36,863 nt of DNA from Zoogloeaceae bacterium (GTDB taxonomy: Bacteria > Pseudomonadota > Gammaproteobacteria > Burkholderiales > Rhodocyclaceae). Position numbers and translations under genes: made by a program. Within the stretch, counting starts at the first letter, position 1, and the number at the start of each line of letters is the position of its first letter. The notes below the pieces were generated by a model that was given only the letters and a program-made list of their open reading frames with translations, did no database searches and had not been told where the DNA came from. The stretch is from assembly GCA_016791025.1 (NCBI GenBank), contig JAEUNX010000065.1, forward strand, positions 1 to 36,863, read 5' to 3'. Shown piece after piece: positions 1-36,863 of this stretch.

Positions 1-2
1 AG

Positions 3-215
3 GCAATCACCGAAAAGCGCGCCACGTTTTCATGTCGCCCGGGCCTTCAGCGTCCGACCCACCGTACCCCCATCCCCGGACTGTGGCTGGCCGGTGACTA
101 TGTCGAGTCCGACTACCCCGCAACCCTCGAATCCGCGGTCCGCTCCGGGATCACTTGCGCTGGGGCAGTGCTCCACCGGCTCGGTCAATCCGGCCTCGTC
201 GCCCCTGGGGAATGA
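3..215 (+). CDS. hpnE: Hydroxysqualene dehydroxylase HpnE, C-terminal fragment
   Basis: The gene enters from the left edge and only its last 70 codons are present, read in the frame starting at base 3 and ending at TGA 213-215. The translation contains GLWLAGDYVES followed by YPATLESAVRSG, the typical C-terminal FAD-binding and closing segment of the squalene-associated FAD-dependent desaturase family (HpnE) and related amine oxidase/phytoene desaturase-type enzymes. HpnE acts in hopanoid precursor synthesis, converting hydroxysqualene to squalene together with HpnC and HpnD. The stop codon overlaps the next gene's start (ATGA), so the two are probably translationally coupled. Family assignment rests on the C-terminal motif only; a related carotenoid-type desaturase cannot be excluded. 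Confidence 0.75.
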   Translation, partial: AITEKRATFSCRPGLQRPTHRTPIPGLWLAGDYVESDYPATLESAVRSGITCAGAVLHRLGQSGLVAPGE

Positions 216-1480
216 CTGGCGTTCGGGTCCTACGCGGGCTGCGGTGGCTGACCCTGACCGGCCTCCTCCTTCCACTGGCCCTGCTGGGCCTGGTCCTATC
301 CATTCCCGAATCGGAGCCCCTGGTAGCGGCAGAATCCCCCCCCACCCCAGCCGCGGTGGCCCGGGCCCGCATGCTCCTGCGAATCCATGACCCCCGCCTC
401 ATGCCGCCAGGGCAGCCCAGGGAAATCCGCCTCGCCCAGCCCGAGATGGATCTGGCCCTGGCCGCCCTGCCCCAGCTCATTCCGCCCGGCCGGACGCTCC
501 GGCCGCCCCGGGTCAGCCTACGCCTTGGGCCGACTTCCGCTGATCTCGCCATGACCTGGCGGCTGCCGGCAAACCCGGTGGGCACCTTCGTCAATCTGCG
601 TACCACCCTGGTCAACGGGCCAGACGGACTCGCGCCCCGCAGAACTCGCCTCGGCCCGCTCCCGCTGCCCGATGCCCTGGCGTCCCTCGTCGTCCACCAA
701 GTGGTGTCGAACGTCCATGGGCATCCCGAATGGGGCCCGCTGACCAGCGCCGTCGAAAGCCTCCAGGTGGAACGCCGGCGACTTCTGGTGCGCTACCAGG
801 TGCCCGAAGATCTGGCGATGCGACTGGGCGGACTGGCCCTGGGATCTGTCGAAGCGGCGGCCCTCGAACCCCTCCACGCGGCCCTCGCCAACGCCCTTGG
901 CGGGTCCCCTCGATCGGTGTCCCTCGCGGCCCTGCTGCCTCCGCTATTCAAGGTAGTGGCAGGCCAGGAGGAGCATGGCCTGGAGGCTCGCCGCGGCGTC
1001 TTCCTCCTCCTCGGGTCCCATCTCGCCGGCCAGTCCCTGGCCCGCATCGTCCCGGAAGCGGCCACCTGGACGCCGCTGCCGCGAAGGACGGTGACCCTCG
1101 CCGGCCGGGTGGATAGCGCCCAGCATTTCGCCGTCTCCGCCCTCATCGCCCTCCACGCCGGCACACCTGTCGCCCAGGCCGTGGGCGTCTGGAAGGAACT
1201 CGCCGACAGCCGTGGAGGCAGCGGATTCTCCTTCGCCGACCTAGCCGCCGATGCGGCGGGCACCCGCCTGGGCCAAGCGCTCGCAGCCGAGGGCCAGTTG
1301 GTCGATCGACTGGCCTCCGGGCTGGCCGAGAGCGACATCATCCCGGCCATCACCGACCTCCCTGAGCACCTTCCAGCAGCGGATTTTCGCGCTCGATACG
1401 GTGGAACCGAAGATCCCCGCTATCAAAGTCTGACTGCGGAAATCGAACGTCGCGTGGCCGCCCTGCCGCTATACCGCTGA
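212..1480 (+). CDS. Conserved hypothetical membrane-anchored protein
   Basis: A 422-residue protein that I do not recognise. The ATG at 212 overlaps the hpnE stop by four bases (ATGA), which argues for this start over an in-frame upstream one and for operon membership with hpnE. Residues about 7-30 are basic and then strongly hydrophobic (LRWLTLTGLLLPLALLGLVL), an N-terminal membrane anchor or uncleaved signal; the remaining 390 residues look soluble and would be periplasmic. The body is rich in Leu, Ala, Pro and Arg with no catalytic motif that I can name. The gene ends three bases before the convergent ABC ATPase gene. Its position suggests a role connected to membrane lipid or hopanoid metabolism, but that is only context. 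Confidence 0.8.
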   Translation: MTGVRVLRGLRWLTLTGLLLPLALLGLVLSIPESEPLVAAESPPTPAAVARARMLLRIHDPRLMPPGQPREIRLAQPEMDLALAALPQLIPPGRTLRPPRVSLRLGPTSADLAMTWRLPANPVGTFVNLRTTLVNGPDGLAPRRTRLGPLPLPDALASLVVHQVVSNVHGHPEWGPLTSAVESLQVERRRLLVRYQVPEDLAMRLGGLALGSVEAAALEPLHAALANALGGSPRSVSLAALLPPLFKVVAGQEEHGLEARRGVFLLLGSHLAGQSLARIVPEAATWTPLPRRTVTLAGRVDSAQHFAVSALIALHAGTPVAQAVGVWKELADSRGGSGFSFADLAADAAGTRLGQALAAEGQLVDRLASGLAESDIIPAITDLPEHLPAADFRARYGGTEDPRYQSLTAEIERRVAALPLYR

Positions 1481-1483
1481 GGT

Positions 1484-2200
1484 CTAAGCCCCCACGACAC
1501 GGGATTCGGCCAGAGTTCCCCCCCCCATGCGCAGGACCCGACCACAGCGGCTTGCCAGGGCTTCGTCGTGGGTGACCAGCACCAAAGTGGTGCCATGCTC
1601 ACGATTGATGTCAAACAGCAGTTCGATGACTGCCGCGCCGGTGGCGGCATCCAGGTTTCCCGTCGGTTCATCGGCAAGGAGCACGGCCGGCGATGGCGCG
1701 AAGGCCCGCGCGAGAGCGACACGTTGCTGCTCGCCGCCCGACAGATGTTTGGGATAGTGGCTCAAGCGGGCCCCAAGACCGACTCGCTCCAGCCAGAGCT
1801 TTGCCACCTCTCGCGGTTGGCGATGGCCGGCCAGCTCCAGGGGAAGCATAACGTTGTCGAGGGCGGTAAGACTGGGGAGCAGGTGGAACGATTGGAAGAC
1901 GAAGCCGATCCGCGCCCCCCGCATACTGGCCCGATCATCCTCCGACAGGGCAAAAATGTCCTGCCCTTCGATACAAACTGCGCCGCTGCTGGGAACATCC
2001 AGCCCGGCGAGCAATCCCAGCAGCGTCGATTTTCCCGAGCCCGAGGCCCCGACGATGGCAACCGTTTCCCCCCGCGCCACCGCGAACGCTACCCCCCGCA
2101 GGATCGTGAGCCCCTCCGGTCGCCCCTCAACGGGCACAATTTTCGCCAAATCCCGCGCTTCGATGACAGTTTCGGCCTGCAGAGCCTGGGTACGCTCCAT
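1484..2200 (-). CDS. ybbA: YbbA/LolD-type ABC transporter ATP-binding protein
   Basis: A 238-residue ABC ATPase. Walker A is GASGSGKS (51-58), the signature LSGGEQQR (153-160), Walker B ends in LLADEP (Asp177-Glu178) and the switch His is 211 (VTHDEA). Together with the MacB/LolD/YbbA-style DNVMLPLELAG segment this places it in the family of ATPases that work with FtsX-like permeases in lipoprotein or envelope processing. It is divergent from tesA, as ybbA is in many proteobacteria. The expected permease partner ybbP is missing: the next gene is the convergent hypothetical protein. Its ATG (2198-2200 complement) overlaps the tesA ATG in a CATG. Family is sure; the exact substrate is not. Confidence 0.9.
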   Translation of the reverse strand: MERTQALQAETVIEARDLAKIVPVEGRPEGLTILRGVAFAVARGETVAIVGASGSGKSTLLGLLAGLDVPSSGAVCIEGQDIFALSEDDRASMRGARIGFVFQSFHLLPSLTALDNVMLPLELAGHRQPREVAKLWLERVGLGARLSHYPKHLSGGEQQRVALARAFAPSPAVLLADEPTGNLDAATGAAVIELLFDINREHGTTLVLVTHDEALASRCGRVLRMGGGTLAESRVVGA

Positions 2201-2798
2201 GGTTTTCGCTTTCCTGTTATTGGGATCCTTTGCCGCTGCGGCGGCACCCCGGATCCTGGTGTGGGGCGATAGCCTGTCGGCGGGCTACGGCTTGCGGGCC
2301 AACGAGGCCTGGCCGACCTTGTTGCAGAGCGCCCTGACCCGCAAAGGGTTCCTCCATACAGTCGTCAATGCGAGCGTCAGTGGCGAAACATCGGCCGGCG
2401 GGCGCTCTCGTCTGCCCCAGGCGTTGAAGGAACATCGCCCGGCCATCGTCATCATTGAGCTGGGCGCCAACGACGGTCTGCGCGGCCTGCCGCCCCAGAT
2501 GATGGCCGACAACCTGCGGGCCATGGTGGACATGGTGCGGCAAGCTGGTGCCCGTCCGCTCCTGATCGGCATGGAGATGCCGCCCAACTTCGGATCTGGC
2601 TACGTCAATCGCTTCCGCCAGGCTTATGCGGAGGTGGCCCAGGCCACAGCCAGCCGCTTTGTGCCCTTCCTGATGGCCGGATTCGCCCAGCGCCAGGAGC
2701 TTTTCCAGGCCGATGGCATTCATCCGACCAAGGAGGCCCAGCCCATGATCGTCGACACGGTATGGCCTGGCCTCGAACCCCTCCTAAAGGAACGGTGA
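2199..2798 (+). CDS. tesA: Arylesterase / lysophospholipase TesA (SGNH hydrolase)
   Basis: An SGNH/GDSL-family hydrolase with all blocks present: GDSL with nucleophile Ser25, GAND with Asn91, and DGIHP with Asp172 and His175 (numbering from ATG 2199). TesA is a periplasmic multifunctional thioesterase, arylesterase and lysophospholipase I. From this ATG the signal peptide is short and lacks basic residues (MVFAFLLLGSFAAAAA). An in-frame ATG at 2163 would add 12 residues including two Arg and give a more normal signal sequence, at the cost of a 38-bp overlap with the divergent ABC gene. Neither start has a clear Shine-Dalgarno site. The divergent neighbour is the usual YbbA-type ATPase. Confidence 0.88.
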   Translation: MVFAFLLLGSFAAAAAPRILVWGDSLSAGYGLRANEAWPTLLQSALTRKGFLHTVVNASVSGETSAGGRSRLPQALKEHRPAIVIIELGANDGLRGLPPQMMADNLRAMVDMVRQAGARPLLIGMEMPPNFGSGYVNRFRQAYAEVAQATASRFVPFLMAGFAQRQELFQADGIHPTKEAQPMIVDTVWPGLEPLLKER

Positions 2799-2803
2799 AG
2801 GGC

Positions 2804-2817
2804 GGCTGCCGGCAGCC
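2804..2817. repeat. 14-bp perfect palindrome after tesA
   Basis: GGCTGCC directly followed by GGCAGCC, six bases after the tesA stop codon. Without a loop or a T run it is a poor terminator; it could be a weak stem or a protein-binding site. The rest of the 126-bp gap up to the FecR gene shows no other clear signal apart from the ribosome binding site. Confidence 0.35.
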
Positions 2818-2924
2818 TGCATGAGGCTCTCGGGCCTGTTGCCTTGCAGCGTGACGGATAAAGCCGGCATCATCCACACTACGTGCCTGATTCACGGGCG
2901 AAGATTCGGAGGAGATTGGCTTTC

Positions 2925-3386
2925 ATGAAACGGCATTCCTTCATCTGTGCGGCCATTCTCCTGTGGGGAAGCTGGGCGGGAACGGCATTGGCTGCGGGGC
3001 CAGACCCCGCCGGAATCGTCAAGGTGAGTGACGGCAGCGTCCAGATCCTGCGTGGGAACCAGATTCTCCTCGCCCCCGTGGGTACGCCGGTTCAGGAGGG
3101 GGACCGGATTCGGACCGGACCCAGCAGCAATGCTGGGGTCACCCTCAATGACGACACCCGCCTTTCGCTCGGTCCCAACAGCACGCTGCTGATCAACGCA
3201 TTTGCGTTCAATACCACCTCCCACGAGGGTGGCATGGTCGCGTCGTTCCTGAAAGGGACGTTCAGCGTCGTCACCGGCTTGCTCGCCAAGCACTCCCCCG
3301 GCTCGGTGACTTTCAAGACTCCCGCCAGCACCCTGGGCATTCGCGGTACGGAGTTCGTGGTGGATGTGGAGGGTGGCAGCGATTGA
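2925..3386 (+). CDS. FecR-domain periplasmic protein
   Basis: A 153-residue exported protein. The ATG at 2925 is chosen because GGAGGA lies upstream and because it begins a clean signal peptide (MKRHSFICAAILLWGSW, cleavage near ALAAG). The body is a FecR domain: VSDGSVQILRG, the GDRIRTGP turn, the SLGPNSTLLI strand, and the late TPASTLGIRGTEFVV motif. Small stand-alone FecR proteins of this kind sit in the periplasm and are often encoded with OmpA-like and CHASE2 proteins, as here. The stop TGA overlaps the ATG of the next gene by one base, so the genes form an operon. The partner it senses or binds is unknown; it is not the classical FecR anti-sigma regulator, since it lacks the N-terminal cytoplasmic part and transmembrane helix. 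Confidence 0.88.
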   Translation: MKRHSFICAAILLWGSWAGTALAAGPDPAGIVKVSDGSVQILRGNQILLAPVGTPVQEGDRIRTGPSSNAGVTLNDDTRLSLGPNSTLLINAFAFNTTSHEGGMVASFLKGTFSVVTGLLAKHSPGSVTFKTPASTLGIRGTEFVVDVEGGSD

Positions 3387-3967
3387 TGCGCGGCCTGCTT
3401 CTTGCCCTCTCCCTGATCGTAACGGGCTGTGCCGGCGTATCGGAGCGGATCATCCTCCTCCCGGCAGCGGACGGCCACATCAGCGGCTTGGTGGTCCGTA
3501 CCGGCCGCGATGAGGCGCTTCTCGTGACGCCCTTGTCAGCCGTCGAGGTACGGGACGGGCGAATCGTGGCCCGGACCTTGGCCGCCGGGGAGGTGAATGA
3601 AAAATACGGAAGCGTGATTCGCTCCCTTCCTCCGGCCCCTAAGGTCTACACGGTCTTCTTCCATTTTGATCGGACCACCCTCCTCCCCGAGTCTCGCGCG
3701 TTGCTGGATGAGATCAAGGCACGGGCGGAAAAGCAGCTGGCGTCGGAGATCGTCATTACCGGCCACACCGACCGGGTCGGTAGCATCCCATTCAACGACG
3801 AGCTCTCCCTGCGCCGGGCGCACATGGTGCGGGAGATCTTCCTGGCTATCGGCGTGCCACCAAGCGCTATTCGCCTCGAGGCCCGAGGCGAACGGGAGCC
3901 CTTGATTCCGACCGAGGACGAGGTCCCAGAGGCCCGCAATCGCCGCGTGGTAATCAAGATCCGGTGA
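3386..3967 (+). CDS. OmpA-family lipoprotein
   Basis: A 193-residue lipoprotein. The ATG at 3386 overlaps the preceding stop (TGATG). Residues 1-15 form a lipoprotein signal with lipobox VTGC (Cys15). The C-terminal half (about 85-193) is an OmpA/MotB-like peptidoglycan-binding domain: FFHFDRTTLLPESRALLDEI, then VITGHTDRVGS, LSLRRAHMVREI and the closing RNRRVVIKI. It would be anchored to the outer membrane and grip peptidoglycan. The first 80 residues carry no domain I can name. It is the middle gene of the FecR, OmpA, CHASE2-cyclase operon and might link periplasmic or wall state to the cyclase; that functional link is inference. Confidence 0.9.
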   Translation: MRGLLLALSLIVTGCAGVSERIILLPAADGHISGLVVRTGRDEALLVTPLSAVEVRDGRIVARTLAAGEVNEKYGSVIRSLPPAPKVYTVFFHFDRTTLLPESRALLDEIKARAEKQLASEIVITGHTDRVGSIPFNDELSLRRAHMVREIFLAIGVPPSAIRLEARGEREPLIPTEDEVPEARNRRVVIKIR

Positions 3968-4022
3968 TGCCGCTTGCCGGAGCAGGGCGTGACCGTGCAA
4001 GGCCCGGAGGCAGAGCCCGGTT

Positions 4023-6260
4023 GTGAATCCTGGTCGCCTGCGCAGCCTCCTCGGCATCCTGATTTTCCTGGTCCTGTTTGCACACACCAGCGGACATCTG
4101 CAAGTGGTCATGGTGGACCGCGTCGATGGCATGGCCTATGACGCCATTGTCCGCTGGACGGCGCCGGGCGAGGTGGACCCCCGCATTGTGATCATCGACA
4201 TCGATGAGCGCTCCCTGGCCGAAATTGGTCGTTGGCCCTGGCGACGCGACGTGCTCGCCCAACTCGTCGATCGGACGTTCGACCGATACGGCGCGCTGAT
4301 TCTGGGATTTGACGTCATCCTCGCCGAACCGGACACCAGCTCTGGCCTGGCGGTCCTGGATCGGCTGGCCACCGGCGCACTTTCCGGCAATGCCGATTTC
4401 CGCGACACCCTGGCCCAGCTGCGCCCCGACCTGGACTATGACGCCCGTCTCGCCGCCGCCATTGCGCGTCACCCGGTCCTGCTGGCCTTCCATCTTTCCG
4501 GACAGGCGGCCCCGGCCCCGGAACTCCCACCCTCTGGGGCGCTGGCCCCGGGTCTCCCTCCGGACGCTTTGGCGCCGATCTCGGCGGAGCTGCCCAGCTG
4601 GGTGGGCTATACCGCCAGCCTCCCCGCTTTCCAGCGCGCTGCCCTCGGCGGGGGGCACATCAACGGCACGCCTGACGCAGACGGGGTGATAAGACGCGTA
4701 CCCTTGGTGGTGCGCGCCGCCGGGGAATATCGCGAGGCCCTGGCGCTGACGATGGTGCGGGCGCTGGCGGGCAATGCCCCTCTCGCCCCCGAGTGGTCCT
4801 CCCAGGGCGGTCACGGCATGCAGTTGGAGGCCCTTGTCGTGGAGACGCCCCGGGGCAGCCTGCGCATACCGGTTGATTCCGAGGCTCGGGCCCTGATCCC
4901 CTTTCGCGGTGGCGCCGGCAGTTTCCGCTATGTCTCCGCATCCGACATCATCAAAGGGCGCCTACCGAACGGGTCGCTCCATAACACCATCGTGCTCCTG
5001 GGCACCTCCGCCCCTGGATTGGTGGATCTTCGCACGACGCCTGTCGGTGCCCCTTACCCGGGGGTGGAAATCCACGCGAATCTGATCAGCGGTTTCCTCG
5101 ACGGGCGGGTGAAGGCCCGCCCACCCTACCTAACCGGGGTGCAGTTGGCCCTCCTTGTCCTAATTACCTTTACCTTGCTGGTTCTGGTGCCCAAGCGCTC
5201 GCCGCGCCTCATCACCGTCATCACCGCAGGAATCTTGCTCGGCCTGTTCCTCCTCGCAGCGTACTTATGGCAGGTCCACGGACTGTTCCTGCCGCTCACA
5301 GCGGTCGTGGTGCTTACCCTGGCCCTCTACACCTTCGCGATGATGCTCGGGTACTTTCTCGAGGTCCGAAACCAGCGCAGCATGGCCCGCCTCTTCGGCC
5401 AGTACGTTCCACCGGAGCTGGTGCTTGAGATGAGCCGGGACCCCGACCGCTATGACATGGAAGGACGCAATTGCGAACTCACGGTGCTCTTTGCTGACAT
5501 CCGGGGGTTCACGGCCCTGTCGGAGGGCATGGAACCTCAGCAACTCGCACGAATGATGAACGCCTTCTTCTCCGCCATGAGTGCGACGGTTCGGTCTGAA
5601 CGCGGCACCCTGGACAAGTACATCGGCGACGCGGTGATGGCCTTCTGGGGCGCCCCGCTGTCCGACCCACGCCATGCCAGCCACGCCGTCACAGCAGCCC
5701 TGGCCATGCAGGCGCGCCTGGCAGAGCTCAATCGCAGCTTTGTGGGGAGGGGATGGCCGCCACTTTCCATTGGCATCGGCGTGAACAGTGGAGAAATGAC
5801 CGTGGGAGACATGGGTTCCACCGATCGCCGCGCCTACACTGTTCTTGGCGACGCGGTCAATCTTGGCGCGCGGCTCGTGGAACTGACCGGCTATTACGGC
5901 GTCGGGATCATCATGGGTGAAGCCAGCCGCGCCCAACTCGGGCCAATGGCGTACCGGGAACTCGATCGGGTCACGGTCCATGGCCGGGCCGGGGCCGTCA
6001 CCTTATATGAACCCCTCGGGGCCCCGGAGTCAATTCCCGACGAGGTTCAGCGGGAGCTGGCGCGGTGGGAGGAGGCCCTCACCCATTACCGGCAGCAGAA
6101 CTGGGACACCGCCGACTCGATGCTGGCAAACCTCGAAGCGAAATTTCGTCGGCCGCTCTATACCATTTACCGTGACCGCATCGCGAGGATGCGGGCAGTA
6201 CCCCCTGCCCCAGATTGGAACGGGGTCTGGCACTTCGGGCGACGCAGCGATGGCGCCTGA
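4023..6260 (+). CDS. CHASE2-domain class III adenylate/guanylate cyclase
   Basis: A 745-residue membrane cyclase starting at GTG 4023, with GGAGG about 12 bases upstream. After an N-terminal transmembrane helix comes a large periplasmic CHASE2 sensor domain (about 25-330; VIIDIDERSLAEIGRWPWRR, later VLLGTSAPGLVDLRTTP and GVEIHANLI are typical). Three transmembrane helices follow (about 350-455), then a class III nucleotide cyclase domain (about 480-660). The cyclase keeps its metal-binding aspartates (FADIRGFT and YIGDAVMAFWG), the substrate-selecting Lys (LDKYIGD) and the transition-state region (YTVLGDAVNLGARL), so it should be active, probably making cAMP. A C-terminal helical tail resembling a TPR follows. 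It is the last gene of the FecR/OmpA operon and converges on the hybrid kinase gene nine bases away. Confidence 0.92.
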   Translation: MNPGRLRSLLGILIFLVLFAHTSGHLQVVMVDRVDGMAYDAIVRWTAPGEVDPRIVIIDIDERSLAEIGRWPWRRDVLAQLVDRTFDRYGALILGFDVILAEPDTSSGLAVLDRLATGALSGNADFRDTLAQLRPDLDYDARLAAAIARHPVLLAFHLSGQAAPAPELPPSGALAPGLPPDALAPISAELPSWVGYTASLPAFQRAALGGGHINGTPDADGVIRRVPLVVRAAGEYREALALTMVRALAGNAPLAPEWSSQGGHGMQLEALVVETPRGSLRIPVDSEARALIPFRGGAGSFRYVSASDIIKGRLPNGSLHNTIVLLGTSAPGLVDLRTTPVGAPYPGVEIHANLISGFLDGRVKARPPYLTGVQLALLVLITFTLLVLVPKRSPRLITVITAGILLGLFLLAAYLWQVHGLFLPLTAVVVLTLALYTFAMMLGYFLEVRNQRSMARLFGQYVPPELVLEMSRDPDRYDMEGRNCELTVLFADIRGFTALSEGMEPQQLARMMNAFFSAMSATVRSERGTLDKYIGDAVMAFWGAPLSDPRHASHAVTAALAMQARLAELNRSFVGRGWPPLSIGIGVNSGEMTVGDMGSTDRRAYTVLGDAVNLGARLVELTGYYGVGIIMGEASRAQLGPMAYRELDRVTVHGRAGAVTLYEPLGAPESIPDEVQRELARWEEALTHYRQQNWDTADSMLANLEAKFRRPLYTIYRDRIARMRAVPPAPDWNGVWHFGRRSDGA

Positions 6261-6269
6261 ATGACCCGG

Positions 6270-8624
6270 TCAGCCCACCGCACCCAAACGCGGGGATGGC
6301 TCTTCGGAAGGCCCCGGCAGCCAGCGATCGATTTCCGCGGCCAGGGCTTGAAAGTCCACCGGTTTTTTCAGGTGACTGTTCATGCCCGCAGCCAAACATC
6401 GCTCGACCTCATCGGCAAGGACGTTGGCTGTGATGGCAATCACCGGCGTAGCAACTCCCATTTTCCGCAATTGACGAGTTGCATCGTAGCCGTCCATTGA
6501 AGGCATGAGACAGTCCATGAGGATCAACTCGTGGCCCCCGGTCGATGCCGCCTCGACCGCTGCGTCCCCGGAAGTGACCTCCTCAATCTGGACAAAACCA
6601 AGTCGCTTCAAGAACGTCGTAATCACGATGCGGTTGGTGGCATTATCCTCCGCCACCAGAATGCGGGTCTTGGCCCGTCGCGACTCGCCAAGGGAGTGCC
6701 GGGTCACCAGCGTGCCCGCGGCGGCGGGCTTGCCCAAGACCGCCAGCAGGCAATCTCTCACCAGGCTTCTTTTCAGGGGTTTTAGCAGATAGCCATCGTA
6801 GCCAGCGGCTTTGAAACGTTGGGCGTCACCCCGCTGCCCCACGGAGGTCAGGAGTACCAAACGGGTCTCTGAAGCGCTGGAGCGGTCACGAACCCACCTG
6901 CCCAGGGATTCCGCATCCATTCCCTCCAGGTGCTGATCGACGCAGACAATCTGGTAGGGCTTGCCCCGAAGCTCCGCCTCTTCCATCCGCAGGCGGGCAG
7001 ATTCCCCGTCCCTGACTCCATCGGCCACCACCCCCAAGCCTTGGAGCATCTCGGCAAGCAACCGCTGATGATGCAGGTTACCTTCGACGATTAGGAGGCG
7101 AATTTCAGCTTCCCAGCCATACGCTTCGGTTGTTTGGGCATTGGCGATAACGGCCTCCGGAGCCTGGAGTTCCAGTGGGACCGAGAACCAAAAGGTCGAG
7201 CCAACCCCCTCAGTACTTTCGATTTGCAGCGCTCCACCCATCATCCCCACCAATTGAGATGAGATGGCAAGCCCCAAACCGGTACCCCCATAGCGCCGGG
7301 TGGTGGATCGATCAGCTTGCTCAAAGGGCTCAAAAATCGCAGTCTGGCGATCTTCTGGAATCCCGATGCCCGTATCCGTAACTGCAAACTCGAATTCGGC
7401 TTCGTCCTCGCCCGTCTTCCGCGCCCCGATCGTCACCGTCACACTGCCGTGATCGGTGAACTTGATTGCGTTTCCCACTAGATTGGTGAGGATTTGCCGC
7501 AATCGACCAGGATCGCCCTGGATCAAAACCGGCGTACCGGCACTGATCGACCACGCAAAATCCAGCCGTTTTTCTCCGGCCCGAACGACAAACAGATCGG
7601 CAAGCTCTTCCATCAGGGAGAAGAGATTGAACTCGATGCATTCAAGCTGAAGCTTGTGGGCTTCGAGTTTGGAAAAATCAAGAATGTCATTGATGATCGT
7701 CAGGAGGGCCTCCCCGCTCGATCGGATCGTCTCTGTAAAGCCGCGCTGTTCTGCGTCGAGGGGGGTATCGAGAAGCAGGCTGGACATGCCTATCACTCCG
7801 TTCATCGGGGTGCGAATCTCATGGGACATCATCGCGAGAAACTCGCTCTTGGCCCGATTGGCCACTTCCGCCCGCTCCCGGGCCAGAGCCATTTCTCGCT
7901 CTGACACGACTCGCTCGGTGATGTCATGAAAGCTCGACACCCACCCGATCAATTCTCCCCGAACCACTTGGGCATGCCGTCGCAACTCAAATACTTTGCC
8001 ATTATGTAATTCCAGCAGAATGACGTCCTCGGCACCGGTGTCACCCACGAGAGTGAGGCCATCTTCGGGATGAGCGACTTGCTGGCTCATCCATTCGAGG
8101 ATTTTCTCGCTCCCGCCTTCCAGGATTGATTCCGGCAACTCCCACATCGCTGTGAGGCGGTGATTCATGTTGAGGATTCGACCAGAGTGGTCGGTCACCA
8201 GAATGCCATCCCAAATAGACTCAAGCGTGGCCCGCAATTGGGCCGTTACCTCGCCCAGGTGGGCTTCGGCGCGTTTAAGCACACGCTCGTCACGCACTCT
8301 CAGCAGCAGGATCTCCTGGTTACGCCACACTGCCCGGCGCACGGACTTGGTGACCGGCAATAGCGTCCCGTCAGCGCAAACATACTGGCTCTCGACGTCG
8401 TCCACCTCCGCAGGGCCACCGTGCCGGACTTCCTCCCAGTAAAAAATGTCTCCTAGTGCCCCTTCGAGTTCGAGTATCGATCTCCCGACGAGGACGCCCG
8501 CGGTATGTCCGAGAAGTTTCATCACTCGGTTATTGGCCGCTCGAATCTCCAATGTTGCCGGATCGACAGCCAGCAGCATTTCGGCGGACTGATCGAACAG
8601 CAGGGACTCCAGGGCCGCAGTCAC
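6270..8624 (-). CDS. Hybrid sensor histidine kinase (PAS-PAS-HisKA-HATPase-REC-REC)
   Basis: A 784-residue soluble kinase starting at GTG 8622-8624 (GGAG seven bases upstream), overlapping the upstream HD-GYP stop by four bases (GTGA). Domains in order: two PAS domains (about 1-125 and 125-240), HisKA with phospho-acceptor His268 in [11 protein letters not shown], HATPase_c with N box [11 protein letters not shown]1 [10 protein letters not shown] and G2 GGTGLGLA, then two receivers. The second receiver (about 655-770) is complete: [16 protein letters not shown] and the conserved Lys in KKPVD. The first (about 515-640) keeps the phospho-Asp (VDQHLEGMD) and the Lys but its acidic pocket reads VEGN, lacking one acid. 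No transmembrane segment is seen, so the signal is probably cytoplasmic. Co-transcription with an HD-GYP gene suggests control of c-di-GMP turnover. Confidence 0.92.
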
Positions 8625-9976
8625 TGCTTCGCTCCATTCTGACCATCGAAGAAGTAACTGATTCGTTTGCGCGGACTGAGGTAGTCATACACCGACGCCG
8701 GCAAAAGCCCTGGTCGCATGGCGCGGCTGATATTGATGTCCGGATGCTCTTCCAAATTGAGGATTGGCGCCTGGCGCCGCGGCACTTGCGGATTATGGAC
8801 GATTAACATCGGCCGCAGAGGGCGAGCGGCATTGACCCCGATCACCAAACCGATGGCATCGTTTGACAAAGCCACCACGGTTCCCGGCGGATAGACCCCA
8901 AGAGTACGAACGAAGGCTTGCAAAAACCGCGGATCAAAACGTCCACGATGCTGTGCATACATGAGCGATAAGGCCTCATGGGGCGTCAGCGCATCGGCAA
9001 GTCGTGAAGGGTTGCAGAGGTTGTCGTAACAATTTACCACCGCAAGGAGCCGGGCGATGAGGTCGATCTGATCGCCCTTAAGCCGCCGCGGATAGCCCGA
9101 GCCGTCGAAGTGTTCATGGTGCTGCAGAATTGCGTTGCAGACGGCGGCAGGTAACCCAAGTTTTACACCCAAGTCAAACCCGTAGCGACAGTGGGCTTCT
9201 CGGAATTGGCGCTCTGCCACCGTGAGCGGATCGGTCTTGTTAAGAATGGTCGATGGGACCTCGTTCAATCCAATGTCATGAAAGACTGCGGCCAGCCCGA
9301 GGACCTTCACAACCTCCGCCGGTAGCTTAAGCTCACGGGCCAAGATCATGGCGAGGACAGCAACGTTAAGTGTGTGAAGGTAGAGCTCTTCACTTCCGGG
9401 CTTTTCTGCCATGACTTGAATCGTCAATTCCGGAGCTTCCAGAAGATCGCTCACCATGCCCTGAATGAACTGCCGGGTTTCAGAAATGGTGCTTTCAGGG
9501 CGCGAATAAATCGTCTTGTTGATCCCCTTGACGACTTTTACGGCATCCACGAACGCCTGCTCAACCCGTGCCAACTGCTTTTGGCGACGCTCGATCAATT
9601 CGATTCGCTTTAATTCATCGCCAGTGATTGCATCGTTTTCTTCTGATTGTCTGCTGGCCGCGCCGGATTCCGCACCCGACTCGCTCACCAAGGGGCGACT
9701 GGACGACGCATCCGAATCACTTTCATTTTTACCGTCGTCGCCTCGTTCCTGATCACTTGATTGTGAGTCGGCATCAATATCGCTGCGCGCGGGATCCCAT
9801 CGCACAGTATCCAATCCAAGAGATCGGATGGAAGATAACTGATCCTCGGAGGTGATCTTGAAATTGTTAAGACGGAATGGGTGGGACATCCATCCCACGT
9901 CGAGTAAAACATACATGCCGACTCGAAGCCGGTTGACGGGGATTCGGGGGACAGAATCGTCCTCCAAGATCGTCAC
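8621..9976 (-). CDS. DUF3391 / HD-GYP c-di-GMP phosphodiesterase
   Basis: A 451-residue protein if started at GTG 9974-9976, which has G-rich sequence before it; an in-frame TTG at 9992-9994 would add six residues. The N-terminus ([12 protein letters not shown]) is the DUF3391 domain often found in front of HD-GYP. A Ser/Asp-rich low-complexity linker follows (about 65-118). The HD-GYP domain (about 180-370) has the HD pair at 233-234 ([11 protein letters not shown]) and the [11 protein letters not shown] block at 286-296, so it should hydrolyse c-di-GMP. It is the first gene of a two-gene leftward operon with the hybrid kinase, whose start overlaps its stop. The two would form a sensory unit in which the kinase controls c-di-GMP breakdown; the kinase's phosphorylation target is not visible here. 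Confidence 0.93.
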
Positions 9977-10079
9977 GCCCCACCACCGGAACAATGCTGA
10001 CAGACGTCAAACCGGCACCGCGAAAAACCGGCTAGACGGATGCAGACATTGCAGTCTGGTCTGCTGCACTCGGCTGCCA

Positions 10080-10100
10080 CCCTAAGCACAACCCTTAGGG
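10080..10100. repeat. Inverted repeat CCCTAAG-N7-CTTAGGG
   Basis: A perfect 7-bp inverted repeat with a 7-base spacer, in the gap between the divergent HD-GYP gene and the small 61-residue gene, 59 bases before the latter's start. There is no T run, so it looks more like an operator for a dimeric regulator than a terminator. No specific binding protein can be named. Confidence 0.4.
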
Positions 10101-10158
10101 CAGCACTATATTGGAAGAGAAGGCAACACTTCGACAGGGTTGTTGTGAGGAGATCACC

Positions 10159-10344
10159 ATGAATACAACTGATCCGCGCCTGGACCACTGCGTCGATTCG
10201 GCTGTTCCCTCCACTGACGATACCGTTGAATCCGCCCGTCGGATCGCCCGGGCCCGAAACGATCGCGAAGAGCGGCTGCGGCTTGCCGAGCGGAAAGCCC
10301 GGGAGCGTACGCCGCATGAACTGCACACCTCGATCGGGAATTGA
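10159..10344 (+). CDS. Small hypothetical charged protein (61 aa)
   Basis: A 61-residue ORF beginning at ATG 10159 with a strong Shine-Dalgarno sequence (GAGGAGATC) just upstream, which is the main reason to accept it. The protein is hydrophilic, with an acidic N-terminal third and an Arg/Glu-rich, probably helical middle (ARRIARARNDREERLRLAERKAR, shown here in part). There is no signal peptide, membrane segment or cysteine motif. I do not recognise a family. It is divergent from the HD-GYP/kinase operon and faces the end of the chemotaxis operon, so it appears to be monocistronic. It could be a small regulatory or adaptor protein; it could also be a fortuitous ORF. Confidence 0.5.
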   Translation: MNTTDPRLDHCVDSAVPSTDDTVESARRIARARNDREERLRLAERKARERTPHELHTSIGN

Positions 10345-10730
10345 TATTTTCCCTAACGGGCGGAGCAGAGAATTCGTTTCTTTTAGTTCACCGAGAGAAT
10401 GGATATCGGACGCATGACCTTCTGATTGTTGATCCGCCCAATGGCGACGATCAGATACATTTGCCCGCTTAGTACGACTTCGCCGACGGTGCGCTGATAA
10501 CGGAAAGCTAGCACTACGACCCAGCCGGTCGCCGGGCGCCGCATACCTGCAGCGACCCGCAGCGGACACCGATGTACCATGGAAATTTAATCCAGCGGCT
10601 AATCGGGTGATATGTGTGTTACGACATGCGCCAAATTCAGGCCGCCAACCGCTCGAACAAAAGGACATTGCGAGGAAGGACGTGGACTGCCCCACCGGCA
10701 CGGGAAGACCGGCCACGGTCCACATTGCTA
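10345..10730. other. Gene-poor stretch between small ORF and STAS gene
   Basis: 386 bases without a gene I can support. A leftward 65-codon ORF (10383-10580) lies here; its translation has a plausible hydrophobic pattern (GWVVVLAFRYQR, YLIVAIGRIN) but no ribosome binding site and no recognised family, so it may be a relic. An imperfect stem with GTGGAC at 10682-10687 and GTCCAC at 10718-10723 lies just past the STAS stop and could help end the chemotaxis transcript, although no T run follows it. Confidence 0.45.
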
Positions 10731-11036
10731 TTAGGAAATGGTGAAGAGCCGGCCAAAATTGGCAATATCCAGGACCTGACGAACGCTTCCCCGAGTATTG
10801 ATGAGACTGACAGTCTTGCCCGCACTCCGCGCCTTGTCTCGCGCCATCAGAAGCATCCCCAGCGCCGAGCTGTCGAGGTAGCCCACCTCACCCAAATCCA
10901 CCTGAATCTGTGGAACACCGGGCTGAGCCAGGGACTTTGTGATGGCATCACGAAATTCCCGGTGCGCATTAAAGTCAAAGCGCCCAGCCACTTGAATGAC
11001 GCACCGGTCAGATTCCGTCCGAACACTCACATCCAT
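10731..11036 (-). CDS. STAS-domain protein (anti-anti-sigma factor type)
   Basis: A 101-residue single STAS domain starting at ATG 11034-11036, with GAGG about nine bases upstream. The hallmark is VGYLDSSALGMLLMARD, with Ser in the position phosphorylated in SpoIIAA/RsbV-type antagonists. Such proteins bind a switch-kinase anti-sigma factor or act as a phospho-dependent adaptor. No partner kinase or PP2C phosphatase lies next to it. It is the last gene of the leftward chemotaxis operon, 46 bases after cheB, so it probably connects to motility or surface behaviour; that is inferred from position only. Confidence 0.88.
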   Translation of the reverse strand: MDVSVRTESDRCVIQVAGRFDFNAHREFRDAITKSLAQPGVPQIQVDLGEVGYLDSSALGMLLMARDKARSAGKTVSLINTRGSVRQVLDIANFGRLFTIS

Positions 11037-11082
11037 TTTGCAATCCTCAGTAATTAGACGCTGACAACCGTCTCCTCCGCAC

Positions 11083-12174
11083 CTAGGCCGAACGCCGATC
11101 ACCACCAGCCAGGAGACGATGCCAAACCCGAGAGGCAATGTCTTTCAATGGCGCGACATCCACTGCAGCGCCAATCGCATCCGCTTCCCTCGGCATGCCG
11201 TAGACGACACAGGAATCTTGATCTTGAGCCACGGTCCAAGCGCCAGCCTGACGCATTGCGAGCATTCCTAGCGCTCCATCCTTTCCCATCCCTGTCAGGA
11301 TCACCCCAAGCGCCTGGGCGCCCGCTTCCTTGGCCACGGAATGAAACAGAACATCCACCGCCGGACGATGCCGATTGACGGGTTCACTTTTAGACAACTC
11401 GCAAACCCACCCGCCACCACTGCGACGGATCGAAAGGTGCGAGTGGCCAGGGGCAAGGTAAGCGACGCCGGGCCGTACGCGCTCGCCGTCTTCGGCCTCC
11501 TTGACCGATATGTGGCACAGATTATCCAAACGCTTCGCAAATGATCCGGTAAACATTTCCGGCATGTGCTGCACGATCACGATCGGCGGCGAATGCGCGG
11601 GCAGGGCCGACAAAACTTCCCGAATGGCCTCGGTCCCCCCGGTCGAGGCGCCGATTGCGATCAGATGTTCCTGCTGAAGCCGAGGCGGTAACCCGGACAA
11701 ATGGGCCGCCGAGCTGACTTGCTGCCTTTTCTCGATCGATGACGAATGAGCGATCACCGGCGAGAGCCTTCGGACGCGCGCGTGCCTAGCGGTCCGAATT
11801 TTTTCACAGATTTCATGGGCATAGGCTTCTAGCCCCTTGCCCAATTCGATCTTCGGCTTGGCGAGAAATTCCACCGCACCTAGTTCCAATGCCCGCAAGG
11901 TCGTCTCCGAACCTTCCTGGGTTAGCGTGGAGATCATGACCACTGGCATGGGGCGAAGCCGCATTAGTCGCTCGAGAAACTCGAGTCCACTCATACGTGG
12001 CATCTCGACATCGAGCGTCAAGACGTCCGGATTCAGTTCCTTAATGCGGTCGCGCGCCTGAATCGGATCCATAGCGGTACCAACCACCTTCATGTCCGGC
12101 GCCTGGTTGATGACTTCGGACAGCATGGCTCGCATCAACGGCGAGTCATCACACACGAGAACCTTGATTGTCAC
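11083..12174 (-). CDS. cheB: Chemotaxis methylesterase/glutamine deamidase CheB
   Basis: A 363-residue CheB with an N-terminal receiver domain (VCDDSP acidic pocket, phospho-acceptor Asp55 in [12 protein letters not shown], Lys in FLAKPK) and a C-terminal methylesterase domain with the catalytic triad Ser177 (IGASTGG), His203 (VQHMPEMF) and Asp299 (GMGKDGA). Phosphorylated by CheA, it removes methyl groups from receptors in the adaptation loop, opposing CheR. Translation starts at GTG 12172-12174, 12 bases after the cheD stop. The linker (about 125-165) is basic and Ser-rich. All expected residues are present and the length is normal. Confidence 0.97.
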
Positions 12175-12186
12175 CGTCGCCTAGCC

Positions 12187-12807
12187 TCACCCGAAAAGTT
12201 CGATATCGCCGGCCACCTGTTCACCCCGCAACCGACCTTGGTAGGCGCGCTCGCGCTCGAACACCGTGTTATTCCGGACTTTGACGAGCTTCTTCATCAT
12301 CAATCGCCCTGACGCGGGAAAGTAATAGACCTTCCGCGGGTAGACGTCGAGCAGGTCCTGGGCCGCAATTGGAATGCGCTCCGTTGCCAAATATTCCAGG
12401 ACAAACTGGGCATTGCGTTCACCGACCTTACTTTGTGACAGGGTCTCCATTACGCGCCCACCCCCAAACACCTTAGCTTCGAGGTTCGCACGCCGAGCGC
12501 CCATCTTCAGGAGGTGATTCAGCAATACTTCCATTGCAAAAGCACCATATCGAGCCGAAGCCGACAGGACCCCGTCCTCACGCTCGGTTTCAGGCAGCAT
12601 GAAATGGTTCATACCACCAATCCCTGATTGCCGATCTCTGATGCATGCGCTGACGCACGAACCCAATACCGTGACAAGCACCATATCTTTGCCGGTCACA
12701 AAATACTCTCCCGGCAGCACCTTCACGGCATCGATGTTGAAGGTTCGGTCGAAGTAGAGGTTAGTCGCCAGATGCTCGGAAACACCCAGGCTGTCAAATT
12801 CCAGCAT
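12187..12807 (-). CDS. cheD: Chemoreceptor glutamine deamidase CheD
   Basis: CheD deamidates specific glutamines in chemoreceptors. I place the start at ATG 12805-12807 (206 residues), preceded by GAAAGAG and overlapping the cheR stop by 14 bases; the longer in-frame ORF would overlap cheR by about 100 bases without need. The core is clear: [18 protein letters not shown], then [14 protein letters not shown] with catalytic Cys51, and [10 protein letters not shown] with His68, followed by [19 protein letters not shown]. The C-terminus ends GDIELFG, closely resembling the GDIDLF end of the MCP-like protein at 19030-20226 in the same operon, which suggests a shared docking partner (inference). 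Confidence 0.95.
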
Positions 12808-13720
12808 CAGCTCTTTCGTAAACGGTTCGCCCCATGGATCGAAACAAATCGGATGCATGCATAAAGCTTTCCGAATGCCCTGCAAATAAGAGCCCATCCC
12901 GACGAAGCAGCGGCATGAATCGTTTCAAGATTCCATACTGCGTCGGTTTATCGAAGTAGATCATCACATTGCGACAAAAGATCACATCCACGGGTCCCTG
13001 GATAGGCCACTTGGCGTCTAAAAGGTTGATTTGGCGGAAGCTGATCAGTCTCTGTAATTCCGGTCGGACTCGCGCGTAGCCCGCCTGCCCCCCACCCCCT
13101 TTGAGAAAAAATTTCCGCAATCGATCGGCGCTCAATTTTTCAACTCGATCCAGGGCGAATACGCCTTTTTCACCGTGGGCGAGAACATTTGTGTCGATAT
13201 CGCTGGCGAGGATCTGGACGGGCGGGGTCATTGAATTGAAGGCTTCGCAGGCCGTCATCGCCAGGGAATAGGGCTCCTCGCCGGTGGATGCGGCACTACA
13301 CCAGATCTTGATTGGGCGCCGTTCGTTAATATTCCGCAGCTTGGCTGCCAGAATCTCAAAGTGATGAGCCTCCCGAAAAAAGGAGGTGAGATTCGTGGTG
13401 AGCGAATTGACAAAGGTTTCCCATTCCGTCGAATCCTGCTCTAGGCGACGTAGATACTGCGCAAATGTGGTATCACCGAAATGTCGCAACCGCCGGGCAA
13501 GGCGGCTATAAACCATATCTTGCTTGACGGGGGACAGAGAAATTCCTGCGTGTTCGTAGATTAACTTACGAATTTTTTCGAAGTCGCCACCGGTAAATTC
13601 GAATTCTCGGCCGTCGCCACCGTGTCCCCGCGGCATTGCGACAGTCTGGCCCGCAGACGCAGGAAGGGACCCGCCAATGCGAGCCCCACCAGTCGATCCT
13701 AAGTGCGGATCCCCAGGCAT
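12794..13720 (-). CDS. cheR: Chemotaxis protein methyltransferase CheR
   Basis: A 308-residue CheR that methylates receptor glutamates using S-adenosylmethionine. The N-terminal helical domain (about 40-110; [34 protein letters not shown]) is followed by the methyltransferase domain with [20 protein letters not shown] and [14 protein letters not shown]. The ATG at 13718-13720 starts one base after the stop of the MCP gene, with GGAAG upstream. The first 38 residues are low-complexity and precede the usual CheR start, so a later start (for example Met29) is possible, but it has no better ribosome binding site. Its likely docking site is the C-terminal DWEEF of the MCP encoded directly upstream. 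Confidence 0.96.
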
Positions 13721-13721
13721 A

Positions 13722-15653
13722 TTAGAATTCTTCCCAGTCTTCCGTCCCTTCGGTCACGGCATTCACGCTCCGCTTGACCTTGGGAATTGGCTTGCGGCTT
13801 GGGGCGGCAGTTGCCGGGCCCGTGGCGGCTGGCTTGGCGGACCGTACCGGAAGTGCGGCAACCTTCGCGGACTGTGGTGGAATTTTCGCACCAGGAGCTG
13901 AACGTCCGGCCTGCCCAACCTCGTCGTCCTTCCGATTAACGCGGAACTTACCCACCGCATCCACCAGCGCACGGGCCTGATCCTCAAGACTTTCTGCGGC
14001 CGCTGCCGCCTCCTCGACGAGCGCCGCATTTTGTTGCGTGACTTCGTCCATCTGCGCGATTGCGAGATTCACCTGCTCGATGCCGCTGCTTTGCTCCACT
14101 GTGGCAGAAGTAATTTCTGCCATGATGCTCGTGACCTTGCGGACCGAGGACACAATCTCCTCCATCGTCTGGCCTGCTTTCCCAACCAGTTCAGATCCTG
14201 CATTGACCTTGTCGACCGAATCCGAAATGAGAGCCTTGATTTCCTTCGCTGCGCCGGCACTCCGCTGAGCCAGATTACGAACTTCCGTCGCTACAACCGC
14301 AAACCCCCGCCCTTGCTCTCCCGCCCGCGCGGCTTCCACCGCAGCATTCAGAGCAAGTATGTTGGTCTGGAAGGCGATACCGTCGATGACGCCAATGATG
14401 TCGGCTATCTTTTTGGACGAGTCGGAAATGTCGCTCATGGTGGCCACCACTTGCCTAACGACCTCCCCGCCCTTCGATGCAACGTCGGAAGCACCAACGG
14501 CCAATTGGTTTGCCTGGCGCGCGTTGTCAGCATTTTGCTTGACAGTGGAGGTCAGTTCCTCCATTGAGGAAGCGGTCTCTTCGAGACTTGAAGCCTGATT
14601 CTCGGTCCGTGCCGAGAGATCCGAATTGCCCTGCGCGATCTCCTGCGATGCGACATTGATTGCTGCGGACGCATCCTTTACTTGAATAACAACCTCAATC
14701 ATGTTTTCGACCAAGGCATTTACTCCACTGCACAGATCAGCAATAAAGCCCGTTTTCCCATCGAGATCGATACGTTGGGTCAAATCCCCGTTCTGTGCGG
14801 CGGCGGCGACTGCCTGAGTTTCTTCAACTGCTCTTTTGAGCGCGGCGTTTGCCTCGACCTGCTCGGTAATATCCGTCGCGTATTTGATCACCTTAAACGC
14901 ACGACCATTGCCGTCGAGAATTGGGTTATAGCTTGCCTGAATCCAGATTTCCCGACCGCCTTTACCAAACCGCTTGTACTGGCCGGAATCGTATTCGCCA
15001 CGCCCCAGTTTTTCCCAAAACGCTCGGTACTCTGCGCTTTGACGAATGTTGGGATCGACGAATATGCTGTGATGCTGACCAACGACTTCGTCGAGGCGAT
15101 ATCCCATCGCCTGAAGGAAGTTCTCGTTTGCATGGAGGATCCGACCATCCAAAGCAAATTCTATGACTGCCTGAACCCGATTGATTGCAGCAATTTGTCC
15201 AGCATGGCCACGAAGTTCAGTCACATCAGCCCATTCAAGGATATTGCCGTCATATCTTCCGTCCTGGTCATAGGTGCCATTCACGCAAAGGGAGAATTTA
15301 ATGTCTCCGACCGAAATATCGGTCCGGTATGGCAGGCGGCTCGGGTCGGATAACAACCGCCGTTGGTGTTCGGGATTCTTGTGGAACCGGTCGATACAAG
15401 TACCCAAAATGTCACCGGGCTTAAAGCCGGGCCAAAGCCGGCCAAAAGCATCAGAATATTTCGTCAGCATATCCACGGTGGCACGATTGACCCAGGTCAC
15501 GATAAAGTTGCGATCGACCATCATCAACGCTGTCGAAGCAGTATCCACTGCTGTTTGCAGTTTGTTGACCCTTTCCTTCATCTGATCCATAGATCCAGAG
15601 GCAGATGCCCCGACTTCGCCTTCTGCCTTGTTGCTCTTGCTGTCTGACGCCAT
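13722..15653 (-). CDS. Soluble PAS-PAS methyl-accepting chemotaxis protein with DWEEF tail
   Basis: A 643-residue chemoreceptor without any transmembrane segment. Residues about 25-145 and 155-270 are two PAS domains ([35 protein letters not shown]), followed by a HAMP-like segment ([17 protein letters not shown]) and a full MCP signalling domain with the hairpin tip ([40 protein letters not shown]). A Pro/Ala/Lys-rich flexible tail leads to the last five residues DWEEF, the xWxxF pentapeptide that tethers CheR (and CheB) in high-abundance receptors. The ATG has AAGGAG six bases upstream. It is encoded between cheW and cheR. The PAS pair resembles Aer-like energy or redox sensors, but the ligand cannot be read from the sequence. 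Confidence 0.95.
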
Positions 15654-15717
15654 CTCAATCTCCTTGTACCAATCCTCAGTCGATTAAACCGGCTGAGTCT
15701 CAATCGATTCCGCGGCC

Positions 15718-16233
15718 CTATTGCAGAGCACCGTCGCCGGTCAATCCCATGTGTCGACTTGCCATAAGCCTTTCGATGTCGATTAGGATCAACATTCGGT
15801 CCCCCACCGTTCCGATACCGGTAATGTGATCAGTGTTGGTCCCACCTGAAAACTGCGGGGCTTCCTTGATTTGATCCTGGGCAAGCATGATGACGTCGGA
15901 GACGCTATCGACGACCACGCCAACCACGCGATCCGAGACGTTTAGAATGATCACTACGGTAAATTGGTTGTACTCTGCACGCCCCAGCCGAAACTTGATT
16001 CGCAGGTCAATGATGGGGACGATCGTTCCGCGCAGATTGATCACACCCTTTATAAAATCTGGCGTATTCGCGATCTTCGTGACCGCGTCGTAGCCACGAA
16101 TCTCCTGAACCTTGAGAATATCGATTGCATACTCTTCATCACCGAGAGTAAAGGTCAAGAATTCCTCGGCGTATCCGGCCTCCAGTTCACCGTCAGGCCG
16201 GACCGTCGTGGAGACGGAATTTGTCTGAAGCAT
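15718..16233 (-). CDS. cheW: Chemotaxis coupling protein CheW
   Basis: A 171-residue CheW, the adaptor that links receptors to the kinase CheA. The ATG at 16231-16233 has AAGGGGA upstream and is preferred over the longer in-frame ORF. The single CheW domain is complete: [46 protein letters not shown], and a late [10 protein letters not shown] strand. The short N-terminal extension and C-terminal tail have no known motif. It is encoded between cheA and the PAS-MCP. Confidence 0.96.
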
Positions 16234-16265
16234 TGAGATCCCCTTATTCGGTGTTTGCTGTGCAG

Positions 16266-16292
16266 GTATCGGCATTCCGATACAACTCTATA
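16266..16292 (-). promoter_or_regulatory. Possible sigma-28 promoter and overlapping inverted repeat before cheW
   Basis: On the leftward strand, TATAGAGT is followed after 11 bases by GCCGATAC, close to the FliA (sigma-28) pattern TAAAGTTT-N11-GCCGATAA. The -10 half overlaps a perfect inverted repeat GTATCGG-CATT-CCGATAC (16266-16283). The same bases could therefore be a weak internal promoter for cheW and downstream genes or a processing/attenuation hairpin between cheA and cheW. The -35 half matches only 5 of 8. Confidence 0.4.
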
Positions 16293-16318
16293 GTGAGATT
16301 TGACACGAGCAATCGAAC

Positions 16319-18598
16319 TCAAGCGGCAGCACGCAGCCCCCTCGCCATGGCTAGGGTGCCGCCGACATCGATGATCAGCGCCACCTTCCCGTCGCCCATT
16401 ATCGTTGCGCCAGATATCCCTTGAACTCGACGGAAATTGGCTTCCAAGCTCTTGATGACCACCTGATGCTGACCTAGCAATCCATCGACAAACAGGGCCG
16501 CCTTACTGCCATCTGACTCCACGACAATCATGATTCCAATGCCATAGTCATGGACGGCATTGTTGCAGCCAAATAGTTTGTGCAGCGGAATTACCGGGAG
16601 ATACTCGCCCCGCACCTGGATGACGCTTTCCGAGCCTGCCATGGTGCGAATCTGACCTGGCGAAGGCTGAAGCGACTCCACGATATAGTTGAGAGGAATG
16701 ACATAGGTCTCGTCCCCCACAGCAATCGACATCCCGTCAAGGATCGCCAACGTTAGCGGCAAGCGCACTGTCATCCTTGTGCCAACCCCGAAGACCGATT
16801 CAATTTCGACCTTACCGCCCATCGCCGCAATGTTCTTCTTCACCACGTCCATGCCAACGCCACGGCCAGAAACCTCGGTAACCTGATCGGCAGTGGAGAA
16901 TCCTGGTTCGAAAATGAGCTGCCACACCTCGCTGTCCGTCATCGAGTCAGAAACAGAGAGCCCGCGTTCTCGCGCTTTACCGAGGATCTTGTCGCGATTG
17001 AGACCTGCTCCATCATCACTAACCTCAATGACAATGTTTCCGCTTTGATGGGATGCGCGGAGCGTAATCGTGCCGGTTTCCGACTTACCAGCTGCTTTGC
17101 GCTTTTCTGGCATCTCGATCCCGTGGTCGAGACTGTTTCGCACCAAATGGGTCAATGGGTCGGTAATGCGTTCAATGAGGCCTTTGTCCAGTTCGGTCCC
17201 CTCGCCAAGGGTCTTGAGTTCGACCTTCTTGCCAAGCTTTTGGGAGAGATCACGAACCACGCGAGGGAACCGCGTAAAGACCACCGAAATCGGCAGCATT
17301 CGAATTGACATCACCGATTCCTGGAGATCTCGAGTATTTCGCTCCAATTGACTGAGGCCTTGCAATAGTCGCTCATAGATCACCGGGTCCATTGTGCTGG
17401 CAGATTGCTGCAGCATGGCCTGGGTGATGACCAGTTCTCCGACCAGATTGATCATCTGGTCAACTTTATCAACGCTTACCCGAATCGAATTATCACCGGC
17501 TGCAGCCTTGGCAGCGGGTTTGGGACCGGGACGTTCCTGGCTGATCTTTTTTGCCTCTGCGGCGACGATGGGAGCCACTTTGGCCATTCCGACACTTGAT
17601 TCAGTGGAGCCCGCAGGCTTGACTCCGAAGCCGGACTGGCCGGCATTGAGTGTTTCCCGAGGCAGGTCCGCCGTCGCCTTCAGCTCATTGGAATAGGATG
17701 GCTCAACCACAATTGAATCAAAGAACCCATAGGCCTCGTTTTCGTCCGCAACTCGGACGACTGGAGACTTGCCAGAGCCAAAAGCCGCCGCGTCAAATAG
17801 GCCCCACGACTGGTCGGACGCCTCCGAAGGGCTGTTCGATTCACCGTTGGATTGACCGTCGGAAACCGACTCCTCGTCAGCGAAGAATCCGTATGCGGAC
17901 TCCACTTTTAATGCTTGGTCGGCCGGACAGACCGCCACGGTGCCACTTCGCGCAACGAACTCCATCAGCGAGCTCAGCTTTTCCGCCGAGATATTCCCAT
18001 CTATTCGCAGACGCCATGCACCGTCAGGTCCGGGTTCTAGGAGCTCAACGCCATAGATCCCGTCGCTTTCCCCAAGCAACAGCATTAGCTGGCCTTGGTC
18101 CTGAGCCACCGGTCCATCCGGAACAAAGGACACATCAAATCGGCTTACCTGAGGAGAAGCCGAACCGGATTCCTTGGATTCCGCGGCGCTCGTCACAACA
18201 CCCGGCTCCATTGCGGCACACAGCTTTTCCAATCGCTCTCGGATCTTTGCTGCTGCAACCTCGTCGGCTTCTTCCTCCCCGCGGTGCGCAGCGAGAAGGT
18301 TCTTGAGCACGTCCCCGGCAACAAGAGAAGCGTCCAGCATGTCCGACGTCATCGCTGCTTCGCCCTTGCGGATCTTGTCGAGCATAGTTTCGAGAACATG
18401 AGTGACGTCTGCCATGTCCGAAAAGCCGAAAGTTCCACTGGATCCCTTGATCGAATGGGCTGCGCGGAATATCGCGTTGAGATCTTCCGCCTCCGGATTG
18501 TCGAGATCGAGGGCCAACAACAGAGACTCCATGGACGCCAGGTGCTCGGCGGCCTCTTCAAAAAACACCTGGTAGAACTGACTCATGTCAATGGTCAT
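16319..18598 (-). CDS. cheA: Chemotaxis histidine kinase CheA
   Basis: A 759-residue CheA starting at ATG 18596-18598 (AAGGA seven bases upstream). HPt domain P1 carries phospho-acceptor His48 (FRAAHSIKGSSGTFGF). A small folded segment (about 152-230) may stand in for P2. The long linker repeats an aromatic-Gly-hydrophobic-Phe motif: YGFF (236-239), WGLF (265-268), YGFF (290-293). The dimerisation helices begin near 372 (IRVSVDKVDQMINLVGELVI), followed by the kinase domain with HLVRNSLDHGIE (N box), VSDDGAGL (G1) and GRGVGMDVVKKN (G2), and a CheW-like P5 at the end. It phosphorylates CheY and CheB. The linker repeats look like short interaction motifs and are the unusual part of the protein. 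Confidence 0.97.
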   Translation of the reverse strand: MTIDMSQFYQVFFEEAAEHLASMESLLLALDLDNPEAEDLNAIFRAAHSIKGSSGTFGFSDMADVTHVLETMLDKIRKGEAAMTSDMLDASLVAGDVLKNLLAAHRGEEEADEVAAAKIRERLEKLCAAMEPGVVTSAAESKESGSASPQVSRFDVSFVPDGPVAQDQGQLMLLLGESDGIYGVELLEPGPDGAWRLRIDGNISAEKLSSLMEFVARSGTVAVCPADQALKVESAYGFFADEESVSDGQSNGESNSPSEASDQSWGLFDAAAFGSGKSPVVRVADENEAYGFFDSIVVEPSYSNELKATADLPRETLNAGQSGFGVKPAGSTESSVGMAKVAPIVAAEAKKISQERPGPKPAAKAAAGDNSIRVSVDKVDQMINLVGELVITQAMLQQSASTMDPVIYERLLQGLSQLERNTRDLQESVMSIRMLPISVVFTRFPRVVRDLSQKLGKKVELKTLGEGTELDKGLIERITDPLTHLVRNSLDHGIEMPEKRKAAGKSETGTITLRASHQSGNIVIEVSDDGAGLNRDKILGKARERGLSVSDSMTDSEVWQLIFEPGFSTADQVTEVSGRGVGMDVVKKNIAAMGGKVEIESVFGVGTRMTVRLPLTLAILDGMSIAVGDETYVIPLNYIVESLQPSPGQIRTMAGSESVIQVRGEYLPVIPLHKLFGCNNAVHDYGIGIMIVVESDGSKAALFVDGLLGQHQVVIKSLEANFRRVQGISGATIMGDGKVALIIDVGGTLAMARGLRAAA

Positions 18599-18640
18599 GT
18601 CCGGGTCCTTCTATGTAGTGCGGGGGGAAGATCGTTGCGA

Positions 18641-19006
18641 TCAGCCGATCACTTTCTTGACGACTTCGATCAGTTTTTGTGGGTCGAAGGGTTTCACTAG
18701 CCAACCGGTCGCACCAACCGCCCGCCCCTGTTGCTTCATCGTGTCCGAGGATTCTGTGGTCAACATCAGGATCGGGACGCTCTTGTAAGTCGCGAGGCCT
18801 CTCAGGCTCTTGATGAGATTCAACCCATCCATCCGCGGCATGTTCTGATCGGTCAATACGAGGTTGAAGCCTTTTCCCTTTGCTTTGTCGAGGGCATCCA
18901 AGCCATCGACTGCCTCGACCACGTCGTAACCGGCACTCTTCAGGGTGAATGAAACCATCTGCCGAATGGATGCGGAGTCATCTACCGTAAGCACTGTCTT
19001 GGCCAT
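18641..19006 (-). CDS. cheY: Chemotaxis response regulator CheY
   Basis: A 121-residue stand-alone receiver. The acidic pair is in LTVDDSASIRQ, the phospho-Asp in LVLTDQNMPRMDG, the conserved Thr in LMLTTES and the Lys in LVKPFDP. There is no output domain, so it is the motor-binding CheY. ATG 19004-19006 is the standard start (MAKTVLTVDD); an upstream in-frame TTG is unlikely. It lies 23 bases after the MCP-like gene and 42 bases before cheA. The neighbouring MCP-like protein carries CheZ-like motifs and may act on this CheY. Confidence 0.96.
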   Translation of the reverse strand: MAKTVLTVDDSASIRQMVSFTLKSAGYDVVEAVDGLDALDKAKGKGFNLVLTDQNMPRMDGLNLIKSLRGLATYKSVPILMLTTESSDTMKQQGRAVGATGWLVKPFDPQKLIEVVKKVIG

Positions 19007-19029
19007 TGCTGTGTTCCCGTCGCTAGGTA

Positions 19030-20226
19030 TCAAAAGAGATCAATGTCGCCGCCCGTGACCTGGGGCTGCATCACCGGATTGGCCGCCGTGCAGACGGCAA
19101 TTTCGTCAATCGATTGACGTATGCGCCCAACGCTTTGACGAAGGTGTGAAAGATCCGTCTGGCTACGCGCTGCCGAAGCTTCCATGGAGAACACCTGCAC
19201 CTCGTCCATCACCTGCCGGATGCCATTGAGGCGCGACGAGACGTGATTCAAGAGCTGGGACAACATATCCTGGAACTGGAGGGCAGTGATCGCGCGGCCA
19301 ACTTCTTGCTCTATTGTGCCGGCCGAGGCTCCGAGAGTTGCCAGAATTGAAGCGCGCTGTCTGTTCAAGCTGTCGATGTCGCCTAAGATCGACTCAATCT
19401 GGCACTTGGATTCCAGAGCAAACGTCATGTCGGTGGAAGCCATTTTGGCGATGGCATCCTCGGTCATCTTGACGCTAGAGCGCATCGACTGCATGACCTT
19501 TGCAATCTGCTGGCTGAATTGCCCCGTCCGATTAGAAAGGTCGCGCACTTCATCGGCCACGACCGCGAACCCTCGGCCAGCCTCGCCCGCCCGCGCCGCC
19601 TCAATCGCCGCATTTAGCGCCAGTAGGTTGGTCTGCTTTGCAATCCCACCGATTTCGCTCAAGATGGTTTCGACTTCATGGGCGTGCCGGGAAATCCCGT
19701 CGGTCATCTCAACCAGTTCCATGCCCAATTTGCTGTTGCCAACGATGCTGTCGACGACGCGCTGCATTACCGTTGAAGTGCTGGAAACGAACTGATCGAA
19801 AGTGTTGCCGTCCTCATTCGCCGACCCATCGGCAATCGATCTGGCGAGTTGCTGCTGTTCGGAAGCCCGCTGGTACATTCCGTGAAAGCTGGACGACAAC
19901 TGCTCGATCGCGCCACTAAGTACCGCCTGCACGCGCCCGATCTCGTCCTGTACCTTGTCCAAATGGGCCTGCAGTTCGGCCAAAACGCTCCTGACCACTT
20001 CGTCAAGATCACCTAAAGCCGATGACTCCTGAGGCCCCTCAGCACCGCCAACACCGTCGCTCTGGCTTTGTGCGGGTCTTCCCAGAATCGCCATGCACCC
20101 TGTGCCGACCAAAGCCGCAGCCACTGCCGGTGCATAAGCAGGGCTCCACACTAACGTCATGATCCCCGCCACGAGGAGCGCCCAAACACCTGCGAGCAGA
20201 TAGCGTGTTGTAGATTGACGGGTCAT
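19030..20226 (-). CDS. Membrane MCP-like protein with CheZ-like C-terminal motifs
   Basis: A 398-residue protein starting at ATG 20224-20226. Two closely spaced hydrophobic stretches (about 9-27 and 31-48) anchor it; almost no periplasmic sensor lies between them. A reduced MCP signalling core follows (about 150-260) with [20 protein letters not shown] and [16 protein letters not shown]. After it comes [14 protein letters not shown] (316-329), which resembles the CheZ active-site helix (FQDLTGQ in E. coli CheZ), with Asp320 and Gln324 at the same four-residue spacing. The protein ends GGDIDLF (392-398), like the CheY-binding C-terminal peptide of CheZ. It is encoded directly before cheY and no cheZ is seen in the window. 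I infer a possible receptor-linked CheY-P phosphatase; the MCP assignment itself is clear. Confidence 0.88.
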
Positions 20227-20281
20227 GAAAGGGTGAATTCCTGATCGCTTATATGCCAACGGGTGTGTCCCAATGGGAATC

Positions 20282-20309
20282 TTATCGACCAGAGGACGAA
20301 GCTTCTTTA
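20282..20309 (-). promoter_or_regulatory. Possible sigma-28 promoter for the MCP-like gene and che operon
   Basis: Leftward TAAAGAAG, 12 bases, then GTCGATAA resembles the FliA consensus (TAAAGTTT-N11-GCCGATAA), with the -10 half matching 7 of 8 and the -35 half 5 of 8. Its first bases coincide with the motB stop codon, and it lies about 55 bases before the MCP-like gene start. The one-base-longer spacer makes it weaker than the motA promoter. Confidence 0.4.
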
Positions 20310-21374
20310 GCCCCGGGGTTCGGCCCGATCCCGCCTATATCGCGGGACATAGTCCCAATTGGCGGAATTTTCCCGCACGGCACCCGATGCGTCGGCGGGA
20401 CGCACCTCGGTTGATGCATTAATGGACGATTCGACCGCCGGCAGGTTTGCGGAAGATCGAACTTCGACCTCGGATGGCGCGCGCAAGGCCTTTTCAGCTT
20501 TGCGATTGAGAACAACGATACTGATTCGCCGATTGATGGGGTCCGCCGGGTCATCCTGTTTGAGCGGGACGGTGTCCGCTAGGCCCACAACGCGAACAAT
20601 CCGATCTGCTTTCAGGCCGCCCGCGACCAATTCGCGGCGTGAGGCGTTGGCCCGGTTCGAAGACAGCTCCCAGTTGCTAAAACCCTTCTGCCCCCCAGCA
20701 TACTGGGATGCATCGGTGTGGCCAGAAAGACTCACCCCATTTGACACTTTATCTAGGGCGCGGCCGATCTCCTGAAGTAATTCTCGTGTGTACGGCTTGA
20801 TCTGATCGCTGGCCGAGTCAAACATTGGCCGATTCTTCTCATCGACAATCTGAATCCGAAGGCCCTCAAGCGTGATATCCATTAGCAGTTGGTTTTTCAG
20901 GGCTCGAAGCGTAGAAGACGCTTCGACGAGTGCCTCAATCTGGCCCTTCAGGTCCGTAAGGCGCGCCCGCTCCACGCGCTCTGCAATGGCCTCAGCCTCT
21001 TCCTCTTGAATGGATTTCGCAGGCTCCCGCCCCTTTGCCGCGTCAAGATTGACAGTTCGCTTACCGTCCACATCGCCTCGTTTCACTTGCCCGAGGGACC
21101 GGGTCAGATCCTCGCCCCCACCTTTGAGGATGCTAGAACTGTCACCCGCGCCAGACCCCTGATTCAAGCCTACTCGAAGCGGGTTCTGGAAGAATTCTGC
21201 AATCCCCTGGAGATCACCTTGTGCCGTGGAGCCTAACAACCACATCAACAGGAAGAACGCCATCATTGCGGTCACGAAATCCGCATAGGCGATTTTCCAG
21301 GCGCCGCCATGGTGGCCGCCGCCCCCCTTTTTGATCCGTTTGACGACTATCGGCTGTTGGGTATCGTCACTCAT
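20307..21374 (-). CDS. motB: Flagellar motor stator protein MotB
   Basis: A 355-residue stator subunit. The basic N-terminus precedes one transmembrane helix with the proton-carrying Asp32 ([19 protein letters not shown]). A plug/linker region follows ([10 protein letters not shown]), and the C-terminal OmpA-like peptidoglycan-binding domain includes [33 protein letters not shown] and NRRISIVVL. It anchors the MotA4-5MotB2 proton channel to the cell wall. The C-terminal 55 residues beyond the OmpA domain are low-complexity. It is encoded 28 bases after motA. Confidence 0.97.
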
Positions 21375-21402
21375 AGGCGGCTAATCGGGAGAACCCATGA
21401 TT

Positions 21403-22257
21403 TCAGCCCTTGCGGTTCTTGAGTTCTTCTTCGAGTTCCTTGAAGGTCGGACGGTCTGTGGAGAAGAGCACCTTGCGGCCAAACTCGACCGCAACCTGCG
21501 GGGCATATCCGTTCATGCTCGCCAACAAGACGACCTTGATGCACTGATAAATCTTGCTGCCCTCTTCGACTTTTTGTTCCAGCTGTCCTGCAACTGGCGC
21601 GACGAACCCATATGAAATTAGGATCCCGAGAAATGTGCCGACCAGTGCGCCACCAATCATTTTTCCAAGAACAGCGGGAGGCTGGCCGACTGAGCCCATC
21701 ACATTCACCACGCCCATAACGGCCACGACAATCCCAAAGGCAGGTACAGAGTCCGCAACTTTTGACACAACGTGGGGAGCGACGTGGGCTTCGTTGTGAT
21801 GGGTCTCGATCTCGATATCCATCAAGTTCTCAATTTCGAAGGCATTGAGGTTGCCGCCCACCATCATCCGGAGGTAATCGGTAATAAACTCCATGACATG
21901 GTGATCAGCGGTCACGCTGGGATATTTCCCGAAGAGCGCGCTGGATTCAGGGTTCTCGACGTCAGGCTCGATCGACATCAAACCCTCTTTTCGAACCTTT
22001 GCTAGAACCTCGTAGAGCATGGCTAGGAGGTCCACATAAAGGGCTCGATTAAAGGGCGATCCTTTGAATACCGAAGGGAGTGCTCCAACAGTCGCCTTGA
22101 TGGCCTTGATCCCATTGCCAGCGACAAATCCGCCGACCATCAAACCGACAATTGCTATGTATTCTGTAGGCACCCAAAGGGCGGCCAGGCTTCCATGAAC
22201 TGCGTAGGTACCCAATGAGGCAGCCAAAATGATCACGTAGCCGATGATCAGAAACAT
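21403..22257 (-). CDS. motA: Flagellar motor stator protein MotA
   Basis: A 284-residue MotA with four hydrophobic segments (about 1-20, 32-50, 170-190, 200-225). The cytoplasmic loop carries the rotor-interacting charges Arg89 and Glu97 (LAKVRKEGLMSIEPDVENP), and the third helix region reads ADSVPAFGIVVAVMGVV, with the conserved Pro. Together with MotB it converts proton flow into flagellar rotation. A good sigma-28 promoter lies 56-82 bases upstream, after a terminator that separates motAB from flhDC. Confidence 0.97.
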   Translation of the reverse strand: MFLIIGYVIILAASLGTYAVHGSLAALWVPTEYIAIVGLMVGGFVAGNGIKAIKATVGALPSVFKGSPFNRALYVDLLAMLYEVLAKVRKEGLMSIEPDVENPESSALFGKYPSVTADHHVMEFITDYLRMMVGGNLNAFEIENLMDIEIETHHNEAHVAPHVVSKVADSVPAFGIVVAVMGVVNVMGSVGQPPAVLGKMIGGALVGTFLGILISYGFVAPVAGQLEQKVEEGSKIYQCIKVVLLASMNGYAPQVAVEFGRKVLFSTDRPTFKELEEELKNRKG

Positions 22258-22312
22258 CCATCACCTCGTGGTGTCAATTTCGTTTCGCGCACCAAGCGCG
22301 GCGTAGGTGGGG

Positions 22313-22339
22313 AGATCGGCCATGCCACAAAAAACTTGA
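22313..22339 (-). promoter_or_regulatory. Sigma-28 (FliA) promoter of motAB and the che operon
   Basis: Leftward TCAAGTTT (22332-22339 complement), exactly 11 bases, then GCCGATCT (22313-22320 complement). This matches the flagellar sigma-28 consensus TAAAGTTT-N11-GCCGATAA at 13 of 16 positions with the right spacing. It lies between the flhC terminator and motA, in the position expected for a late flagellar promoter. Confidence 0.68.
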
Positions 22340-22374
22340 GCACCCGCCCTCCCTGAAACTCACCAGTCCAATAC

Positions 22375-22396
22375 AAAAAGCCGCCTCGCGGGCGGC
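22375..22396 (-). terminator. Rho-independent terminator after flhC
   Basis: Leftward transcription from flhC meets a GCCGCC/GGCGGC stem with a five-base loop (22380-22396) followed by five U. It lies 36-57 bases beyond the flhC stop and before the sigma-28 promoter, so flhDC and motAB appear to be separate transcription units. Confidence 0.65.
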
Positions 22397-22431
22397 CAAT
22401 CGGGTCAGGAGCGGCTGCAGAAAAACTTGCC

Positions 22432-22989
22432 TTAAGTACCTGATGCCGCCAATTCGCCTTGCATCGACTTGACAATTTTGCGCCCCTTGCCGGCCCGGGA
22501 GGGCACATGGCAGAGACCGCAAACATATCCACCGGTGGGGTCATAGGCGTGAGCGACAAAAAGGCCGCCACAGCATTTGCAAGGCGATTTTTGAAGTAGG
22601 TCGGCTTCAAAAAATCTGACGAGCGTCCATGCCCTCGTCAGGCTCAGCACTGGATCCTCGCCAACGGTTTGCATATTTTCAAGGTAAAGCCGGTATGCCT
22701 TGAGAATTGCCGAGAGTCCGGAAACACCCACCTCGGTTCTCAGATAATCAAACAGACCCATAAAGAGAGAAGCATGAATATTTGGCTGCCAGGTCATGAA
22801 CCAGTCCGTTGAGAATGGCAACATTCCCTTGGGCGGTGACACGCCGCGAACTTCCTTATAAATTTTTAGTAATCTCTCTCGGCTTAGTTGAGTTTCGGCT
22901 TCGAGCATCTGCATTCGGGCACCCAGCTGGACCATTTCTATGGTCATTCGGATGTCCTCGGCTTCCTGCATGATCGTCTTGTTCTTCAT
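22432..22989 (-). CDS. flhC: Flagellar master regulator subunit FlhC
   Basis: A 185-residue FlhC. Its zinc-binding cysteines are Cys137, Cys140, Cys157 and Cys160 (CKCC and CGLC), the same numbering as in E. coli FlhC. The N-terminal half has the family pattern (MVQLGARMQMLEAET, LSRERLLKIYKEVRG, SPPKGMLPFSTDWF). With FlhD it forms the heterohexameric activator of class II flagellar genes. ATG 22987-22989 has AGGGG upstream and begins 11 bases after the flhD stop. Confidence 0.97.
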   Translation of the reverse strand: MKNKTIMQEAEDIRMTIEMVQLGARMQMLEAETQLSRERLLKIYKEVRGVSPPKGMLPFSTDWFMTWQPNIHASLFMGLFDYLRTEVGVSGLSAILKAYRLYLENMQTVGEDPVLSLTRAWTLVRFFEADLLQKSPCKCCGGLFVAHAYDPTGGYVCGLCHVPSRAGKGRKIVKSMQGELAASGT

Positions 22990-23000
22990 GTTTTATCCCC

Positions 23001-23318
23001 TCAAACGCGGGAATCCGACGACCGCGCGGTAGCCAAGATCGCGGCATGGAGGCGGGAAGTTGCGCCGTCCCTGCCCGATCCGGCCAGAAGACCGAGGATC
23101 TGTTTATCATCGAAGCGAAGGCGTGGGACCAACATCTGATTCGACGCCAACGTTACCAACTGCGCCGACGACAAGCCGAGGAGCAGCTCAGCTACGTCAG
23201 CACTGACACCGAGACGGAACATGGCGGTCTCCCGATCCTCACGCAACATCCGCTGGGCGAGCATGAGGTATGCAAGATTCACTTCCTGGATTTCGGATTG
23301 GACCGAGGGGCCATTCAT
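23001..23318 (-). CDS. flhD: Flagellar master regulator subunit FlhD
   Basis: A 105-residue FlhD, starting at ATG 23316-23318 with GGGAGCGC upstream; the longer in-frame ORF is untranslated leader. Family segments: EIQEVNLAYLMLAQRMLREDRETAMFRLGVS (in part), VAELLLGLSSAQLVTLA, NQMLVPRLRFDDK. FlhD pairs with FlhC to activate flagellar class II promoters. The leader (23319-23508) holds the presumed promoter. Confidence 0.96.
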   Translation of the reverse strand: MNGPSVQSEIQEVNLAYLMLAQRMLREDRETAMFRLGVSADVAELLLGLSSAQLVTLASNQMLVPRLRFDDKQILGLLAGSGRDGATSRLHAAILATARSSDSRV

Positions 23319-23441
23319 TTTGCGCTCCCGAGCGGCATGTCCGCGCGTTTGGATATTGGGAGCTATGATCTGACGGCGACAAATCGTTGCGAATCGGGAG
23401 GTGTCGGAAGCGGAGGTAAGCGCCTGTAACAAAAAAATTGT

Positions 23442-23451
23442 AAGAATTCTT
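23442..23451. repeat. AAGAATTCTT palindrome upstream of flhD
   Basis: A perfect 10-bp palindrome inside an AT-rich patch, 124-133 bases before the flhD start and 58 bases beyond the stop of the REC-GGDEF-EAL gene. Next to it is an A7 run. It could be an operator or part of the flhD promoter; no regulator can be named and chance is possible. Confidence 0.3.
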
Positions 23452-23508
23452 CTGACATACCCAAAACCCAGCCCCGCGGGCGAACTTACGGAACAACCGC
23501 AGCGGACT

Positions 23509-25311
23509 TTAGGTGGCCTTGCACCCGATGCTGTCGCGATGGCCCGACATCTTGGCCGTGCATTCCGCCATGAGCCGCTGCGTAAGGGCCGCGGCGTCAA
23601 CCGGCCGTCCAAAGAAATAACCCTGGAAACCATTACAGCGCTCGCGAATCAGTACTGATTGCTGATCCGCGCTCTCCACCCCCTCGGCAATCGTCTCCCG
23701 CCTCATGCTGCGAGCCAGGGCGGTAATCGCACGAACAATGGCCACACTTTCTTTGTCGGTACAAATATCCCGAATAAAGGATTTGTCGATCTTGATGATG
23801 TCTAGGGGAAACTTCCGCAGATAGCTGAGCGAGGAGTATCCAGTTCCAAAATCATCAACTGAAATCATAACTCCGAGGTTCTTCAGCGCCCGTAGCATTC
23901 CAGCCGTCACCTCTGGGTCCTTCATAAGCGATGACTCGGTGATTTCAAGAGTCAAGCGATCTCCTTGCAGGCCGTGGCTTCCCAGCGCATCACCTACGAC
24001 CTGCAGGAGGCGGGGCTGCCCAAACTGGATTGCAGATACGTTTACCGCAATGCGCATCCAGGGAAAGCCCATGTCCTGCCAGACTCGACACTGCCTGCAA
24101 GCCTCGGTCAAGACCCATTCACCGATCGGGACAATCAGGCCGGTTTCATCGGCAAGCGGGATGAATCGGTCGGGCGAAACTTTACCAAGGCGTGGATGAT
24201 TCCACCGCAGCAGAGCCTCGACACCGCGGAGCTGCCCCGCCCCATCCACAACCGGTTGGTACACGAGTTCGAGTTCTTGCCGCCCGATGGCATGGCGTAA
24301 ATCGGCCTCGAGGCTCATTCTTTCCGCCGAGGTCACGCTGACGGCTGGATCGAAGAATTGATACTGATTGCCCCCCCCTTTTTTTGCCAAGGCCATTGCG
24401 GTTTCTGCCTGGGTCAAAAGATCAAAGGCGGTTCCAACACCCCCATCGGCAAGGGCAACACCAATGCTCGCGGTCAAAAATATCTCGACGCGCTCTTGCA
24501 AGAACGGCGCCTCGAAAATGGCATTGATCCAGCGCGCCATTACGGTCGCAGCTTCCGGGGTCGCAATTCCTGGAAAGAAAGCGCCAAATACGTCGCTATT
24601 GATGCGAGTCAGCATTGCGTCCGCGTCCACGGCTCCTACGAGTCTTGCCGCAATCTCCTTCAGAATCCGATTGCCAGCATCATAGCCAAAGCTAGCATTG
24701 ACCCTCAGGAAGCGATCGACATCAAGAGTGACCAAGGTGCCTTTGCGCGGCTTAGAACGACGATCGCACTCTTCAAGCCATGACGCGACTCGGGTGCAGA
24801 AGAGGTTTCGATTTGGAAGCCTGGACAAGTGGTCAAAATTTTCCAAATGGTCCAGGCGAGCGTCAGCCTCCCTGGCGGCCTGGCGGGCCCGCAAACCCCG
24901 CACTTCCCGTTCGATAACCGGGACAAGGCGGTCGTATTTCCCCTTCTCGACGAAGTCGGCGACACCGCCATACATGGCCGTTACAGCAAAATTCCAGTCA
25001 ATATGATTGGAATAGATAATGACCGGAAGATCTCTTCCTTTTCCTTTAACAATGTCCATCGCCTTGAATACATCAAAAGCGGGCAGACGATGTTCGGAAA
25101 TCAGCACATCCCACTCGCCGCCATCGAGGGCGGCTGAAAAAGCCTCAGGTGAAGCAACCCGCGTGCAATCGCTTCGCACGCCACGCATGCTTAACTCGCC
25201 TTGGAGCAGATCGAAGTCGTCTTCGGAGGTGTCGACCACCAGAACTCTGACGCGAGACGGCCCGTCGTCGATCTTCCTCAATCGGCTCGTCGCCTCAAGC
25301 GCGGAGGCCAT
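23509..25311 (-). CDS. REC-GGDEF-EAL protein: c-di-GMP phosphodiesterase with degenerate REC and GGDEF
   Basis: A 600-residue protein; ATG 25309-25311 has GGAGGG upstream and overlaps the previous gene's stop by 17 bases. The N-terminal receiver (about 22-140) has Glu (LISEHRLP) where the phospho-Asp is expected. The GGDEF domain (about 155-320) reads NSDVF (238-242) at the signature, so cyclase activity should be lost. The EAL domain (about 330-590) is intact: VEALLRWNHP, NVSAIQF, LEITESSLM, DDFGTGYSS, KIDKSFI, AEGVE and the QGYFFGRP end. It should break down c-di-GMP, perhaps with GTP bound to the dead GGDEF domain as an activator. It lies between the diguanylate cyclase gene and flhDC, suggesting a role in motility. 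Confidence 0.93.
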   Translation of the reverse strand: MASALEATSRLRKIDDGPSRVRVLVVDTSEDDFDLLQGELSMRGVRSDCTRVASPEAFSAALDGGEWDVLISEHRLPAFDVFKAMDIVKGKGRDLPVIIYSNHIDWNFAVTAMYGGVADFVEKGKYDRLVPVIEREVRGLRARQAAREADARLDHLENFDHLSRLPNRNLFCTRVASWLEECDRRSKPRKGTLVTLDVDRFLRVNASFGYDAGNRILKEIAARLVGAVDADAMLTRINSDVFGAFFPGIATPEAATVMARWINAIFEAPFLQERVEIFLTASIGVALADGGVGTAFDLLTQAETAMALAKKGGGNQYQFFDPAVSVTSAERMSLEADLRHAIGRQELELVYQPVVDGAGQLRGVEALLRWNHPRLGKVSPDRFIPLADETGLIVPIGEWVLTEACRQCRVWQDMGFPWMRIAVNVSAIQFGQPRLLQVVGDALGSHGLQGDRLTLEITESSLMKDPEVTAGMLRALKNLGVMISVDDFGTGYSSLSYLRKFPLDIIKIDKSFIRDICTDKESVAIVRAITALARSMRRETIAEGVESADQQSVLIRERCNGFQGYFFGRPVDAAALTQRLMAECTAKMSGHRDSIGCKAT

Positions 25312-27301
25312 GAGAGTGCCCTCCGGGGGGGGCCTTGGCGGGCACCCGGGACGCCAATGCCTGAACGGTCCCAACCTTATTACGCCCCCGCTGCTTGGCG
25401 AGGTAGGCGCCTTGATCGGCCCGCTTCACCAACGCATCGGGATCCGCCATCGTGGCATCCCGGGTCGCCACACCAACGCTGATGGAAAGGGGAATGGCGA
25501 CTCCCGACGCCGTGACCGCAAGCCGCTCAACTGCCTTTCTCAGCCGTTCCCCGCAGACCACAGCAGCTTCGAGGGACGTTTCCGGGCAGATTACGAGGAA
25601 CTCGTCGCCGCCAACCCGCGCGACGACATCCTGACTACGCAAGGCCTGCTTGATTGCACCAGATGCCTGGATGAGGACCTGATCCCCAACATCGTGGCCA
25701 TGCCCGTCGTTAATCTGCTTGAAGGCGTCGACATCGATGACCATGCATGAAAGCGGAAGGCGACTTCGTTGGGACGTCGCCCATTCCTGAGCGAGCCGGT
25801 CAATGGCATAGCGCCGATTTGGAAATCCGGTCAGGGAATCGGTCAGGGCGACCTCCTGAAGACGACGGTTAGTAACCGCCAGCTCGGCAGCAAAGCGGCG
25901 GATCTCTTCACGATCCTTATCGACTTCCTGCTGCAACCGAATCACTCGATGCCCAGCCCGCAATCGCGCTGCCAGCACCTTGGGCTTCAATGGCTTGGTG
26001 ACAAAGTCGTCAACACCGTTTTCGAAGGCCTCAACCAGCCGCTCGTCTTCTTCCAGGCTGGTTAGAAGCAGAATATAAATAGTGCGCCCAATCCGCGTCT
26101 TACGTAACGCCCGCGTGAGTTCGACCCCATCCATCTCGGGCATGACCCAATCCACGATCATCATGTGGGGTTGAATCTCCAAGGCCAATTCAAGGCCGGC
26201 CCGGCCATTCTTGGCCTCGAAGATCTGGTGTCCAGCTCGCTCCAACACCCCCCTCAAGACTGAGCGGATCGATGCATCGTCATCAACTAGGAGAATCCTA
26301 AGTCCTTTGCCAGATTCGCCCGGTGCCGCGATGGCCTTTGCCGTTTCACCACTAGTGTTTTCCGCGGGAAATTCGCTTTCTAGAGCCACCTTGGCCAATT
26401 CATCAAACGGCTTGAGGGGCGCAGCCGGCAGACGCAACATCTCGCTCCACTCGGCCCACTCCTTCGCAAGACGATCGCAGATAGCGACGACCCCATCGCT
26501 ATCCAAGCTCAATGCTGCCCCGTGTTGGACGACCGCTGCCATGAGATGCGGACGTTCAAGTTCCTCGGCCAAGCACATCTCGGAGATGGACTCGGCGAGA
26601 ATTAGGGATTGCTGGAGGACGTGCTCCCGACTTCCTGGCAATTCCTGACTGACCTCTGGCTGTTCGAAACAAAAGGCAGCCTCAACGAAAACGCCAGGCA
26701 ATCCCCAGTCCGTTAGCATGGCTGCCGTCAATTCCCGGTGATTCATCACAAAGGCTCGTTGCTCAAGTTCCACAAGCCGGGTTTCCGAAAATTGTCGGTG
26801 CTCACTCAATACGGCCGAATATTCCTTTGCATAGAGAGTGGCGAGCGCCAACTCGCCGATCTTTGCCAATAGCCCCAGGCAAAATGTTTCATCCGGCGCC
26901 GCAACACGGGTCTTCTGGGTTACGAGTTGCATCGCAAGCGCCATCAGAATTGCCGTAGACCAAAAGCGCCGATAATCAAATTCACGGCAAGTGCCGCTGC
27001 TATATTCGGTGAGCAGGGAAAAGCCGAGGGCCATCACGCGCACTGCCGGCACCCCAAGGATCATGAGCGCTTCCTGGACCGATGCAGCGGGCCGACGGTC
27101 CAGCGACAACATTCCATTGGCGGTCTTGATCAGGCGCCCCACGAAGGCCGGATCCCCCTTTATGACACGAGCCAAGTCGCTCAAGGCGATTTCAGGGCTA
27201 CGGGTCATTTCCATGATCGCAAGGGCGACCCCCCGGGGCGACGGGAGATCGCCAGAGGCTTTGATTTGTTCGAACTTGGAGATATCGATGGCACGCGCCA
27301 T
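25295..27301 (-). CDS. HDOD-REC-GGDEF diguanylate cyclase
   Basis: A 668-residue protein, start ATG 27299-27301. The N-terminal HDOD domain (about 15-215; SPRGVALAIMEMTRSPE, IKGDPAFVGRLIKTANG) is followed by a receiver (about 338-455) with intact LLVDDDAS, phospho-Asp in MIVDWVMPEMDG and Lys in VTKPLKP, then a coiled linker and a GGDEF domain (about 495-640). The active site is RVGGDEF and an RxxD inhibitory site (RSQD) lies five residues before it, so it should make c-di-GMP under product feedback. It is the first gene of a leftward pair with the REC-GGDEF-EAL gene: synthesis and breakdown encoded together, the synthesis side under phosphorelay control. Confidence 0.94.
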   Translation of the reverse strand: MARAIDISKFEQIKASGDLPSPRGVALAIMEMTRSPEIALSDLARVIKGDPAFVGRLIKTANGMLSLDRRPAASVQEALMILGVPAVRVMALGFSLLTEYSSGTCREFDYRRFWSTAILMALAMQLVTQKTRVAAPDETFCLGLLAKIGELALATLYAKEYSAVLSEHRQFSETRLVELEQRAFVMNHRELTAAMLTDWGLPGVFVEAAFCFEQPEVSQELPGSREHVLQQSLILAESISEMCLAEELERPHLMAAVVQHGAALSLDSDGVVAICDRLAKEWAEWSEMLRLPAAPLKPFDELAKVALESEFPAENTSGETAKAIAAPGESGKGLRILLVDDDASIRSVLRGVLERAGHQIFEAKNGRAGLELALEIQPHMMIVDWVMPEMDGVELTRALRKTRIGRTIYILLLTSLEEDERLVEAFENGVDDFVTKPLKPKVLAARLRAGHRVIRLQQEVDKDREEIRRFAAELAVTNRRLQEVALTDSLTGFPNRRYAIDRLAQEWATSQRSRLPLSCMVIDVDAFKQINDGHGHDVGDQVLIQASGAIKQALRSQDVVARVGGDEFLVICPETSLEAAVVCGERLRKAVERLAVTASGVAIPLSISVGVATRDATMADPDALVKRADQGAYLAKQRGRNKVGTVQALASRVPAKAPPGGHSHGLRA

Positions 27302-27446
27302 TGGGAAAACACCCTCGACCAAATGGACAACCCGGGAACAGTCCGAGGAATAACGGATAGCGGGGATCCGACTTAAGGCACTACGCCCCTAAAGACCCCC
27401 GGGCTTTCCCCTCTCCGCAAATACGGGCCCCAGGAAGCAAGCTAGA

Positions 27447-27462
27447 ATATTCACCTGAATAT
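27447..27462. repeat. Inverted repeat ATATTC-ACCT-GAATAT before the NUDIX gene
   Basis: A perfect 6-bp inverted repeat with a 4-base spacer in an AT-rich patch. It overlaps a -10-like TATAAG (27460-27465), 12 bases before the NUDIX start. It may be an operator over a promoter. No Shine-Dalgarno sequence lies before the ATG, so the NUDIX transcript could be almost leaderless. Confidence 0.35.
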
Positions 27463-27476
27463 AAGATAGTCATTCC

Positions 27477-28016
27477 ATGAATTACTGTTCTTCCTGTGGT
27501 GCTCCCGTCAGTTTCAGGATTCCTCCCGGGGACTCTCTCCCACGTCACGTCTGCAGCAGCTGCGGAACCATCCACTACAGCAACCCGAAGATCGTTGTCG
27601 GTGCCCTGGCGGAATGGGGCGATCAGATTCTTCTCTGCCGACGCGCCATCGAACCCCGATTGGGCTACTGGACACTACCAGCGGGGTTCCTCGAGAACGG
27701 CGAAACAACTGGCGAGGGGGCAATTCGAGAGACTTTAGAGGAAGCGCAGGCACGCATCGAACTGGATTCGATGTACAGCCTCATTAACGTGCCCCACATT
27801 AGTCAGGTCCACATCATTTACCGGGCTCGCCTCCTTGACCTCCACTTCGGACCCGGGGAAGAATCCCTCGACGTTCGCTTGGTCGATGAAGCGGAGATTC
27901 CGTGGAAGGACATCGCGTTTCGCACGATTGGAATGACCTTGCGTCAATATTTCGACGACCGCAGGCGTGGTAAGTTCGGCTTCTTTACGGCAGACGTCCT
28001 TCCGCCACCGGGCTAG
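27477..28016 (+). CDS. Zinc-ribbon NUDIX hydrolase
   Basis: A 179-residue enzyme. The N-terminal zinc ribbon has two CxxC pairs (CSSCGAP, CSSCGTIHYSNP). The NUDIX box follows the usual pattern: GFLENGETTGEGAIRETLEEAQ with the REtlEE core. Such proteins hydrolyse nucleoside diphosphate derivatives such as ADP-ribose or NAD-type compounds, with Mg2+ bound by the box glutamates. The exact substrate cannot be told. It is a single gene, divergent from the HDOD-REC-GGDEF gene and convergent with the TonB-like gene seven bases away. Confidence 0.92.
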   Translation: MNYCSSCGAPVSFRIPPGDSLPRHVCSSCGTIHYSNPKIVVGALAEWGDQILLCRRAIEPRLGYWTLPAGFLENGETTGEGAIRETLEEAQARIELDSMYSLINVPHISQVHIIYRARLLDLHFGPGEESLDVRLVDEAEIPWKDIAFRTIGMTLRQYFDDRRRGKFGFFTADVLPPPG

Positions 28017-28023
28017 CGCCCCG

Positions 28024-28713
28024 TCACGGATTTGCGAGCAGCACCAAGGATAGGTGGAATGCCGCACGGGAGGCGAATCCGGTCATCTCCACATCCTGAA
28101 CCAGCCAGCTAATCCGTTCCTTGAGGCTTTGCGCCCGGTCCGGGTCGCCCCCATTATTTACGACGCTGATGGCAACAACTCGGCCATTAAGGATGGTCAA
28201 ATCGATCTCCAGAGTGACTGGATTGCCCCCACCAATCCTGCTCGCCAATTCCCGATCCCGACCGAGCACCGATGCCAATCGAAGGCGAAGGCGAGTGATC
28301 TGATCGCCCGACACGATAGTGGCATCGCCAGCATTGAACTCGAGTTGACGGCTTGAAGGGTCCGCCGAAACCATTGGCGAAGTGTCGATGGGGGGCGCGA
28401 CTTCTGGCATTCGAGATCGAGCAGTTTTCGCGGGGCTTGCGGAAACCTTGCGATCTCGCGAATGTTCTAAGAGTTGTTTTAGTGCTTCGGCTGGTTGTGT
28501 TCCCTGACCAGCATCGCCCCTCCGCCCCGGAGCAATAGAACCGGCGAGCACAGGGGGTGCCAGTCGGGCGGAAATCTTTGGATGGCTGCCAGCGACGTAT
28601 AGCGAGGGGGCACCTGCTGGCCAGAGCAGCCAACCGTGAAGCACTATGGAAGCGATCGCTGCCCAAAGAATCGGCCCCCGGGAGTCCGGGTGCTTATGGA
28701 CCAAGCAAGACAT
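28024..28713 (-). CDS. TonB-like single-pass membrane protein, unassigned
   Basis: A 229-residue protein with one N-terminal transmembrane helix (about 15-33, ILWAAIASIVLHGWLLW), a Pro/Ala/Ser-rich middle and a C-terminal alpha/beta domain (VTLEIDLTILNGRVVAISVVN, then LKERISWLVQDVEM). This resembles TonB-type energy transducers in layout, but the classic YP box of TonB is not visible and no exbBD or receptor gene is nearby. Its start ATG 28711-28713 lacks a good Shine-Dalgarno site and lies only 10 bases from the divergent HNH start. Treat as hypothetical, TonB-like. Confidence 0.7.
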   Translation of the reverse strand: MSCLVHKHPDSRGPILWAAIASIVLHGWLLWPAGAPSLYVAGSHPKISARLAPPVLAGSIAPGRRGDAGQGTQPAEALKQLLEHSRDRKVSASPAKTARSRMPEVAPPIDTSPMVSADPSSRQLEFNAGDATIVSGDQITRLRLRLASVLGRDRELASRIGGGNPVTLEIDLTILNGRVVAISVVNNGGDPDRAQSLKERISWLVQDVEMTGFASRAAFHLSLVLLANP

Positions 28714-28723
28714 TGGAGTACGC

Positions 28724-29371
28724 GTGAATCACCACACCCACCTTCCCCCTTTTGCTCCGCACCCGTATTCGTCTGCAAAGGCACTACACCCTTGGATCTT
28801 GACCCTCGACGTCAACGGCCAGCCGCACCGCTGGATCGGCTGGCAGGCAGCTTGCCACTATTATTCACTTAACATGGTGGCATGGACGGCCGGCGATCGC
28901 GACTTCCGCTTCAAGGGAGGCGTCAGCCGCGTCACCGGCCTACGCTCGGAGATTATCACCAACAGTATTATTGCGATTCGCGGGCGAGCCCTTCGTTCCA
29001 CCACAATGCTGGCCACACCCCCATTAAGCAACCGGGAGCTCTTTCACCGCGATTGCCAAATTTGCGCATATTGCGGCCAGCATTTTCCGTCCCAATTGCT
29101 GACTCGCGACCACATCACACCGGTTTCACGAGGGGGCCGGGATATTTGGATGAACGTGGTGACCGCTTGCCGCCCCTGCAATCAACGCAAGAGTGGGCGT
29201 ACGCCAGAGCAGGCGCGAATGGCTTTGCTTTATGCTCCCTACATCCCCAATAAGGCCGAATATTTGATTTTGTGCAATCGCCATATTTTGGCCGATCAGA
29301 TGGACTTTCTCAGCCGCCATCTTCCCAGAGAAAGTCGCCTGAACATCGACACCACCTTGACCGGTAGCTAA
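28724..29371 (+). CDS. HNH endonuclease family protein
   Basis: A 215-residue protein. GTG 28724 is preferred because GGAG lies five bases upstream; an in-frame upstream ATG would run into the divergent gene. The HNH module is in the second half: CAYCGQHF, LTRDHITPVSRGGRDIWMNVVTAC (in part), CRPCNQRKSGRTPEQA, with both Cys pairs for zinc and the central His. Stand-alone HNH proteins of this type are widespread in proteobacteria, with unknown biological role; nothing nearby indicates a restriction, phage or toxin system. The N-terminal 100 residues (HPWILTLDVNGQPHRWIGWQ) are conserved-looking but have no named domain. Confidence 0.88.
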   Translation: MNHHTHLPPFAPHPYSSAKALHPWILTLDVNGQPHRWIGWQAACHYYSLNMVAWTAGDRDFRFKGGVSRVTGLRSEIITNSIIAIRGRALRSTTMLATPPLSNRELFHRDCQICAYCGQHFPSQLLTRDHITPVSRGGRDIWMNVVTACRPCNQRKSGRTPEQARMALLYAPYIPNKAEYLILCNRHILADQMDFLSRHLPRESRLNIDTTLTGS

Positions 29372-29545
29372 GAAGTGAGCCTGCCGACGTTTGAGAAATA
29401 TTCGGCGATTGCTCCGGTGAATTCACTCGTGAACGGTAACTTCCACGAAAGGTCGGCCACGAAATCACCATTCAGATTTTCGCTTTCTCGCCCGTAATCC
29501 GGAAAGAAGCAAGGAATTACGTCGATTGCGAAAAGGAGTGTCCGC

Positions 29546-30406
29546 ATGGTCGAATTTGAAACTCAAGCACAGCAATACGCGGAAGCCATTGAAAAGGAAC
29601 TCAAATCTGGGCGACTTAACTTCCCAACTGTATTCGACCTATCCCTGCGCATCAAGCGCCTCGCCGACGATCCCAACGCCACCCTGGACCAGATCGCCCG
29701 AGTTGTACAAACCGAGCCTGTCCTCAGCGCAAAACTTGTCCGCCTCGCAAACTCAGCAGCCATCAATCCGTCTGGTAAATCGGTCTCGAGCGTGATTGAT
29801 GCGGTACGGCGAATCGGCCTTGCCACCCTGCGCTGCATGGCCTTCGCAATATCCGCAGAGCAACTCGCACACGATCTACGTTCAAAAACCATGCGCCTTA
29901 CCGCTGCGGGGTTGTGGATGAATTCTGTCGATGTTGCCTGTTGGTCATTTGCCCTGGCAAAAAAACTTCGGGTGGTCTCCGCGGACACGGCCCTATTTGC
30001 CGGCATGATGGTCAATATCGGACAATTCTTTCTCTTGGCCAGGGCCGCCGAATATCCCGATCTGGAGGCCGACGCAGAACGCTTTGCTGAATTTGTCGCC
30101 CTCTGGAACGAGCCTGTCAGCCGCGCTTTACTGGAAGCAATGGAAATGCCTGGCGCAATTTTGGACGCAATTGACTACGATGACCCATACGGCGGCAGTT
30201 GGCCACCGAAGCAGCTTGCCGACATCCTTTTTGTGGCGGGTTTGGCGGCCGAGGCGCCCAATCCATTTGCCGCCCTGAGGCGGCAGGATCGCGAGAATCT
30301 CCTTGCCTGCGCAACACTAGGGATTGAATCTAAGGCCTTGAAGGAACTGCTGGAAGCTGCGGCGGAAGAACGAAAAACCATGCTTGCCGCCCTGTACGGA
30401 CCTTGA
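29546..30406 (+). CDS. HDOD-domain protein
   Basis: A 286-residue single HDOD domain protein starting at ATG 29546 with AAGGAG upstream. Typical segments: LPTVFDLSLRIKRLADDPNATL-like N-terminus, VVQTEPVLSAKLVRLANSAA, VIDAVRRIGLATLRCMAF, and FAGMMVNIGQFFLL. HDOD proteins lack the catalytic residues of true HD phosphohydrolases and act as signalling scaffolds, often in motility or c-di-GMP networks. The gene stands alone, with the convergent AcoR-type gene downstream and a stem-loop between them. The 174-base gap before it shows nothing recognisable. Confidence 0.92.
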   Translation: MVEFETQAQQYAEAIEKELKSGRLNFPTVFDLSLRIKRLADDPNATLDQIARVVQTEPVLSAKLVRLANSAAINPSGKSVSSVIDAVRRIGLATLRCMAFAISAEQLAHDLRSKTMRLTAAGLWMNSVDVACWSFALAKKLRVVSADTALFAGMMVNIGQFFLLARAAEYPDLEADAERFAEFVALWNEPVSRALLEAMEMPGAILDAIDYDDPYGGSWPPKQLADILFVAGLAAEAPNPFAALRRQDRENLLACATLGIESKALKELLEAAAEERKTMLAALYGP

Positions 30407-30433
30407 TGCACCCCAATTCCGCGGGTGCAACCC

Positions 30434-30463
30434 CCGAGGCGGCCACATCGGGCCGCCTCTCGG
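30434..30463. terminator. GC-rich stem-loop between convergent HDOD and AcoR genes
   Basis: GAGGCGGCC and GGCCGCCTC form a perfect 9-bp stem with a six-base loop (30436-30459), which a two-base bulge could extend outward. There is no T run on either side, but it sits exactly between two convergent stop codons, so it may act as a bidirectional terminator or transcript-end stabiliser. Confidence 0.5.
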
Positions 30464-30467
30464 ACAA

Positions 30468-32501
30468 TCAGAGTCGCCCCATCTTGCGATAAAGCGTGTT
30501 CCGGCTGATCCCAAGCCGACGGGCCGCAGCCGAGACGTTGCCCTTCTCCTCCTGCAGCACTTGTTCAATGGCCCTTCTCTCGATCACGTCTAGCGAATCT
30601 GCCGGAACCAAAGTAGCCGGCACTGCGCCCGCCGATGGCCTCGGGGACATTCCACCCTTGGACTGAGCTGCCTGCTCTTCATGGTCAGATTCGATGGCAA
30701 AGAGCTCCTCGGGGAGATGGGCTGGCGTAATGACCGACTCGCCGTCGTCCAGTAGCGCCATGGCCACCCGAATGGCATTGTGCATCTGGCGGATGTTGCC
30801 AGGCCAGCGGTAACGTTCGAAAAATCCAACCACCTCCCCCGACAAAGCCACCGGCCGACTTTCCTGACTCTCAAAGGCAAGGATGGTCTCGGCAATCTGG
30901 CGAATGTCACTGCGTTCGCGCAGGGACGGCAAGGTCACAGTCAGGCCATTGACGCGGTAATACAGATCCTGACGGAAAACGCCCCCACGAACCGCTTCAG
31001 GCAAATTTCGGTGGGTCGCGCATACCAAGGAAATATCGACCGGGACGGACTTCACCCCGCCCAAAGGAGTCACCAGCCGTTCCTGCAATACCCGCAGGAG
31101 CCTAGCCTGGAGGTTGAGCGGCATATCGCCAATTTCATCAAGAAAGAGAGTACCGCCACTGGCCTGCTGAATCTTGCCGGCATAACCTTCCCTTCGTGCA
31201 CCAGTGAAGGCCCCACCCACATAACCAAAAAGCTCTGATTCAATGAGATTTTCTGGAATGGCGGCACAGTTCAGCGCCACAAAGGGAGCACTGCGCCGCG
31301 GTCCGCTTCGGTGGAAGGCCTTGGCGAACATTTCCTTGCCTACCCCGGACTCGCCGAGAATGAGCAGGGGAATATCCTTCCCCACAATCCGACCCGCCCG
31401 CTGAATCGCCGCCGAAAGACGCTCGTCCCCAGTATCAAGGCAAGAGAGGGTCGCGTTTTCGACACCGCACTTGTCACGGGGACCAGACCGGGGCGATCGA
31501 GGCATCTCACCCGGGGCCCCGAGGCCCAAGGTTGGCGTATTCTGGGCGCCCGTCTTCACCACGACAGGCGGCAAACGTAGTCGGGCAAAAATTCGCTTCC
31601 CACTGCGTAAGCCCAGCGCAATCATGGCCTGGGGATCACGTCCCGCACGATCGACGAATTGACTGAATCCACTGTCGAAGACCATCGAAAAGTCCATCTG
31701 ACTAAGATGGGCGCGACTAATACCGAGCATCTGGAGGCCCGGACGATTGGCGGCCACCAAGTCGCCTCCGGGGGACAAAACCACCAACCCTTCCTGCAGG
31801 GTGCCCAGATATTCCATGTCAGTATGGAACGATAAGAGGATCTCGCGGGCAAATTCGGCTTCGAAGAGCCGGCGTTCAAGAATATTCGTCGTCATTCGGA
31901 CCAAACCCAGCGTATGCCGCTGGTATGCACGGTAATCACCGGAGATATCGAGGACGCCCATCAGACGCTCGTGAGCATCGAAGATGGGAGATGCACTGCA
32001 GGTCAGGAAGCCATTGCGATCGAGAAAATGTTCGCTGCCCACGATCTCGATCGGAACCCGCTCCGACAAGGACGTGCCAATCGCATTGGTACCCCGCCCG
32101 GTTTCGTCCCAGGAGGCCCCAGGTTGCAACTCTGCGCGATTGGCCTGGGCAACAAAGTCCGGATCCCCCAGACTTTCAAGAATCATTCCCACGCTGTCCG
32201 AAAGAATGACCACGCTACCCGTCGAGCGGATCTGCTCGTAGAGATGATTCAAGATTCCCCGCGCGTGGGATAAAAGAAACCCGTTCCGATCACGAGCTTC
32301 GCGCAAGACATTTGCTGAGACGACCCCGACCGAATCCCCTAAACAGTCAAGACCGCGGGATCGGCAACGTTCCCAAGACCGCAAGACCCGCCGGTCCGGC
32401 ATTCCATCCGCTGCCCCTTCGCCACTTCCATCCAAAAAAGCCCGGCGAGCGTCCCGGGTGAGGCTGTTGCGCACTTCTACCGACTGCAGTGCTCCATCCA
32501 C
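30468..32501 (-). CDS. Sigma-54-dependent AcoR-type transcriptional activator
   Basis: A 677-residue enhancer-binding protein. I place the start at GTG 32499-32501, which has GGAGGAG six bases upstream and lies about 17 bases after a promoter-derived start; the 38-codon longer ORF would cover that promoter. An N-terminal AcoR-like region with a GAF domain (about 40-210; PGASWDETGRGTNAIGTSL) precedes a PAS-like segment. The AAA+ domain has Walker A GESGVGKE (383-390), the sigma-54-contacting GAFTGA loop (430-435) and Walker B LFLDE (452-456). A Fis-type helix-turn-helix ends the protein (VSAAARRLGISRNTLYRKM). It is divergent from the pedF operon, which has a sigma-54 promoter, so it very probably activates that operon in response to an alcohol or aldehyde signal. 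Confidence 0.94.
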   Translation of the reverse strand: MDGALQSVEVRNSLTRDARRAFLDGSGEGAADGMPDRRVLRSWERCRSRGLDCLGDSVGVVSANVLREARDRNGFLLSHARGILNHLYEQIRSTGSVVILSDSVGMILESLGDPDFVAQANRAELQPGASWDETGRGTNAIGTSLSERVPIEIVGSEHFLDRNGFLTCSASPIFDAHERLMGVLDISGDYRAYQRHTLGLVRMTTNILERRLFEAEFAREILLSFHTDMEYLGTLQEGLVVLSPGGDLVAANRPGLQMLGISRAHLSQMDFSMVFDSGFSQFVDRAGRDPQAMIALGLRSGKRIFARLRLPPVVVKTGAQNTPTLGLGAPGEMPRSPRSGPRDKCGVENATLSCLDTGDERLSAAIQRAGRIVGKDIPLLILGESGVGKEMFAKAFHRSGPRRSAPFVALNCAAIPENLIESELFGYVGGAFTGARREGYAGKIQQASGGTLFLDEIGDMPLNLQARLLRVLQERLVTPLGGVKSVPVDISLVCATHRNLPEAVRGGVFRQDLYYRVNGLTVTLPSLRERSDIRQIAETILAFESQESRPVALSGEVVGFFERYRWPGNIRQMHNAIRVAMALLDDGESVITPAHLPEELFAIESDHEEQAAQSKGGMSPRPSAGAVPATLVPADSLDVIERRAIEQVLQEEKGNVSAAARRLGISRNTLYRKMGRL

Positions 32502-32525
32502 GCCGTTCTCCTCCAATATTCCACT

Positions 32526-32554
32526 TATATATTTATAACTTTTGTCTATTCCAA
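32526..32554 (-). promoter_or_regulatory. Candidate sigma-70 promoter for the AcoR-type activator
   Basis: Leftward TTGGAA (32549-32554 complement), 17 bases, then TATATA (32526-32531 complement) in the most AT-rich patch of the region. Transcription would begin near 32518, just before the GGAGGAG site and the GTG start at 32501. Each hexamer matches 4 of 6. Confidence 0.5.
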
Positions 32555-32708
32555 CCGTAGCACCTGTCACAAAACGGAACAAGGCACGCGTCTCACGACG
32601 CAGCAGATCCTGCAACTACCATGCCAAAAACGATCCAACGGATGAAACAGGAACATCTATAGTTGAGTCAAAGATTACTCCCTCTCAAACCCCTTCGCGA
32701 GTCGATGA

Positions 32709-32724
32709 TGGCACACCCCTTGCA
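32709..32724 (+). promoter_or_regulatory. Sigma-54 (-24/-12) promoter of the pedF operon
   Basis: TGGCAC, five bases, then TTGCA gives the invariant GG and GC dinucleotides with exactly ten bases between them, matching the RpoN consensus TGGCAC-N5-TTGCA. Transcription would start near 32735, about 60 bases before the pedF start. A sigma-54 activator gene is divergent. The upstream 200 bases (about 32520-32700) must hold its binding sites; a TTGAGTCAA palindrome at 32663-32671 is one candidate. Confidence 0.85.
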
Positions 32725-32738
32725 GTCGGATTAAGGCC

Positions 32739-32766
32739 GAGCGCCCCCCACCCGTAGGAGGCGCTC
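32739..32766 (+). repeat. 5' UTR hairpin of the pedF transcript
   Basis: GAGCGCC (32739-32745) and GGCGCTC (32760-32766) form a perfect 7-bp stem with a 14-base loop, only a few bases after the expected sigma-54 transcription start and 29 bases before the start codon. A stem at the very 5' end commonly protects mRNA from RNase E/RppH entry; that role is inferred. Confidence 0.5.
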
Positions 32767-32795
32767 CTTGCCAACCTAACCCAGAGGACTCAGAC

Positions 32796-33233
32796 ATGAT
32801 CAAGGTAACCTCCCTCCCCGCCCGCCTGAAACGTTGCTGCATCGGTGCCGGATTCATCTTGGTGGCCGGACTTGCCCAAGCCCATGGTGACGTCACGCCC
32901 CAGGCTGTAGACACTTCCTCATTGCCAAAAGTTGGCACTGAATGGCTGGCGAAAAACCCCTATAGCGGCAACAAGGAAGCCATCCGGATTGGCGATTCGG
33001 CCTTCAATCAGAATTGCGCCCGTTGTCACGGCCTGGGAGCCATCTCCGGCGGCATCGCGCCAGACTTGCGCTACCTGCCCAAGGGGTCGGAAGGCGATGA
33101 AATTTTCCTTCAGCGGATCCGTCACGGCTCGACTCGAGACGGCCGCGTCTACATGCCGCCGTTCGAAGGCATCCTATCCCAGGAAGCCATGTGGACGATT
33201 CGTGCCTGGCTGGAGACGGTCTATGAAGAGTAA
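32796..33233 (+). CDS. pedF: Cytochrome c-550 PedF
   Basis: A 145-residue periplasmic c-type cytochrome. Residues 1-30 form a signal peptide (cleavage near LAQAH). The single haem site is CARCH (Cys74, Cys77, His78), with the probable Met ligand at 120 (VYMPPFEG). The C-terminal helix (SQEAMWTIRAWLETV) fits the PedF family, the electron acceptor for PQQ-dependent alcohol dehydrogenases (ExaB/PedF group). ATG 32796 has GAGGA upstream. It is the first gene of the sigma-54-driven operon and overlaps the next gene by 11 bases. The dehydrogenase it would serve is not in this window. Confidence 0.9.
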   Translation: MIKVTSLPARLKRCCIGAGFILVAGLAQAHGDVTPQAVDTSSLPKVGTEWLAKNPYSGNKEAIRIGDSAFNQNCARCHGLGAISGGIAPDLRYLPKGSEGDEIFLQRIRHGSTRDGRVYMPPFEGILSQEAMWTIRAWLETVYEE

Positions 33234-34071
33234 GCCCGTCCGCGCATTTTTCTTTGCTTGCGCCGCCTTCCTGGCTGGGGCATCCACCGCTTCCGCCATG
33301 GCGGAAGGTGCCCTGGAGCTTCAGCAGCCTGGTCGCCTGCGTGTGGCCGTTTATGCAGCCTTTCCCCCGTATTCCGATCAAGGAAAGGGTATCGACGTGG
33401 CCCTTGGCCGGGAACTGGCAAAGCGTCTCGGGCTCGAAGTCGAGGTAGTCGAATACACGGCGGATGAAGACATGAATGACGACCTGCGAAACATGGTGTG
33501 GAAAGGCCATTACCTTGGCACCCGCCCTGCGGACGTCATGCTTCACGTACCGGTGGATCAACATCTGGCGAGCAACAATGAACAGGTCAAGATCTTTGGC
33601 CCTTACCACATCGAAACCGTGGCCGTGGCCCGCAACGCCCAGTTGGTTCCTCCCATTGCCGGTTCCGCCGCCCGGGGTCTCGAAGTCTTCACACGAGAGA
33701 AGATCGGTGTCGAGGTCGGCAGCCTCGCCGACAATTTCCTTCTCTCGGTCCTCAATGGGAGACTGCGGGAGAACGTCGTTCATTTCCCTTCTGTGGCCAA
33801 GGCGGTTGCGGCGATGAAGGAGGGCACCGTGGCGGCCGTCATGGCACCTAGAGGCGAGATGGAAGCTGCGCTGGGCAAAGAGTCGCCGTATCCCCTCACC
33901 GAGGTCGGATTGTCGGAACTACAGATCAAAGGCTGGGCGCTGGGGATGGCCGTCAAGGCCGACAACACCCAACTCGCCAATGGCCTGGCCACTGCGATGG
34001 AGGGATTGCAGCGTGACGGGACTGTCGCAAAGATCTTTGCCCAGCATGGCATCACGGTCAAGACGCCTTGA
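33223..34071 (+). CDS. MoxJ-like periplasmic substrate-binding protein (quinoprotein-associated)
   Basis: A 282-residue type 3 solute-binding-fold protein. ATG 33223 lies inside the end of pedF (11-base overlap) with GGAG upstream; the longer in-frame ORF is a shadow. Signal peptide residues about 1-26 (FFFACAAFLAGASTASAM). The mature part has LRVAVYAAFPPYSDQGKGIDVALG and MVWKGHYLGTRPADVMLHVPVD, characteristic of the MoxJ-like family found beside PQQ/lanthanide-dependent alcohol dehydrogenases. No ABC permease or ATPase is encoded with it. It more likely assists maturation or activity of the dehydrogenase (as proposed for MoxJ/XoxJ) than transport; that role is from family knowledge. Confidence 0.92.
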   Translation: MKSKPVRAFFFACAAFLAGASTASAMAEGALELQQPGRLRVAVYAAFPPYSDQGKGIDVALGRELAKRLGLEVEVVEYTADEDMNDDLRNMVWKGHYLGTRPADVMLHVPVDQHLASNNEQVKIFGPYHIETVAVARNAQLVPPIAGSAARGLEVFTREKIGVEVGSLADNFLLSVLNGRLRENVVHFPSVAKAVAAMKEGTVAAVMAPRGEMEAALGKESPYPLTEVGLSELQIKGWALGMAVKADNTQLANGLATAMEGLQRDGTVAKIFAQHGITVKTP

Positions 34072-34110
34072 TGGCCCGCTAACGCCGGGCCAAGACCCCG
34101 GAGAATCAGG

Positions 34111-35058
34111 ATGAACATACGCCTCGTAGTAGTTTGCGCCGCCCTTGCCACGGTGGGATCCACCGGGGTCCGGGCGGCCCCTTTTGCCTACGTTCCCAAC
34201 GAAAAATCCGGCACCATCTCGGTTATCGATGTGGCAACGCGGACTGCGGTAAGGGAGTTTGCAATTAGTGAGCGTCCCCGGGGGATCGCCATCGACGCCA
34301 CCGGCACGCGCCTTTTCGTGACCGACGCACCCACCCGATCGTTGGTGGTGGTGAATCTCGCTGATGTCCAGAAGCCTCGCCGTTGGAAAGTGGGGGAATC
34401 GCCGGAAGGCGTCGGGCTTTCCCGCGACGGAAAATGGGCCGCGGTCGCTGTCGAGGAAGACAACAGCGTTGCCCTGCTCGATGCCACCAGCGGCACCGAG
34501 ATCGCCCACATCAAGGTAGAAGGGAAAAATCCGGAACACGCGGTCTTCAGCCCTGATGGGCGCTGGATTTACGTCAGCGCGGAGGATGCCGAGCAACTCG
34601 ATGTGATTGATGTTGCCGCCCGCCGTCAGGTCAATCGTATCGCAGTCGGCAAGCGGCCGCGCGGCATCGGATTCCTGCCAGACGGAAGCCGCGCCTACGT
34701 TGCTTGTGAGCTCGCCAACACCGTATTCGCTATCGATACCGCGAGCCAAACAGTGATCGCCCGCATTCCGGCCGGAACATTTTCCAACGGGATCGCCATC
34801 CATCCCAATGGGCAGCGAGTCTTCGTGTCCAATGGAAAAGATGGGACGGTGAACGCCATTGATGTCGCCACCAATTCCGTCATTGCCACGGTGCCGGTGG
34901 GCAAGCGCCCGTGGAACATGGATATCACGCCCGACGGGGCGGTCCTGCTGGTCGCCAACGGCCGGTCGGATAGCGTGACTTTGATCGATACGGCCAACCT
35001 CAAGGCCATTGGTGACATCCCGGTCGGCCAGCTTCCCTGGGGTGTTGTGGTCCGCTGA
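34111..35058 (+). CDS. PQQ-catabolism-associated YVTN beta-propeller protein
   Basis: A 315-residue exported protein; signal peptide about 1-22 (cleavage near VRAAP), ATG 34111 with a GGAG site upstream. It consists of about seven repeated blades with the YVTN pattern: ISVIDVATRTAV, PRGIAIDATGTRLFVTD, VVVNLADVQ, PEGVGLSRDGKWAAVAVE, LDVIDVAARRQV, IHPNGQRVFVSNGKDGTV, and so on. This matches the beta-propeller family that accompanies PQQ-dependent catabolic clusters. Its function is unknown; it does not have the tryptophan docking motifs of PQQ dehydrogenases, so it is not the dehydrogenase. Third gene of the pedF operon, 39 bases after the MoxJ-like gene. Confidence 0.92.
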   Translation: MNIRLVVVCAALATVGSTGVRAAPFAYVPNEKSGTISVIDVATRTAVREFAISERPRGIAIDATGTRLFVTDAPTRSLVVVNLADVQKPRRWKVGESPEGVGLSRDGKWAAVAVEEDNSVALLDATSGTEIAHIKVEGKNPEHAVFSPDGRWIYVSAEDAEQLDVIDVAARRQVNRIAVGKRPRGIGFLPDGSRAYVACELANTVFAIDTASQTVIARIPAGTFSNGIAIHPNGQRVFVSNGKDGTVNAIDVATNSVIATVPVGKRPWNMDITPDGAVLLVANGRSDSVTLIDTANLKAIGDIPVGQLPWGVVVR

Positions 35059-35154
35059 GTCCTGTTCCCATGCAATTCCCTGGGCAAGCGGTTGTTCAGC
35101 AGTGAGACATCTGCTCAATTTTGCAACAACTGTGCAATACACATTGGTCAGTGT

Positions 35155-35198
35155 CTCGCCAGGCGAGCTCCGTCGGGTTAAGTTTGGGCCAACGGAGC
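35155..35198. repeat. Inverted repeats between the beta-propeller and DUF2789 genes
   Basis: CTCGCC-A-GGCGAG (35155-35167) is a 13-base near-contiguous palindrome, and GCTCCGT (35167-35173) pairs with ACGGAGC (35192-35198). They lie between the convergent beta-propeller and DUF2789 genes. They could end one or both transcripts, but no T run follows either stem. A weaker AGCAG/CTGCT stem followed by AATTTT at 35098-35121 is the better candidate for ending the rightward operon. Confidence 0.35.
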
Positions 35199-35212
35199 CT
35201 TCGGACGCCCGC

Positions 35213-35446
35213 CTAACCCCTCAGGCGAGCATCAAGCTGATCAATCACTTCTGCCCAATCGGCGTCTTCCAGAATTTCCGCTTCCAAAAAGGCCGCCTGG
35301 GCCTCGGTCCAGAACGACGCCTGAGCTAGCTTGACCGCCGGATCCAAAGGCGAGTGGTTGGCAATGAATGCCTCAAGCTCCTCATTGCCTGAGGGCAAGC
35401 CAAGCTGTTCGAAGAGATTATTCATCGTGTGCACGGTCGGTTCCAT
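35213..35446 (-). CDS. DUF2789-family protein
   Basis: A 77-residue cytoplasmic protein starting at ATG 35444-35446 with CAGGAG upstream. The sequence follows the DUF2789 pattern: VHTMNNLFEQLGLPS, then IANHSPLDPAVKLAQASFW and AEILEDADWAEVIDQLDARL. The family is common in beta- and gammaproteobacteria and has no known function. It is acidic and probably helical. It stands alone, separated by a strong terminator from the cytochrome gene upstream. Confidence 0.88.
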   Translation of the reverse strand: MEPTVHTMNNLFEQLGLPSGNEELEAFIANHSPLDPAVKLAQASFWTEAQAAFLEAEILEDADWAEVIDQLDARLRG

Positions 35447-35529
35447 GATGCGCTCCTGTTTGGCGGGGGACTTCGAATACTAGGCGCAAGAACCGCCGAC
35501 GCCAACCTGATGGCGCGGTGGGCATGGGC

Positions 35530-35558
35530 AAAAAAAAGGGCCCTTCGGCCCTTTTTGC
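35530..35558. terminator. Strong bidirectional-type terminator after the cytochrome c gene
   Basis: AAAAAGGGCC and GGCCCTTTTT pair around a CTTC loop (35533-35556). Leftward transcription from the cytochrome gene (stop at 35582) sees the GC stem followed by eight U; rightward transcription sees five U. It separates the cytochrome from DUF2789. Confidence 0.85.
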
Positions 35559-35581
35559 AAGTCTGCTTTGTCGCTGTGCGT

Positions 35582-35911
35582 TCAATTGGCGGCCGCACCG
35601 CTCAGAATCCACTCGACGGCTGCCTTCAGATTTTCGTCGCTGATCTTGTCCGGCCCGTTAGGGGTCATGGGAATCTGACCCCAGTTGCCGGCGCCGCCAT
35701 TGCGCACTTTTTCGAACAGCATCGCCGCTGCGCCGGACTGGCCCTTGTACTTCGCCCCAACCTCCTGGAAGGACGGCCCAACGAGCTTCTTGTCCACCGC
35801 GTGACAAGCCACGCACCGCGCCTTCTTAACGATTTCCACACTCGCCTGGGCTGATCCCATGGTGAGGCCCAACACTGTCGCGGCGCCCGCGACGATCATC
35901 CAACCCTTCAT
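35582..35911 (-). CDS. Small class I cytochrome c (c-551/c-552 type)
   Basis: A 109-residue periplasmic monohaem cytochrome. ATG 35909-35911 has GGAGG five bases upstream. Signal peptide about 1-23 (cleavage near AQA-S). Haem site CVACH (Cys33, Cys36, His37), then GPSFQEVGAKYKG, and Met82 in IPMTPN as the sixth ligand, the typical cytochrome c8/c-551 layout ending in a C-terminal helix (LKAAVEWILSG). It is a general electron carrier to oxidase or nitrite reductase, and could pass electrons from PedF onward; the pairing is inferred from proximity. Confidence 0.94.
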   Translation of the reverse strand: MKGWMIVAGAATVLGLTMGSAQASVEIVKKARCVACHAVDKKLVGPSFQEVGAKYKGQSGAAAMLFEKVRNGGAGNWGQIPMTPNGPDKISDENLKAAVEWILSGAAAN

Positions 35912-36398
35912 TGCCACCTCCAACCTTGATTGTTGATATCACCACCGCGCGAACCAGGACGACTCGGGGCTCTCAGGACTCTGCCACCCCACCCGGACGT
36001 CCCCAGCTCTGCCCATTCCTCATCGGCGAACTGCCCTGACCGGTTCGGAATGCCCTTCCCTGGCGTTCCCTTCAGGGAGAACGTACCACCCCGCCCATCC
36101 AACGTGTCGCTGATGAGCTCGGTATGGTTCCAGTATTCATACTGCGAGCGACTGACGGGAAAATGGGCAACCGCCCAAGTCGCCGCAGTTAACGTCCAAC
36201 TGACCATCAAGCAATCCACCCCTCGGCCAGAACTCTTGGACGCTGCGGTCGCAGCACCCACCCGACTGATGAAACGATCGGGGCAGACTTCTCAGTGAGT
36301 TCCACGATCAAGGCCAGAGTCGCCTTGGTCGCCCCTAAGCGTTCCATCGTTGCCGCTCCTCAAGCGATTGCCGGACGACTCCATTTGGCCTGCCAGCG
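35912..36398. other. Gene-poor region before the ALDH terminator
   Basis: About 490 bases in which I support no gene. ORFs on both strands overlap each other completely (for example 35930-36298 rightward and 35908-36261 leftward) and have no ribosome binding site or recognisable motif. The right part near 35912-35960 must contain the cytochrome promoter. A relic of an old gene is possible. Confidence 0.5.
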
Positions 36399-36427
36399 AA
36401 AAAAAAGGGGGCGACCGTGGTCGCCCC
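36399..36427 (-). terminator. Rho-independent terminator of the aldehyde dehydrogenase gene
   Basis: GTCGCCCC/GGGGCGAC stem with a CGTG loop (36408-36427 read leftward), followed by eight U (A run at 36399-36406). It lies about 110 bases past the ALDH stop codon and fits leftward transcription only. Confidence 0.82.
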
Positions 36428-36537
36428 GCAAACTCTCATCGTGGGATGAGGAGGGAGAACTTTGCGAAGCCGTCGTCCATGCGCAAGAGCTGTGCCGAGT
36501 CGCACTGCAGGCTCTGGCGCGACTGGGCCTCAGAGCC

Positions 36538-36863
<326 letters not shown>

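What the first reader, a model, noticed from the sequence alone, without database searches (positions are those of the whole stretch)
19030..20226. MCP-like protein with CheZ-type active-site helix and CheY-docking tail, encoded next to cheY
Seen: after the MCP signalling core, residues 316-329 read [14 protein letters not shown], and the protein ends GGDIDLF. Known: CheZ removes phosphate from CheY with an Asp and a Gln four residues apart in a FQDLTGQ helix, and docks on CheY with a C-terminal amphipathic peptide. The spacing (Asp320, Gln324) and the order (helix, flexible linker, C-terminal peptide) match. No cheZ is present in this otherwise complete che operon. Inference: the protein fuses receptor-array localisation with CheY-P phosphatase activity, so signal removal would occur at the array.
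Basis: partly seen in the sequence, partly recalled or inferred. Interest (0 to 1): 0.82.

Follow-up and report, generated by a model that had tools for sequence, protein, structure and literature searches.

The report
Receptor-shaped protein that may silence CheY
A receptor-like protein made next to the chemotaxis messenger CheY carries the active-site signature of the enzyme that switches CheY off plus a tail shared with the receptor-editing enzyme CheD, which suggests an explanation for a widespread 'receptor' whose job has been unclear.

Summary
In detail: window 19030-20226, minus strand, encodes a 398-aa MCP-like protein with [14 protein letters not shown] at 316-329 (Asp320, Gln324) and C-terminus GGDIDLF. 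No cheZ lies in the window, but a canonical cheZ (E 6e-76) lies elsewhere in the genome beside another cheY, so 'CheZ is missing' is wrong genome-wide. The protein resembles the McpA/CttP-like receptors of F7 chemosensory clusters, whose conserved C-terminus has a published 'important yet unclear' role. In 64 distinct sequences Asp320 and Gln324 are invariant; ordinary MCPs have no such pair at that place (0 of 50). The motif was in McpA-like proteins and CheZ but in 0 of 5330 unassigned ORFs nearby. Relatives without the receptor tip, and a short homologue in the same genome, keep an Asp/Gln helix and the tail. CheD shares the tail, so it is a general docking peptide rather than CheZ's. Best reading: an MCP scaffold turned into a CheZ-like phosphatase, here for the F7-type CheY (inferred; about 0.55). 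Common descent with CheZ is not shown: no Pfam hit, and the profile match does not exceed block-shuffled controls. A rival is that the tail tethers CheR, as a V. cholerae review proposes. No assay was found.

The parts
19030..20226 (-). mcpA-like gene, 398 aa: MCP-like protein with CheZ-type Asp/Gln helix and DIDLF tail
   Evidence: translation; PF00015 E 3e-30 and no CheZ Pfam hit; relatives
20083..20223 (-). two N-terminal hydrophobic helices (residues 2-25 and 32-48), probable membrane hairpin without a periplasmic domain
   Evidence: helices in AlphaFold2 model; hydrophobicity read by eye, no TM predictor run
19534..19635 (-). MCP signalling tip, residues about 198-231
   Evidence: conserved in alignment A4; PF00015
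19240..19281 (-). CheZ-type helix [14 protein letters not shown], residues 316-329
   Evidence: specificity
19267..19269 (-). codon of Asp320, counterpart of the CheZ active-site Asp
   Evidence: 64 of 64 distinct sequences; register in hhalign
19255..19257 (-). codon of Gln324, counterpart of the CheZ catalytic Gln
   Evidence: 64 of 64 distinct sequences; register in hhalign
19033..19053 (-). C-terminal docking-type peptide GGDIDLF, residues 392-398
   Evidence: low confidence (disordered) in model; shared with CheD
18641..19006 (-). cheY of the F7 type (proposed substrate), start assigned at MAKTVL
   Evidence: differences from CheZ-linked CheY
12187..12897 (-). cheD, ends GDIELFG: carries the same tail
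   Evidence: tail survey; PF03975 hit
20307..21374 (-). motB, upstream neighbour
   Evidence: named by eye; order in relatives
16319..18598 (-). cheA
   Evidence: named by eye
10731..11138 (-). STAS-domain protein (anti-sigma-factor-antagonist type) after cheB; a similar gene lies within 1 kb of the mcpA-like gene in 21 of 40 class loci
   Evidence: domain named by eye, no profile run

Best explanation
The gene encodes a membrane-anchored McpA/CttP-like MCP homologue in which the stretch that carries a methylation site in the neighbouring ordinary MCP has become a CheZ-like active site. Asp320 and Gln324 would lie on the four-helix stalk and orient water to remove phosphate from a receiver domain, here most likely the F7-type CheY encoded next door. 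The flexible C-terminus ending in [DE][IV][DE]LF would dock the receiver, as the CheZ C-terminal peptide and the FliM N-terminus dock CheY (recalled). It would act as the private phosphatase of the F7 CheY at the array or membrane, while the canonical CheZ elsewhere serves the CheZ-linked CheY. Shown: motif, tail, invariance, gene context, persistence without the receptor tip, sharing of the tail with CheD. Inferred: phosphatase activity, CheY as substrate, receiver docking by the tail, location at arrays.
For: Asp320, Gln324, Gln317 and Phe398 are 64 of 64 distinct sequences; ordinary MCPs at the same distance from the tip: 0 of 50 sites with D..Q, 44 of 50 A..S, and the neighbouring MCP has [14 protein letters not shown] there, with a methylation consensus (consensus recalled). 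Motif in 52 of 61 McpA-like ORFs, 3 of 3 CheZ, 0 of 66 MCP ORFs, 0 of 5330 unassigned ORFs; D...Q in 60 of 61. hhalign puts FQDMVxQL on FQDLTGQV in both runs. In 19 of 20 fetched loci of the family the gene ends within 42 nt of, or overlaps, the cheY frame (the 20th, L171, has no F7 cluster nearby). Tip-less versions (L203, L204, L206) keep D..Q and tail within F7-type clusters; first-helix-to-Asp spacing is a median of 215 in 65 rows and 63 in L203. L218 has an altered tip but keeps both. A 191-aa homologue in the same genome and 19 relatives have FxFYD...Q and [DE][IV]ELF in 20 of 20 (hhalign 97%, E 1.3e-10 to the McpA C-terminus). 35 F7-type and 56 CheZ-linked CheY differ at 21 near-fixed positions, including counterparts of E. 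coli Y106, I95, F14 and N23 (numbering and contact roles recalled). Own FliM begins MSDFLSQDEVDALLRG, similar to GEVELF or GDIDLF. Published: in stages 1 and 2 only F6 systems include cheZ, and the McpA C-terminus has an 'important yet unclear' role (PMC7184735, passages).
Against: No biochemistry. Canonical CheZ is in the genome. No CheZ Pfam hit. hhalign probability 1.2% and 12.4%; 0 of 200 column shuffles reach the second score, but 23 of 200 seven-column block shuffles do, so nothing beyond the motif links the two; the short family's best alignment to CheZ (score 22.3) does not fall on the motif at all. Foldseek gave no significant match. The tail is not phosphatase-specific: CheD carries it, also where no mcpA-like ORF was found beside cheY (L209, L211-L213, L215), so F7-type cheY can exist without this protein. 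In 40 class loci an F7-type cheY is within 1.5 kb in only 5, cheB in 21, and 12 have no CheA or CheD hit in the 20-kb stretch. 3 of 50 ordinary MCP sites have a D...Q within 8 residues of the place. McpA of P. aeruginosa is reported as a chemoreceptor (trichloroethylene taxis, as cited in PMC7534058), and a V. cholerae review assigns Mlp44 to System III by unpublished CheR methylation tests (PMC11940527 section 15). The relatives were found with a profile (A1) or patterns that contain the motif, which inflates its invariance.
Confidence: 0.55

Rival explanations
1. It is an ordinary, if unusual, chemoreceptor of the F7 array, and the C-terminal [DE][IV][DE]LF is a variant pentapeptide that tethers CheR (or CheB); the D..Q helix is structural.
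For: PMC11940527 section 15: unpublished methylation tests assign Mlp44 to System III, and the pentapeptide E-W/V-E-X-F is proposed as a CheR3 site. The tail resembles xWxxF with W replaced by I or V. The MCP tip is conserved in the 50-row alignment.
Against: In P. aeruginosa the Val at this place prevents interaction with any of four CheR homologues (PMC7184735 passage, citing its reference 31). The tail also sits on CheD (33 of 36 with the strict pattern) and on tip-less or short non-receptor proteins, which are not known CheR substrates. It does not explain the invariant D..Q. Methylation consensus: one strict match in P0001 against three in the cluster's other MCP (pattern recalled).
Confidence: 0.2
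2. It is a CheZ-like phosphatase, but for another receiver, for example that of a STAS-linked regulator or serine phosphatase, not chiefly CheY.
For: A STAS gene lies within 1 kb of the mcpA-like gene in 21 of 40 class loci, an F7-type cheY within 1.5 kb in only 5; next to STAS there can be a protein with a weak receiver match (L135, L141; L200). [quoted passage not shown]
Against: In the window family the neighbour is cheY itself (19 of 20 loci), and a tip-less version stands directly before an F7-type cheY (L206).
Confidence: 0.17
3. The D..Q helix and tail bind CheY without catalysis, as a localisation or sink device at the array.
For: CheY1 of Comamonas dephosphorylates much faster by itself than CheY2 and was called a possible phosphate sink (PMC6391922 passage), so a catalyst might be superfluous.
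Against: A pure docking site would not need an invariant Asp and Gln four residues apart (64 of 64) in a CheZ-like register.
Confidence: 0.08

Closest known systems
McpA/CttP-like receptors of F7 chemosensory systems (PA0180, VCA1088)
   Same: MCP signalling domain, predicted membrane region, location in or next to an F7-type cluster, conserved C-terminus with a non-aromatic residue at position 2 of the would-be pentapeptide (Val in McpA per PMC7184735; Ile here)
   Different: Here the gene lies between motB and cheY in a flhC-motA-motB-led cluster, whereas in the published scheme mcpA-like genes are lost at stage 3 (passages read). PA0180 and VCA1088 sequences were not fetched by name, so they were not aligned.
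CheZ phosphatase (PF04344)
   Same: FQD-x-x-x-Q helix with the same hydrophobic spacing; flexible linker and short C-terminal peptide; helical scaffold
   Different: No detectable family similarity outside the motif; MCP scaffold; different tail (DIDLF against VDDLLESLGF); proposed target is a different CheY
DxxxQ-type sensor phosphatases (HisKA_3, for example NarX; recalled, no call)
   Same: Asp/Gln four apart on a helix acting on a receiver
   Different: There the motif follows the phospho-His of a kinase; no kinase domain here
CheD deamidase of F7 clusters
   Same: Same type of C-terminal peptide, G[DE][IV][DE]LF
   Different: Unrelated enzyme; no D..Q helix (motif in 0 of 36 CheD ORFs)

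Membership tests
CheZ (PF04344) | Significant match to the CheZ family profile | tested here: not met
   No CheZ hit listed at E up to 10; hhalign probability 1.2% and 12.4%; block-shuffle control 23 of 200 reach the score
CheZ (PF04344) | Asp and Gln four residues apart in an FQDxxxQ helix | tested here: met
   Asp320, Gln324; 64 of 64 distinct sequences
CheZ (PF04344) | C-terminal peptide that docks CheY | tested here: inconclusive
   A conserved tail is present but shared with CheD and unlike the CheZ tail; binding not tested
CheZ (PF04344) | Acceleration of CheY-P dephosphorylation | not testable with these tools
   needs an assay
McpA/CttP-like F7 receptors | MCP signalling domain | tested here: met
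   PF00015 E 3e-30
McpA/CttP-like F7 receptors | Gene in or beside an F7-type chemosensory cluster | tested here: met
   Order -cheY-cheA-cheW-mcp-cheR-cheD-cheB; F7 assignment is by gene order, CheA class HMM not run
McpA/CttP-like F7 receptors | Highly conserved C-terminus without the aromatic pentapeptide | tested here: met
   Position 395 is V in 33 and I in 31 of 64; Phe398 64 of 64
McpA/CttP-like F7 receptors | Clusters with PA0180 in sequence | not tested
   PA0180 was not fetched by name
Methylated chemoreceptor | Conserved methylation sites on both helices | tested here: inconclusive
   One strict consensus match (residue 104) against three in the neighbouring MCP; consensus recalled

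The most novel reading that the evidence does not exclude
A whole lineage of MCP homologues (McpA-like, tip-less mini-McpA, the 191-aa short family, and MCPs of at least one other chemosensory cluster type) has turned the receptor stalk into a receiver phosphatase. These proteins share with CheD one docking peptide, [DE][IV][DE]LF, so that a common receiver such as the F7 CheY recruits both its own phosphatase and the receptor deamidase.
Probability: 0.35. Interest if true: 0.9.

Novelty: new variant of a known kind. Interest (0 to 1): 0.74.

Why it matters
F7 systems gave rise to the E. coli chemotaxis machine. Their early forms have a CheY but no CheZ of their own, and an McpA-like 'receptor' whose conserved C-terminus has no assigned role (PMC7184735, passages). 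A phosphatase built into the receptor scaffold would explain both, would put signal removal at the membrane, and can be tested with a single phosphatase assay and two point mutants. The tail shared by CheD and McpA-like proteins (33 of 36 and 55 of 61 ORFs) is a second testable prediction.

Tried and rejected
(1) 'CheZ is absent from the organism': rejected. (2) Membership of the CheZ family: not supported. The block-shuffle null shows that the score rests on the motif; ordinary MCP (47 rows) against CheZ scored 13.1, reversed McpA 19.7, McpA 24.9, and the short family 22.3 with an alignment off the motif. (3) Fold comparison: the AlphaFold2 model of the tip-less relative (3 rows) has pLDDT 71.8 and pTM 0.47; Foldseek against the PDB gave 113 matches at E up to 10, none at 0.001, and no CheZ among the 50 shown: uninformative. 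The P0001 model (pLDDT 80.9, pTM 0.46) gave helix limits only; it was not searched. No complex was modelled. (4) McpA itself as the partner of the CheD tail: rejected, since CheD keeps the tail where no mcpA-like ORF was found beside cheY (L209, L211-L213, L215; for L215's genome one search lists a 53-codon remnant with the tail part). (5) Relatives of residues 288-398 on plasmids: no match at E 0.01. (6) Papers: ten searches answered. In their listings (one search showed 25 of 366) and in the passages I read I saw no proposal of a phosphatase role for McpA-like receptors or of a tail shared by CheD and McpA; the library holds open-licence papers only, and supplements were not read. PMC7698151 was checked for McpA, CttP, PA0180 and CheD: no occurrence.

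Ascertainment: the 74 aligned rows (64 distinct) were found by a profile or patterns that include the motif, so invariance is biased upward; the positional checks and tip-less copies are less affected. Class search: 84 of 369 genomes with an A1 match at E up to 1e-8, 151 of 369 with CheZ at that limit, 76 with both. Loci were fetched for only part of the hits (30 per search, plus regions I chose).

Full report
What is there. The minus strand of 19030-20226 encodes 398 aa. Of the Pfam matches only the MCP signalling domain passes its cut-off (PF00015, E 3e-30). The AlphaFold2 model (50 rows, pLDDT 80.9) gives two short N-terminal helices, a helix 67-134, one long helix 140-352 that contains the motif, a helix 356-381 and a disordered tail. 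[14 protein letters not shown] is at 316-329, so Asp320 and Gln324 are four apart as in the FQDLTGQ of CheZ. The gene lies in the order flhC, motA, motB, X, cheY, cheA, cheW, mcp, cheR, cheD, cheB, STAS (names by eye). The genome is an incomplete assembly (79%); named relatives are mostly Rhodocyclaceae and Zoogloeaceae records.

The premise about cheZ. A canonical CheZ (PF04344, E 6.1e-76) lies on contig C24 after a cheV and another cheY. So the operon in the window lacks cheZ but the organism does not.

The motif is a family trait. A 15-row profile of the C-terminal part (A1) finds strong relatives in 53 of 150 genomes of the family (E up to 1e-18, counted) and matches at E up to 1e-8 in 84 of 369 genomes of the class. 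I aligned 74 rows, 64 distinct: Gln317, Asp320, Gln324 and Phe398 are 64 of 64, Gly393 63, Phe318 63, Leu397 62. At the same distance from the receptor tip ordinary MCPs of these loci have A..S at 44 of 50 sites and D..Q at none, though 3 of 50 have a D...Q within 8 residues. In the 80 fetched loci F[QEG]D[LMIV]..Q[LVI] is in 52 of 61 McpA-like ORFs, 3 of 3 CheZ, 0 of 66 MCP ORFs and 0 of 5330 unassigned ORFs. Of the other 9 McpA-like ORFs 8 keep D...Q with a neighbouring change and one is the N-terminal half of a gene broken by a stop in L162. The search profile contained the motif, which biases these numbers for the McpA-like set.

Which known group. Gene order and C-terminus match the McpA/CttP-like receptors of F7 systems. 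[quoted passage not shown] the same paper says that in organisms of stages 1 and 2 only the F6 systems include cheZ. In the window's family the gene lies between motB and cheY: in 19 of 20 fetched loci it ends within 42 nt of the cheY frame or overlaps it; the 20th, L171, has no F7 cluster nearby (20 of the 53 strong family hits were fetched for this). In 40 class loci from outside the family the picture is looser: cheB within 1.5 kb in 21, a STAS gene within 1 kb in 21, an F7-type cheY within 1.5 kb in 5, and 12 with no CheA or CheD hit in the 20 kb (gene lists). A mcpA-like gene in a flhC-motA-motB-led cluster does not fit the published scheme, as I read it, in which mcpA is lost at stage 3.

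The receptor tip is dispensable, the motif and tail are kept. L203 and L204 (two genomes of one genus) encode 186-aa proteins after cheB of an F7-type cluster, with SLQFEDIVQQLILH and GDVTLF. In L203 the spacing from the first helix to the Asp is 63, against a median of 215 in the 65 of 74 rows where the helix pattern was found. L206 encodes a shorter version (207-codon frame, 191 aa from its first Met) with LQFGDLVSQLLAHT and GEIELF directly before an F7-type cheY. L218 has an altered tip but LQFQDIVAQ and GGSIELF. A 191-aa protein of the window's own genome (L012) and 19 relatives carry FxFYD...Q plus [DE][IV]ELF, 20 of 20; their profile matches the McpA C-terminus at 97%, E 1.3e-10. Three further MCP-like proteins beside other che genes (L221, L224, L225) have FQDRVSQ or FQDVTRQ with ITFF, VELF or IELF tails.

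The tail is shared with CheD. With a strict pattern, 33 of 36 CheD and 55 of 61 McpA-like ORFs end with it, and 1 of 4431 unassigned ORFs; none of the other named classes does. Of the other three CheD, two have GGEVELF followed by eight residues and one ends GQVSFL. Among nine lower-scoring CheD of other cluster types, six end in IELF (L220, L222, L225-L228) and three do not (L221, L223, L224). In the own genome 11 DNA matches to a degenerate pattern for [DE][IVM][DE]LF were found; three are at or one residue from a C-terminus: this protein, CheD and the 191-aa protein. Of the other eight I fetched seven: five are internal in some frame, one lies in a 10-residue frame and one gave no protein match to the tail pattern; the eighth was not fetched. 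The tail is therefore a docking-type peptide of chemosensory proteins, not a CheZ hallmark. Its partner is unknown. A receiver domain fits best because it is paired with a D..Q helix also where the receptor tip is gone, and because FliM of this genome starts MSDFLSQDEVDALLRG. A V. cholerae review reads the same kind of tail as a possible CheR3 site on the strength of unpublished methylation tests (PMC11940527, section 15 read); I count this as the main rival.

Is CheY the substrate? 35 F7-type CheY and 56 CheZ-linked CheY differ at 21 near-fixed positions, among them the counterparts of Phe14, Asn23, Ile95 and Tyr106 of E. coli CheY (numbering and contact roles recalled). This fits separate phosphatases. 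Against exclusivity: F7-type cheY persists without an adjacent mcpA-like ORF in L209, L211-L213 and L215, and most class loci do not have it next door.

With or without CheZ. In the class sample 76 of 84 McpA-positive genomes also have CheZ at E up to 1e-8; 8 do not. Of these 8, four have FliM (G217, G250, G348, G467) and four have none at E up to 1e-5 (G207, G231, G282, G395); the tip-less genomes G282 and G395 have neither CheZ nor FliM, but G472, source of L206, has a CheZ. In the family, 3 of 53 have no CheZ match (G006, G065, G089) and three more only weak short matches (G077, G125, G137). Draft assemblies may hide genes.

Not a CheZ family member. hhalign aligns the motifs in register, but with probability 1.2% (A1 against A3) and 12.4% (74 against 54 rows). 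Column shuffles never reach the second score (0 of 200), seven-column block shuffles do in 23 of 200, and the short family aligns to CheZ off the motif. The resemblance is at the level of the active-site helix only, so convergence is as likely as descent. Foldseek was uninformative.

Verdict. The mechanism (CheZ-like phosphatase on an MCP scaffold, tail docking a receiver) is the best-supported reading at about 0.55, with no biochemical proof. The group itself is known; I saw neither this function nor the CheD/McpA tail proposed in the listings and passages I read (searches).

Noticed in passing
window 12187-12897 (-) and L117-L176, L209-L228: CheD proteins of F7-type and several other chemosensory clusters end in [IV][DE]LF tails of the same type as the McpA-like proteins.
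   Followed up: partly
L012:1366-1938 (+), own genome contig C15: A 191-aa protein without Pfam match carries a D..Q helix and KGDDIELF tail, homologous to the McpA C-terminus; 19 relatives fetched from the family. Its receiver partner is unknown.
   Followed up: partly
family genomes, e.g. G137:C50:6324-6428, G128:C1:1777306-1777410, G100:C19:103019-103123: At least 15 of 150 family genomes (capped table) hold open frames of about 190-240 codons with weak PF04344 matches confined to CheZ profile positions about 105-140: possibly another short CheZ-like group.
   Followed up: no
L221, L224, L225: MCP-like proteins of another chemosensory cluster type, beside other che genes, also pair FQDxxxQ with ITFF, VELF or IELF tails.
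   Followed up: no
G006, G125, G137, G282, G395: These McpA-positive genomes have no FliM match and no full CheZ match, while four of them (not G006, as far as fetched) keep an F7-type che cluster, as if it worked without flagella; G125 and G137 still have motA and motB, so missing assembly parts are possible.
   Followed up: partly
L141:6705-7334: A CheC-like protein (by eye) near mcpA, STAS and a receiver gene.
   Followed up: no
L162:9363-10661: The mcpA-like gene of this genome is split by an in-frame stop between motB and cheY; sequencing error or decay not distinguished.
   Followed up: no
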